From Rhabdophis nuchalis (taxonomy: Eukaryota > Chordata > Lepidosauria > Squamata > Natricidae), in NCBI GenBank assembly GCA_039707465.1, contig CM077646.1, forward strand, positions 81,616,715-81,680,714: DNA of 64,000 nucleotides, in the 5' to 3' direction. The position numbers and the translations under genes were made by a program. The stretch's first letter is position 1; the number at the start of each line of letters is the position of its first letter. Shown here piece by piece: positions 1 to 64,000 of the stretch. The notes under the pieces were generated by a model. It was not told the origin of the DNA, searched no databases, and worked only from the letters and a program-made list of their open reading frames with translations.

Positions 1-2449
1 ATAACCTAAAGTTTAGTAACAGAAGTTAATTCACAGTAAACTTTAGTGTGTTTTAAATAAATATGTCAAAAATCATGTTAAATAATCCCACCTGATCTGA
101 ACAAAGAACCTGGGCAATAATGCATAGATTAGATGTAATTCACCTACAGCATAATTTGTGTCCTTTGCTCCTCGGCACTAATTATTATGAGGCCTACAAA
201 AGCAAAATGCTGCTAAGACACAATCAAGTATTTCTGTAAAGGAAAAATCAATTGATTTAGTTTATTGTAGTTAAAGCTAGGCTTTGTATCAGTAGGTAGG
301 TTTGAAATATGTTTCAGCTGAACCATTTCGTTTCAGCAAGAGATGTCCAGTGCAGCTGCTAGGAATTTATTTACGGGAGGACAGATTGAACTTTGCAGCA
401 TATGAATACATATAGAATTTGATAAAGGTATTTGCGTCCCATTAATTTAGAGACCTGTGATTTGCTGCACTCAACACACCTATAATTGAATTCCTTGGTC
501 ATAAAATCACTGGGATCAAACAGGTTCAGATAGCCCTTATCTACCCTTTTTTTTCTTGACTTACTTATGCAACTGTTCTTCTTTTTATAGATTCATTTGT
601 TTTAGTTATAAATTAACTCTAGTACTGACTCTCCCATAGACTAAATACTACAGCATTTTTTTTTTACAAAACAGAATCGAGTGTAAAGGAATTCAGGATT
701 TTTTATCTTTAATTTAGGGCAGATTTTAAATGATTTCTAGTACATTAAAAATCACCACTAATAACGACTTCTAGTCTCAGATGTGTTTAAATGTTTCCCA
801 AGCCAAACAGTCCAAATGAATAAAAAGCATTTTTATGAATGGAATAACAATGCAAAAAATGAATTCACTTTAGTAAGATTAGTCAGTGGAAAATATACAT
901 TGATATTCTGGATGCATTAGTTTTATGTAGAACTGCATCGAGGTAGAGTCCTGTTCTAGCTAGTAGATCACGTCCAAAGCAGCTCCTTTTCAATCATGTC
1001 CTTTTATATGTTCATGGGGGTAGTTGGAAACCTGCATTTGCCCTAGGCTTGTGCATATACATCAGTGCACTGCTGTTCCTGGTCCATTCCTCCCCACTCC
1101 ACACAAGGATAGCTAGAAGGAGCTTCTGAAGCAGCTATACAAACCTGGAAAAAGACATACTGCTTTAACTGTTAAAAAAGAGGTGCTTCATACATTTTAA
1201 TGATTTCTGCCAACTGAGTTGCATAACCGTGTCTGTTCTGTTATTCTTTTTAAGCCAGGCATTCTGAAAAGATATTGCACACATGGCATTCAAGAATGTT
1301 TTACTTTCGCTTGATGCTCTTCAAAATGTCAAATATAGGCGGAAGCAAATCGGCCCCCAAAAATGCAAACTTGTTCTATTCATTAATGAAATCTGATTCT
1401 GATTTAGAAAGTCTAACTCGCTGATGTGGTTTATAAGACTAGGATCAATAATTTAAATGTTAACCCAATGAGCAATTGCTATACACAAAGGGTTTAGGAA
1501 GGGAACTAAAATAAAAGTGTTGATCAAACAAGATCCTTAAAAGAAATCTGTGGTCAGAGCACCATTGCCTTATGTATGTATGATCATGTTAAAAAGGATT
1601 TTACAGAGTTTTAAAAGAGGTAAAAAGGGTCAGTTGAAATCATTAGAATTATGAGAAAACGTTACAGCAATTGGGTCAAAATAGATAAAGGGAAACAAGA
1701 TTAGACATACAGATTCATGCGTGATGCAGGTAACATGGAGAAAGGTTTTCTCCCTGTCATAATCAAGCAATTGTAGCAACAGCAGCCCATTTGGATAGTT
1801 TGAAACAGGGCCCTGGATAGATTTCTGTGTCCAGGTCATTAATATCTATTAATGAACTTTTACTACCTTCTACTGGCCTTCTGTAGAGATTGCTGGGAAG
1901 TGACTGTGCAAGAGAGCTGTGATTTCTCTGGGTAGCTTCCCAAATCCATCCAGTTGGATACGTGACGCTAAACTAGAATGTCCTTGATAGATTCAGTGCA
2001 GTTCCCATATTGCCAGAGGGCATCACAGCAGGGTACTGAAGGAGTGCTGAAGGATAACACTTGGCGCAGCAATGCTACTTAGTAACATTGTGAAGATTTA
2101 AGAAATACCCAGACACATGACAGAAGGAGCAGAATGGGACTTGCAAGTTGATGTCATTTTTAAATTTGTTGAGTAAAAGCACTACTGCTTTACTTCCTTA
2201 CTGGTTGCATTTGGAACAGTCATAGTCCAGAGAAGCACATCTAAAAGTATATTTTCTTCACATGCTCCAGCTCCTATCATGGTTATTTGCATACTTTTTT
2301 CCAGGAAGGGTGTAGATGTGTGGGAGACTGCAATATAGAATGTGATTGTGATAATATGGATAGCTAAAACACTGAACTTTCTTTCTCTCTTGGATATTTT
2401 TTTGGCTGTACCTTTTCAGGCAGCTGGGGGGAAAGAGGAGATGGTTTCT
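1..2449. other. AT-rich DNA, no gene seen
   Basis: No open frame looks like a real protein and no repeat boundary is clear. The few frames of 60-70 codons have low-complexity translations. It may hold host intergenic or intronic sequence with very old repeats that I cannot assign by eye. Confidence 0.5.
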
Positions 2450-2573
2450 CACACGGGCGTCACTTTCACAAATGCAACTTCAGGCATGCGCCCAGCCACC
2501 ACTTCTGCAGCCTGACTCCAAATGGGTCATGGCCCGGTACTGAGCCGTGGCCCAGGGATTGGGGACCCCCCAT
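2450..2573. mobile_element. hAT-like MITE fragment
   Basis: The right end reads CCAGGGATTGGGGACCCC, which is shared with the fragment ending at 27094. A terminus of the form GGGGACCCCTG is typical of small non-autonomous hAT elements. The left terminus is not recognisable and no target duplication can be assigned, so this is a fragment with tentative superfamily. Confidence 0.45.
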
Positions 2574-3325
2574 TCTAAGGAAAAGCAATCACATTCCAGT
2601 CATTGAGCATTGATTTGTTTGTTAAAAGAAAGTATCAAATAATTGTGAAATTTAGGTTTAATTTTAGTATACTGGAAGTAATAGTTTTGCAATTACAGTT
2701 AACAATTTATTTTTATACAGATAAACTTTCTGGAACAGTAATGTGTACCTATTTCTGTGAAATTCAATACCTTTACTATATAAATATGCATAAATACATT
2801 ATAATAAATAGTTCATAAGTTTTAAAAATAAGTTTTATTTTCTTTACAAATATTATACTCTTAGAGTTTTGCCTCTTGATAAGTGTTCTATAAGTTTCTA
2901 TTATTATTTAATTAATATGTTCAATAATTGAAAAAAACTGAAAACCTATGCTGTGGAGAATAGCAGTGGAATTGGTGGGAAATGTTTTGTTCAATAGAGA
3001 GGTAGAAAAATATTTGAACAAACCTTTTGAATATAATTCCATTAAATTGGCCAGTTATTTTTTCATGAGCTTATATAAAACTTTGATTTGGCAGTGCAAA
3101 ATGTTCTTGGAACTCCATATACTGAAGACGAGGAAGCTGGTTGCACATTGGATAAAATACAACCTGATAGCTAGATATGAGGTCTACCATTTCTAATAGT
3201 AAGACTGAAGAGGCTCTGCAACAGGTCTATCAAGATATATCAGCCAAACCATGAAAGGCTGGTAGTTCTCCTCTTTCTCTTACAATAGATAATTCTGGGA
3301 TCTAAACATCTTTCTAGCTATTTTA
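2574..3325. other. AT-rich DNA, no gene seen
   Basis: Very AT-rich. A frame at 2948-3196 has no recognisable domain. The segment leads into a retroposon tail at 3326, so part of it may be the body of an old, unrecognised LINE. Confidence 0.4.
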
Positions 3326-3375
3326 TCACCAATTTTATTACAATGACAATAAAGATTATTATTATTATTATTACT
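3326..3375 (+). mobile_element. Non-LTR retrotransposon 3' tail with (ATT)n
   Basis: The segment contains TTACAATGACAATAAAG followed by ATT repeats. A reverse-complement version occurs at 20139-20200. An AATAAAG signal followed by a short tandem tail is a common 3' end of CR1/L2-type LINEs and dependent SINEs. The body upstream is unrecognised or 5'-truncated. Confidence 0.5.
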
Positions 3376-3390
3376 ATGGCTAAAATCATC

Positions 3391-3973
3391 TAGGCAAGCC
3401 TTTCTATGCCTTGAGCTATCCGGTATCCCTGATACATCAGCCAATTTACAGGACTCTTAATGAGAGAATATTTTCACAGCTCCTGTTCAAGGTCCCTTTA
3501 AGGGGAGGAGACTAAACGTCATCCCTCTCTGCCCTTCGACTCAACCTAGAGATCATCCAGACAGAGAGCCAATTAGATTACTGCTGTGTGAAATTTTTTT
3601 TAGATATGTGTTAGATTTTTAAGGGCTGAAAATAAAGAGACCAGGATGGATCCATTTCAGGCTTATTAGCCTTCTTCAGCTGGCCATACTCCTTCTACTG
3701 GGATTTGAACCGGCGCTCTCCAGCATGTGAGGCAAGCCTTTCTATGCCTTGAGCTATCCGGTATCCCTGATACATCAGCCAATTTACAGGACTCTTAATG
3801 AGAGAATATTTTCACAGTTCCTGTTCAAGGTCCCTTTAAGGGGAGGAGACTTAACGTCATTCCTCTCTGCCCTTCGACTCAACCTAGAGATCATCCAGAC
3901 AGAGAGCCAATTAGATTACTGTTGTGTGAAATTTTTTAGATATGTGTTAGATTTTTAAGGACTGAAAATAATA
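3391..3973 (-). repeat. Tandem tRNA-headed hammerhead repeat, subfamily 2 (338-bp period, about 1.7 units)
   Basis: A block at about 3393-3633 recurs at 3731-3973, offset by 338 bp with only a handful of differences. Read on the minus strand, each unit runs: tRNA-like A box (TAGCTCAAGGC, + 3731-3762 and 3393-3424), B box (GGTTCAAATCC, + 3701-3711), hammerhead (3685-3639), then a body of about 215 bp. The body is homologous to the units at 4.0-4.4 kb and 31.8-32.7 kb, sharing the blocks around CTGTCTGGATG and CTCCTCCC, but is clearly diverged. The head would allow Pol III transcription and the ribozyme would cut multimeric RNA to unit length. Both functions are inferred from motifs. Confidence 0.8.
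3639..3685 (-). ncRNA. Hammerhead ribozyme motif, subfamily 2 (complete core)
   Basis: Read on the minus strand, in order. Stem I 5' strand is GGCCAG. Core is CUGAAGA, fitting CUGANGA. Stem II is AGGCU paired with AGCCU, loop AAUA. Then comes GAAA. Stem III is AUG paired with CAU, loop GAUC. C17 is the expected cleavage nucleotide, and stem I 3' strand is CUGGUC. All invariant core bases are present and the NUH cleavage rule is met (AUC). Compared with the motifs at 4329 and 31859, stems I, II and III differ by paired changes that keep the helices. It lies 16 nt downstream of the B box. Activity is inferred, not shown. Confidence 0.8.
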
Positions 3974-4445
3974 TATATATATATACGTTTTATGAGCTGA
4001 TCAATAAATAAATCAGAGAGACTAGTATAGATCTATTTCGATCAATAAATAAATCAGGGATCAGCTCATAAAACTTACATATTTAAAAAATCACACAACG
4101 GAACTCATGGCTTTCTGTCTGGATGGTCTCTGGTGGTGAGCCGAAAGGCAGAAAAGGAAACAGTATGTCTCCTCCCTTAATTGGGGCCCTAACAGGGTGT
4201 TGTGGAACAATTATAGATACTTATCTTCCTGTCTCAGCTGATGCAATAAGAGAACCTGGCTGGCTGAATGGCTAAAGGCTCTTGCCTGACATGCAATACA
4301 GCCCCGGTTCGAATCCCAGTAAGGGTATGGCTAGCTGATGAGAGCTAAAAAGCTCGAAATAGATCTATACTTGTCTCCCTGATTTATTTATTGATCAGCT
4401 CATAAAACTTACACACACACACATACACACACACATATATGTATC
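3974..4445 (+). repeat. tRNA-headed hammerhead repeat, subfamily 1, with inverted ends
   Basis: The left part (about 3987-4060) contains an inverted partial copy with a truncated hammerhead half at 4020-4040. It is followed by a plus-strand unit: body 4070-4250, A box TGGCTGAATGG from 4261, B box GGTTCGAATCC at 4306-4316, then a hammerhead at 4329-4375. Both ends carry GAGCTGATCAATAAATAAAT in opposite orientations, next to (AT)n and (AC)n microsatellites. The same layout occurs at 31.8-32.75 kb. The tRNA-like head suggests a Pol III SINE-like origin. I see no open reading frame and no clean TSD. Confidence 0.75.
4329..4375 (+). ncRNA. Hammerhead ribozyme motif, subfamily 1 (complete core)
   Basis: In order: stem I strand GGCUAG, core CUGAUGA, stem II GAGCU with AGCUC closing loop AAAA, then GAAA. 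Stem III is AUA with UAU around loop GAUC, A17 is the cleavage-site base, and the stem I return strand is CUUGUC. Every core base needed for catalysis is present. Stem I has one U-U mismatch at its third pair; the related copy at 32285 reads CUAGUC there. Predicted cleavage is after 4369. It sits 12 nt after the B box of the tRNA-like head. Fold assigned by eye. Confidence 0.8.
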
Positions 4446-4849
4446 TTGGTACATATACCAATGTATCCTATTTTATTTAAAAATCTATTGTGCAAATTTC
4501 AGCCCTTTCAGCCCCATATTTTTCCATTGTTCCATTTGCTCAAGTATTTCTCATCAGTATTTCTTAACAAATTAAGAACATTTTACAAAACAATTAACTG
4601 TCAGGAGCAAGAAATGGAAATAAAAATGAATTGTGTAAAGGAAAAAATACGAGTTTGCAAACAAACCAGGAAAGTGGGTAGCACATCACTTACAAAAACA
4701 AAAATAAAATACTGAAATTACAAAACAGAGATCTGTATCAGTGGACAACACCGCCATACAACAAGCATTTCATTATTCAATATTTTCCAATTTGTATAAA
4801 GGAAGTGACATCTCTATAGAAAATAGAGGAATATTTACAGAAATAAAAT
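4446..4849. other. No gene seen
   Basis: AT-rich sequence between the hammerhead repeat and an L1-like remnant. One 89-codon frame (4446-4715) has no recognisable domain. It may be the upstream part of the L1 remnant. Confidence 0.35.
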
Positions 4850-6100
4850 TTGCTCAGGATTATAGAGGACCAGAGACATAATAATAAGGGAAGTTCCTGA
4901 AGCCATAAAAAAAGATTAAATCAGGAAAGCTGCCTGGACAGATGGATTAAGAAATGTTTTGAGGATGAACTTTTACAACCTTTACAAAATACGATAAACT
5001 ACAGGGAAATTTGCCAGAGAGTTGGAAAGAGGCCACAAGCATGTCTTATATCCTCTATCTAAAGAGGGACAATATTTTACTTTAATAGGAAAATATAGGC
5101 CAATATCATTATTGAATAATGATTACCAGTTGTTCATAATTATTCTTTCTGGCACACTGAAAATAATTTTGCAAGAATTTATTCATGAGAATCCATGTTG
5201 ATTTTTTATTTAAAATACAGTTAAGGGATAATATTAGAAATTTGTGGGATACTTCAGAATACTTTTAGCAGTACACTAAAAACAAGCCGCACTGATCTTC
5301 TCAGGTGCAGAGAAAGCCTTTCACGGTTTAATTGGCCTTTCTTGTTCAAAGTTTTGGAAGAAATGAATTTTTACAGAACTTTATAAAACAGGTAATTTCA
5401 CAGAAAACACAAATAACTCTTAGTGTACATCTAACAAAAACCTTGTGCAATACAAAAAGAAACAAGACAAGTGTTAGTTCTGGACAATCCTTTAAATGGA
5501 ATTGAAATATTAATGAACAAATTAAAAGAAACTGGTGTATTAGCAGGTTTAATGAATGAAAGGTGAAGATATTACAAAAAATGTGAAAATAGATCAAATA
5601 GAATTGTTTAACAAAACAAGCTTTAAGATTGAGAAGAAGGTAAAATATTTGGGTGTCATAATGATAAATATCCATTGTGTGTTATTTCTAAGTAATCATG
5701 ATAAGACATGGAGTGAAGTTAAACAAGTTAAAGAAGCCAAGATGGGAGAAACTACAACTATCATTCCTGGGGAGAGTTTCTTTGATAAAAATGAACGTCT
5801 TGCCTAAAAATGATACTTTTGTTTCAGACAGTAGCTGTTTTGACAACTGATGCATCATTCAAACTGTGGCAGAAGAATATATACATAAATTTGTTTGTTA
5901 GTGGGAAAAACCACAGGTTAAATATAAAGTGTTACTAGATACAAAGAAAAGAGGAGGATTGAGTTTACTTGATTTGAAATTTTCTGTTTGATTTTGATAA
6001 AAGAAAATGGATGTTACTGGGAAAAAAGAAGGCTTTTTGAGTTAGAAGGACATGACCCAAGATTTTTATGGCATGGATATTAGTGATAAAGCCAAGGTTA
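4850..6100 (+). pseudogene. Decayed L1-like LINE reverse transcriptase fragment
   Basis: Broken plus-strand frames contain KYRPISLLNND near 5090-5120, followed downstream by phrases resembling RDNIRNLWDTSEYF near 5225-5265 and FIKQVISQKTQITLSVHL near 5375-5430. These match the order of RT blocks in L1-clade ORF2: the YRPISL motif, the linker, then the palm region. Stops and frameshifts are frequent and base composition equals the surroundings, so it is old. No 5' end, YADD box or tail could be fixed. Clade is from memory of L1-like motifs. Confidence 0.6.
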
Positions 6101-6536
6101 ATGTGGATTTTAAAATCATTATGTTAGATGTGCCATACTGAAAATATGAAATAGATACAAATCCAGGTTGTATCTAAAAACCCGTTTGTGATTCTCAGCA
6201 CAAGAAGCATTTTATAGACAATAAATAATAGACTTATTGTAAAATACTAGATTTTTGTCAAGAGAAATATAAAATAAAATCAAGAAAATAATAAGTGGAA
6301 GACGGATATAGTGTCAATAGTTTTCTTATCTCCAATTATTAGATTTAAAATAGACAAAAGAAGTCATGGTTTTGACCATTGTAAAACTGAGTTAAACTAG
6401 AACTGTGCACAAATAGTAAACATGTAACTGCTAGAAAGTACAAACTCATATTGAAATTTAAAATAGAAGAAGAGCAAGTGAGAGCATTATAATAAAGTGA
6501 GCTTCATTTGCAAAATCTGAATTGGATTTCACATAG
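6101..6536. other. No gene seen
   Basis: AT-rich with no frame or repeat boundary I can support. It could be the 3' continuation of the preceding L1-like remnant. Confidence 0.35.
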
Positions 6537-7006
6537 TCCTCAACTTACAACTATTGATTTAGTGAGGACCCAGATTGTTGGAGACAATATGCTGTCTCTG
6601 TAACCCGCTTAGAGCGGGTTGTAAAACACTGTGAAGCAGTATATAAGTTTAAGTGCTATTGCTAGTCACGATTTGAAGCTAAAATGACACTGAAAGGGGG
6701 GATTTATGACCAGTTTTCACACTTATGACCTTTGCAGCATTCTCATTGTCACGTGATCAAAATTCAGACGCTTGGCAAATGGCTCATATTTATGATTATT
6801 GCCATCTTTTGGCATCATGTTATCTCCTTTTGCGACTTCTGATAAGCAAAGTCAATGGGGAAGTCAGATCTTAACAATTGCAGTGATTCACTTAAAAACT
6901 GTGACAAGGAGAGTTGTAAAATAGGGCAAATCTCACTTAACAACTCTCTCCCTTAGCAACAGAAATGTTTGGCTCAATTGTGATTGTAAGTTGAGGACTA
7001 CCTGTA
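6537..7006 (+). mobile_element. Tc1/mariner-like MITE, 'TCCTCGACTTAC' family, split by a SINE
   Basis: Begins near AGTCCTCAACTTACAAC and ends with GTAAGTTGAGGACTACCTG followed by TA. The two ends are inverted repeats of one another. Related copies are at 9605-9955, 13388-13750, 20296-20688 and 61351-61735, in both orientations. The internal segment is colinear among copies, for example TCACGTGATCAAAATTCA. No transposase frame is present, so it is non-autonomous. A 98-bp SINE piece is inserted at 6566-6663. Confidence 0.7.
6566..6663 (+). mobile_element. 5'-truncated tRNA-SINE ('GCTATTGCT' tail family)
   Basis: The segment matches the 3' part of the full SINE on the minus strand at 27282-27513, including the GACCCAGATTGTTGG block, the region around GTATATAAG and the terminal GTGCTATTGCT. 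It interrupts the MITE after TTTAGTGA, which resumes with AGTCACGATTTGAAG; AGTGA and AGTCA look like an imperfect target duplication. Confidence 0.65.
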
Positions 7007-7329
7007 CATCCACTTCACTCTCTCCATATAAATTGATCAAGCTGGAAAACAGAAACTGCAATTTTTACCAACAGCAGATTGTTATTGCCATGTAAACAAA
7101 TGGCCATTATGAATTCTAGCAGAAGCAGAAAGTTCTTTTTCATTAAAAAAAAGATAAGGTGTTAAGTACAATTTTGTCATACATGTGATCAGTTTGAAAT
7201 TTAAAGAAAGCTACTCCCCCCAAAATGGAAGTAATTTTGAACCTTCAGGAAGACTTAGTTTGATAAGGTAAGTCAAGAACCAATGGATGAAAACTACTTT
7301 AATCAAGGAGAAAGAAACCTAGAGCTAAG

Positions 7330-7697
7330 TAGAAATTTCCCAGTAGTGAGAACAATCAACCAGCGAAATGCCTTGCCTTCAGAAGTTGTAGGTGCCCCAT
7401 CCTTGGAGGTTTTCAAGAAGAGATTGGACAGCCACGAGCCTGAAATGGTATAGATTCTCTTTGTTCATGCAGGGGGTGGGACTAGGTGACCTCCATGCAG
7501 AGGTAGGTTTCTGCCGGTTTGCCCCAGATCGGGTGAACTGATAGTGGCGGCAGTGGGAAGCTCCGCCCACCCACCCGGATTCCTCTGCACATGCGCAGAA
7601 GCATTGCGTGAGCCCGTGCACAAGCGAACTGGTAGTAAAATACATTGAAATCCACCACTGCTTCCAAGATATGTTCCAACTTTGTTATTCTATATTC
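7330..7697 (+). mobile_element. CR1-like LINE 3' end, split by a hAT MITE
   Basis: Sequence from about 7330 fits the conserved CR1 3' region as I remember it: CCTTGGAGGTTTTCAAGAAG, GATTGGACAGCCA, TGAAATGGTATAG, then GGTGGGACTAGGTGACCTCC. After the MITE it resumes with GTTCCAACTTTGTTATTCTA at about 7673, the usual CR1 terminus. Only the untranslated 3' part is present, so it is strongly 5'-truncated. Confidence 0.65.
7498..7660. mobile_element. hAT MITE, CAGTGGTGGG family (163 bp)
   Basis: Starts CAGAGGTAGGTTTC and ends GAAATCCACCACTG, an imperfect terminal inverted repeat. Flanking 8-mers CCTCCATG (7490-7497) and CTTCCAAG (7661-7668) agree at 6 of 8 positions, as expected for an aged 8-bp hAT TSD. 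It sits inside the CR1 3' end. Termini match the larger element at 58911-59278. No coding capacity. Confidence 0.7.
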
Positions 7698-9575
7698 CTT
7701 ATTTACATGTTCAAAAGGTAAAGAAAATGTGTGAAAAACCTATCTATACTCATGAGCAGAATGAATAGAAAAGGACTGAGGATGAGATATACGTAGCATC
7801 AAAAGTAGCATCAATAATCAAAAGTAACTTCAAATAAACCCCTTGATGGTTAACCATACTAGATAAAATTAATGGGAGTTATCACTCAACGTCTCCATAG
7901 CCACAGCTTATCCACTTCTGTGGAATGTGGAGTGAGGACTCAGGAATGAGTTCCAATCATTCTGCAGTTGGTTTTCTGATGAGCAATCATATTAGTAGCA
8001 GCAAAAACAAAAAAATAAATCGGTGGTAACCAATTTATTATGGCATAAATTTCTATTTTTAAGGGTCTTCAAGACTTTCTGTTGTTATTGTCTTGGTTTA
8101 ATTTCCGCATAACTTCACTAATATATATGGATTTGGGATTATATTGTAGGTTATCTCATACTGAAAGTCAGTGCGTGGTTTAACATATCACTTATCCAAG
8201 TCCTTTAAAATGTTTTGTCTGCCCTTGTTACAATTTGTAACAAGCTAGTGAATATTTGGGTTTTTGTGCACAACATAAATTAACAAAAGGAAGGGAAAAA
8301 GAGAATTAGCACAAGCATGTACAGACTTCTCCAACTTGCAAACTTTGCTTGACAATTATTACAAAGAAGCACTGGTGACACTCTTAATTTTGTCTTTTTC
8401 AGGTTCATCCTGAAAATATGGATGGAGAATTAAAAATTAACAGCTAACTCTATTGTGATGTCACTTTTTAATAAAAAGTCTCCAAACAGATACCGAGAGT
8501 CACATATTAATTCAATAAAAGTATGTATGCAGTCTTTTGACAGACTCATAGTCCCATCTCTTTTATTGTACTGTGAGTAAAACTTTAGCTACCGTAATCA
8601 TAGTTCCAGATCATGTTCAAACTAGAAATCAACGACAAATCTCTAGCTTTTTTTTTTTTTAACTTTTAATCTCAACCCTAGGTTGCAAATTTGAAAAAAG
8701 TAGCATTATATGGTTGGAGAAAGTCAAGGAAGGTATTTGTTTATTTGTTAGATTTACGTTTAATATTTTCTTCCAAAACAGAAGACAATTTCAACAGATT
8801 ATGAACAAGGATTAATTTTTAAACATTCTTGCAAATTAATAGGGAATTATGGAAGACTTCTTTATTTGTTGTTGCTTTCACTAGTGAGAAAACAGCAAAG
8901 AAGGCAATGCCAAAATATTTTTCCATCATGTTAATCTGCAACCCTTTTCCTAGCAATCAGAAAGATTTTCTGCTTCTACCATACGGTTCATCAGAAAATT
9001 AACCCAACATTCCAAAAACCTTAACTTACCCTTATTTTGTTTTACAAAAACAATTTATATGACATATCTTGAATTCAACCCCATCCTAATGTCCCAGAAC
9101 AAAATACTGTAAATATTCCAAAAACAGTGACTATAGAACATTTCTGGTAACATTTCAAACTGCCCTGTTCATTCTTCCATAAAAAAGTCTTTCTTATTTT
9201 GTAAAGATCCATTTTCTTATTATTTTTATTTATCAATCAAAACAAGACAATACATTTGAAGTGACTTCTTAATGAAATGACTTTTACTTGAACTTTTGCC
9301 TACCAGACTGAGCATCCTGCCACACAAAAGTGAATGGAAAGATGTGCACATGACTTTCACAACCACAAGGTTACATCACATTAAGGTTGAAATAGTGCGT
9401 GATGCATAGGGTGAGCTGTTTGATGTGACTTCAATGACATTAGAGAAACTGCCTCCATAGACAAAATAGGGAAATAGAAATAAATAGTCATAAATGACAT
9501 TTCCATTAAGGGTCATTCCAGCAATGTAAATTTAAATTATGTCCCATAAGTCAGTTTACTACTTTATCATAAACA
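7698..9575. other. AT-rich DNA, no gene seen
   Basis: No convincing frame or repeat boundary. It contains scattered homopolymer runs and may be host non-coding sequence. Conservation across species cannot be judged here. Confidence 0.45.
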
Positions 9576-10073
9576 ATTTGTTGTCTACAGAAATATTTAA
9601 AAATGTAGGTTAAAAGTAGTGTACAACCACAATTGGAAACAGATGCTTGTGTGCAATTTTATGATCTTTTTGCCACGGTTGTTAAATGAATCACTGCAGT
9701 TGTTAAGTGAATCTGTTTCCCCCCATAAACTTTGCTTGTCAGAAGTTGCCTAGGAATAGCTATCAAATGATCCCAGGGACACTGCAACTGTTGCAAATAC
9801 ACACCAGTTGCCAAGTGCTCAAAATTTGTTCATGTGACTGGGGACACTGAAATGGTTGTAAGTCCAAGGACTAGTTATAAGTCCCTTTTTTCATTGTAAC
9901 CTTGAATGGTCGCAAAAGGAATAGTTGTAAATCAAGAACTACTTCTACACTGGAAAACTAAATGGTTCCTGGTGATTTCTAGAAGTTTAGCAAAATCCAA
10001 TGACACTTCACTATAAAACACTAAAAAATCCAATCCTATCACTATAAAACAAATTAGAAAAGATAAAAATAAA
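9576..10073. repeat. Local duplication, copy 1 (contains a Tc1/mariner-like MITE)
   Basis: From ATTTGTTGTCTACAGAAATA to the TAGAAAAGATAAAAA block, this matches 13359-13842. The match includes a minus-orientation MITE (about 9605-9955) and flanking sequence on both sides, including GGTGATTTCTAGAAGTTTA. Shared flanks show that a segment was duplicated, not just two MITE insertions. The copies have diverged by substitutions and small indels. Confidence 0.7.
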
Positions 10074-10329
10074 GTTTATTACTTTTATCACAAGCAACTT
10101 CCAGATGTGCTGTATCCCATCATAAGCATAAGCAAAGCCATTTTGTTGTTGGGCATGATACAGCCCAGCTCATCATATCTGGGAGAGCACCAGAGCTCCT
10201 TTAAAGTATCGCATACAAAAAACTAATAGTCCAAAGATCACAGGATTTTATTCAATGTTGAATTATTCTAACATATCTTTAAAAGTAGAAAAGAATTGAT
10301 GTGTGTTGATTATAACTTTACAGATATTC

Positions 10330-10585
10330 TACATGGTGCTACTGTTGATTTTATGGATCTGGAAGCTTCAGGGACAGACTTCTGGTTTGCGCATTGGGCC
10401 GCAGAAGCCTCCTGAAGGCTCCGGAGGGCGAAAAATGACCCTACGAGCAACTCGGAAGTGACAGTGCAGATTGTTGCGGGCACAGCATTATGGGTGTGGC
10501 CACACCCACGCATGATTCCCCTGCATTTCCCTTGCTTTTGGCACACGATCCGAATAAGTTTAGCCATGACTGATATATACAATGA
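10330..10585 (-). mobile_element. hAT-like MITE related to the repeat at 63811
   Basis: The reverse complement of about 10540-10585 resembles the start of the repeat at 63811, which reads GTGATGGTGAACCTATGGCA. The interior is GC-richer than its surroundings (CCTCCTGAAGGCTCCGGAGG). The second end and a TSD could not be fixed. Antisense frames over it are repeat-derived. Confidence 0.45.
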
Positions 10586-13257
10586 AATTGATTTAGCCTC
10601 AAGACAACATGAATAATATAAAAAATGGTCCTTATACAAGTAATTAAGGAGAAAACAGTCATATGTTTCCATGTATGCATGGAGTGATTGTAGTTGTATC
10701 TAGGAGTCTGACAGCCCATGGATAAAAGCTGTTTTTAAACCTGTGTGTCTGTCTGGCTATATGCAAAACATAATTCTGGGGAGCCAGGTGATCTCTTGGC
10801 AATAGGGAGTCTTCATGTTGGCTATATATTTTCTCCATCATAATCTTGTTTTATCCATATTTATGATTTCTAATTGGCTTGTAGAACATTTTTAATTGTT
10901 GGTTTTATTGTATGCCATTCAGAGCCACTTTATGTGCGATAGGAAGCCATATATACTTGGCAAATATATAAATAGAATTATTCTTCTATTTTAACTTTTT
11001 TTTCAGTCTTATCATTCAAATCTAAAATATAACACTTGCATCCCAGATTCAAAGAAAGCTAGTTGTTCTTAAGCGCCACTGAAGAAACTGGGGAATTAGC
11101 CTCAATTAACTGAAATGTTATTCACTGTAATAAGGCTTAAACTCCACTAGTTTTCTCATGTTCCCAAGTATAAGTAATTGGAATAATAAATATTAACAAA
11201 TCAAAGTTGCTTTTCTTTAAATCTCCTGATTGGGATAATCAAAGTCCCTGCCCGTAGGAAGTAAAACCTGTTCTTCTGACCATTACTGCTTAATGACCAG
11301 CAAGTTCCCAAACCCTATAATTAACATTTTTCTCTGCATATTAGCTTGTTTGAAGTAACAAATAACACATCCCTGTGACATTAAAACTGGGGCATCTTTT
11401 GCTTAATTTAGTTGCAGCAAATACCCACAAAAAGTGTTTGAAGTGATAATTTAAAACTTATACAGAATACTTAAAAATTATAAAATGTAAATTATTTCCA
11501 AAAAGAATGTTATTCTTGTCAAGATGCTAAAATAAGACTTTGCTGCACTGAATTCTCAAAAAATCTGTACTGCTGTTTAAATTGAAAACAAATATGAAGT
11601 TTGCAGTGTCTCTCCCCCCCCCCCCTCACTCCGGCAGCTTTGTTATCTTGAAAAAGCCAAATATTTGTAAGCAAAGATTCTCACCATCATGTTCAATTTT
11701 GGTTAAAAGCATTAGAGCTAAGAACATTACTAAACATTAGAGATCTGTGTCAAGTCGAATAACTAATTATCTAACCTTTTCCTGATGTTCTTCTTGCACT
11801 GTTTCTACTTTGAATGTCTTAGAGATTAATCTAAAGCATTTATATTAAGGTATCTTTATTCAAAAATAAATTTGTAAATATTTTATATGTTTTCTGATTG
11901 GAATTCCCTCAAAGGTGTTTATGTTTATATTTTTAGAAGAATCAAATGATACAATCTAAGGAAAGTGTTATCATTCCAAATAGCAAGATGTGTGTTTGGG
12001 ATTACGCATGTATGTCTGTTATCCTATTATTAAAAAAAAACACAATCCAACCACCTGCTTAGTAAAATGGTAAACCATGTTGACATTTTTTATTCATATG
12101 CTTTGATTTGAAAGACTAAAGAAAAAGAATGTTCAAATTCTACAAGATTCTCTTTACAAGACGAAATGAAATAGCTGAAATAAAAAGTTTTATCATGTTT
12201 AAACCTGGCCTTGCTTCCTGGAAAAAGAGTTGCTCAAGTGGTAGTAACTAAAACATAGGAGTAGCTGAATATTTTCTTGTTTAACAGGAATAAATATCAA
12301 GAGCAATCTATAGCTGTTCCAGGCATGGGAAAAGAAAAAAGAATCCTGACTCCTCGGGCTATTTGTTATCATAACTGCTTCGTTGTAAAATGGCATGAGG
12401 AAATGTATTTTTACTATCCTCAGCAGCTAAGGGTATATTCAACAGCTCTAATGTTGCAGACTGCAGTTAGATGACCAACACATAACGGAGCCTCTGCTGA
12501 AAATATATTTTCATATGTTAATTAAGTGCTTTTAGTTAGCAATTCAGTTCGCAATACAATAAGCAACATGATGCCTCTGGCCACTAATTTATTTGCAGCC
12601 TCGACCAATCCAGGCATCAATCCATTGATTTGTTTTACTTCAATATTTTAGTTAAAAACAAATAGATGAGAAATTAGTGTTTTCTCAAGAAAATGTATCA
12701 TGGTTATTGTGGGTGAAGGTGAATAAATGGAGCCATTTTATCATGATGGAATACTTGAATAGGGACATTCCTCACTAAATATGTTCACATTATATAAATA
12801 TGGAAATAATTTGTTGCATCCTTGATGCTAATGTTCTTTCTGCAAATTGATTTGTGAAGATATCTCTTAAAATGTAGCTTAAAGTTTTAGTTTAAAAATA
12901 TCTGAGTGAAGTTTGGTGTACATAAGGTATTAGAGGAAAGCAATGGACTATATTTATGGTGACAATATTTTTTTGGAAAAAATAAAGGACAAATCTGAAA
13001 AAAGGGACAAATCTGACAGAGGCGCATAATAATAATAAAAAAGTTAATTGTTTTATGTTTAAAACTTTGATTTGCAAAGGAAAATTCAAGAGAAAAACCT
13101 AGTAATAAAAAGCATATATTCTAATAAAAATATCTAAACTCAAGTATTTTATTTTTAAAATAACTTTTTAAAGCCAAACATTTTATTTTTTTTAAATAAC
13201 ATTTTCCCACATTTTTCACATCAGTATGAAATGCTGTATATTAAGTATTACCACTTG
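10586..13257. other. AT-rich DNA, no gene seen
   Basis: No protein-like frame and no clear repeat. A poly-C run lies at about 11614-11627. The stretch around 12480-12620 is repeat-free and of mixed composition, so it is a reasonable place to look for conserved non-coding sequence, but nothing here proves it. Confidence 0.45.
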
Positions 13258-13320
13258 TATGCTGGCTGGGGAATTCTGAGAGTTGAAGTCCACCTATCTT
13301 AAATTTGCCAACTTTTAAAA
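13258..13320. mobile_element. Fragment of fold-back hAT MITE
   Basis: Contains GCTGGCTGGGGAATTCTGAG and GTTGAAGTCCACCTATCTTA, matching the right arm of the fold-back element at 41721-41855. Only one arm is recognisable. Another weak fragment lies near 59930-59965. Confidence 0.6.
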
Positions 13321-13358
13321 AATGCTGGCTTATTATGAAGTGAATAAAACCACAGGTC

Positions 13359-13842
13359 ATTTGTTGTCTACAGAAATATTTTAAAATGTCGATTACAAGT
13401 AGTCTGCAACCACAATTCAAAACAATTTTCTGTGGCTAAGGAAGGCAATTGACTTGTATACAATTTTATGACCTTTTGGCCATGGTTGTTAAATGAATCA
13501 CTGCAGTTGTTAAGTGGATCTGTTTCCTCCCATAAACTTCGCTTGTCAGAAACGGCCTAGGAATGTCAGAAATGGCTATCAAATGATCCTGGGACCTTGC
13601 AACTGTTGTAAATACACTCCAGTTACCAAGTGCCCAAAGTTTGTTCACTGGGGACACTGAAATGGTTCTAAGTCATACGTCCCTTTTTTTCAGTACTGTT
13701 GTAATCTAGAATGGTTACAAAATGAATGGTTGTAAGTCAAGAACTACTTATAATGGTTCTTGGTGATTTCTAGAAGTTTAACAGAATCCAGTCACATTGT
13801 TTAGAATCCTACCACTATAAAGCAATAGAAAAGATAAAAAGT
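13359..13842. repeat. Local duplication, copy 2 (contains a Tc1/mariner-like MITE)
   Basis: Partner of 9576-10073 in the same orientation, about 3.8 kb away. The MITE portion is about 13388-13750. Shared unique flanks include TTGTTGTCTACAGAAATATT on the left and GGTGATTTCTAGAAGTTTAA on the right. It has small indels relative to copy 1. Confidence 0.7.
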
Positions 13843-16323
13843 TACAAGATTCTTTTTCTTAATACTATTTTAGGTGAAGCACAATCACAGCAGGATTGAA
13901 ATTTCTCCTCCTTTTAAGTATGTCTACTCAAATCCTCATATCCGAAGGTATTCTTATCTTAATGAAAAAAAAAAGTTTTCATATTTCTTCCTGGGGAAAC
14001 ACTTCAAGCAGACCAAATGAAAGGGAAAAAAATCTTCTCTACTTCCCCATCTATACCTCCTAGAAATTCTAGGATTACATTGTAACTTAAAAACTGATAA
14101 ACCTGGCTGCATCCTTAAGTTTGATTATAAAACCCAGATATCCAATGTTTGTTAAGGGAAGATGTATGTGGCAGAGTAAGGAAAGGCTCCACGCAATCCT
14201 GTACTAGAAAACATTAAAGCAGACGCATAAGTAATCGCTGAGAGCTACAGCAGAAAATCAGATAAACTGCAGGCTACAGCTAATTTGAATTCCTATTGGA
14301 GTATTGTACGCCGAAATTAACGCAACTCTCAGATCATTGTACCATAATTGTAGATACCAAAGTAATTTTGATGGTGATGTTTGATTTGAAATATTAAATA
14401 AAACGCAGGCGGCTTTTTCAAAACTTTGATGTACTACATTGATGCGTTTTTCCAAGAATCAATGCTTCTTTTTCCCATTGAAGCTGAATTCATACCTCTA
14501 AGTTATTGACTTGATAATTTCAGAATTAAGCGAAAGCTTCTACAAACGGCCACAAGGACCAATAATTGCAAATAGGTATAATCTTAAGAGGCAGTAAGTG
14601 AAAGCAGAACGGTGCAAATCATTCCTTTTTTTTTAATTTAGAATTTCTTTCCCATCCCTGCCTTCCTTCTTTCCAACCCTGCTAATTTTCAACTAGTAAA
14701 GCTGCAAATAGTAGTTGCTTCATAAGGCGGGACTTTGGGATTCACAGTATTGAATTCATAGACTTTGTCCCGGCTATGCAAATAATATGCTTAGTTGTAA
14801 GAGAATGGGGTGGTGTTTGTATTTCTGGGGAGCATCACCAGATTCTCTATTCCAACAGCTACTCACTCATACACTGTCATGTACAATATGCGGCTTCATA
14901 TGATGCTGGTGGCTGGCAAAATAAGATGTCGCCTACGATTGCTAGATCATTCTTAGTGACTCTCATACTAAATACATTCTATAATGGAACAATCATACTA
15001 TACACAGGGACATTATCTAAAAAAAAACCAAACCCTACATGTTCTCAGTAGTGCAAGTGGTTCAAATTGATGCAATTGGTGCAATTTCTTAAATGTTAAT
15101 TATGAGTCATTAGCATTAGCAATGAAGCAGTTACAGTACTGAATGCCATTTCAGATGAGATGCCCAGCTAATCTAGCATTTTGGTCCATATAACTTTATA
15201 ATAAGATTATATAAAGAAGCACTTATTTGGATCAATTCTGAATTTTCCACCTTCAGGTTAATATTTAAGACTATTTCATGCCTACCCTAATTGTATATGC
15301 CTTTATGAGATTTCTCCCTTGTTTTCCTCATCCAAAAATGTCTTGAGTGTTCTGACTTCACTTATTCCCAGAATGGCTGTAGTATAGATTTTTATAAAAG
15401 AATTATGATATTGTAGTTTTATTTTGAACTTGTCCTAATTTCCAATATCAAAGCAGAGCAACAACACAAAAAACTAAGTTTTATCAAGCTATTCACTACA
15501 ATCCTTATGCTGTATGTTCATTATTACTCCTAATGCATATCTTAAGGAATCATAAAACTGGCTATCCAGCTATTTTCTGGTGGCAAATTGTTACTTCTAG
15601 ATTGTTTAAAATTATAGCCGCAGATGATCATCTGCAATACTGGAAAGCAAAATAGGCCACAATCTTAAATGAGTTTACCTGGGAGTAAATGGATATTATA
15701 AATTTATTTCTTGTCATATTTATTGCATTGTTGTCTTAGGCGCTCAAGGTAGTGCTTTTAACACCTTGCTTCCCCCCCCCCCCCATAATCAACTAGTGAA
15801 ACAGATTGGGCTGATATGTATAGGACTGAACTATATATGACTTCACTAATATAGTGAATTGGGAGTTTATGCCAATTTATTAATATCACTAATGACAAAA
15901 GGCCTTTTTATATATACAGTATATGAAAAAAAGTTGAGAAGAGGTGTGGAATCTGACAGATATACTGAAAAATCTTATCATTCATACAATACATTTCATT
16001 TATTGAAAAGTGCTAGGTAAATATTAGTAAAATTATAGGTTTCTCTCTGGTTATTCTAAATAACCTATAGCATATTATTGTTTCCATTGATTTTGGGGAA
16101 AAATAAGTGTGGTGCTCTTTGGATGAATAAAAGAATCACACTAACATTTTAGGGATTCTGAGGACAAGGTTCATCCATAAATCAACTAGACTTTTACTTC
16201 AGTTTAAAACTGGTAATTTTAGATTTCAACTTCTGAAAACAATAGAATGAATGTCTTACAATCCCTTCTTCTACAAAGTGTTCTAGTTATTTAACATTAC
16301 CACAGATACCAGGAAATAAGCTT
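13843..16323. other. AT-rich DNA, no gene seen
   Basis: No convincing coding frame. A poly-C run is at about 15773-15784. The interval 14200-14620 is free of recognisable repeats and moderately complex; it could be conserved non-coding DNA, which only alignment could show. Confidence 0.45.

Positions 16324-16355
<32 letters not shown>
16324..16355. repeat. (CA)n microsatellite
   Basis: About 16 uninterrupted CA dinucleotides. Confidence 0.95.
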
Positions 16356-16356
<1 letters not shown>

Positions 16357-16917
16357 ATAATAGGTGTTCAATGTCATGGAATGGTTATCCCATATTGATG
16401 GTAAGCATAGAGATTCAATTTTAAAAATGACCTGCTTATCTAAATCAGATGATAACTAAACTGGAAATTATCCTGAGAATCTACCAAGTTCTTTAGCCTA
16501 AACCTGAAATCTTTTTGAGACTAACTTGTAAAAAAATACAGAGAAGACTGAATTATAAAAAGATTTGAGAATAGGATGTACGGAACATTTTAAAAACCCC
16601 ATATTTAATTCAAGGTACCTATTTTTGCTGCCCAAACTGCATACAACATTTTTTCCATGGAAAGCTAATTTAAGTACAAAGAGGAAAAATTGAAAACAAT
16701 GCATGATCATGTATACCATTAAAAAAACCACAAATGTTTATTTTGCCATTAATGACCGTGAATGACTTAATTACATTATACTTACAATTATTTTATTGCA
16801 GACATGCATTTCATTTTTTTTTTAAATATTGGATTTTATCAACATGGTAGTTTAGAAACAAACATCTCTGGAAATCAAAATATCTTTAAGCAATACATCA
16901 GAATGATTACTCCACAA

Positions 16918-16968
16918 AATGAAATAAATAAATAAATAAATAAATAAATACATACATACATACATACA

Positions 16969-16999
<31 letters not shown>
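16918..16999. repeat. Compound (AAAT)n(ACAT)n microsatellite
   Basis: About seven AAAT units run directly into about a dozen ACAT units. The change of unit by one base suggests slippage plus point mutation. A downstream simple repeat of this kind often marks an old retroposon tail, but no body is recognisable upstream. Confidence 0.95.
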
Positions 17000-18599
17000 T
17001 AGAAATGAGTTGAAAAGAAACACTTTAACTGATGGAATAAGAGTCAGAATTAGGATCCTAATAAACTTTTTTCACAGGCAACTTTATCTTATACACTAAA
17101 TACCTACAATTTAAATTGGCTTTTTCTTATAAAGGTCACTATGTAATAACAGCACTCACCTCAGCAATTTAGTCTTCAGAAGCATTGGGATTTCAACTCT
17201 CTGGTAAGTCCCAATTCAACTGGAGTACACCAGACCGAGTATCACTAATCTTTATGATCAAGATGACAACCTACACAACCTGTAATCACTGTCTGATTTT
17301 CCTTTCCCTTTTTCCCTCTTAGATATAGCTTTCACTCACTGTACCCCACACACAGGAAAATGGCTAATCTTTTTAGTTTCACAAGTAAAAACTACCTCTG
17401 TGGGTGTTATTAACATTTGACACTTATATCAAAAAGATGGTTAAAAGTTCACTATACAAAGAAAGTACCTGTACCATCACTTTCTAGCTCCATCTCATCT
17501 CAGAAGATTACACAGTACATATTTTAAAAGGAGTCAGGGTTGAATTTCGGAATAATTATTGTCAAATTAACACTCATTACTAAATTGGCTCTTATGACTT
17601 CTAGATATGTTTGGTAAATTATAATTTATGAGATATACTATGATTTGGCTACCAATGGAAATATTTGATTTCAAGCTATCACTGAAAGCAATAATGGGTT
17701 TTTACCTGTGGACATTCATGCTCCATAAAAAGTGTTTCCTCACTCAATTTATCACCAAAATGCTACTGCAGTTTTAAATTATGACCCTGTTACCATACTG
17801 GATCATAACTCACACATATTGCCTCAAAGTTACGACACTAACAGGAACTTGCAGTCTCTAGCGTTTAATGCCCTAGGGAGAAATGTCAGTGGGAAACTTA
17901 CAAAACACTCCTGCAGACTTGGGATATGACACCAAGGCATCATATGTATTTCACAATCTATAATCTCTGTTTTGGAATGATTGCACTTGAAACCCTATTT
18001 ACACTCCTTGTTGTGATTAGGAAGGCTAAGAGAAAAAGCATGATTTATTTAAAAGAAAAAATCAGTCCTTTTGGTTTACTAAGTACTAAGTGTAACTCCC
18101 TGCCCATCATCTTGTCTTTATTCATAAGATCCCATTTTGGCTACAGGTGCTTTACTGTTTCCTACTATCAGAATAGTCACAACAGGCAATTTACCTAGGA
18201 AAAGTTAAACGCTTAAGGGGATCTAGAGTACAACAAAACCCTATGTAACTACTTTAGCAAACCCAGAAGGCGCCTATTAATGCCCATTCATGCCCACTGG
18301 ATTTTATCAGATACTCAAATACAATTCCAGTTACTATCAACTTCTCCTTCCTCAAGATGTATTACTCAGAGCTGATGCAAAGCAAACTGCACACCCATGC
18401 CTAAAGGGGCCAGGAAGCGTTTATCTCTCTCTCTCTCTTTTTTAACTAAAGACTTTCAAGTCAATATACATTTTTAAAAAGCTGCACATCACAAAAACCC
18501 TTTGCAACCTTCTCGGCATTCAGACCTACTGGATTCCTTTACCTGGCCAGAATTTTCCTCGTCTAGGGTCCAACTCCCCAGACTGACATATCCATTAAC
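17000..18599. other. No gene seen upstream of CpG island
   Basis: AT-rich at first, more mixed towards 18.5 kb. Frames at 17732-17929 and 17926-18198 lack any domain or codon bias. If the CpG island is a promoter, this side could be upstream or first-intron sequence. Confidence 0.4.
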
Positions 18600-19745
18600 T
18601 ACGAGTTAATAAGTTGTTGCGCGTGTGCTCACACGGGCATGTCTTTCGTACGGATGTCTCTCCTTCCCTTCGCTGTCCCTTTCAACCCACCCCCGGACAG
18701 TAAGTCTTATTTTTCCAAAGAGTTCGCATCGGGTAACCCCATCCGGAAAGACTTCAACTCTTTTCTCCTGACCATTTACACAACCTCCGAATCTGGAGAG
18801 GAACTCTGAGGAGGAAACCCCGCGCCTCCGACTCTGAGAGGGAAGAAGACCTGTCCTGGCACGGCAAGCACAGGTCTTCAGGTCTCCAAGTGGTTCGCAC
18901 CCCCCCCCCCCAAAGAAAGTTTCTTCTCTCTTTTTGCGGCGCCAGCTCCCCTATTCTGAGACCCCCCATCCCGGTCCCTACGCACCTCCCGCAGCAGCCG
19001 CCCCGCTCCCGCTGGACCCAGAGACACGTGCCTCCTCGGACCGAGTTCCCCCAACGCCTTCTAGAGTTGCAGCGAGTGGCAGCCGCTCCTGAGGCGGGCG
19101 GGCACTCTGGAACGCAACCCGTACGGCGCTCCCTCTCCCCTCAGCCCCGACGCGCCGCGAGAGGCTCCCGCACTGACCTGACGCTGTCAACGCGGCAGGA
19201 GCGAAGCCTTCGCCTCTAGTGGCATGGGTTCCCCCGCCCGGGCCGTCCTATGGGCAGGCCCCGCCTCTCAGTCCCGCGGCTACACTTCCCCGCCCTCCAG
19301 GCCAACCTCCGCGCCCCACCCACCCGCTGATTCACACCCCCTCCCGCCCCGGGCGAGGACCGAACCGGGCTCTGGGAACGGGGGCATCGGCTCTCCGGCT
19401 CTCTGGCTCTCTGGATTGCGCCGGGCGATTAATAACCGGGGTGGGGTGTGTGTGTGTGTGTTCTCTTTTGCTAGAAGGGGTTCCCACGTGCTGGTGAGGA
19501 ACCCAGGAGAAAATGCGCGCAATTTGAATACAGCCCTGTCCAAGGATAGGGAGCTGCGGGGTGGCGCCACGGTTGGTCTTGGGGAGTTTTTTTGGGTGTG
19601 TGTGTGTGTGCTCAAAATGCAGCCTTTAGGGAGCCAGCTCGACGCTCGCTTTCACACGTGTTCTCCACGGACTAGTTTTACCACGGACAAGCTTGGCCTC
19701 TGCCCCCATAAGTGTCGGTGTCCCTTTCAGGGTTGTCCTGGTTAA
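18600..19745. promoter_or_regulatory. CpG island with three CACGTG boxes (putative host promoter)
   Basis: The only extended GC- and CpG-rich stretch not explained by a transposon. It includes GC-box-like CCCCGCCTC near 19259 and CCCCGCCCTCC near 19290, plus canonical E-boxes CACGTG at 19025, 19485 and 19655. Splice-donor-like sites occur on both strands: CTGGTGAGG near 19491 (plus) and CAGGTCAGT near 19170 (minus). Frames of up to 173 codons (19224-19745) are proline/arginine-rich, as expected from GC-rich DNA, and show no domain. The likeliest reading is a CpG-island promoter, perhaps bidirectional, with a non-coding or short first exon. The gene and direction cannot be told from this window. 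Confidence 0.6.
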
Positions 19746-20138
19746 TCTACACGCCACTACCCCCCACCCTCCCATAGGACGACCCGTCAAATTTGTAATT
19801 GCTTTCCTCTCGATAGGACATGAAAAAAGAAAATAGGAAATGCAATATGGACTTTCCTTCCTCTGTATTTTTTACAGAGGAAGGAAACTTCCTACTTTTA
19901 TTTCTTTGCCATTTTGTTGCTTCTCCCTCACTCCTTCCTCCCCTCCCTCCCTCCCTCTCTCTGTCTCCCTTAGGATTTGGATACAAAGATGAGAGATTTG
20001 GCATTCTTGGAACCATCAGCTGTTTGGAATTTTCTTACTAGTGGTGTTTTCCTTTTGGTTTTGCAACTTTTATAAACAGTTTGAAGAATTTCAAAAGGAC
20101 TCTTGCAGATTAGGCCTCTACTGCCCTGTTATGAATTT
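19746..20138. other. No gene seen downstream of CpG island
   Basis: Contains a polypyrimidine stretch at about 19918-19970 and a short inverted repeat around 19855-19885 (TTCCTCTGTA facing TACAGAGGAAGG). A hairpin is possible but no known element is recognised. Confidence 0.4.
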
Positions 20139-20200
20139 CTAATAATAATAATAATCTTTATTGTCATTGTAAAAATTACAATGAAATTGGTTTAATATTG
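20139..20200 (-). mobile_element. Non-LTR retrotransposon 3' tail (minus)
   Basis: AAT repeats are followed by CTTTATTGTCATTGTAA, the reverse complement of the tail at 3326-3375. Any body beyond 20200 is unrecognised. Confidence 0.5.
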
Positions 20201-20295
20201 GTTTAATAGTCCAAATGTGGTACCCTCTTCATGGTTTTTAAGGTCCTTCCAATATTGGTAGGTGAGACGGACCCTGGTGGACTCCCAGAAGGTAT

Positions 20296-20688
20296 GGGTA
20301 GTCCTCGACTTAACAACAGTTCATTTAGTGACATTTTGAAGTTACAATGGCACTGAAAAACTGGCTTATGACCATTTTTTACACTTACAACATTGCAGCA
20401 TCCCCAAGTCACGTGATCAAAATTCAAACGCTTGGCAAAGGACTTATATTTATGATAGTTGTAGTGTACCAGCATCATGGATGACATTTTACAACCCTCT
20501 GACAAGCAAAGTCAATAAGTAAGCCTGATTCACTTAACAACTGGGTTACTAGCTTAACAACTGCAGTGATTCACTTAACAATGTGGCAAGCAAGGTCATA
20601 AAATGTGGCAAACCTCACTTAACAAATGTCTCAGCAACAGAAATTTTGGGCTCAATGTTGGTTGTAAGTCGAGGACTATCTAAATTAA
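20296..20688 (+). mobile_element. Tc1/mariner-like MITE, 'TCCTCGACTTAC' family
   Basis: Begins GTAGTCCTCGACTTAACAAC and ends TTGTAAGTCGAGGACTA, giving inverted termini. The interior is colinear with 6537-7006, 9605-9955 and 61351-61735. It is one of the best preserved copies here. No transposase frame; mobilisation would need an autonomous mariner relative elsewhere. Confidence 0.7.
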
Positions 20689-21720
20689 GATTTGAGTGCT
20701 ACTGCAAGGTCAGCATCTAATTGCATCTTTGACTTGATAACAGTGAGTTGATTAAAAGGAATTACCATTACAGTACAGATACAGATATGCTTAAAAATGT
20801 AAACGGGTTAATACCTTGCAAATCATCAGAAAACATCAGGGTTGTGGGAGGCTTAACTAGCAAGTAGCAGTAATATATGTATACAAGCATATGCATACTT
20901 GCCTCCACAGATGCAGTTATTCTCCCTCTCCCTCTCTCTCCCTCTCTCCCTCTTCTTCTCCCTCCCTCCCACTCCCACTCCCTCTCTCCCCCATCCCCCC
21001 CCCCCCCTGCTCTCATGCTACATATGGATAGTCTGACAAAGCGAGCAGGAGTTGAATTCCACTTGAAGGAGCCTAACTACTAAGGCAAAAATAAAAATGG
21101 GATTCTTAAACCTGTCTGAAATGGCAGACTAATCTAAATTATCTCTAAATTATTCTAAGGTACACTTAGAATATCCTTAAATGAGACACAATAATTATCA
21201 GGGAGTCAGATATATTCCTTACAAAAGTTTTTTTCTAATACCATGATAGATTAGTTTCTTTGTTTAAAATGTAGTGGCTTTGCTCCAGCTTCAATTAACC
21301 AGGTCTGACAACCCAGTTATTTGCAAGTCACTCAGTCCTACTGGCTTTGTGGTGTTGTTCATCAGCAATTATATGACAATTTCAGTCAGAGGAGTTCTAA
21401 ATAAATCTGGAGAGGATTATTTTTTAAATCCATTAAAATGAGTTGAATTAAATTAATCAGCCATATCAGTCACTTTGTTCTGTTGGTTTCAATGGGTGAT
21501 TTAACGGCAAAAGTGCTTTTGATGGGAAATAACTTCCAGTGAAGATTACTCCTAAATAACTGAACCTTGAATTACAGTTTTCTTCACAATCATCTTTTGA
21601 TTATAGCTATTTTGTTATGGAAAGTCATTATTTTATACATTGCTAATGAGTAAAATACAGGGCCGCATTGATTAATGAATTAATCATTTAGATTAATTGG
21701 TTGAAAAACATTTAAAAAAT
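20689..21720. other. No gene seen; CT-rich tract inside
   Basis: A (CT/CCCT)-rich polypyrimidine tract with a terminal C run spans about 20920-21008. It creates spurious frames on both strands. The rest is AT-rich with nothing recognisable. Confidence 0.5.
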
Positions 21721-21729
21721 CAGGATCAG

Positions 21730-22865
21730 GATTCTCTGCACTTATTCAAGCCCTGGGCATCTTGTGTCTGGACTACTCCAATGTGCTCTAACTAGGGCTA
21801 CCTTTGAAAAGCATTCAGAAGCTACAACCAGTGCAGAGTGTGTTGGTGTGCCAGCTTTGGGGCCCTTACAATGACCCACATTATACTGCTGTGAGCTGAA
21901 CTGATCGCCAGTCTGCTTCTGGGTGCAATTAAAAGTGTTAGTTATTACTTATAAAGCCCTGCAGGGCATGAGTCCATGTTACCTGAGGAACCTTCTCATC
22001 CCAATGGGACGAGCCTGCCCCATCCACACCAGCAGAGGAGGCATGTTGGAGATCCCATAAGTCAAGGGATTTTGGCTGCCAGGGTCCAGGAGAAGAGCCT
22101 TCTTTGCATTGGCTTTTGCCCTTTGGAACATCTAGACACCCGCAGTGAGATCTGCTCTCACCCTTCTGGCCTTCCATAAGGGCCTAAAGGGCTGGCTCTG
22201 CCAGCTGGCTTGAGGGTCCAATGAGAGGAATGACTAATAGCAGATCCCAACTTATCTTCTACACACCTTGTTCTCTCCCTCCTCATCTTTTCATCATAGC
22301 TTACTATTTTATTGTTATGTACCAGGGTGTCAAACTCAAGGCCACATCCGACCTATGGGGTGCCTAAATCTAGCCCATGGGGCCATCCTGGAAATATCAA
22401 AGGACTGATCCACAGGACCTCTGCTGGCCAAACAAGGCCACGGGGGCTGTGTGGGGACCTTGTGCGGCCTCCATGGGCTCCGTTTTTGGCTGGCAGAGTG
22501 CTGCTGAAGGCCAGGGATGACAAAGGGCCATGGGGAGGCCACGCAGGACTTCTGCATGGCTCATTTTCAGGGGGGACTGCAGCCAAAAATGAGGTGCAGG
22601 GGGAGCATAAATAGCCCTCCTGCACCCTGTTTTGGCCAGCAGGGTGCTGCAGGAGACATCCATCCCATCCCCCCATCTCCCCCCCTACTGGCCCGCAGAG
22701 AACTACAATGCTCATCTGGACCTCAAAGAAATCCAGTTTGACACCCCTGGTATATACTGTATATTTGTATTGTTTTATTGCTTATAACTTTGTAAACTCC
22801 CCCAGAGTCACCTTGTGGAGAGTTGGGATGCAAATAAATGAATGATTAAACAAACAAACAAAGTT
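21730..22865 (+). pseudogene. Ancient L2-like LINE 3' end, split by a hAT MITE
   Basis: Broken plus-strand translation has the order of the L2-type ORF2 C-terminus: an SRLDYCNA-like region near 21770, then YKALHG-like (CAGGGCATG near 21960), then a LPEEP/H-rich linker, then an LWN..LP-like area near 22120. The 3' UTR is interrupted at 22323-22749 by a hAT MITE. It resumes near 22758 and ends in AATAAATGAATG plus an (AAAC)n tail. It is much more diverged than the LINEs at 37.8-40.9 and 50.4-58.8 kb. Confidence 0.6.
22323..22749. mobile_element. hAT MITE, CAGGGGTGTCAAACT family (427 bp)
   Basis: Left end CAGGGTGTCAAACTC and right end AGTTTGACACCCCTG form terminal inverted repeats. Flanking 8-mers TTATGTAC (22315-22322) and GTATATAC (22750-22757) match at 6 of 8 positions, fitting an aged hAT TSD. 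The interior is GC-rich and gives spurious frames on both strands, for example 22353-22715. No transposase. Relatives are at 41164-41298 and 48030-48242. Confidence 0.75.
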
Positions 22866-23189
22866 CCAATGAATTTGTGCCACGGCTTTTGGATGATCTC
22901 TGAAAATTTCTGCTTTTACATTCACATAGAATGAATGGAATTTTTATGGCATGTATTAGATTAAAAACTGGTGTTTTTTTTTACTTCCTAAACATTTTAA
23001 ATTTTTTATAGAAGTGAATGTAAATGAGATCCAATGTAATACAGGGTTACGGGGATGTTGCCTGCTCTCAACAAGAGAAACTCCCTGGGTGACTTGTATT
23101 CCTATTAGTCCAATCTACCACACAACCTACCTGTTATTGGGGAAACAAAGGGGAGTGGCCATTGTGCATTCTGCCTTGAGCAGTTGAAT
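22866..23189. other. No gene seen
   Basis: Short AT-rich spacer between two LINE-derived segments. A phrase around 23041-23160 is GC-neutral but unrecognised. Confidence 0.4.
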
Positions 23190-23583
23190 GAAAGATTTAT
23201 TTATTTATTTATTTTTCACATTTATAACCCGCTCCCATCTCACCACAAAGGGACTCGGGGCGGCGAACAAAGAATTACATCAATAAACATAAATACAGAG
23301 ATATTAGGTGCCTGTGTTGTGACCATTTTAAAATCCCCATTTACAACTGGCGGTGCTGGGGTTACGCAAGGCCGGCTAGTTGGAAGAGGTGAGTCTTAAG
23401 ACATTTGCGGAAGAGGCGGAGGTCAGGAATGGTACGGATTTCAGGGGGCAGGTCGTTCCAAAGGGCTGGTCCTGCCACAGAGAAGGCTCTCCCCCTGGGT
23501 GCTGCCAGTCGACATTGCCCGACCGACGGCACCCTGAGGAGGCCCTCTCTGTGGGAGCGTGTCGGTCCCAGGGATGTATGGAA
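23190..23583 (-). pseudogene. L2-like LINE 3' end (ORF2 C-terminus and 3' UTR)
   Basis: The minus-strand frame 23583-23362 encodes the extreme C-terminus of the same ORF2 as 37972-40863, with SHREGLLRVPS, GRAFSVAGPALWNDLPPEIR and a final leucine-rich stretch. The 3' UTR includes the CCCCGAGTCCC hairpin and ends in (AAAT)n at about 23195. It begins just after the point where the 24408-27005 copy stops, lacking only about 20-25 bp. The two may therefore be one LINE split by 824 bp of foreign DNA, or two separate insertions. Confidence 0.75.
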
Positions 23584-24407
23584 TGGAATATAAATGGAAT
23601 ATAAAAATAATATGATCCAAATGGATGGAATATAGTACTTAAGGAATTTGCTTCCCAATCACGATGAATTGTTTAAGATCTCTTCACCAACTGGCAGGAA
23701 TGCAAGTTAAATAATGCAAAGTTTGGAAATTTATTTTTATTTTATTTTTCATTTATTTATTTTTCAAATTTATACCCCGCCCTTCTCCATTGTTAGGACC
23801 CAGGGCGGAAATGTCTATGAGATGTCCTCTGACATGGACCAAAAAGGTCCATTATTTGAATATATTTTTTCTTAATTAAACTTAAGAGATTGTTAACATC
23901 TAAAAGTTCTCATAATGCTAAAAATGGATGAATTGAGATTAGCTCTTTTCCTCTGAAACTTTAAGATTAGCAAATTAAATTTGGTAAAATTGTAGTTGTG
24001 TTGCAGTGGTCACTGACTCCATTGTTTTTACTTAGATCATGCTTACTTAGTTTAATGGCACTTGTTGCAAATTAATGAAAAAGGTTGCACATTTATAGTG
24101 CAATCTTGTAAATGTGGAAGTAAGCTTCTTTGTGTCATGTGGCTAAGTATTGGCCATTGTTTCCTGGTTGACCATCAGTATTTTTTTAAAAAAAATCTCT
24201 CATTTATAAAGAAATTAGGGGGAAAAAGGATTTAAAAAAAACTAAGTAAAGGCTTTTAAAAATTAGTTTCAGTGTTATAAATATTAATCTGAGTGAAATA
24301 ACCATGAATTTATAAACATAGTAATATTTTAAGGCAAATGAATATGATCCATATAAAACAATCTTATATCAATAAAAATAAATTTAATTTCTCATTTACT
24401 CTCATGA
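23584..24407. other. Spacer between two LINE segments; contains a short LINE tail
   Basis: AT-rich. A minus-strand LINE tail of about 80 bp lies at 23736-23815: reverse complement GGGTCCTAACAATGGAGAAG, then GGGCGGGGTATAAATTTG and an (AAAT)-rich tail. It matches the 3' ends at 29881-29941 and 37800-37850. The remainder is unrecognised. Confidence 0.5.
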
Positions 24408-27005
24408 TTATTGATAACCAGGACCCATGCCATGGAGCGCTTTGAAGATGGTCACCAAAACCTTGAAGCGCACCCGAAAAGCCACAGGCAACCAGTGCAG
24501 CTCGCGCAGGAGCGGTGTTATATGGGAGCATCTTGGTGCTCCCAAGATCCCCCGCGCGGCCGCATTCTGCACTAACTGGAGCCTTCGGGTGCACCTCAAG
24601 GAAAGCCCCATGTAGAGAGCATTGCAGTAGTCTAGGCGGGAAATGACAAGAGCTTGTGTGACTGTGTGCAGGATGTCATGATCCAGAAAGGGGCGCAACT
24701 GGCTTATCAGGTTAACCTGATAAAAGGCCCCTCTGGCTACGACTGTCACATGGTCATCCAAGGACAGCCGAGAGTCCAGGAGGACGCCCAAGTTGCGAGC
24801 CCTTTCTGCGGGGGCTAATGACTCGCCCCTGATAGCCAGAGATGGAACCAACTGGCTATGTCGTGGCACCGGAAACCACAGCCACTCGGTCTTGGACGGG
24901 TTGAGTCGTAGCCCGTTCCTCCCCATCCAGACTCGCACGGCCTCCAGACACTGGGACATCATTTCAACGGCACCGTTGGGGTAGTTAGGGGTAGAGATGT
25001 ACAACTGGGTGTCGTCCGCGTACAGATGGAACTCTACCCCAAAACCACGGATGATCTCACCCAGCGGCTTCATGTAGATGTTAAAAGGAGAGGCGAGAGG
25101 ACCGACCTCTGCGGCACCCCACAAATGGGCCTCGAAGTCGACCTCTGCCCCCCTGCCAACACAAATTGCGACCGGTCGGAGAGGTAGGAGGAGAACCACT
25201 GAAGTACGGTTCCCCCCAGCCCCAACCCCTCCAGCCGGTGCAATAGGATACCATGGTCGATGATATTGAAAGCCGCTGAGAGATCTAACAGGACCAGGTT
25301 AGAGGAGCAACCCCTATCCCGAGCCCTCCAGAGATCGTCTACCAACGTGACCAATGCTGTCTCCGTGCTTTGTCCAGGTCGGAAACTGGACTGGCGCGAG
25401 TCTAGATAGGCAGTTTCCTCCAGGTGCTGGGGGAATTGTCATGCCACCACACTCTCAACAACCTTCGCCAAAAAGGGAAGGTTGGAGACTGGACGATAGT
25501 TGGATAATAAAGCTGGGTCCAGGGAGGGCTTCTTGAGGAGGGGCCTCACCACCGCCTCTTTCAAGACGGCCGGCAAGAACCCCTCGCTCAAAGAAGCATT
25601 TACAACCCCCTGGAGCCAGCCTCGTGTAACTTCCCAGGAGGCCAGTACAAACCAGGAGGGACACGGGTCCAATAAATATGTGGTGGCCTTCAATTGCCCC
25701 AGTATCCTGTCCAGCCCAACTCAGCCCAAACAGTGGTCTCAAGGCCTATCTCTGTCACCCCGCCCAGACTAGTCCAATTGGAGGCTAGCTCGCTCCAGAT
25801 CTGAACGATTTTATCCTGCAGATAAGATCCAAATTCCTCTGCACGACCCTGCAAGGGAGCCTCCCGCGGCCTCTGGTGAAGGAGGGCGCGGGTCACTCTA
25901 AACAGGGCGGCAGGGCGGTTATCTGCGGATGCGATGAGGGCGGCGAGATAGTCTCGCTTCACCGCCTTCATCGCCACTAGGTAGGTCCGCAAATGCGACC
26001 TTACCCGTGTTCGATCAGATTCGGTGCGGGTGGACCTCCAGATGCTCTCTAGGTGTCTCTTCTGGCGTTTCATTTCCCTCAGCTCCTCGGAAAACCAAGG
26101 AGCCAAGGTAGATCGACGCCGGGTGAGAGGCTGCAAAGGCATGACCTTGTCCAGGGCTCCCGTGGCCGCACTATTCCAGGCGGCCACTAGATCCTCAGTT
26201 GGGTCGTGGGCCAGGGATTCAGGTATTGGCCCAAGCTCCGTCTGGAACCTTTCGGGATCCATCAGGCGCCTGGGGCAGAACCATGTTGGCACTTCTGGCT
26301 CCGCCTCCGTGGTGGGGTGCAGCGGTTGGAAAGTCAAGCCGGAGGAGAGAGTGATCTGACCATGACAGGGGTTCGATGACTAATTCCCCTAATCCTAGAT
26401 CACTCGTCCACTGGCCGGAGGCAAAAACAAGGTCCAGAGTGTGTCCCCTGGTGTGCGTGGGGCCATGAATTACTTGGGTCAGGTCCATGGCCGTCATGGA
26501 GGCCATGAACTCCCGGGCCACCTCAGATGTCTCGCCTACTGATGGCAGGTTGAAATCCCCCATGACTAAAAGCCTGGGGGTATCAACCGCCATCTCAGTG
26601 ATCACATCGAGGAGCTCGGGCAGGGCTGCTGAGACGTAGCGAGGAGCCAGGTACACAATCAGCAAACCCAGCTGCCTCCCATGACCCCATTTCACATAGA
26701 GGGACTCACAACCGGCTGTCAGCGGCACAGAGGTCTCCCTCAGCTCAAGACCTTCCTTAATGATAACCACCACTCCCCCACCCCTGCCCTGGGCCCGTGG
26801 CTGATGGAATGCCCGATAACCTGGTGGATACATTTCTACAAGGGGTACTCCTCCCTCGTGGCCCAACCAGGTTTCGGTAATACCCACCAGGTCCGGGTCC
26901 CCCTCCGACACTAAGTCGTAGATGAGGGGGGCTTTGTTGGCCACGGACCTGGCGTTGCATAGCATCAGCCTAGAGCCCTGGCCTGAAATCCCGGACCTCC
27001 TGGAT
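24408..27005 (-). pseudogene. Broken L2-like LINE (endonuclease and RT)
   Basis: Read from 27005 down: endonuclease start [12 protein letters not shown], then [15 protein letters not shown] and WSDHSLL (frame 27118-26219). A linker follows (26337-25690), then RT blocks [19 protein letters not shown] (25693-25439), [13 protein letters not shown] (25354-25070) and YADDTQLYIS onward (25199-24408). At least four frameshifts split one ancestral ORF of about 960 codons, and the invariant D after SAAF has become N. It stops at an HGMGPGY position with no 3' UTR. The ORF order and motifs are those of an L2-clade (CR1 superfamily) ORF2. Normally this protein would nick target DNA and prime cDNA synthesis; this copy cannot make it. 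Confidence 0.85.
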
Positions 27006-27094
27006 TGCAGGAAGAGCCCTGGGGATGAGACTTTGCTTCTTTGCATGGTCCAGTTTCTGGTGCCAGTCCATGGACCAGGGATTGGGGACCCCTG
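27006..27094. mobile_element. hAT-like MITE fragment
   Basis: Ends CCAGGGATTGGGGACCCCTG, matching the fragment ending at 2573. It abuts the 5' end of the LINE at about 27005, suggesting that the LINE landed in it or deleted its other half. Confidence 0.5.
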
Positions 27095-27162
27095 ACTTAG
27101 AAGGCACATTTTTATCATTTACTTAGTTATTTAATTGAATGAACAGAACATAGAGGAACATA

Positions 27163-27661
27163 CAGTGGAACCTCTGGTCACGACCGTAATCCGTTCCAGG
27201 ACTTTGGTCGCAACACAATTTGGTCGTGACCGGAAGCGAGACTGCACATGCGTGACCCCCCCCCCCCAATAGTGCGGAATGTAGCAATAGCACTTAGCCT
27301 TATACACCGCTTCATAGTGTTTTTACAGCCCTCTTTAAGCAGTTTACAGAGTCAGCCTATTGCCCCCAACAATCTGGGTCCTCATTTTACTCACCTAGGA
27401 AGGCTGGAAGACTGAGTCAACCTTGAGTCTGATAAGATTTGAACTGCTGAACTGCAACTAGCAGTCAGCTGAAGTAGCCTGCAGTACTGCACTCTAACCA
27501 CTGCACCACCTCGATAAAATCATCATGGCACGGAAAATTGTAGCTGTGTTTGATCATCACCCAAGGATGTGTTCACAACCAGAGTGAAACATTTAGTGGA
27601 TTTTTTTGGTTGCACTCAATTTGGTCATGGTCATTAGTGTTTGTGACCTGAGGTTTCACTG
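27163..27661. mobile_element. Tc1/mariner-like MITE, CAGTGGAACCTC family, split by a SINE
   Basis: Left end CAGTGGAACCTCTGGTC and right end GACCTGAGGTTTCACTG are inverted repeats. TA lies directly outside each end (27161-27162 and 27662-27663), the classic Tc1/mariner TSD. The interior has repeats of TTTGGTCG-type words and a poly-C run. A SINE sits at 27282-27513. No transposase frame. Confidence 0.75.
27282..27513 (-). mobile_element. tRNA-derived SINE, 'GCTATTGCT' tail family
   Basis: Read on the minus strand it begins CGAGGTGGTGCAGTGGTTAG (A-box region) and has a B-box-like GTTCAAATCTTA about 60 bp later. A body follows with CCTAGGTGAGTAAAATGAGG and CCCAGATTGTTGGG, then a tail of GTGCTATTGCTAC. 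This is the plan of a Pol III SINE with tRNA head, unrelated body and short tail. A truncated relative is at 6566-6663. It lies inside the MITE at 27163-27661 and is therefore younger than it. Confidence 0.75.
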
Positions 27662-27663
27662 TA

Positions 27664-28399
27664 CATTTTAAAAGTTATATTTTTGTTTGCCTCATACTTA
27701 CATTGTTGCTGCTCCTTTACTGGTAGGCTACAATGGATTTAATATAAACTGTCAGATACTATATTTTATAGGTCTTGTTTTATTCCTTTGCACTTTGATT
27801 TGTATTTCACATAGCTTCTATAACTGTATTTTGCAGCTAAAAATTATGCTCCTCAGAATCAGTATACTTATGAAAGTGTGTTTCTTCTATTAACACCTAT
27901 GTTTTATGAAAATTCATCCCAAGAATATTGAAAAAAACCCTTGATCAATTGATAATTTCTTGCCACCAATTTCAATATCCTCAAGATATTCTACATACAT
28001 GTGTATCCAAGCTCAAAATGCTTTAGAAGAATGAAAACATTTTCCCATTCCTTGTTTTTCTCTTGACAAAGATCACAAATTAGGATGGCTTCGGTAATCT
28101 CAGTACCAAATCCAGTTAAGAATTACATTGGTATGAATTGAGATTATCATTTCATCCAGAAACTTCAATGAAGTCTCTAGAAAGTTTATTTAAGGGATTT
28201 GTATTTTATAAACAATGACTCTATGACCTAAGATTAAAAATACAAAATAAGACAATGTTGCTTACTGAGTCTCTCTTTCAGCTTCTGCTTGATTTTACAG
28301 GGGTGCCGTAAATTTTTTATAACTAATATCCACATTTAAGATCTTCCCATCATCTTATAGTCTACAGGTCCTGTGCCTGATCTGTTTTTCTTCCGTCTT
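27664..28399. other. No gene seen
   Basis: AT-rich; no domain-bearing frame and no clear repeat edge. Confidence 0.4.
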
Positions 28400-28830
28400 T
28401 CTTGTAGAGAGGAGAGGAAAGAATTACAAGAGAGTAAGAAGGCAAATAATTGGGAATATACCAGATCGTTTGCATAATGCTGCTGTGGCTGTGGACACCA
28501 ACATATTGCTTTGATATGATTTTCCCATTGTGTGCCTACTTACTCTCTTGTCTTCCTCTCAATCTGCATTCTGTGAGTGGAAATATGTAGAAAATGGATC
28601 AGGCAGGAAAGATATCCTATAGAAATCACATGGATTCCCCACCCCCACCCACTCTGACAGAACAGAAAGATTGGATCGGGAAGGATTGCAAGAGTGTAAG
28701 CAGGCACACAGTGGAGAATACACATTAAAAGCAATGCACTGGTGCCAGCAGCCACAAACATGCTTTGCAAATACCTCCTGTGCATTAGTTACTGCTTTGG
28801 TTAGTGACATAGTTGCTAGCACCTGTAACA
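28400..28830. repeat. Unclassified dispersed repeat with internal inverted repeats, copy 1
   Basis: Contains AATTACAAGAGAGTAAGAAG and, about 110 bp later, the inverted form GCCTACTTACTCTCTTGTC. A further direct-orientation copy lies near 28685 (GGATTGCAAGAGTGTAAGC). The block at 33431-33900 has the same words in a similar alternation (TGCCTACTTATTTTCTTGC, GGATTACAAGAGAGAAAGC). Class unknown. Confidence 0.5.
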
Positions 28831-28979
28831 TGAAAAATACAATATAATAAACTAAGGCTAAATCGTAATTGCATTTAAATTCTCAATATGATTTCAATTC
28901 AGTTGCCAATGTCTTACTATACCACTGGGAAAAAGTACCAGTGTTTCAAGTCTTTACAGCAGGTCAACAGTGTCAGAGC

Positions 28980-29205
28980 CATCAAAATCTTGGAAGGCAT
29001 GAAGGGAAAGTACGTATCCTGGATCCGTCTAGGTAAAATTGTACAGTAGAAATGGCCCTGAGCATGCCCATCTGTTGGATCTTGTGAGAAGGGCAATTGG
29101 AGGTAAGCAGTCTGCCAAATATCCTTACCCTATGCCATGAAGGGCTTTACAGATCATAACCATTTCCTTGAGCTGCACCCAAGGAACCCAATACAGCTTG
29201 CAGAT
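28980..29205 (-). pseudogene. Ancient L2-like LINE fragment
   Basis: The pattern ATGCCATGAAGGGCTTTACAG followed by GAGCTGCACCCAAGGAACCC parallels the minus-strand LINE segment at 24430-24500 (CATGGAGCGCTTTGAAGATG, then GCGCACCCGAAAAGCCAC). That is the part encoding HWLPV..RVRFK..FKALHG. It is very diverged and short, and is followed directly by a (CA)n repeat. Confidence 0.5.
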
Positions 29206-29211
29206 GGCATG

Positions 29212-29252
29212 GACACACACACACACGCACACACACACACACACAGACACAC
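29212..29252. repeat. (CA)n microsatellite
   Basis: Imperfect CA repeat; it produces the HTHAHTH stretch of a spurious frame at 29137-29577. Confidence 0.9.
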
Positions 29253-29880
29253 AGAGTACATTCATGCAACATCACTATTTTACAAACTACTGGCTTCCTG
29301 CAGGCATGTAATTCACAATGCTGGTTATCACTGTTTAAGTTCTACGAACGATGAATTTTTGATGCTCCAGTACATTTTTTCCCTCATTTCTGTACATTTT
29401 GGAAACATACTACATGCATACCCACCCTTTTTAAATTTGAGATTATTGATGCCCAACTGCCTTCAGATAAACTTAGCCAATGTGGAAATCAGTACGTTGA
29501 TTTTCATCAGCCCACAATATAATAGGTTACTAGAGAATTATAAGCAGGCAAATCAGGGAGTGGTAAGCATGAGATAACAGCAAAGACAACTGATTCTGCA
29601 TGTCCAGGCTTTACAGCTCTAGCTCAAAGAAAGTCCATAGCTACAGGGCTGGGAGCCCCTCCTTTCTTTGCACAGTTAGCTTTCTTATCAAGAAAGCTAA
29701 CTGTGTGCATTGCAACTGGTAATGCACTGTCCAAAATGGGAGTGCACTGCAGAAGTTGACTAGTTAACTTACATCATATCTTAAGCTATGAAACTATTTC
29801 TTTATAAAGGAATAAGTAATAATAATAAAAAGAAAGGCCTGGATCCAATTTTGACATGCTGTGAAGAACAATTTTGACAT
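29253..29880. other. No gene seen
   Basis: Includes a 15-bp inverted repeat near 29670-29710 (AGTTAGCTTTCTT facing AAGAAAGCTAACT), which would form a strong hairpin. A short tandem duplication of CAATTTTGACATGCTG lies at 29848-29884, just before the LINE tail. Confidence 0.5.
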
Positions 29881-29941
29881 GCTGGGTCCTAACAATGGAG
29901 AAGGGCGGGGTATAAATTCGAAAAATAAATAAATAAATAAA
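29881..29941 (+). mobile_element. Very short L2-like LINE or SINE 3' end
   Basis: GGGTCCTAACAATGGAGAAG then GGGCGGGGTATAAATTCG and (AAAT)n. This is the same 60-bp terminus as at 23736-23815 and the 3' end of the LINE at 37.8 kb. The copy is almost completely 5'-truncated. Confidence 0.7.
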
Positions 29942-30889
29942 GAAGCCATTTCATGCAAGTCAGGTGGGCTCTGCTTTGCATGTATTACATCCTTGGACTA
30001 AAGTCGGCCTATCAAGCAGCCTATATGAAAAGCTAAACTCTCCTAGATATGCTAACTTTCATAGCTAATGGAAATGGCCTTTTACAAGAAATCCATAAAT
30101 GGCCAAAAGAAAAGAAAAGCTCTAGATATTTTGAAATAGAATTCTTGTGCAGATATATTGAAATAAATAGATGAGAGGTTGCTTTTTTGTTTCTTATAAG
30201 AACATGAACTAACTAATGAAAGATTTGTACTTTTGAAATAGGTAAAGAATGGATATGGCTGAAAGTCATAAAAGAATGACCACTCTATTCTTGGCTGGGC
30301 AAAAAACAGTGGATAGATTTACCAGATGCTTCCATGGAAGCCGGTTGAATTCACGGGGAATTGTTCACAATGCCTCCGGCCACCATAATAATGCTACAGA
30401 CTCTGGAAAATAACCAAGATGGGCAACTTCATGCAGTCCAGCTTTTAACAACAATGAGTTTTGTGTATACTTATTTCCTATAACATAACCATGGTTAGTT
30501 CATCCTAAAAGAACAAAGACTTATTGGAGTTTTGGAAGACTATAATCCACTTTCACAGTAATGAAATAAAGAAACTAGAATTATGGAATTATTACGCCTT
30601 GGACAAAAATAAGTCTGATGGTGGCTTTTGGATGGACTAGAGGGCAATGTATACCTTTGAGTGTTTTAAAGAAACTTGTAGATATTTTAGAATCCTTTTC
30701 CTAAATCTTTCACAAAATCATGGGGACTGGGTACAGAACATTATCAGAAAATTAGAGAAGAGCGAATGCTCTTATCTTACAAGAGAGAAAAAAGGACGAC
30801 CTGAGTAATTAATGTAACTACTTTACACAGCCCTTGAATGGTTTATTAAGCAATCTGAATATTTAGAAAATAATATTTTTTGACACAAA
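29942..30889. other. No gene seen
   Basis: AT-rich, with no recognisable element boundary. It may belong to the same old element as the RT-like phrase at 30.9-31.1 kb. Confidence 0.35.
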
Positions 30890-31110
30890 TCAGTATACAT
30901 TTATGCTATATTTATAGGTTTGGCACTGTATCATGCCAGATCAACCTAATCACTTTTCCCCCTTTTGGATAGAGTGACCTCAGCAAAATGGCAAGCCTTA
31001 ATTTCAAGAAAGCATTTGACAAAATTTCCCATGAAGTTCCAAAAAAGAAGTTGATGAAATAGGGACTACACTATGCTACCATTTGGCGTTTGAGAAAACT
31101 TGAGTATACC
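30890..31110 (+). pseudogene. Decayed reverse-transcriptase-like fragment
   Basis: One frame reads NFKKAFDKISHEVPKKKL near 31000-31055, matching the RT motif (D)xxKAFDxxxH of LINE-type enzymes. Surrounding frames are interrupted. Clade not assigned. Confidence 0.4.
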
Positions 31111-31824
31111 ATAAAGAGCCAAGATAACAGGCAAATGGATCATTAAATAAATCAACTTCTCATTTGAGGAACAACTGACCAGGATCATGCTATCCTCTTT
31201 TAGACTTGTTATTTAAAGACTTACGGTAACTCTTTGGAGATGATATGAATGCTGGGAAAGATCAAAGGAAAGTGAAGAAATGACCAGCAGGAAGGTTACA
31301 GTTACAGTGACATGGGAGCACTGTTTGAAAACCCAAAATTTAAGGGCAAATCTTCTTGAAGAAAATATATCTATGTGGTTGTTGAGCGTTAACACAAACT
31401 TAATAGCACATAAACATCAATCAATGTTAGCATTAGATGAAAACAAAGCTATTATAACCAATGAATGATTGTCAATGGGTACATAACAAGGAAGAGAAAC
31501 TTAATTTCCGGGATCAGTTGGAAAATAAATAAATAAACACTTTGAAATATTGCCAAAGATTAGGATCTAGATATATTAAACTAGGTTGCTTGATTCTGGT
31601 ATTTAAAACTGCTAAGCATATTTTCTTATTAATATGTGAACATTTGATCCTAAATCTGAAATTGATGGAAGATGTTCTTTTGGAATGCTTCGCTAAACTT
31701 TAAATCTATGTTTTTAGTAATTATTTTAAAGATTTGAGATATTTTATTCTGAGTTTCACTTGCTTTCAAATAGTATTTAAAAAGATATGGACATTAGATT
31801 AATATATATATATATATGTATGGT
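31111..31824. other. No gene seen
   Basis: AT-rich, ending in a short (AT)n run beside the hammerhead repeat array. Confidence 0.4.
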
Positions 31825-31858
31825 ACGTTTTTGAGCTGATCAATAAATAAGTCAGGGA

Positions 31859-31905
31859 GATTAGTATAGATCTATTTCGAGCTTTTTAGCTCTCGTCAGC
31901 TAGCC
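31859..31905 (-). ncRNA. Hammerhead ribozyme motif, subfamily 1 (complete core)
   Basis: Minus strand: stem I GGCUAG; core CUGACGA, with C at the free position 7; stem II GAGCU/AGCUC with loop AAAA; GAAA; stem III AUA/UAU with loop GAUC; A17; return strand CUAAUC. One C-A mismatch in stem I, otherwise complete. It lies immediately downstream of a tRNA-like head whose B-box region is at + 31918-31928. Confidence 0.8.
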
Positions 31906-32284
31906 ATACCCTTACTGAGATTTGAACCGGGGCTGTGTTACATGCTAGACAGGAGCCTTAGCCATTAGGCCACGAGGTTCTCTTCCTGATCTATACTAGT
32001 CTCCCTGACTTATTTATTGATTAGCTCAAAATGTAACACACATAAAAAAAATTACACAACGGAACTCATAGCTTTCTACCTAGATGGTCTCTGGTGATGA
32101 GCCGAAAGACAGAAAAGGAGAGCAGTATGCTTCCTCCCTTAATTGGGGCTTAACAGGGTGTTGTGACACAAGTATATACTTATCCTCCTGTCTCAGCTGA
32201 TCAGGAAGAGAACCTGGTGGCCTAATGGCTAAGGCTCCTGCCTAGCATGTAATACAGCCCTGGTTCAAATCCCAGTAAGGGTAT

Positions 32285-32331
32285 GGCTAGCTGATGAGAG
32301 CTAAAAAGCTCAAAATAGATCTATACTAGTC
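32285..32331 (+). ncRNA. Hammerhead ribozyme motif with G12-to-A change
   Basis: Stem I is fully paired (GGCUAG with CUAGUC, including one G-U). Core CUGAUGA and stem II are intact, but the segment after stem II reads AAAA instead of GAAA. That replaces G12, the presumed general base, so strong loss of self-cleavage is expected. It closes the 330-nt unit. The change also shortens the CpG TCGAAA to TCAAAA, consistent with CpG decay. Confidence 0.75.
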
Positions 32332-32760
32332 TCCCTGACTTATTTATTGATCAGCTCAAAAACGTAACACACATATAAAAAAATTACACAACGGAACTTA
32401 TAGCTTTCTGTCTAGATGGTCTCTGGTGATGAGCTGGCTGAAAGGCAGAAAAGGAGAGCAGTATGCTTCCTCCCTTAATGGGGGCTTAACAGGGTGTTGT
32501 GACACAAATGTATGTATGTATGTATGTATGTATGTATGTATGTATGTATGTTCCACAACACCCTGTTAGGGCCCCAATTAAGGGAGGAGACATACTGTTT
32601 CCTTTTCTGCCTTTTGGCTCATCACCAGAGATCATCTAGACAGAAAGACATGAATTCCGTTGTGTGATTTTTTTAAATATGTGTGTTAGTTTTATGAGCT
32701 GATTTATCTGATTTATTTATTGATCAGCTCATAAAACTAACACACACACACATACATATA

Positions 32761-33430
32761 TATATTAGTGATATATGATTTGGTCTTAAACTGTCATAGC
32801 TTATTTCAATTTAAAGTTAATATTATTTTGATATATTTAAGATGAAAATTTATATTTAAGGATATCAATATTGAATTATATTCCTAAGTATAGTCATTCT
32901 CCTGATTTTAATTTAATTATAACTTCAGTGATTGAATTAATTTCATGTAGATATCTTTACCTATTTATATGAATCTTTTTGTTTGTTTGTTTGAGAAAGT
33001 TGGAAATGTTAAATTCAATTTACCACTATAAAACATTTAAGGTTTTAAAAAACTCTGTTATCATTATTCAATACAGGCTTTTTTCTTTTAAATTTTTCTA
33101 TTTTACTATTATGTTTTAAAAAGCCTTTAAATTCCATACTTTAAGGTTCTCTTCTAGATCTTGGGCCATTCAACAAACAAATGATGTGGATGAAGGGTAT
33201 TGTTTATTTATTTCTGTCAGAAGCATCACAATTAAAATAAGGCATACTATATAAAATTTGAAATATAAAATACCAGATTAAAATATGTAGAAGCTAAACA
33301 GATCTTGCCCAGAAATTGTATTATGTCACGCTGCCACAAGATTCTCAATTGTACACCAATCAGGATGAAGAGTTACAAAATAGAGCTATCAATTTTACAG
33401 ATGACAGAAAGAACAATATACATCAAAAGG
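32761..33430. other. No gene seen
   Basis: Very AT-rich. A stretch near 33197-33300 (TTTATTTATTTCTGTCAGAAG) may be a retroposon tail, but no body is recognised. Confidence 0.35.
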
Positions 33431-33900
33431 AAAGCAATTGTGCCAGCAGCCACATCACACTATGCAAATTGCTTGGGGGTAATCTCCATTGTCTGCCTAC
33501 TTATTTTCTTGCAATCCTTTCTTCTCCAATCTCTCTGCTTTGTGACTAGGAGCAAGAAAAAACTGAATGAGGCAGAGGAGAGATTCCCTATAGAGATTGT
33601 TCGGTTTTTTTGCTTTCCCTTTCTCACAAAGGACAGAATTTGCTTAAATTAACAAGTGGTGGTGGTGGTGGGGAACAGGCATAGGCAATCTCTTCTGTGC
33701 CTAACCTGTTTTTTCTTCCTCAGTCTGCAAAGTGGAAAGATTAGAGAGGAAGGGATTACAAGAGAGAAAGCAGGTAAAAGAGAACACACCATCATTATAG
33801 TATACTCATGGGTCCCAACCTGAGTACGCTTCTGGCTACTGGTGCCACTGTATCATTTTCAGTGTGTATTCCACATTTTCTGTTTGCATACTCTCTTATA
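33431..33900. repeat. Unclassified dispersed repeat with internal inverted repeats, copy 2
   Basis: Shares alternating words with 28400-28830: GTGCCAGCAGCCACA, TGCCTACTTATTTTCTTGC, and the inverted GGATTACAAGAGAGAAAGC. Overlapping frames at 33305-33652 and 33316-33549 have no domain. A GGT repeat is at 33656-33670. Confidence 0.5.
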
Positions 33901-34021
33901 ATCTCTTCCTCTCCAAGAATGTAAATACAAATATTAATTCTCTTCTTACTAGTTGTCCCAGTGCTGGAGATAGGCAGCCAAAATGGCAGGAGACTGGGGA
34001 GAAAGAAATCATAGTTGCTCT

Positions 34022-34803
34022 CTGTAATGACTCCCCCAGATGTCTCTTTAGATACCAGTTTGGAAGGGGATGAACCAGTCCAGAGACGTCAGAGGGGGAG
34101 TTGGTCACTGGCTCAGAGGCAGGGGCTGTGAGTCCAAGTGACGGAGAGTAGTTGATTGGAGAGAAATTGGATAAGCAGCTGGCTGATAGGGATTTGGCTG
34201 AAGCACAGCTGCAGCAGGACAGCTCTGAGGTTTCAGGTGGGGAAAGTATGCAGCTGCAACTGGTCAGTGGTGAGGAGGAAGAACTACCTTCAGCACCCAA
34301 TCCAAGAACACACATAGGGCAGAGAAAAAGCAGGAGCAGCGAAGCCTTACTACTTGTGAGGAGGCAGCGTCATTCTTGATGGGCTGCACCACAAGCTAGC
34401 TATTTAGCACAATAAACAGATGGAGATGATACTGGGAAGAATGTGTTCATTTCCTAGCTGCATGTTTCCTGGTTGTTGTGATCCCTGCCTTGCTTTGGAT
34501 TGACACTGTGCCTTGACTTTGGATTGGGCCTTGTAAACTCTGGACTTTTCTTGCTTCATGAACCCTCTTGTGTTGTGGATTTAATTTTGCCAAGATAAGC
34601 AAAATTTATCTTGTTTGTGAAACTTTCAAGTGCCTTGTGGACTCATTGGCCATTGCTCTGTAGACTAGCATCGATTTGCTTTTGGCTAAACTTAACTGGG
34701 ACAGTTCTAGGTTTCTGGTGAAGAGAACTGCTGAGGAATATTAATGAACTCTATAAACCATTATTATGTGTGTGAGCCCTACTTAGGACAGCACACTGTC
34801 ACA
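34022..34803. repeat. Possible interspersed repeat, LTR-like composition (tentative)
   Basis: A GC-neutral block rich in CTG/CAG and GAGG words, with an AATAAA signal near 34412. It begins near TGTAATGACTCC and ends near CACTGTCACA. TG...CA ends are suggestive of a solo LTR, but I see no flanking duplication. The frames within it (139 and 75 codons) have no domain. Could equally be host DNA. Confidence 0.25.
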
Positions 34804-34959
34804 TGATTTACCATTTAGCAACCACTTTGCTTAATGATAGCTGCTGATTCCTGTTAAGGTTACTGTAAGAGAAATACCTGCAATGTAGATGCAAATAAAG
34901 CAAGCACTGTCTGAAACTGTTAAAATAGTTTCAAGATAATTTATCACTGCTGTCCATTC

Positions 34960-35420
34960 CACATTAGTCATACCCTACATAGGACTGTCTGTCCAGTCCT
35001 GGGCACCGTATTTTAGATAGGACAGGACAAACTAGGGCATATTTAGAAGAGTGAACAACTAAAGCAGTTTGAAGCCTGGAAGGAAAAATTATGAGAAACA
35101 ATTGGAGGAAGGGAAAATATGTTTAATCTGGAATAAAAACCACTGTAAAGCTATGATAGCACATGTCACAAGGGAGACAAGTAGCATTGCTTAGAGTTGT
35201 TCTCAAGGATAGAACAAGTGAGTTTAAATACTGTAGATTTATGGAATCAATTTTCAGTTGTAGATCGAATCTTTTTTTCTGAATGATAAAAGATGTTCAA
35301 GCATGGAAGAGGAAGATAGTAGATTCTCTTTACCGAGATAGATGGCAAACTAGTAATTGACTTCTAGACTTGGCAGGATTTGGACTAGATGATCTGGATA
35401 TAATTTTATTACTCTAAATT
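34960..35420 (+). mobile_element. Old CR1-like LINE 3' fragment
   Basis: GTCCAGTCCTGGGCACCGTA near 34990 is followed at CR1-like spacing by AACTAAAGCAGTTTGAAGCC, GCTATGATAGCACATGTCAC and finally TTTGGACTAGATGATCTGGA near 35380. This is the order expected for the CR1 ORF2 C-terminus and 3' UTR. It is much diverged, with no intact frame. Confidence 0.55.
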
Positions 35421-36839
35421 GGTAAATCTGAATAGTACAGCTGAAGTCAGTTGCTGTGGGAAGATAAAGTTTAATGCACAACAGCAATATTTCTACACCA
35501 TATTATATTCATCATAGTTGAACAAACAGTATCTTTTATAAGGAGATAGTTTACAGATATTGAGCAAAAGTTCATCATGAACTGCATGAAGATATTTCTG
35601 AATTTGGATTAGTATCATGTAGAAAATGAAAGTAAAAGACTGTCTTTTTCCTTCTTTAAGTACCCCACTTCCATTTTCTAATTAATCACGTTGACTTCCC
35701 ACTGTGTCTTTCTATAAATTTTCTTCTTACAGCCTGCAAATTTAATAGGCATAAATCACTGAGCATCGCAGTCTCTGTGTTTTGGAAAGAATAGGAAATT
35801 ATCTAGCCAAAATCCTAGCACCCAGAGAACAGTCTTACATTCTAGTAGGCGAACAGTAAATCAAATAAAATCATTCCGGCTGTGGAATACGTGCTGTTCT
35901 TAAAGGGAGGTGGTTTACTTTAGACATTGAACAAATGGTTGTTCCTTTTACTCCCTGTATTGACACTGTGAGGGTATCTTCTCAATTTCCTTCTTTTTCT
36001 TGGGAGTAGATTTGTTAGTGTACTTTTCACACATCAGAAATTGGCACAGAATAAAGTCTATTTTGTTGCATATAAAAGGACATAAATGAGGCAGATAAAC
36101 TCTTTCTTTATTTCCTGATAAAGCAAGTCTTCAGAAAAGGAAATAAGTCACTTGGACATCTCATGCAACAGGTCTACCTTTGCCAAGCAGGTGATTTGAA
36201 CGATTTGCTTCTTCCCTTTTTTTCTGTTTTCTTTAATGAGACAAAGGCATTATATGGACTGCTGTTCACAGCTGAATTGATGGCATATGAGCAACATTAT
36301 TAGCAAATGATGTGAGCTATTTTTTTCCAGAGAAAATATTGCAGTAATTTGCAGGAAGTAACCTTTTTGTTCCAAAACATCTGTTGTCACTGAACACCAT
36401 TATACCTACAACAATTCTAATTATCTTTGGTAACTTTCATGCATTTGGCATAGCTCCATTATTGTTCATTTAACGGCTTTTAAAATGCATTAGGATATTG
36501 GTCCATGATGTGTTTGAAGCCTCTGCCTTTGACCTTGGTGTTCAGATTAGTGATATTATATGCATTCTGTATTTATGAAGCTGTGGTTATAAATGTTATT
36601 GGTAACAAAATAATGTGAGTTTTGCTTTAATCCATCCATTTTTTTAAACTTATGGATGCACTTACGGTACCTCTGAAAATTCCAATTTTTGTTATCAGAA
36701 ACAATTACTTTTCTATAAAATGGTATGATGGTGTCAAGAATAGATTTGGCATAATCAACCAACATATCTGTAACATCATTCTCCCCAAAAGGATTTTTCA
36801 AAGAAATGTCTAATAACTCTGACTGCATTGAGAATGTTA
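35421..36839. other. No gene seen
   Basis: AT-rich and largely free of recognisable repeats. The interval 36180-36500 has mixed composition and could be conserved non-coding DNA; alignment is needed to say. A 90-codon minus frame at 36556-36828 shows no domain. Confidence 0.4.
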
Positions 36840-37330
36840 TATTATATTATGGAAGTAAAACACACATGAGAACAAATGTTTAATAAATAGTTCATCTCAG
36901 AACAAGGAGTAAGACAAGGATATGAAATGTTTCCTACGTTATTTAATGTATTTATGGATAGATTTATCAATAATGCTTTGAGGGTGATAAAGCGGGTGTT
37001 TGTATACAGATAATACTATATTGTTGACCGAGACTTCAAATGATCAGCAGTAAATGCTAGTAGATTGTATAATTCAATAAAAAGTATTTCCTGAAAATTC
37101 ATGCATTAATACCCAAGATAATTGTTTTTCACAATGGAAATGGAGTGAATCATTACACAGGTGCAAAACTAAAGCAAGTGTTTTGCTATCTTGGTAGATT
37201 TGTGTTTTTAGGCTTTACTAGATATGGTAAAATAGATGGAGAAATGCTGGTGCATAGCTAGTGCATAGTACTGCATGTGGTCTATATTTAGGAATGCGTT
37301 TTTGTTAAAAGAAGCCAATACAGTTGTATA
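36840..37330 (+). pseudogene. Decayed non-LTR reverse transcriptase fragment
   Basis: One frame gives EQGVRQGYEMFPTLFNVFMD near 36899-36958, the RT motif with RQG and P.LFN. After a frameshift YTDNTILLT appears near 37012, the position of the YADD box with A and the second D altered. YLGRFVF near 37187 resembles the post-RT block. Clade not assigned. Too broken to be functional. Confidence 0.6.
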
Positions 37331-37770
37331 TAAGAGCATGCTCCTACCCAGTTGTATATAAGAGCATGCTCCTACCCATTTTACTATGTGCAGAGATGGA
37401 TACTTTAGGAGGGGAAATCTGGGAATGGTATGGTGGGAAAAGCGTGTTATAAAATACAGTAAGATGAGGTGAGAATTGATGGGTAAAGAATTAATGTGTA
37501 AGAAACAGTTTATTTTAATGTATTAAAATAATTTTATATGTTTATTACCAAATATCAGTTAAAAGCAGAGTATAATCTGATTTATCCACTCATTTTTTTG
37601 ATATTCAAACAATGAGGTGTCTTAAGACAATCAATAATTATGTTGTGAAGTTTCCAAAAGATGCCCTAATTAATTTACAAGCCTCGAGACAAAGTTCAAA
37701 AGAAATCCAGTCATTTATTAGGAGCGATATTTTGGCATTGCCTGCCATGGAGCCAGATCTGATTTCCGTT
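37331..37770. other. No gene seen; 28-bp tandem duplication
   Basis: The phrase beginning GTTGTATATAAGAGCATGCT is present twice in direct tandem at about 37324-37378. The rest is AT-rich. The retroposon tail of the next LINE begins at about 37770. Confidence 0.5.
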
Positions 37771-40700
37771 TATTTATTTTATTTATTTTATTTATTTTAT
37801 TAAATTTATACCCTGCCCTTCTCCTTGTTAGGACCCAGGGCGGCGCACAGGCATTATTAAAACCACAAAATACAAAATCGATTAAAATATATTAAATTAT
37901 TAGACCCGTGCTAAAAACCCATTTTAAAACCATACCAAATTAATTTTAAATTTAAAAGTCAGAAGTAGGGGCTATCCTAGGCCGGCTTGTTGGAATAGAT
38001 ACGTCTTAAGACGTTGGCGGAAGAGGCGGAGGTCCGAGATAGTGCGAAGGTCGGGGGGTAGGTCGTTCCAGAGGGCCGGGCCCGCCACAGAGAAGGCCCT
38101 TCCCCTGGGTGTCGCCAGCCGGCATTGCCCCGCTGACGGCACCCGGAGAAGACCCTCTCTGTGGGAGCGGATCAGACGAAGGGATGTATGGGGCAGGAGA
38201 CGGTCTCGTATATAGCTAGGCCCCGAGCCATGGAGCGATTTAAAGATGGTCGTCAGCACCTTGAAGTGCACTCGAAAGGCCACAGGCAGCCAGTGCAGCT
38301 CGCGCAGGAGAGGTGTTACGTGGGTTTGCCTTGAGGCACCCATAATCACCCGCGCGGCCGCATTCTGTACTAACTGTAGCTTTCGAGTGCACCTCAAGGG
38401 GAGCCCCATGTAGAGAGCGTTACAGTAATCCAGCCGGGATGTCACAAGCGCTTGAGTGACTGTGCGAAGGGCTCCCCGGTCCAGTAAGGGGCGCAACTGG
38501 CGTATCAGGCGTACCTGATAGAACGCCCCCCTGGCCACGGCCGTCACATGGTCCTCCATGGACAGCCGCGAATCCAGGAGGACGCCCAAGTTGCGCGCCC
38601 TCTCCACGGGGGCCAGTTGTTCGCCCCCAATGGCCAGTGTTGGACTTATCTGGCTGAACTGGGGTGCCGGAAACCACAGCCACTCGGTCTTGGACGGGTT
38701 GAGCTTGAGTTTGTTCCTACCCATCCAGATCCATACGGCCTCCAGACACCGGGACAGCACCTCGACGGCATCGTTGGGGTGGTTTGGGGTGGATATGTAC
38801 AACTGAGTGTCATCAGCGTACAGATGGTATTCCACCCCAAAACCACGGATGATCTCGCCCAGCGGCTTCATGTAGGTGTTAAACAGGAGTGGCGAGAGGA
38901 CCGACCCCTGAGGGACCCCACATGTGAGTGGCCTCGGGGACGACCTCTGCCCTCCTGCCAACACCCATTGCGACCGACCAGAGAGGTAAGACGAGAACCA
39001 CCGTAGAACGGTGCCTCTCAGCCCCAACCCCCCCAATCGGTGCAATAAGATACCATGGTCGATGGTATCAAAAGCCGCTGAGAGGTCTAATAGGACAAGG
39101 ATAGAGGAACAACCTCTATCCCGTGCCCTCCAGAGATCATCTACCAACGCGACCAATGCCGTTTCGGTGCTGTGACCGGGCCGGAGGTCGGACTGGCGCG
39201 GGTCTAGATAATCAACTTCCTCCAGATGTCGGGGAAACTGTTGAGCCACCACACTCTCAACAACCTTCACTAAAAAGTGAAGGTTGGAGACGGGACGATA
39301 GTTCTCTAATAAAGCTGGATCCAGGGATGGTTTCTTGAGGAGGGGCCTCACCACCGCCTCTTTCAAAACGGTGGGCAAGTACCCCTCACTCAGAGATGAA
39401 TTCACAATGCCCTGGAGCCAGCCTCGCGTCACCTCCCAGGATGCCAGTACAAGCCAGGAGGGACACGGGTCCAATAAACATGTGGTGGCTCTAAGGTTCC
39501 TCCGCAACCTGTCCATATCCTCGGTAGTAACAAAGTCAAACTCCTCCCAAGGTGTAATCTCAAGACCTGCGCTGGACGCCTCGACTGGACCACAAGTGGA
39601 GGGCAACTCGTTCCGAATCTGAGTGATTTTGTCCTGCAGGAATACTCCAAATTCCTCTGCTCGACCCTGCAGAGGGGCTTCCCGCGGCCTCAGATGAAGG
39701 AGGGAGCGGGTCACCCCAAACAGGGCGGCAGAGCGGTTTTCCGCGGATGCGATAAGAGTGGCACAATACTCACGTTTGGCCACTCTTAGCGCCACTAAGT
39801 AAGTCCTAATATGGTCTCTCACTAGTGTTCGGTCAGATTCGGATCGAGAAGATCTCCACCTACTCTCTAGGCGTCTCTTGCGGCGTTTCATCTCCCGAAG
39901 CTCCTCGGTGAACCAAGGAGCCTGGGTGACTCGGCGCCGCATGAGAGGCCGCAAGGGCGCGACTCGGTCCAAGGCCCCCGTGGCCGCACTATACCATGCG
40001 GCCACTAGATCCTCAGTCGAGCCACGGGGCAGGGACACAGGTATTGGCCCAAGCTCCCTCTGGAACCTTTCCGGGTCGATCAGGCGCCTGGGGCGGAACC
40101 AACTCGGTGTCTCTGGTTCCGCCTCCCCGCGGTGGGGTGTGACGGTTGGAAAGTCTATCCGAAGGAGAGAGTGATCTGTCCATGACAAGGGCAAGATGAC
40201 TAAATCCCCTGTTCCGAGATCACTAATCCAGTGTCCAGAGACAAAAATCAGATCCAGCGTGTGTCCTCCTTCGTGAGTGGGGCCCTGAACTACTTGGGTC
40301 AGGTCCATGGCCGTCATGGAAGCCATGAACTCCCGAGCCACCTCGGATGTTTCGCCCGCCGACGGCAGGTTGAAGTCCCCCATGACTACAAGTCTGGGGG
40401 TCTCAACCGCCATTGCGGCGATCACCTCGAGTAGCTCGGGCAGGGCTGCTGTTACATAGCGGGGAGCCAGGTATACAACTAGCAAGCCCAACTGCCTCCC
40501 TAGGCCCCATTTCACGAAGAGGGACTCACAGCCGGTCGTCTGAGGCACAGTGGTCTCCTTCGGCTCCAGACTTTCCTTAACAATAACCGCCACCCCCCCA
40601 CCCCTGCCGAGGGCCCTGGGCTGATGAAATGCACGGTAGCCTGGTGGGCACATTTCCACGAGGGGTAAACCCCCCTCGGGGCCCAACCAGGTCTCCGTAA

Positions 40701-40870
40701 TTCCCACTAGGTCCGGGTCCCCCTCTGACACAAGGTCATTTATGAGGGGGGATTTATTCACCACGGACCTGGCGTTGCAGAACATCAGCCTGGGACCCCG
40801 GCTCTGTAGTCCCTGACCGCCTAGCCCACGAGCGGAGTACAGGGGGTTGGGGCAAGCGACCACTCGTAAC
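37771..40870 (-). mobile_element. L2-like LINE with intact ORF2 frame
   Basis: A minus-strand element running from about 40870 (5') to 37771 (3'). It lacks the 5' region of about 450 bp seen in the copy at 50.4 kb, so it is probably 5'-truncated just upstream of the endonuclease. The 3' UTR (37971-37771) contains the AGGACCCAGGGCGG block, then TATAAATTTAAT and an (AAATA)n tail. I could not identify a target-site duplication. It is GC-rich against its AT-rich flanks, as expected for a fairly recent insertion. Confidence 0.85.
37972..40863 (-). CDS. L2-like LINE ORF2: endonuclease and reverse transcriptase, 963 codons, no internal stop
   Basis: Endonuclease and RT polyprotein of a non-LTR retrotransposon, which nicks target DNA and reverse-transcribes its own RNA on the free end. 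Residues count from the first codon of the open frame, a GTG; the first ATG is residue 27, at the edge of the endonuclease. Apurinic-type endonuclease: CNARSVVNK (29-37), ITETWL (55-60), GDFNLPS (162-168), TDHSLL (229-234). [16 protein letters not shown] (506-519), NYRPVSNL (521-528), [13 protein letters not shown] (591-603), GVPQGSVLSPLLF (649-661), YADD (682-685). The C-terminal LWNDLPP motif and leucine-rich end are typical of the L2 clade. Catalytic residues all look intact, so the protein could be functional, but the absent 5' UTR makes expression doubtful. The clade is inferred from motifs. Confidence 0.88.
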   Translation of the reverse strand: MVACPNPLYSARGLGGQGLQSRGPRLMFCNARSVVNKSPLINDLVSEGDPDLVGITETWLGPEGGLPLVEMCPPGYRAFHQPRALGRGGGVAVIVKESLEPKETTVPQTTGCESLFVKWGLGRQLGLLVVYLAPRYVTAALPELLEVIAAMAVETPRLVVMGDFNLPSAGETSEVAREFMASMTAMDLTQVVQGPTHEGGHTLDLIFVSGHWISDLGTGDLVILPLSWTDHSLLRIDFPTVTPHRGEAEPETPSWFRPRRLIDPERFQRELGPIPVSLPRGSTEDLVAAWYSAATGALDRVAPLRPLMRRRVTQAPWFTEELREMKRRKRRLESRWRSSRSESDRTLVRDHIRTYLVALRVAKREYCATLIASAENRSAALFGVTRSLLHLRPREAPLQGRAEEFGVFLQDKITQIRNELPSTCGPVEASSAGLEITPWEEFDFVTTEDMDRLRRNLRATTCLLDPCPSWLVLASWEVTRGWLQGIVNSSLSEGYLPTVLKEAVVRPLLKKPSLDPALLENYRPVSNLHFLVKVVESVVAQQFPRHLEEVDYLDPRQSDLRPGHSTETALVALVDDLWRARDRGCSSILVLLDLSAAFDTIDHGILLHRLGGLGLRGTVLRWFSSYLSGRSQWVLAGGQRSSPRPLTCGVPQGSVLSPLLFNTYMKPLGEIIRGFGVEYHLYADDTQLYISTPNHPNDAVEVLSRCLEAVWIWMGRNKLKLNPSKTEWLWFPAPQFSQISPTLAIGGEQLAPVERARNLGVLLDSRLSMEDHVTAVARGAFYQVRLIRQLRPLLDRGALRTVTQALVTSRLDYCNALYMGLPLRCTRKLQLVQNAAARVIMGASRQTHVTPLLRELHWLPVAFRVHFKVLTTIFKSLHGSGPSYIRDRLLPHTSLRLIRSHREGLLRVPSAGQCRLATPRGRAFSVAGPALWNDLPPDLRTISDLRLFRQRLKTYLFQQAGLG

Positions 40871-41163
40871 CAGCGGTGGCTGAACTTTACCCCTGTGTTT
40901 CCCCTCCCCTCCCCTTAGTCTGTGTCATAAATCACCTCCACCAACGAAGTGCTGCAGCAGGTTATTTTGAAATTATTGTAAAATTTCATGCCTCACATGC
41001 CTGCTGTAGAAATCTGAGATCCAATGTTATCATTCCAATGTCAACGATAATAGGCATGGAAATGATTTACAAGTCGACATATATATTAATTGGACAAATG
41101 AGTTTTAAAAATTCAATACTATATCTCATTGCATCCCTGTTCATTAGACTTTTTCCTTTACAG
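40871..41163. other. No gene seen
   Basis: Short stretch between the LINE and a hAT MITE; a 96-codon plus frame (40876-41166) has no domain. Confidence 0.4.
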
Positions 41164-41298
41164 TAGGGCTGTCAAATTAACAGCCTGCGGGCCGGATGTG
41201 TCACATGCTGACCATGCCCACACCTGGTTTAGCGAATGGGGGGAAAGTCCCGATACATTACATGACGCTTCTGTGATGACATGAGTTTGACACCCCTG
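41164..41298. mobile_element. hAT MITE, CAGGGGTGTCAAACT family (135 bp)
   Basis: Left TAGGGCTGTCAAATTAAC and right GAGTTTGACACCCCTG are inverted termini of the same family as 22323-22749. Flanking 8-mers CTTTACAG (41156-41163) and CTCTACAG (41299-41306) differ at one position, a good hAT TSD. Non-coding. Confidence 0.8.
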
Positions 41299-41720
41299 CT
41301 CTACAGTATAACTATATACACAGAATCTATGATATTGATAAACTTTTGTAATTTTTTTTTATTTTCTCTGAATCACAAACAATAAAGTAGGTGATTCAGA
41401 TACGAAGAATCAGGATCACATGAAAGTTCCAGTTCAGAAGATGTATTGCTCAAGCTTAAATATAAGAATCTGGTCAGCTAAAGTTCAGTACTAAATTGGC
41501 AGCAGATAAGGGTCAACTGAATTCAAGATGGGTCATGCAAGATGATACATTTAATTGTCCCCCCCACTTCATTGTGTTTGCTCTTCTCTTACAGTAGAAG
41601 AGGCTTTTGTTCACCTGATCCCAACACAGATGCACATTAAAACTGAAATATGCCCAGGGGTGGAGGGACAATGAAAAAAAAAAGTGCTTCTGTAGTGCTA
41701 TAATAAACGGTGAACTATAA

Positions 41721-41855
41721 CAGGGATGTCCAAACTTGGGAACTTTAAGACTTGTGGATTTCAATTCCCAGAATTCCCCAGTCAGCTATGCTGGCTGGGG
41801 AATTCTGGGAGTTGAAGTCCACAAGTCTTAAAGTTCCCAAGTTTGGACATCCCGG
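41721..41855. mobile_element. Fold-back hAT MITE: near-perfect 66-bp arms, perfect 8-bp TSD
   Basis: The whole 135-bp element is a palindrome: 66-bp arms around a 3-bp centre, with four mismatches by my count. It starts CAGGGATGTCC and ends GGACATCCCGG. AACTATAA occurs on both sides (41713-41720 and 41856-41863), a perfect 8-bp duplication. RNA or single-stranded DNA would form one long hairpin. Relatives are at 47903-47995 and fragments at 13258 and 59930. Confidence 0.9.
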
Positions 41856-41863
41856 AACTATAA

Positions 41864-43220
41864 TATGCAGCATGTTTAATACTATGCAGTGTATAATATA
41901 GTATATAATGTTACATAATATATCAATACATCTGTATAAACAGTGACAGGTTGATGCTTCAGGCCCATTAGTATTGAAAATAAGGTAACCAAGCTCAGTT
42001 TTTTTTAGGGCTTCATGTTTCCCACCATTTCCTTGAAAAACACTTAAAATCTTAAAGAATCGTCCTTTCATTCACAGAATGGAGGCAAAGAGCCTGAGAC
42101 CTCACCAACACTATTAGCACTACAGATATCCGACACGTGTCTATGGACATTCTCAATTGTGAGGTAAATTTGCAGTTCTTGAATGAGAAGCAAAATATTT
42201 TCAAAAGGAAAAAACTAAGAAAGTCCACTTTCCTTTTGGAAAAGGACCTTTGGTTCATGCTCCAATGAAAATGGACAATGTGCAATTTAGAACTCTATAA
42301 TCTGTATTGTAACAGAATATTTAAAACAATTTTGGGAAAAAAATCAAAGGAAAATAACAAATATTTGAATGTTTAAGTATATGCTGATTGTCTTGGCCCT
42401 GTACAGAGATGGAGTCTTCCAAATATGCATTATAGACAAAATAACATTTGGTTTCTGCTCCTGGAGGCAAGGCCTCTCTGATTAGATAACCATGAACACA
42501 GTCTTGCTAAAAATGTATAAACAAAGACAATTGAAATGAATAATGTGATCGCTATATCACTGTCACCGAGAAACAGGAATTCCAAACCCATTTAAGCATT
42601 TCCTATGAGGACAGGCCGAGGCTTCCCTACCATACGAATGGTTTGAAGGGGTGTTTTTTTTCTGCTTAAAGGAACTCTGGACTGGTATTGTTTCAGGACC
42701 CCTGGGAGAGAAATTTATAGAATCTCATCTCATCTCACTTTGCATGGAGTGATTAGTTCCTTCAAAATCAAGCAAATTATTTCAAAATGTGAAATCCTGA
42801 TGATTTACAAAATGTATAAATAATGGAAATAATTATTTGTTATCCATACTTGAGGCAAATGCAGTAAGATTGTGAGTACTGGCAGAATTTCAGTTGTATT
42901 AGCTAAACTTTAATTTAATTAGGGGAAAAAACAATCTCATTTTGGTCAAGCTGAGCTGATGAATATAGCCGTATAATTTCCTTAGTAGCAATAGGGAGAC
43001 AGTTTTCCATGGTCTTCACTCAGCACTATATTCTACAACATCCCCAGCCAGTTTATGGCCCTAGAATTTTCTGATAATCTCTGATTTAAGAGATTTAAGA
43101 ACTAGCTAAATCTGACCTTGTTCAATTTGTAGAGAACAGCCAGGGTCAGCTGGATGATCTCTTGACTGAGCTATATGCTTCATAATAAACACAGTCTCCT
43201 GGCTAAACAGTGTAAATATA
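41864..43220. other. No gene seen
   Basis: AT-rich, with small frames lacking domains (for example 41745-42071 and 42052-42285, minus). No repeat edge found. Confidence 0.4.
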
Positions 43221-43224
43221 TATT

Positions 43225-43320
43225 TATACACATACATACATACATACATACATACATACATACATACATACAGACAGACAGACAGACAGACAGACAGATA
43301 GACAGACAGACAGAGTTTAG
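43225..43320. repeat. Compound (ATAC)n(AGAC)n microsatellite
   Basis: About a dozen ACAT/ATAC units change into a similar number of AGAC units, with a few AGAT. Frames across it (HTYIHTYIHT and cysteine-valine-rich antisense) are artefacts. Confidence 0.95.
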
Positions 43321-43329
43321 ATATAGATA

Positions 43330-43455
43330 TAGAAGTTTTTGTAGATTTTCATGGGTATAGGTATGCTGGTCTTGTTGTCTTTTCCCGTGAACGATTGAGA
43401 TCTTGGCAACGTTTTGGCGGTGTCTCATTCACCATCTTCAGGCTGGCGTTTACGG
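43330..43455 (-). repeat. Dispersed repeat resembling a Penelope-like element end (tentative)
   Basis: The reverse complement contains GCCTGAAGATGGTGAATGAG and CACCGCCAAAACGTTGCC. The general form (CTGAAGA, short hairpin, AAACG) resembles ends of vertebrate Penelope-like elements as I remember them. No RT or GIY-YIG frame is nearby. Identity is uncertain. Confidence 0.35.
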
Positions 43456-44004
43456 CTATAGATATAGATAAGTATTAAAACACCCTTGAGTTCTATTTAT
43501 TCTATTCATGGCTAATGTTTTTAGCTTTAATGTTCTTTTCACTATTATAAACTATTATAATTTATTTAATTCTTTCATTTTTAATTTCCTATGTTGCCCT
43601 ACAGGCCAAGCTTTCCCAGGTCATCTTACAATACTTTAATGCAATGTGATTAATTTATTCATTGCGTCCAGCTCTGAACTCAAATGAATTTCATGAAGTT
43701 TACAGGAAGTTTTGGCTTTCACATGACACAGATCTGCCGAGCTTCAATTTGCTGACTGCCACGTGCATATTTGCATGTTTTGTGCTTTTCTAAGATAAAC
43801 CTTAGGAACACAGTGGCTCAGTGGCTAAGACACTGAGCTTGTCAATCAGAAAGGTTGGCAGTTTTAATTCATAGTGCCGCGTAATTGTGTTAGTTCTCGT
43901 TACTTGTCCCAGCTTCTGCCAACCTAGCATGAAAGCATGTAAAAAATGCAAGTAGAAAAATACCTTTTTTGGGAAGGTAACAGCGTTCCGTGAGCCTTCA
44001 GCAT

Positions 44005-45724
<1,720 letters not shown>

Positions 45725-45870
45725 AGTCATGCTGGCCACATGGCTATGGAGACGTTTTTGGACAGCACTGGCTGCTTGGCTTTGAAACGGAGATGAGCAC
45801 CACTTCCTAGAGTCGGGAACGACTAGCACATATGTGCGAGGGGAACCTTTATCTTTACCTAAGATAAACC

Positions 45871-47129
45871 CTAGAAATGATTTCTACAGTTTATTTATCT
45901 CTACATGATGTAATACCAGTTTTCTGATCATAATATGCATGGTTTTTTCAAGTAGAAGAGAAAAATCTATTTCATTATATGAGACTTTTTGCTTGATGAA
46001 CTGTCAAAAGGCAACTTAAAGACACAGCTCCCATTAACCCAAATCTCAAAAATTGCAACCAGTGGACAAAGCTTCTCTGGCAGTTCAGATAAATGATAGT
46101 GTGTTTGCGTTTCAAAAGGAATATGCTTTGACAAAGTATTTCCAGATGGTACATTAGCTTGTTACACAATCTGGGTGGAACAAGCCACCCATTTCACAAT
46201 ATGGAAGAATAGAATTATCTACTTTAAACAAACACCCCAATCACTTGCTGAAACTTCTACAAGAAATATATTACGTGGAGAAATATGGGCTTTTCGTGGA
46301 CTGAAGAGAAAGTTTGTCAATCGCTGAATTTAAAAAAAGTGTTATAATACTAAGTCAGCCCTTCATTCCATGAAAGGTTTACTTTCATTCCCAATGTTAT
46401 TTCAAGGTTTTAAACCATACTAATTCAACTATGGAATAGTCAAAAGTTATAATGATAGTTGCTAGTTTTGATAGTATTTTAAAAATCTGCTAGATTTGGG
46501 AGATGTTCCCGTCCTGTTTTAAATGTATAGAAGGACCCAGTTAGATATGGTAACTAACAATCTGTTGCTAAACAGCCACTTCACTTCTAATTTCTCTGTG
46601 GGCCTACAAGAGTTATTTAGATAGTCATTGTTTAATACCAAATTAGATGGACTTTTGGTCCAGTCGAGCAAACATAACTCTTTATGGTTTTTATCCCAAA
46701 TGAATTATGATATGTGTATGAGGAGAGTGCTGACATTTTCTTGCACCATCCTTAATCTTAGCAATAGTGATGAAACAGCAACACCCTTTCTTTCATTTCT
46801 TCATACAATATATCAGGTTTATGACACGTCTCTTATATGTTTTATAATTTAAGGTTCCTTTTATGATCACCTGGCAGAAAAAAGTGATGGATAGGATTTA
46901 ACAGATTTGTTAAACATCATATTATTTTATTTTATTTTATTTCATTTATTTTTATTTGCATGATCACTGGGGTGCATAATATCATTATGTGATGCAACAG
47001 AGCTTTGACTGAATAACACCACAATTATCTAGGTAGTAAACTGAGTTCAATGAGCTTTCATTATTGAATAATGAAAAGGCTGATACAGTTGCAAATTCTC
47101 AATGCAGCTAAGATATTAGAATCTATGGA
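45871..47129. other. No gene seen
   Basis: AT-rich; a TTTTA-rich run lies at 46921-46955. No recognisable element boundary. Confidence 0.4.
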
Positions 47130-47130
47130 T

Positions 47131-47199
47131 TCCCTTCCTTCCTTCCTTCCTTCCTTCCTTCCTTCCTTCCTTCCTTCCTTCCTTCCTTCCTTCCTTCCT
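47131..47199. repeat. (CCTT)n microsatellite
   Basis: About 17 uninterrupted CCTT units. Confidence 0.95.
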
Positions 47200-47894
47200 G
47201 ATATTATTCTAAATGAGGCATAATAGACTGATCACAAGAGAGAGGAGGAACGATTGTCTAACAGCGAAAACAGCAAATGCTGCTTTTTGAAATAATAGGA
47301 AGCTATGGCTGCAGTCCTGGATGATGCTTTTGACATGTTAGATGTTTCTTTCTGAATTTGCTGAATCTCATTAAAATATAGACTAGTTACTCTAAAGCAG
47401 TTTGTTCCTACACCTTTCAAAAAGAGGCAACTTTATTTGTAAGAAATAGTAATTTGAATTCTATTCTCTTGATCTGCTGCTGGTAGGACATTTGGAGTAC
47501 TCCAATTGTGTGTGGCAGGATTGCCCTGCTAAAAGTTTAAATTTGTAAGATGAGAGCAATTATGGGATTATTGCTCCACATGCTGGAATGGAAATACTGT
47601 AAGACATTTGAATCAAATCTTATGTTTCAAGAACATCTGATATTTGAAAAGAATACCACAAACTAATTAGAATAAATTGGCTTTTCTCAAAACTCTATGG
47701 TGTACATAAGCATAAAGTATTGGAACAGAATTAGCCAGCAAAACTTCAACTCTGTAGGCAGAGAGTTCAAATTATATACCACAGTCAGAAGAGAATAATA
47801 AAAGTAACATGGATGAATAAAATATAATCAGCTATACACAAGTTCATGATTCTAGGGATGGCTTGGGTAAACTTTTGTGGACTGTATTTCTTTA
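47200..47894. other. No gene seen
   Basis: AT-rich; one 62-codon minus frame without a domain. Confidence 0.4.
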
Positions 47895-47902
47895 GTTTAG
47901 GT

Positions 47903-47995
47903 CAGGGGTTCCATGCTCTGCTGGCTGGAGAATTCTGGGAGTTGAAGTGCACAAGTCTTCAAGTTGCCAAGTTTGGGAACCCCTGGTTTAGGTGC
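47903..47995. mobile_element. hAT MITE, fold-back-related, perfect 8-bp TSD (93 bp)
   Basis: Begins CAGGGGTTCC and ends GGGAACCCCTG. GTTTAGGT flanks it on both sides (47895-47902 and 47996-48003), an exact duplication. The interior matches one arm of the 41721-41855 element (GAATTCTGGGAGTTGAAGT), so this looks like a deletion derivative that kept both termini. Confidence 0.88.
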
Positions 47996-48029
47996 TTGGT
48001 TGCTCTAAAATAAATCTTCCTTCAACCTT

Positions 48030-48242
48030 GTGGCCAGGTTGGGTGTGGCCAGTTTGATGTCTCTCATGTTGGTGGCACCTGTGGTGGCCTGACCACTCTG
48101 CCAGTGAAAACAGATTCCTTGTGACGCCCTTCTGCAACCCTCTGCAAGCTAAAACAACCTTCATTTTCGCTGGCAGGGCAGCCCATGGGCCAGATTTAAA
48201 CATCCCAGATCCGGCCTTTGGGCCTTGAGTTTGACACTCCTG
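48030..48242. mobile_element. hAT MITE fragment, CAGGGGTGTCAAACT family
   Basis: Right terminus GGCCTTGAGTTTGACACTCCTG matches the family at 22323-22749 in inverted form. The GC-rich interior has several GGCC-rich words. The left terminus was not found. Confidence 0.55.
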
Positions 48243-49300
48243 ATCTAATGCTACTAACGGAGACATGGAGGCAACTCTCCATTGACAGAATATTAGCTTC
48301 AGCTTATTATTTTATGTTCTTTTTGTTATTGTTGTTGTCTTGTTTTTATGCTGTGAGCTGCCAAGAGTCAGTTTTAGTTGGGTGATGTCTAAGGCAAATA
48401 AAATAGATTTTGGGACAGAGAGAAAAATTAGCTGCATAAAGCAGCAGGACTGCAAAGTGATCCATGCTGCCATTAATTGATTGCAAATCCATAAACATCC
48501 TTCAATTGTCTTAGGAGTCACATTAAAAAACAAAAAAACAAAACCAAAAGCAGCTTCCACATGACATTTCCCCTCTCATCTTGTAATTCCTTAATCTTGT
48601 TGAAGTCACTACTGAACTAGCCTGGGAATTGAATTGCTTATCCCTTGACAAAGTCAAGAAAAGAACAAAACATGCTTTCCCCATAATTAATTTCCCAAAG
48701 AAATATGTCCCTTGGCCTATATTTTTAAAGCAGAGTCACACTGGATAAATTCCAGCCCTCGAGAATCTATTACCATTAAATCCAAATGCTTTACTGCATT
48801 AATTTTCCTTCAGCCAAGCTATTTGAGGAAGTCATGTAGCTATGTGTCTTCCTTCCCTTCCCCAGTTCCATCCCCCCACTTCCTTCCAAGAATTAGGGAT
48901 ATTATGTAAATAATATAAATAATGAATATTATTTCATATTTGTGTCATAAAGTATTAATTACATTTTTATCCTGCACTTCCAAGGATTTCAAGCTTTCCT
49001 TTTTATTTCCCTAAATGGGGAGGCAGATTAAGCTGATAGAAAGTATGGTACGATCAAACATCAACCTAGAAGGGATTGGAATCAAAGGTTTTCTATCTGC
49101 TCAGGCCAAGTACAATATGCTATATTAGGGTTTCTTGAAGTGTGGGTTGAGGTCCCCCAAGACTCTTAAGGGGATCTGTGAAATTAAATAATTTGCTACA
49201 CATTGAAGATATTTTCAAAAAAGTTTAAAATAGTGTCCCTCTTCTCATTATTAGTTTTTATGTATTAAAATATTTTTCTATGAAAAATATTTTACTTATG
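48243..49300. other. No gene seen
   Basis: AT-rich with no recognised element. An 82-codon minus frame (48312-48560) has no domain. Confidence 0.4.
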
Positions 49301-49308
49301 CTACTACT

Positions 49309-50253
49309 GCGTTTCCCCGAAAATATGACATGTCTTGAAAATAAGGCCATCCCATATTTTTCAGTTGGGCAAAAATATAAGCCCTTTCCCCAAAATAAGT
49401 CCCTTGGACAACCCCCCCCCCCTCCAGCCAGGCAGAGCACCACTCACCAACCTAGCGGTATCCCAAAGGTGCTAAGCTGTGGGAGCCCTGGAGAGAAGCA
49501 AAGGCGCTCATGTTGCTTGGCGCCTTCAGGATACCACTAGGTTGGTGAATGGTGCTGTGCCCAGCTGGAGAGGTGGATTGCCGGGGGGCTGACCAAAGAG
49601 CTGGACACAGCCTCAGGGGAGAATGGCTGTGTTGCACTGTCACAGTAGCGCAACACAGCAGCAATGAGGTGACCACAACAGAGAGTCTTCTGGCAGCAAC
49701 CATAGAGCGCACTCCCAGAGCAGCCACTGTTGGAAGACGTGGCAGCCAATCTCTGGAGTTTGGAAGCCAGAGAAGAACTTATGCTCAGAGCGCAGCAGCG
49801 GTACCCTGGCCCTACAGGGAGAGCTGGGCGAGGGCATGGTGAGGCTGAGAGGCACATGAGGGAGTGGAACAGGCACTTATGCAACCCCCCTCTCCAGCTG
49901 GACAGAGTGCCATGCATTGATTTAGGAGTATCCTGAATGTGCCAAGCTACGGGAGCTGCAGAGCAGGCCGAGTGCCACGCAGTATTGGTGCCTTCAGGAT
50001 ACCCCTAGGTCAGTGAATGGAACTCGGCCTGGCTGGAGAGGGGGGTTGCCGGGAGGCTGCTCATGAGCGTGGTCACCTCATGGCTGGTGTGTTGTGCCAT
50101 TTGCTGAGGCTGTGCCTGGCTCTTTGGGAGCCCGCTCGCAAGACAGCAACTGCCCGGCAATTCCAAAACAATAAGCCTTCAATAATAATGCCCAAAACAT
50201 ATTTTGGGGGGTCAAAAGAAAATAAGACCCTGTCTTATATTTGGGGAAACATG
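49309..50253. mobile_element. Non-autonomous DNA transposon with TGCGTTTCCCCGAAAATA termini
   Basis: Left TGCGTTTCCCCGAAAATATG and right TATATTTGGGGAAACATG are inverted relatives, each followed inward by a partly matching block (GACATGTCTT; AAGACAGGGTCTTA). The GC-rich interior of about 750 bp has its own internal duplication: the phrase with CCTTCAGGATACC occurs near 49525 and 49990, with inverted relatives near 49450 and 49920. Frames up to 126 codons occur on both strands but lack a transposase domain. Superfamily unclear, perhaps mariner-like. Confidence 0.6.
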
Positions 50254-50428
50254 ATATCTAGTGAATTTAATATTGTGATTCATCATAACTGATATTAAAT
50301 AAATAATACTCTATACATGCATCAATTTTAATTTTTATATAGTAAATATTGATTCATATAACTTATATAAAACCCACATCCCATCGTGAATTCCATCTTG
50401 TATGTATTCCAGAGCTAGCCTCTTATTG

Positions 50429-50452
50429 CTGCGAGAGTCCCCGCTCTCGCAG
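50429..50452 (+). other. Perfect 9-bp hairpin near the LINE 5' end
   Basis: CTGCGAGAG is followed after six bases by its exact complement CTCTCGCAG. It lies at the probable start of the LINE 5' region, upstream of the endonuclease. It may be a structural element of the LINE RNA or chance. Confidence 0.6.
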
Positions 50453-52933
50453 GTTTGGCCCTCTGAATTATCGAGGGCCCGTCTTGAGGAAGGATTTATT
50501 AATCCGGAGAGACGGGTGAAGCACGGCCTCAGGGGATTTTTAGTTAGGAAATTTTTATCTATTTTAGGGGGCACCAGGGAGGGGGGTGGGTATAGACAGA
50601 TTGAGACAAAACAACTATATGAAAGAAAGGGCCGGACCAGTAGCCGACGGGAGGGGACGGAAGGTACCGATTTGAGGGGGGAACTACTAGTCGTGCCATT
50701 GGAGGGCATGCCAATCCAGACGGTTGTGGGGAGGGGCAGGGCCGAGGGGAGACCATCCTCCCGGTTGTTGGCACGCAGCCGTTGTTTACGAACGGTCAGA
50801 TGCCACAACCCCCGCAGGCTAGGTGGTCAGGGAATACAGAGCCTGGGCCTGCGGCTGATGTTCTGCAATGCCAGGTCCGTTGTCAACAAAGCCCCCCTCG
50901 TCCATGACCTTGTGTCAGAGGGGGAGCCGGACCTGGTAGGAATTGCGGAAACCTGGTTGGGCCACGAGGGAGGACTTCCCCTCGTTGAAATGTGCCCACC
51001 AGGCTACCGCGCTTTTCATCAGCCCCGGGCCCAAGGTAGGGGTGGAGGGGTGGCGGTCATTATCAAGGAAGGTCTTGAGCCAAGAGAGACCATTGTGCCA
51101 TAGACTACCGGTTGTGAGTCCCTCTGCGTGAAGTGGGGCCTGGGGAGGCAGTTGGGCTTGCTGGTTATATACCTGGCTCCTCGCTATGTAGCAGCAGCCC
51201 TGCCCGAGCTCCTGGAGGTGATCGCTACGGTGGCAGTGGAGACCCCCAGACTTATAGTCATGGGGGACTTTAATCTGCCATCGTTGGGCGAATCATCCGA
51301 GGTAGCTCGGGAGTTCATGGCTTCCATGACAGCCATGGACCTGACCCAACTAATTCAAGGCCCCACCCACGAGGGTGGTCACACACCGGACCTCATCTTT
51401 GTCTCAGGCCAATGGAAGAGTGATCTGGGCTTAGGGGATATAGTCATCACACCCTTGTCATGGTCAGATCACTCACTTCTCCGGCTCGACTTTCCAACCG
51501 CTACCCCCCGCCGCGAGGAGGCGGCACCAGAACCACCTATCTGGTTCCGCCCCAGGCGCCTGATGGACCCAGATGGGTTCCAGATGGCGCTTGGGCCACT
51601 TCCTGTACCCCTGACCCGCGCCCCGATGGAGGATCTCGTGGCCGCATGGAATACTGCGACCACGGGAGCCTTGGATCGGGTCGCGCCCTTGCGGCCTCTC
51701 TTGCGGCGCCGAACCGCCCCGGCCCCTTGGTTTACCGAGGAGCTGAGGGCGATGAAACGCCACAAGAGATGCCTAGAGAGAAGATGGAGGGCTACTCGAT
51801 CTGGATCTGACCGGACACAGGTAAGAGCCCATTTACGGACTTACATTGTGGCGTTGAGAGTGGCCAAACGCCATCATTGTGCCACTCTCATAGCATCCGC
51901 AGAAAACCGCCCTGCCGCCCTGTTTGGGGTGACCCGTTCCCTCCTTCAGCAGAGGGTGCGGGAAGCCCCGTTACAGGGTAGAGCAGAGGAATTTGTGACT
52001 TTTCTGCAGGACAAAATCGCTCAGATACAGAACGAGTTAGCCCCCATTCATGGCCCAGTGGGATGCCACGAGGCAGATCTTGTTTGGGAGGAGTTTGACT
52101 CCGTTGCTTCCGAGGATATGGACAGGTTACGTGGGCGACTGCGAGCCACCACATGTTTATTGGACCCGTGTCCCTCCTGGCTTGTACTGGCATCCTGGGA
52201 GGTGACACGAGGCTGGCTCCAAGAGGTTATCAACGCATCCTTGAGTGAGGGTTCCTTGCCTGCTTCCCTAAAAGAGGCTATGGTGAGGCCCCTCCTTAAG
52301 AAGCCCTCTTTGGACCCAGCTCTTTTAACAAACTATCGTCCTGTCTCCAACCTTCCCTTTTTGGCGAAGGTTGTCGAGAGTGTGGTGGCACAACAGTTTC
52401 CCCGTCACCTGGAGGAAGTTGATTATCTAGACCCGCGCCAGTCCGGCTTTCGGCCCGGGCATAGCACTGAGACGGCATTGGTCACGTTGGTTGATGATCT
52501 CTGGAGGGCCAGAGATGGGGGTTGTTCCTCCATCCTGGTCCTATTAGATCTCTAGGCGGCTTTCGATACCATCGACCATGGTATCCTATTGCATCGGCTG
52601 GGGAGGTTGGGGGTGGGAGGCACCGTCCTACGGTGGTTCTCCTCCTACCTCTCTGGCCGATCGCAATTTGTGTTGGCAGGGGAGCAGAGGTCGACCCCGA
52701 GACCCCTCACATGTGGGGTGCCTCAGCTGTCGGTCCTTTCGCCTCTCCTGTTTAATGCATACATGAAGCCGCTGGGTGAGATCATCCGTGGTTTTGGGGT
52801 AGAGTATCATCTCTACGCTGATGATACTCAGCTGTATATATCTACCCCAAACCACCCCAACGATGCCGTAGCGGTGATGTGCCAGTGCCTGGAAGCCGTG
52901 CGGATCTGGATGGGAAGTAACGGACTTAGGCTC

Positions 52934-52938
52934 AACCC
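52934..52938 (+). other. Target-site duplication of gypsy element (left)
   Basis: AACCC here is repeated exactly at 57897-57901, directly outside the other LTR. Removing one copy restores the LINE codons (N P, then T K T E). Confidence 0.95.
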
Positions 52939-53194
52939 TGTTGCATCCTGACGGCACTCAAAAGCCCCAGTAACAGCCAGCCGTTTAATTGGCTTGGGTG
53001 TGGCTGGTTGTGGCCGAGGGCGGCTGATCTGTTGATTGGCCGGCTGCCTAGCAGCTCTCCATAAAAGGAGCTGTAGGGCAGAAGGCCCCCACCTTTTTAA
53101 CTAGTCACTTTTATAAGCAACCGTTGCTGTTTGGAATAAAGAGCTTTTAACCTTACCGGTCTGGACTCACTCTCTCTCAGCAGAGAATCTAACA
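52939..53194 (+). repeat. 5' LTR of gypsy element
   Basis: Starts TGTTGCATCC and ends TCTAACA, giving TG...CA. Contains a TATA-like CATAAAAGG at 53060-53068 and a poly(A) signal AATAAA at 53135-53140, so U3, R and U5 functions fit in 256 bp. Differs from the 3' LTR by A versus G in the CCCC(A/G)GTAAC word and T versus G in GGCTGG(T/G)TG. Confidence 0.95.
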
Positions 53195-53195
53195 C

Positions 53196-53212
53196 TGGCG
53201 ACGAAGGACTGG
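53196..53212 (+). promoter_or_regulatory. Primer-binding site of gypsy element
   Basis: TGGCGACGAAGGA begins one base after the LTR. The first nine bases are complementary to the 3' end of tRNA-Ser(GCT) including CCA, as I remember that tRNA. Mag-type elements are recorded as using tRNA-Ser. The match ends after nine bases, so the tRNA identity is likely but not certain. Confidence 0.65.
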
Positions 53213-53332
53213 GGCCGGTACTGATTACACGGAACGGAGCTCTTCTCGCTGCGGACTGAAGAGTCTCTCTGTCTGACTATCCTCCGGCCTCGCTATTTCT
53301 CCAGCGAGCTTACTGGCCTGTTGCCGCGCACA

Positions 53333-56300
53333 ATGGCCACTTTGCCGCCTTTCGCCCCCTATGACGCGTCGCAAGAATCGTGGGAAGCCTTTCTCGCTCG
53401 ATTCGAGTGCTTCCTCCTCGCGGGCGACCACGGAGAACTCACCCCGGAGCGTCGACTGGGGCTCTTCCTGGGCTGTGGAGGCCGCACAGTTTTCGCCGTA
53501 GCGCGGAATATTGCCGCGCCCGCACCGGTCCATACCTTGGCATGGGACACGCTGCAGGCCCGTTTGAAGGCCCACTTCGCCCCCGCACCCTCGCGGATTT
53601 CTCGACGGTTTGCGTTCCGGCAATGCCGCCAGCTGCCCACACAGTCAGCGGCGGATTTCCTGCAGGCCCTGAGAACCGCGGCCATCTTGTGCGAATTCGC
53701 CGCCCCGTACCTCGACGAATCGTTGGTCGAACAATTCGTCTGCGGGCTAAAGGACGTGAAGCTCAGGCGTCGGCTGATGGCCCGCTCGGACATCACCTTG
53801 GAGCAGGCTGTGGAAGAGGTCAGGGGCGCCGAGTTGGCCGAGGCCGCCTCTTTTGATTTAGGCCCCAGCCAGCCGGCAATGCCGTTGCCCGCCCCGCGGG
53901 CCTGCCGGGTCGACGACTACGCCCCCCTCGACCCGTCGGAGGACTTCGAGGCCTATGACCAGGTGGCGCGCATCCAAGCTACGGGCCGGAGCCGCGCCAG
54001 AGCCCAACCATCTCGCCGGCCACCCATGACTTGCATCGGGTGCGGTGGCGGCCATGTGAGGAACGACTGCCCCTTCCGGGCTACTATTTGCCGACGATGC
54101 GACCGCAAGGGCCACATCGCCCGCGTCTGCAGAGCCAACCTTCCAGCCCTGGCCCCCCCGCCGGCTCGTGACACGACAATATCTGCGCCTTCCCGGAACT
54201 ACGGTCAACGCCGCTCGTCTCGCAGGCCGCAGCCTGAGGCCGACTGTTTCGCCGCGAAGGAGCTCCAGGACTCCATTCCGCTTCCGACGGATGACCGTAG
54301 GCGCATTTCCACGTCCCTTTTTATAAATGGCAGGTCTATTACCATGGAGGTTGACTCGGGCTCGTCTCGGTCCCTTGTTTCCTGGCCACAGTTGGCCCGC
54401 CTTTGCCCTGCCATTAGGCTTGCTGATTTGACACAGCCCGAGACTCTGTTGAGGAACTATCAGGGCAACCCCATCGACGTGCTAGGCCAACTCCGTGCCC
54501 ACGTCCGCTATGGTCGTTTCACCGGGTTCCTGCCCATTCTGGTCGTCAAGCGCCCTCTGACCGCCCTTATAGGTTTAGACTGGTTCGCTGCCCTGGGTCT
54601 CTCGGTCCAGCGTGTGCACCGGGTGCCAACTGCCTCGCCGGTGGATGCGGTCCTGGCGGACTTCCCCGACGTTTTCGACGGCACTTTGGGCACTTATAGG
54701 GGTTCCCCGGTTTCCCTTAACCTAGACCCTCAGGTTGCTCCAATTCGGCTCAAGGCCCGCAGGCTGCCTTTCGCACTGAAGCCGAGGGTTGACGCGGAAC
54801 TTGATCGTCTAGTGGCGCAGGGCGTACTGGAGCCGGTCGACCAGGCGAAGTGGGAGACCCCCATCGTAGTTCCCATCAAGCCCGATGGTTCCATACGCAT
54901 CTGCGCCGATTACAAGTCGACGATCAACCGCGGGCTTCAGGCGAACCCATATCCGGTTCCGGTGGTGCAACACCTGTTACACTCCTTGGGACAGGGTTGC
55001 ATTTTCGCAAAACTGGATATGGCGCAGGCCTACCAGCAGCTTCCGGTGGATGATGAGGCGGCTGAAGCGCAGACTATTGTCACCCACCGAGGAGCTTTCT
55101 GTTGTCGCCGCCTCCAATTTGGCGTTTCCGTTGCCCCGGGGATTTTCCAGAGCCTCATGGAGCGGCTGCTCCATGGGCTTCCGGGGGTTGTCCCGTATTT
55201 TGATGACATCTTGATAGCCGCCGCTAGCGCATTAGATCTCGCCAAAGTACTTCGGAAGGTCCTTACCATCTTCAGGGGCGTGGGTTTTAAATTGAAACTT
55301 AGTAAGTGTAAGTTCGCTGAGCCGAGGGTAGAATTTCTGGGGTTTATGGTGGATGCCCAGGGCATTCACCCCACTCCCTCCAAGGTCGAGGCGATCCACG
55401 ACGCCCCCACCCCTGCTTCCAAACAGGAGCTGCAGGCATTCCTTGGCCTGCTCAATTTTTACGCGCCCTTTATTCCGCATAAGGCGTCACTAGCCGAGCC
55501 GCTTCACCGATTGCTCGATCGCTCGGCGGTCTGGCGCTGGGGCAGCCGAGAGGCGCAGGCGTTTGCGGCTATTAAAAACATGCTAACGTCTAAGGCCGTG
55601 CTGGTTCAATATTCGGACCGCCTACCCTTGGTGTTGGCATCCGATGCCTCCCCCTTTGGAGTGGGGGCCGTCCTGAGCCACGTTCATCTCGATGGCTCGG
55701 AGGCCCCCATTGCCTTTTATTCCCGGACTCTGTCTCCTACGGAGCGCAACTACAGTCAGATTGACAAGGAGGCCCTGGCTGTAGTGTCCGGGATTAAAAA
55801 ATTCCACGAATACCTGTACGGCCGCCACTTCTCTGTTTTCACCGACCACAAGCCGCTCCTTGGGCTTCTGGCCGGTGATCGGCCTACCCCTTCCATTCTC
55901 TCTCCCAGGATGACCAGGTGGACGGAGTTTCTGACGGCGTACGATTACTCGCTGTTCTACCGTCCGGGGAAACAGCTGGGACATGCTGATGCCCTCAGTC
56001 GTTGCCCCCTTCCCCGGACGGACCAGGCGCCGGTGCCAGCCCTGTCCGTCCTGTCAGTGGCAGATTCGGATCTCCCCCTTACCTCGTCCGACGTCGCGGT
56101 GCAAACCAAGGCAGACCCTGTCCTGTCCCAAGTTTCCACCTGGGTCCTGCGAGGGTGGCCCCTGGGCTCGCTGCCGGACGTGTATCGGCCTTTCAAGTCC
56201 CGCCAACTGGAGCTATCGCTCCACAGCGGGTGCTTATTATGGGGAGACCGGGTCATCGTTCCCCCGCCCCTCCGCCATCAGGTACTTAGCTCCCTCCATG

Positions 56301-57607
56301 CCACCCACCCGGGCATAGCTCGCATGAAGGCATTGGCCAGGAGCTATGTCTGGTGGCCGCGCATGGACGACGAGGTGGCCGCCTGGGTGGGTGCTTGCCA
56401 GGCGTGCCAGATCTCTCTCCCCGCACCCCCCTCCGCTCCCCATCGGGAGTGGGACGCCCCCAGGTCACCGTGGTCCAGGGTCCACATTGACTTTGCCGGC
56501 CCCTTCCATGGTCAGACCTTCATGGTGGTAGTAGATGCCTACTCTCGCTGGACCGAGGTCATCCTGATGGCCTCGACCACGGCTGAGAGCACCGTGCGCG
56601 CGCTTCGGCGCCTTTTTGCTACGCACGGGTTGCCGGACTCCCTGGTCTCCGACAACGGGCCCCAATTTCACTCTGCCATTTTCCAGGAATTCCTGGCCTC
56701 CCAGGGGATCCGGCACGCGCCAACGGCCCCCTACCACCCTGCCGCAAATGGCCGGGCGGAAAGAGCCGTCCGCTCGGCCAAGGAGGCCCTCGGGAGGATG
56801 GATAGGGGGGATTGGCAGTCAAGGGTAGATGCTTACCTTATGGGACAGCACTCTATGCCTTGCCAGGCGACAGGGAAGAGCCCCGCAGAGCTGCTGATGG
56901 GCCGCCGCCTGCGGACCAAATTGGACAGGCTGCACCCCCAGTATAATGAGGTGCAGCCGTGCAAACTGGGGGTCCCCTCTCCCCGCCGTTTCTCCGTCGG
57001 CGACACAGTTTTTGCCAGGAACTTCGCTGGGGATCCGCGGTGGGTACCCGCTGTCGTCCGCGAACTAACGGGTCCCTGTTCCTACAGGGTTGGACGACCG
57101 GATGGATCTGAGTGGCGGCGACACTTGGATCAATTGAGGCGCCGCCCTCCGTTTTCAGCCCCGCCGACGCCATCACGGCCTCCAGACCTGTCGACCGTCG
57201 AGGCCTCAACCCAGCGGGATGACTGGCCCATCACCGCACCATCCTGGCCATCTACCACCTTCTCCGACCACTCCACCCCTGAACAGTTTCCGGGTCTGCT
57301 TATGCCGGAACTGTCGCCCCTGGAACATCCACAACCCGACACACAGAACACCCCAAGTGCGCAACGACGACGGTCCGATCCATGTCCGGACCCGGCCGAA
57401 TTGGACCCAACACCCAAGGGACTGGAGCACGATGCCAACCCACAGAACGCGCCCCCGGACGTTGCCCCGCCGTCTACCGTGGCACGCGGTGACATCACAG
57501 ACCACGACGACACAGTTTGTCCTCCTCCATCGGCCCCGGCAGAGACATTGAGGCGCTCGGGGCGGAGTAGATGCAGCCCCACCTACCTCAGCGAGTACGT
57601 GTGCTAG
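53333..57607 (+). CDS. Gypsy gag-pol polyprotein, 1424 codons, one uninterrupted frame
   Basis: Retrotransposon polyprotein for particle assembly, reverse transcription and integration. The ATG at 53333 is the first in frame; a TTG 12 bases upstream is not needed. Capsid-like gag covers residues 1-225. Two zinc knuckles follow: CIGC...H...C at 234 and CRRC...H...C at 253. Protease has the DSG triad at 341. RT has LDMAQAY (D562) and YFDD (622-625). RNase H has SDAS (D771) and FTDHK (838). The integrase zinc domain starts at H992 and includes WW and CQAC. Integrase catalytic residues are D1053, D1107 and E1143, with 35 residues between the last two. A C-terminal GPY/F-like module (TGPCSYRV) lies near 1250, then a proline-rich tail. 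Gag and pol are fused without a frameshift. All catalytic positions look intact. Confidence 0.93.
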   Translation: MATLPPFAPYDASQESWEAFLARFECFLLAGDHGELTPERRLGLFLGCGGRTVFAVARNIAAPAPVHTLAWDTLQARLKAHFAPAPSRISRRFAFRQCRQLPTQSAADFLQALRTAAILCEFAAPYLDESLVEQFVCGLKDVKLRRRLMARSDITLEQAVEEVRGAELAEAASFDLGPSQPAMPLPAPRACRVDDYAPLDPSEDFEAYDQVARIQATGRSRARAQPSRRPPMTCIGCGGGHVRNDCPFRATICRRCDRKGHIARVCRANLPALAPPPARDTTISAPSRNYGQRRSSRRPQPEADCFAAKELQDSIPLPTDDRRRISTSLFINGRSITMEVDSGSSRSLVSWPQLARLCPAIRLADLTQPETLLRNYQGNPIDVLGQLRAHVRYGRFTGFLPILVVKRPLTALIGLDWFAALGLSVQRVHRVPTASPVDAVLADFPDVFDGTLGTYRGSPVSLNLDPQVAPIRLKARRLPFALKPRVDAELDRLVAQGVLEPVDQAKWETPIVVPIKPDGSIRICADYKSTINRGLQANPYPVPVVQHLLHSLGQGCIFAKLDMAQAYQQLPVDDEAAEAQTIVTHRGAFCCRRLQFGVSVAPGIFQSLMERLLHGLPGVVPYFDDILIAAASALDLAKVLRKVLTIFRGVGFKLKLSKCKFAEPRVEFLGFMVDAQGIHPTPSKVEAIHDAPTPASKQELQAFLGLLNFYAPFIPHKASLAEPLHRLLDRSAVWRWGSREAQAFAAIKNMLTSKAVLVQYSDRLPLVLASDASPFGVGAVLSHVHLDGSEAPIAFYSRTLSPTERNYSQIDKEALAVVSGIKKFHEYLYGRHFSVFTDHKPLLGLLAGDRPTPSILSPRMTRWTEFLTAYDYSLFYRPGKQLGHADALSRCPLPRTDQAPVPALSVLSVADSDLPLTSSDVAVQTKADPVLSQVSTWVLRGWPLGSLPDVYRPFKSRQLELSLHSGCLLWGDRVIVPPPLRHQVLSSLHATHPGIARMKALARSYVWWPRMDDEVAAWVGACQACQISLPAPPSAPHREWDAPRSPWSRVHIDFAGPFHGQTFMVVVDAYSRWTEVILMASTTAESTVRALRRLFATHGLPDSLVSDNGPQFHSAIFQEFLASQGIRHAPTAPYHPAANGRAERAVRSAKEALGRMDRGDWQSRVDAYLMGQHSMPCQATGKSPAELLMGRRLRTKLDRLHPQYNEVQPCKLGVPSPRRFSVGDTVFARNFAGDPRWVPAVVRELTGPCSYRVGRPDGSEWRRHLDQLRRRPPFSAPPTPSRPPDLSTVEASTQRDDWPITAPSWPSTTFSDHSTPEQFPGLLMPELSPLEHPQPDTQNTPSAQRRRSDPCPDPAELDPTPKGLEHDANPQNAPPDVAPPSTVARGDITDHDDTVCPPPSAPAETLRRSGRSRCSPTYLSEYVC

Positions 57608-57627
57608 GGACTGCGTGCGTGCTCGCT

Positions 57628-57640
57628 GGGGGGGAAGGAG
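57628..57640 (+). promoter_or_regulatory. Polypurine tract of gypsy element
   Basis: Thirteen purines (seven G, then AAGGAG) lie directly before the 3' LTR, 20 bp after the gag-pol stop. This is the expected plus-strand priming site. Confidence 0.9.
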
Positions 57641-57896
57641 TGTTGCATCCTGACGGCACTCAAAAGCCCCGGTAACAGCCAGCCGTTTAATTGGCTTGGG
57701 TGTGGCTGGGTGTGGCCGAGGGCGGCTGATCTGTTGATTGGCCGGCTGCCTAGCAGCTCTCCATAAAAGGAGCTGTAGGGCAGAAGGCCCCCACCTTTTT
57801 AACTAGTCACTTTTATAAGCAACCGTTGCTGTTTGGAATAAAGAGCTTTTAACCTTACCGGTCTGGACTCACTCTCTCTCAGCAGAGAATCTAACA
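57641..57896 (+). repeat. 3' LTR of gypsy element
   Basis: 256 bp, 254 identical to the 5' LTR. It keeps the TATA-like and AATAAA signals. Directly followed by AACCC (57897-57901), the second half of the target duplication. Confidence 0.95.
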
Positions 57897-58910
57897 AACC
57901 CGACCAAGACCGAGTGGCTGTGGTTTCCGGCTGCCCGATTCAACCACCTTTCTCCAACGCTGGCTATAGGGGGCGAACATCTTGCCCCTGTGGATGGGGC
58001 GCGCAATTTGGGTGTCCTCCTGGATACCCGGCTGTCTATGGAAGAGCAAGTGACAGCCGTGGCCAGGAGGGCGTTTTACCAGGTTCGCCTGGTTCGCCAA
58101 TTGCGCCCCCTATTGGATCGGGACGCCCTTCGCACAGTCACTCATGCCCTCGTGACATCTCGACTGGACTATTGTAACTCTCTCTACATGGGGCTCCCCT
58201 TGAGGTGCACCCGGAGGCTTCAGTTAGTTCAGAATGCAGCCGCGCGAGCAATTATGGGAACCACCAGGTTCACCCACGTTACACCGCTCTTGCGCGAGCT
58301 GCACTGGCTACCTGTCGTCTTCCGGGTGCGCTTCAAGGTATTAATCATCATCTTTAAAGCGCTCCATGGCTCGGGACCTAGCTACCTGCGGGATCGGATC
58401 CTGCCTCATACATCCTCACGGCCGATTCGCTCCCACAGAGAGGGACTGCTCCGGGTGCCGTCCACTAGACTCTGTCAGCGGGTGACACCCAGGGGAAGGG
58501 CTCTCTCTGTGGCGGGCCCGGCCCTCTGGAACGACCTTCCCCCCCGATATTAGAACGACCACGGACCTCCGCTCCTTCCGCCTGAAATTGAAGACTCATC
58601 TTTTCTGCCTGGCCGGCCTAGGGTAGTCTCTCTGTCTATGGGTTTTAAATGTATACTATATTTATTTGGTATTTTTAGTTAATGGGATTTTAGCACAGGA
58701 TTGATTGAGTTTAATTCGTTTTAATCTGTATGTATTTTGTATATTTTTCGTTTTTTAATTTCCCTGTGCACCGCCCCGAGTCCCTGTGGGGAGAGGGTGC
58801 GGTCAATAAATTCAACTTATTATTATAAACAAAAGCTCTTTTGGGGTCCTTTATATTTTTTAAAATAATTGGCCAGGAAACAAAAAGTTTAAGAAACACC
58901 ATGCTATAGC

Positions 58911-59278
58911 CAGTGGTGGGATTCAAATAATTTAACAACCGGTTCTCTGCCCTAATGACCAGCTGGGTAGGCAGGACTCAGTGGCCATGTGACTGGGTGG
59001 GTGTGGCCAACTCAACATCGCTCACATCGATGGGCGCTTCACCTTAGCTGTTTACAATGTAATAACGGTTAGCCAGAGATGCAGTTTCTGTAAGCAGGGC
59101 AATAAAGATTAGGCTAGAAACACCAGAATGTTTCCTTCCTGCCTTCCTTACAGGATTAGCCCTGTAAAGTGTAAAAAAACAAAATGAGATTTCTTCCAAC
59201 AATTGGTCCTCCGAACTGCTTAGAAAGTTAACAACCAGTTCTCCCAAATAGGTGCGAACTGGCTGAATCCCTCCACTG
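58911..59278. mobile_element. hAT MITE, CAGTGGTGGG family (368 bp)
   Basis: Starts CAGTGGTGGGATTCAAAT and ends GGCTGAATCCCTCCACTG. The flanks GCTATAGC (58903-58910) and ACTATAGC (59279-59286) match at 7 of 8 positions. The subterminal AACAACCGGTTC and its inverted partner near 59230 extend the inverted repeats. No transposase. A shorter member is at 7498-7660. Confidence 0.85.
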
Positions 59279-59286
59279 ACTATAGC

Positions 59287-61348
59287 ATATTGACTTTCAG
59301 ACTTTGGGCAGGTTTATGATTAGCTATTCAAGATCTGATGCTATCAAATGAGACAAACAAAATGTTAAAAAGTTATGATATTTATGTAGTTACTTATCAA
59401 GCACATCTAAATTATATTAAAATAACCAAAATATCTTTACAATCCTCATGGCATGTCACACATTTTGAGCACCCCTAATGTTTGGAAATTGAAAGTTGAA
59501 AAATGTGACACACCCTACAATCACAATAAAGTTTAGTTTTGCCCCTTTTCCTCTTAGAATAGTTTGCATTCATCCTGTTCTGATTTTTCTGCCTGAGGAT
59601 TATAAATGTTAAAGTTGAGGATATCCCAAGTGCATTGAATTGTGGAAGAATAAAAAAAAATGTCCAGGTATTGATAAAGTGACCAGAAGGGTTATGAGGA
59701 CAAAACACAGTGCACGCAGGATAAGATTTCCTGAGGAGATCATGCTTAGCTTTTAAACTGCCTTGCTTAAGCTTGGCAGACCAACAAATATGAAGAAAAA
59801 GGAACAGATATTAGATTGAGTGGAAAAACAACTGTAGGCAGAAAGGTGAAAGCATCTGGCCATTTCTCCATGTAGAGGCTGGAACTGTAAATACCTCAGT
59901 TTGATTTTAATATAACAAACATATTCGGGGAGTTGAAAGCTACACTTCTTAAAATCGCCAGGGTGCGAAACAATGATCAACAGTGTGGTAGTGTATATTC
60001 CATGTCAAGCAGATGTACAGTCCAGTTTGCTCAGAGTGATGGTTGAAAATGGTTACCCCAAAAGGTAGAATTCCCCCCAAAGGACTTCTAAATAAACAAG
60101 CCCACATTCCTCTACAGCACACAGCATTTATTGTGTGCAGTTTTAAACTGAGTTTATTTATTGACATTACCAACACGGTTTAATATGATTTAATAACAGG
60201 GTAGAATCCACATCACATTTTTATTGGAGGCAACATATTGTGAAATACACGAAATGTATTTCCTCAACAGTGGATGTATGCAGGTGATTAAGTCAGGAAT
60301 TTGAGACTTTTCCTTTTAGCTTTATTACCAGAAAGATTTTACACAGAATACCTAGGCAGGAAATAAAAACAAAACAAAATAGCAACAACGCTTAAAAAAA
60401 AATCTTTTGGCTTCTCTGAGAAATGCTTCCTGGAACATTTGGTGTCCTTGGTTCTTGAAGGAGAGACAGGAAAGAAAGCAAACCCATTAAAAATACAGGG
60501 CAATTTATAAATTTAGTACAAGTATTCTTAGCTTCTTAGATAGGTAGTTGCCTTAATTTGCTAAACGTTGGCATCCGTGTCAGCCACCTGACCTGACCAG
60601 ACTATTCTTTCCTCTTCTTTTTTTGTGGAGGCCAAGAATACTTCCAGCCAGAACCTGAATTGCTCCTGTTGGAGCTTTTGGCTCTTGGATTCTCACACCA
60701 GTGTCCCTCAAGGGCAGGACAATGAAGCCCATTTCCCCCCCCAAGCATAGCTGCCCATTTTGAATTGCAGTCCTTGTTTGCAATTTGATCCCCTGGCATT
60801 TTAGGTGGCAGAAATTCTCCCCAGCTGCTTACTCTGGGACTTCCCTCTATTCCTTGAATACAAAGATAACTCAGCATCTGATACACTTACAGCCTTTTCT
60901 AATTGCTGCAAGTCAGCTGGTTTTCTTTCCTGCTGTCATAAGCATGGTGAGTCAAAGGCAGGGACTTGAGGCGGGAGCGAGACTATTCCTGCAGTTGTTG
61001 TGGACAGGACTAGCCCAAGGCAGCTACAAGGATGTTATAGCATTTGAGGTGTCTTGCTTTCCTATCAATCTTAGAATAGTACACCCCCTCCACCATTTCA
61101 CACATTTAAAAAAGGTTGACTGATGTGTGCAGTTACAAGTCCTCACATAGAGGAAGAATCTATAGTACAGGGGCATTTTTATTGTTTTTGAAAAAAAGGA
61201 GTGATGGTTGACTTGCACTTTCTAAAAATTGCCACGCTGCATATCTCCCATGACTCAAGAGTCCTCAGATATTAGGTTTTATTATAGTGCTTAATAGTTT
61301 ACACTTTCTTTAGAAAATTTCTGGTCAACGTTTCTCGTGTGGGATTGT
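59287..61348. other. No gene seen
   Basis: AT-rich. A short phrase near 59930-59965 (GGAGTTGAAAGCTACACTTC) looks like a worn piece of the fold-back MITE. Frames of up to 112 codons (60785-61123) carry no domain. Confidence 0.4.
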
Positions 61349-61350
61349 TA

Positions 61351-61735
61351 CAGGTAGTCTTCGATTTATGACCATAATTGAGCCCCAAATTAAGTGAGAC
61401 ACTTGTTAAGTGAGTTTTGATCCATTTTATGATCTTTCTTGCCCCAGTTATTAAGTGAATCACTGCAGTTGTTAAGTCAGTAACCCTGTTGTTAAGTGAA
61501 TCTGGCTTCCCCATTGACTTTACTTGTCAGAAGGTCACAAAGGGAGATTGCATGATCCCAGGATAACTGCAACCATCATAAAAATGAACCAGTTGCCAAG
61601 CATATGAATGTTGATCATATGACCATGGGGATGGTGCAAAGGTCGTAATTGTGAAAAATGGTCATGTCACTTTTTTCACTCCGTTGTAACTTTGAACAGT
61701 CACTAAATGAACTGTTGTAAGTGGAGGACTACCTC
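61351..61735 (-). mobile_element. Tc1/mariner-like MITE, 'TCCTCGACTTAC' family
   Basis: Starts CAGGTAGTCTTCGATTTATG and ends GTAAGTGGAGGACTACCTC. TA lies directly outside each end (61349-61350 and 61736-61737). Colinear in reverse orientation with 20296-20688. Non-coding. Confidence 0.78.
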
Positions 61736-61770
61736 TATTATTAAATGGAAGTCAACCAAGAAAAAAAAGT

Positions 61771-61985
61771 CATTTTGGTGTAATGGTCAAAGGTACCAAG
61801 CTAGTAACTAGAAGACTGTGAGTTCTAGCCTCGCCTTGGTGTAAAGCCCACTGGATGACTTTGGGTGAGACACACCCTCTAAGCCCTAGGAAGGAAACAA
61901 GGGCAAACCACTTCTGAAAATCTTACCAAGAAAATTGCAGGGACCTGTCCAGGCAGTTGCCAGGAGTTAAGACTCATTTGAAGGC
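61771..61985 (+). mobile_element. tRNA-derived SINE
   Basis: A-box region TTGGTGTAATGGTCAAAGGT, a weak B box GAGTTCTAGCC at 61820-61830, then body words GCCCTAGGAAGGAAACAAGG, GGCAAACCACTTCTGAAAAT and GCAGGGACCTGTCCAGGCAG. It ends near CATTCATACATATATAC. This fits a squamate tRNA-SINE plan different from the SINEs at 27.3 and 43.8 kb. Full length, moderately diverged. Confidence 0.7.
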
Positions 61986-62811
61986 ATTCATACATATATA
62001 CAGTACATATACAAACACAACTGTAGGTAAAACTTTTCTAGATATAGAAACAATTTTTTTCTTGCATTTAATGGCTCTATCCTGTATATACTGAAACGAA
62101 GAGTCTCATTTGTGCAAATATATTAAGGTTGTCAAAGTTAAGAATTTTTATAATACTTGGGTTTTCTTCAGACCATGTAAATCTTTGCCCCTTTACTAAA
62201 AAAATGTGTTTTTAAAGTTTGCATTAATGTTCCTTTTAAGTCTTGTGCATATTTTTTACCAATTTATTTACTAAACACTTTTATATAGTTGCCCATTTCA
62301 CAAAAAGCAACTGTGGGCAACATACAAGAATACTTCATGTATACTTCAATGTAGATTAAAAAAAAATTGGCAAAATTATTTAGTTTTTATCAATATGTAT
62401 TTTGCACATACATATTTTTTCCCATTAGCTTTCTGAAAACTGTTCACAATCTGTTTTATAAATGTTGGACAATATTATATATATAACTAGGTTTGATTTA
62501 TATCTTGATTCATATATGGTGAATTAGATTGGTACTTAAAGGCGAGTACAGTAAATACATTTATTCCCCATGCCTAATATACATGTATTTAGAGCTGCAT
62601 AGGGTTACAGGGTTAGCCATTTAAATATACATGACATCTTCACATACTGCCTATTGATGGGCTAGATTTTGAAGGTCTGAATTTTGTGTACAGGTGCTGG
62701 AATTGCAAATATCTTAAAGCCCTTTGACTGAAGAGATGGTCAGGAAGACTTGGTTTTGACAAACAGTTTAAGAAGTTACACATGCAACTATAGAACCATA
62801 TATATATAATA
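61986..62811. other. No gene seen
   Basis: AT-rich with no recognised element. Confidence 0.4.
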
Positions 62812-62967
62812 TAACACCCTGTTAGGGCCCCAATTAAGGGAGGAAGCATACTGCTTTTCCTTTTCTGCCTTTTGGCTCATCACCAGAAACCATCTAGACA
62901 GAAAGTCATGAAGTCCATTGTGTAATTTTTTTATATGTGTGTTACGTTTATTGATCAGCTCAAAAAC

Positions 62968-62970
<3 letters not shown>
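62812..62970 (-). repeat. Hammerhead-repeat body fragment (no ribozyme)
   Basis: CCCTGTTAGGGCCCCAATTA, GGGAGGAAGCATACTG and TTTTGGCTCATCACCAGAAA match the body of the 4.1 and 32.1 kb units in reverse. It ends at GATCAGCTCAAAAACGTAAC beside a (CA)n run, the same junction as the other copies. The tRNA-like head and hammerhead are absent. Confidence 0.75.

Positions 62971-63019
<49 letters not shown>
62971..63019. repeat. (CA)n microsatellite
   Basis: About 24 CA units, directly abutting the end of the hammerhead-repeat fragment. Confidence 0.95.
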
Positions 63020-63021
<2 letters not shown>

Positions 63022-63589
63022 GTGAGGAGCAGATTTATGCTGTGAAGCAGGAAAGACTCCAATTATTAGTTTTATTTCAAACCTGCCAAAGGGGTTGATG
63101 TGCTTCATTTCGCTGACTGCTTATAAATAGAGGGACAGCAAGATGCATTGCGGATTCTGATTGACACAATACCATTACATTTAAGAAGCAAACTCACATA
63201 CCTTACTATGAAGGTGCATGAACATCGTTTTACATTGAAATAATATTTGTGTACACAGGAAATGTGACTTTCTTGTATTTCCTCCTCAATGACGTGTAAA
63301 GCCTCCCTTCTTACTCCTCCTTATGCTGGGAATAATTTCTGCAAGGTCACCAACTATTAGTATCTGGAATTGCCTCCCTGAAATTGAATGAGCTTGACTC
63401 ACTTGTATAAATAAAGTGGAAGTTTGATAGAGAAACTTAATTGTTCTGATTCCCCACCCCTCCCCAGCAATAAATATCTTTGGTTTTAGTCTACAGTTAG
63501 TTAATAAAGTGTTCTTGTTCTTTTTTTTACAGAATATGTAAATACAGACTATAATCCAAAGGTGCTTTTTTCTTCAAAAGGCAATTGGA
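63020..63589. other. No gene seen
   Basis: AT-rich; no domain-bearing frame. Confidence 0.4.
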
Positions 63590-63690
63590 CTTTCTTGGGT
63601 TTTTTTTATTTTATTTGAAAATGTTTCACTTCTCATCGAAGAAGCTTCTTCAGTTAGACAACAGCAGCAAGAGAGTCCAGTTGCTTTTTG
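63590..63690 (-). repeat. Dispersed repeat with GAAGAAGCTTCTTC palindrome (Penelope-like end, tentative)
   Basis: The reverse complement has CTGAAGAAGCTTCTTCGATG followed by AGAAGTGAAACATTTTC, a pattern common at ends of vertebrate dispersed repeats I associate with Penelope-like elements. It also has CUGANGA, hairpin and GAAA in hammerhead order, but with an unpaired base before the hairpin. No coding part. Confidence 0.35.
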
Positions 63691-63810
63691 GAAAAAGACG
63701 CCTTGATGTACAACCATGATGTAAATGTGATTGAGAATCACCATGGACATTCAACTGGCCATAACATCCAAGGATGAATTGGGCCCATGGTCACATCTAG
63801 GGATACTCTA

Positions 63811-63900
63811 TGGCCGTGATGGTGAACCTATGGCACACGTGCCACAGGTGGCACATGGAGCCATATCTGCTGGCACCTGAGCCATCAGCTCCAGCGCAGA
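63811..63900 (+). mobile_element. hAT-like MITE left part
   Basis: GTGATGGTGAACCTATGGCA, then GTGCCACAGGTGGCACATGG and GGCACCTGAGCC. Related in reverse to 10330-10585. It breaks off where LINE sequence begins near 63900, so the LINE appears to have inserted into it. Confidence 0.5.
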
Positions 63901-64000
63901 TGGACCTCCTGGACCTGGTGGGAATCACGGAGACATGGTTGGGCCCCGAGGGGGGTTTACCCCTCATGGAAATGTGCCCACCAGGGTACCGTGCATTTCA
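63901..64000 (+). pseudogene. Start of another L2-like LINE (endonuclease), cut by window edge
   Basis: The plus-strand frame reads [17 protein letters not shown] and then PPGYRAF, matching residues 51-79 of the 37972-40863 ORF. It begins part-way into the endonuclease, so it is 5'-truncated. The rest lies beyond the window. Confidence 0.85.

What the first reader, a model, noticed from the sequence alone, without database searches (positions are those of the whole stretch)
3639..3685. Hammerhead ribozymes in tRNA-headed tandem repeats, with covariation between subfamilies
Four 47-nt motifs (3639-3685 minus, 4329-4375 plus, 31859-31905 minus, 32285-32331 plus) share the hammerhead layout of three stems around CUGANGA and GAAA. 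Between subfamilies the helices change in compensating ways: stem I GGCUAG/CUAGUC versus GGCCAG/CUGGUC, stem II GAGCU/AGCUC versus AGGCU/AGCCU, stem III AUA/UAU versus AUG/CAU. Unpaired core bases are kept, which is the signature of selection on RNA structure. Hammerheads are known in Penelope-like elements, the Schistosoma Sm-alpha repeat, newt satellite 2 and retrozymes. The combination here, Pol III head plus hammerhead plus 330-338 bp tandem units in a squamate, may be undescribed.
Basis: partly seen in the sequence, partly recalled or inferred. Interest (0 to 1): 0.9.

Follow-up and report, generated by a model that had tools for sequence, protein, structure and literature searches.

The report
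Ribozyme-bearing tRNA-headed jumping gene family
An animal genome, probably a reptile's, carries many thousands of copies of a small tRNA-headed mobile element with a hammerhead self-cutting RNA motif, and its copies look as if a Penelope-like retroelement inserted them, which makes the question of what moves such elements testable.

Summary
The motifs are hammerhead ribozymes by structure. Three of the four given places pass a strict descriptor (2 of 1,500 shuffled windows have any hit); the fourth has a mutated core. In the host genome (1.92 Gb) the A-type stem II plus core occurs 11,058 times and the B-type 3,433 times, while the two strand-swapped combinations occur 0 and 16 times. Pair variants shared between copies nearly always keep pairing; private ones mostly break it.

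The 330-340-nt unit has a tRNA-like head and a hammerhead. In 46 of 110 insert clusters both ends are outward 3' ends, mostly at two fixed unit positions beside CA/TA microsatellites, the halves meeting head-to-head. The genome is rich in Penelope-like elements (PLEs) with their own hammerhead and the same layout; SINE units lie in 7 of 10 PLE loci examined.

Best reading: a retrozyme-like SINE mobilised in trans by a PLE, reverse transcription starting inside the RNA on both target strands. tRNA plus hammerhead is already known in schistosome Sm-alpha. Probably new: the reptile-like host and the PLE link. Cleavage, circles and Pol III use are inferred; the host was not identified.

The parts
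3639..3685 (-). B-type hammerhead, intact core and all 14 inner pairs; predicted cleavage between 3645 and 3644
   Evidence: descriptor; pairs
4329..4375 (+). A-type hammerhead, core intact, one stem I mismatch; predicted cleavage after 4369
   Evidence: Rfam HH9 25.7 bits (gathering 52)
31859..31905 (-). A-type hammerhead, core intact, one stem I mismatch
   Evidence: HH9 23.7 bits
32285..32331 (+). A-type hammerhead with G12 to A core change, all 14 pairs kept
   Evidence: HH9 26.1 bits
4261..4316 (+). tRNA-like promoter boxes of A copy 1: A box 4261-4271, B box 4306-4316
   Evidence: Rfam tRNA 18.8 bits at 4254-4327 (gathering 29)
32218..32272 (+). tRNA-like A box 32218 and B box from 32262 of A copy 2
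   Evidence: Rfam tRNA 17.0 bits at 32211-32283
31918..31972 (-). tRNA-like A box 31972 and B box from 31928 of A copy 3
3392..3971 (-). B-type insert of about 1.7 units; unit spacing 336-338
3984..4041 (-). left, outward-facing 3' part of the A-type insert of locus 1 (unit 323-267), next to (AT)n
4059..4419 (+). right half of the A-type insert of locus 1; ends at unit position about 330 next to (CA)n
31814..31991 (-). left half of locus 2 insert (unit 333-156), outward end next to (AT)n
31988..32513 (+). right half of locus 2 insert (unit 275-333, 1-333, 1-134); ends at the T2 site next to (ATGT)n
31996..32325 (+). one monomer from predicted cleavage site to cleavage site, 330 nt, GC 42.4%, no TTTT on the sense strand
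32539..32746 (.). second insert of locus 2: minus body (T2 end at 32539) head-to-head with a plus tail (T1 end at 32746)
62813..62977 (.). locus 3: minus body (outer end at unit 119) head-to-head with a plus tail ending at T1 next to (AC)n 62971-63019
   Evidence: TRF

Best explanation
It is a high-copy, non-autonomous retroelement (a SINE of the retrozyme kind): a unit of about 333 nt with a tRNA-derived head, immediately followed by a type I hammerhead, then an AC-rich tail and a body. Proposed cycle: (a) RNA is made from the tRNA-type internal promoter or by read-through (inferred); (b) hammerheads in multi-unit transcripts, probably paired as dimers through the palindromic stem III, cut out unit-length RNA that a tRNA ligase may close into circles (inferred); (c) the reverse transcriptase/endonuclease of the resident Penelope-like element takes this RNA in trans, cuts both strands of a CA/TA-rich microsatellite, and primes reverse transcription inside the RNA at two preferred sites, T1 (unit about 330) and T2 (unit about 138); (d) where both primings succeed, the two cDNAs, from two templates, meet head-to-head. 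Shown by sequence: the hammerhead was kept by selection among source copies; insert ends, orientation and microsatellite flanks; co-location and one close junction with PLE sequence. Inferred: transcription, cleavage, circles, and PLE as the enzyme.
For: Hammerhead; genome counts 11,058 / 3,433 against swapped 0 / 16; 99 copies left after dropping the 63 used for ascertainment: shared pair variants 10 of 11 standard (5 double), private variants 35 of 43 broken; 64 of 99 core intact, 42 of 99 core plus all pairs. Inserts: 110 clusters, 220 ends: 151 outward 3' ends, of which 78 at T1 and 42 at T2 (windows of 14 and 23 of 333 positions); microsatellite-like flanks 54 of 78 and 35 of 42, against 509 of 9,089 control 20-mers; head-to-head 63 against tail-to-tail 22; 29 of 217 same-orientation runs exceed 345 nt, up to 817 nt. 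Two-template origin: of 46 double-ended clusters 21 have T1 on one side and T2 on the other, 3 mix A and B arms, and the 7 T1/T1 clusters have arms no more alike (0.738-0.955) than arms of different loci (mean 0.897). PLE: 150 matches scored of 2,353 candidates; a 2,790-bp unit open throughout with RVT_1 3.1e-17 and a weak GIY-YIG; its own hammerhead; ends at 112 (L073, L075, L076, L079) or 134-144 (L070, L072, L074, L079) mostly next to microsatellites, as in Anolis PAc, whose RT starts 111-118 into the ORF with a 30-40-bp tail and which cleaves and extends both strands (PMC11167929, main section read); neighbouring PLE pairs within 6 kb -/+ 10, +/- 1, same strand 7. SINE in 7 of 10 PLE loci; PLE pieces in 19 of 63 SINE loci; SINE-PLE junction in L070.
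Against: No significant sequence similarity between SINE and PLE outside the hammerhead (shuffles at least as good: 191, 466, 107 and 319 of 500), whereas a SINE usually shares the end of its partner. None of 115 inner ends lies at 280-289, where the cleavage site (282/283) is, so hammerhead-cut linear RNA is not the usual template; circles or uncut multimers are needed. In PAc the hammerhead is not required for insertion in vitro. Only 46 of 110 clusters are double-ended in the predicted way; 59 have one and 5 have two 5' ends, 31 of 151 outward 3' ends are at neither site, and 22 junctions are tail-to-tail. Some PLE alignments end elsewhere (88 in L071 and L074, 2403 in L078). Co-location could arise because both elements prefer microsatellites; background density was not measured on random loci. 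Rfam gathering: 0 hits in the window and in 16 loci. A-box and B-box patterns are found only in 18 and 23 of 29 full-length units.
Confidence: 0.72

Rival explanations
1. A metazoan-type retrozyme whose RNA is reverse-transcribed by a LINE (CR1, L2 or Bov-B) rather than by the PLE; the microsatellites are by-products.
For: CR1-like open frames are frequent in the window (family name recalled). LINE-driven microsatellite seeding is described in snakes (PMC6050309, passages).
Against: In 46 of 110 clusters both ends are 3' ends, the layout is head-to-head and two internal start sites recur, which matches the PLE and not a one-strand, one-end LINE pattern; PLE co-location and a junction. The squamate SINE Squam3 ends in its LINE's 3' end (PMC7983390, passages). 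LINE ends were not compared with the unit here.
Confidence: 0.12
2. The hammerhead is a passenger: the element was founded with a ribozyme, but propagation uses uncut RNA and the ribozyme has no present role.
For: 0 of 115 inner ends at the cleavage site; the PAc hammerhead is not needed in vitro.
Against: Shared variants keep pairing, 5 of them by double changes, while private ones mostly break it, and swapped stem II halves are nearly absent genome-wide: source copies were selected for the fold after the subfamilies split.
Confidence: 0.2
3. Head-to-head inserts form by snapback of a single cDNA (self-priming), not by priming on both target strands.
For: Inner junctions often have both arms ending at nearly the same unit position.
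Against: 21 of 46 double-ended clusters have different outer ends (T1/T2), 3 of 46 mix subfamilies, and arm identity is not raised in the 7 testable T1/T1 clusters.
Confidence: 0.08
4. Chance or purely sequence-level repeat homology: the motif looks like a hammerhead but was never one.
For: Rfam gathering cut-offs not reached.
Against: Shuffles, covariation, genome counts.
Confidence: 0.02

Closest known systems
Metazoan non-LTR retrozymes (PMC7229834, passages)
   Same: type I hammerhead, about 300-bp units, dimers to multimers, GC below 45%, PLEs in the same genomes, dimeric action proposed for vertebrate hammerheads
   Different: passages seen mention no tRNA-derived head, inverted double-ended inserts or microsatellite sites; the words reptil, lizard, snake and anolis occur 0 times in that text
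Schistosoma Sm-alpha / Sj-alpha SINE-like elements (PMC2770079, passages)
   Same: hammerhead in a SINE-like element of very high copy number; Sm-alpha has a tRNA-Gln-like head
   Different: fluke; sequence not compared here; no PLE partner stated in the passages seen
Poseidon PLE of Anolis carolinensis, PAc (PMC11167929, main section read)
   Same: hammerhead, tandem copies, internal RT start in an AC-rich site, both strands cut and extended, AT-rich targets
   Different: codes for RT and GIY-YIG endonuclease; the SINE unit is only about 333 nt. The SINE was compared with this genome's own PLE, not with PAc: no significant similarity outside the hammerhead
Hammerhead_HH9 (RF02275); that HH9 is the conserved intronic hammerhead of RECK is recalled
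   Same: best Rfam model for 11 of 12 hammerhead matches at E up to 0.05 in 5 loci; same two-part stem I layout and an A-rich loop II
   Different: 23.7-35.5 bits against a gathering score of 52; intronic amniote hammerheads are described as single motifs in genes (PMC6155905, passages), this is a dispersed repeat
Xenopus repeat-associated hammerheads (PMC3088659, passages)
   Same: dispersed vertebrate repeats with hammerheads, said there to resemble the conserved RECK and C10 hammerheads
   Different: amphibian; sequences not held here and not compared

Membership tests
Type I hammerhead ribozyme | conserved core CUGANGA, GAA, U-H and three helices with stem I open | tested here: met
   3 of 4 window copies; 64 of 99 genome copies core-intact
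Type I hammerhead ribozyme | helices supported by covariation | tested here: met
   swapped stem II halves 0 and 16 against 3,433 and 11,058
Type I hammerhead ribozyme | reaches Rfam gathering score | tested here: not met
   0 hits in the window and in 16 loci
Type I hammerhead ribozyme | self-cleavage | not testable with these tools
   needs in vitro transcription
Metazoan non-LTR retrozyme | type I hammerhead in 150-450-bp tandem units of low GC | tested here: met
   29 full-length units, mean GC 0.417 (A, n=23) and 0.423 (B, n=6); 68 tandem wraps; arrays are short
Metazoan non-LTR retrozyme | expression as small linear and circular RNA | not testable with these tools
   no RNA data
tRNA-derived SINE | internal Pol III promoter boxes in a tRNA-like head | tested here: met
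   3 of 4 window copies have both boxes; B box 23 of 29 and A box 18 of 29 full units; Rfam tRNA only sub-threshold, ARAGORN none
tRNA-derived SINE | 3' end shared with the partner element | tested here: not met
   no significant similarity to the PLE start region outside the hammerhead; LINEs not compared
Penelope-like element | RT and GIY-YIG coding frame | tested here: not met
   the unit is about 333 nt; the coding PLE is separate
Sm-alpha family | sequence homology to Sm-alpha | not tested
   no Sm-alpha sequence was fetched
Hammerhead HH9 | HH9 model score at or above gathering | tested here: not met
   at most 35.5 bits against 52 in the stretches scanned; the genome-wide RF02275 search did not complete
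Hammerhead HH9 | location in the conserved intron | not tested
   no gene context examined

The most novel reading that the evidence does not exclude
This is a SINE whose partner is a Penelope-like element instead of a LINE: a tRNA-headed retrozyme of a reptile-like genome with at least 14,491 hammerheads of exact core and stem II, inserted by the PLE enzyme through two internal start sites on both strands of microsatellites, and possibly of the lineage from which the amniote intronic hammerhead HH9 was domesticated.
Probability: 0.6. Interest if true: 0.86.

Novelty: new variant of a known kind. Interest (0 to 1): 0.75.

Why it matters
What mobilises hammerhead-bearing retrozymes in animals is open; PLEs were proposed as strong candidates (PMC7229834, passage). 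Here a SINE and a PLE share end types, target type, inverted layout and a close junction in one genome, so the proposal can be tested with defined RNA and protein. It also adds a probable reptile with a very abundant hammerhead repeat that Rfam's curated thresholds miss in the stretches scanned, and a candidate relative of the conserved intronic hammerheads. The two start sites and the inverted inserts are a genomic record of what was reported in vitro for PAc, extension of both target strands.

Tried and rejected
Rejected: chance; satellite array (inserts are short and dispersed in the loci examined); snapback origin of inverted inserts; hammerhead-cut linear RNA as usual template (0 of 115 inner ends at 280-289); SINE as a recognisable deletion derivative of the PLE start region (no significant similarity). 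A tRNA identity was not settled: against seven recalled human tRNAs A copies 2 and 3 score best with Arg, A copy 1 with Gly, B with Ala. Led nowhere: one pattern scan each of viral and prokaryotic contigs (0); GIY-YIG Pfam model against the genome (1 match). Circular folding of one unit is only mildly more stable than 100 shuffles (z -1.8). ARAGORN found no tRNA in the window.

Limits: the 63 genome loci cover the exact A-type places listed up to 26.24 Mb of contig C1, so they lean to A and to that region. One exact match per locus was dropped before the counts, not before those. In some searches clusters under 80 bp or within 40 bases of a locus end were left out. L012 and L014 look like two inverted copies of one duplicated stretch and were both counted. 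L003 and L006 overlap: both were, identical rows counted once; L006 was left out. One search's list of PLE places is the 150 scored of 2,353 candidates. One notebook line says 13 of 14 hammerhead matches are HH9; the right count is 11 of 12.

Full report
OBSERVATION. A strict type I descriptor finds three of them and nothing else in the window; with a looser form, which gives the same three, 2 of 1,500 shuffled windows contain any hit. The fourth (32285-32331) has G12 changed to A; the copies at 4329 and 31859 each have one stem I mismatch; the B copy at 3639 is intact. From A to B, 8 of 11 differences are in stems and make 4 double-compensated pairs; the other 3 are at N7, loop II and H17. 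With an outer stem I helix (AGGG/CCCU against GGAG/CUUU) there are 18 pairs: 5 with double changes, 2 with wobble-preserving single changes, 97.2% of cells paired. 0 of 500 shuffles reach the covariation score; the plain count of pair types is reached by 500 of 500.

GENOME SCALE. The window lies in a 1,917,733,297-base genome. The A-type core plus stem II occurs 5,449 + 5,609 times, the B-type 1,747 + 1,686 times. The two half-swapped versions, in which one pair is lost and one becomes a wobble, occur 0 and 16 times. The reversed-pattern control is 0 in all four. On 62 distinct copies from 24 partly overlapping sources, 96.4% of cells pair, 8 of 18 pairs show double changes (0 of 500 shuffles as high; pair types 129 of 500), and slid controls reach at most 44.9% (that alignment was fitted to the model). 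A fit-free count on 99 copies, after dropping one ascertained copy from each of 63 loci, separates two classes. Pair variants shared by at least 4 distinct rows are standard in 10 of 11 cases (5 double). Rarer ones are broken in 35 of 43. That is what one expects if source copies were selected for the fold and individual inserts decay freely. 64 of 99 have an intact core, 55 of 99 all 14 pairs and 42 of 99 both. The commonest H17 is C (75 of 99), not the A of the window's A copies.

RFAM. No curated-threshold hit in the window or in 16 loci. With relaxed thresholds (E up to 0.05) 11 of 12 hammerhead matches in five loci are to HH9, 23.7-35.5 bits against a gathering score of 52, and 1 of 12 to Hammerhead_1. 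The window B copy is hit by no hammerhead model at E up to 10. Kinship with HH9 is therefore a lead, not a result.

DIMER MODEL. Stem III with its loop is a perfect 10-nt palindrome in both subfamilies (AUAGAUCUAU, AUGGAUCCAU), and a palindrome in 113 of 139 core-matching stretches of the window and 63 loci (ascertained copies included). A palindromic 4-nt loop has a chance of 1 in 16, so this alone is modest. Without tertiary contacts the predicted monomer does not form the full hammerhead, while two molecules form it with an extended stem III, gaining 8.6-15.4 kcal/mol. The PLE's own hammerhead does not fold so in that prediction (gain 3.4). A dimeric mode is described for newt and axolotl hammerheads (PMC6155905 and PMC7229834, passages).

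UNIT ANATOMY. In a 333-nt reference unit the A box starts at 175, the B box at 219, the hammerhead spans 242-288 and cleavage is after 282. Of 29 full-length units, 23 have a B box and 18 an A box. TTTT, a Pol III stop, is on the sense strand of 4 of 29, while AAAA is in 29 of 29. This suits read-through by Pol III but is weak evidence because copies are related.

INSERT ANATOMY. In 66 stretches (63 loci and three window loci) 110 clusters were scored, those under 80 bp or near a locus end being left out. Of 220 ends, 151 are 3' ends facing outward: 78 at T1 (unit 320 to the end), 42 at T2 (125-147), 31 elsewhere; 69 are 5' ends. By cluster, 46 have two outward 3' ends, 59 one, 5 none. Flanks are microsatellite-like in 54 of 78 T1 ends, 35 of 42 T2 ends, 8 of 31 others and 18 of 69 5' ends, against 509 of 9,089 control 20-mers. 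Head-to-head junctions number 63, tail-to-tail 22, tandem wraps 68. Of 115 inner ends on A units, 42 fall in 210-239 (tRNA T arm to just before the hammerhead) and 0 in 280-289, where the cleavage site is. Runs longer than 345 nt, over one unit, number 29 of 217, up to 817 nt. So the template is more easily a circle or an uncut multimer than a cut monomer. Of 46 double-ended clusters 21 are T1/T2, 7 T1/T1, 2 T2/T2 and 16 have an end elsewhere; 3 mix A and B arms; and the 7 T1/T1 clusters do not have unusually alike arms. This speaks for two primings on two templates.

PARTNER. A recalled composite PLE RT query found 2,353 candidates, of which 150 were scored, all at E 1.0e-55 or better. One PLE unit of 2,790 bp is open throughout in one frame, with RVT_1 at 3.1e-17 and GIY-YIG at E 0.0068, below its cut-off. 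It starts at its own hammerhead. Among the ten loci fetched, PLE sequence ends near 112 (L073, L075, L076, L079) or 134-144 (L070, L072, L074, L079), mostly beside AT, CA or ATAC repeats; other ends are at 88 (L071, L074) and 2403 (L078). For the Anolis element PAc the paper reports RT starts 111-118 into the ORF, a 30-40-bp tail between two start sites, AT-rich cleavage, and cleavage and extension of both strands (PMC11167929). Neighbouring PLE matches within 6 kb among the 150 are -/+ in 10, +/- in 1, same strand in 7. SINE units are in 7 of 10 PLE loci, PLE pieces in 19 of 63 SINE loci (two of these, L012 and L014, look like duplicates of one another), and in L070 a SINE unit ending at position 246 is followed after 30 bases by a 5'-truncated PLE. 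The window itself has a PLE end fragment at 43335-43444 close to a microsatellite. Against: no significant SINE-PLE similarity outside the hammerhead, and shared taste for microsatellites could explain part of the co-location; I did not measure a background.

KNOWN OR NEW. Hammerheads in a tRNA-headed SINE are known from a schistosome (PMC2770079, passages), in 170-400-nt animal retrozymes (PMC7229834, passages) and in an Anolis PLE (PMC11167929). Searches of the open library for hammerhead ribozyme with SINE and squamate (0), with SINE and tRNA-derived (4, none reptilian by title), hammerhead with lizard and retrotransposon (1, PAc), hammerhead ribozymes with Anolis (0; the plural form, which misses even the PAc paper), hammerhead with SINE and reptile (11, none relevant by title) and two wider ones seen only as capped listings (20 of 97; 15 of 1,812) showed no tRNA-headed hammerhead SINE in a reptile. 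Passages of four further papers (PMC7983390, PMC6050309, PMC10886601, PMC8303610) mention none either. Subscription papers and Repbase were not searched, so it may be in print elsewhere.

HOST. No call names it. CR1-like and Gypsy-like frames (names recalled) and the PLE fit a lepidosaur; this was not tested further. 'Reptile' in this report is a guess.

Noticed in passing
window 43335-43444 (-): fragment of the PLE start region (unit 133-13, 69% identity) ending about 20 bases from a tetranucleotide microsatellite at 43230-43314, the end type seen in intact PLEs
   Followed up: partly
window 41747-41829: 83-nt near-perfect inverted repeat that matches microRNA-precursor models on both strands below their gathering scores; looks like a small palindromic transposon
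   Followed up: no
window 37972-40914 (-): open frame of 980 aa that reads like a CR1-type LINE (family recalled, not searched)
   Followed up: no
window 53225-57607 (+), flanked by 52556-52951 and 57819-58553: 1,460-aa open frame that reads like a Ty3/Gypsy polyprotein lying between two pieces of a CR1-like frame, as if inserted into it (names recalled)
   Followed up: no
window 37321-37378: 28-bp unit repeated 2.1 times without a mismatch
   Followed up: no
L003 2087-2680: three successive similar head-to-head hammerhead pairs (the last cut by N) separated by CA/TA repeats, as if whole inserts had been amplified with their microsatellite
   Followed up: no
SINE unit 210-239, 63 loci and window: excess of inner junctions (42 of 115) at the tRNA-like T arm; could mark an RT stop or a processed 5' end
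   Followed up: partly
L012 and L014: the same SINE arrangement in opposite orientation 1.2 Mb apart on C1, probably an inverted duplication
   Followed up: no
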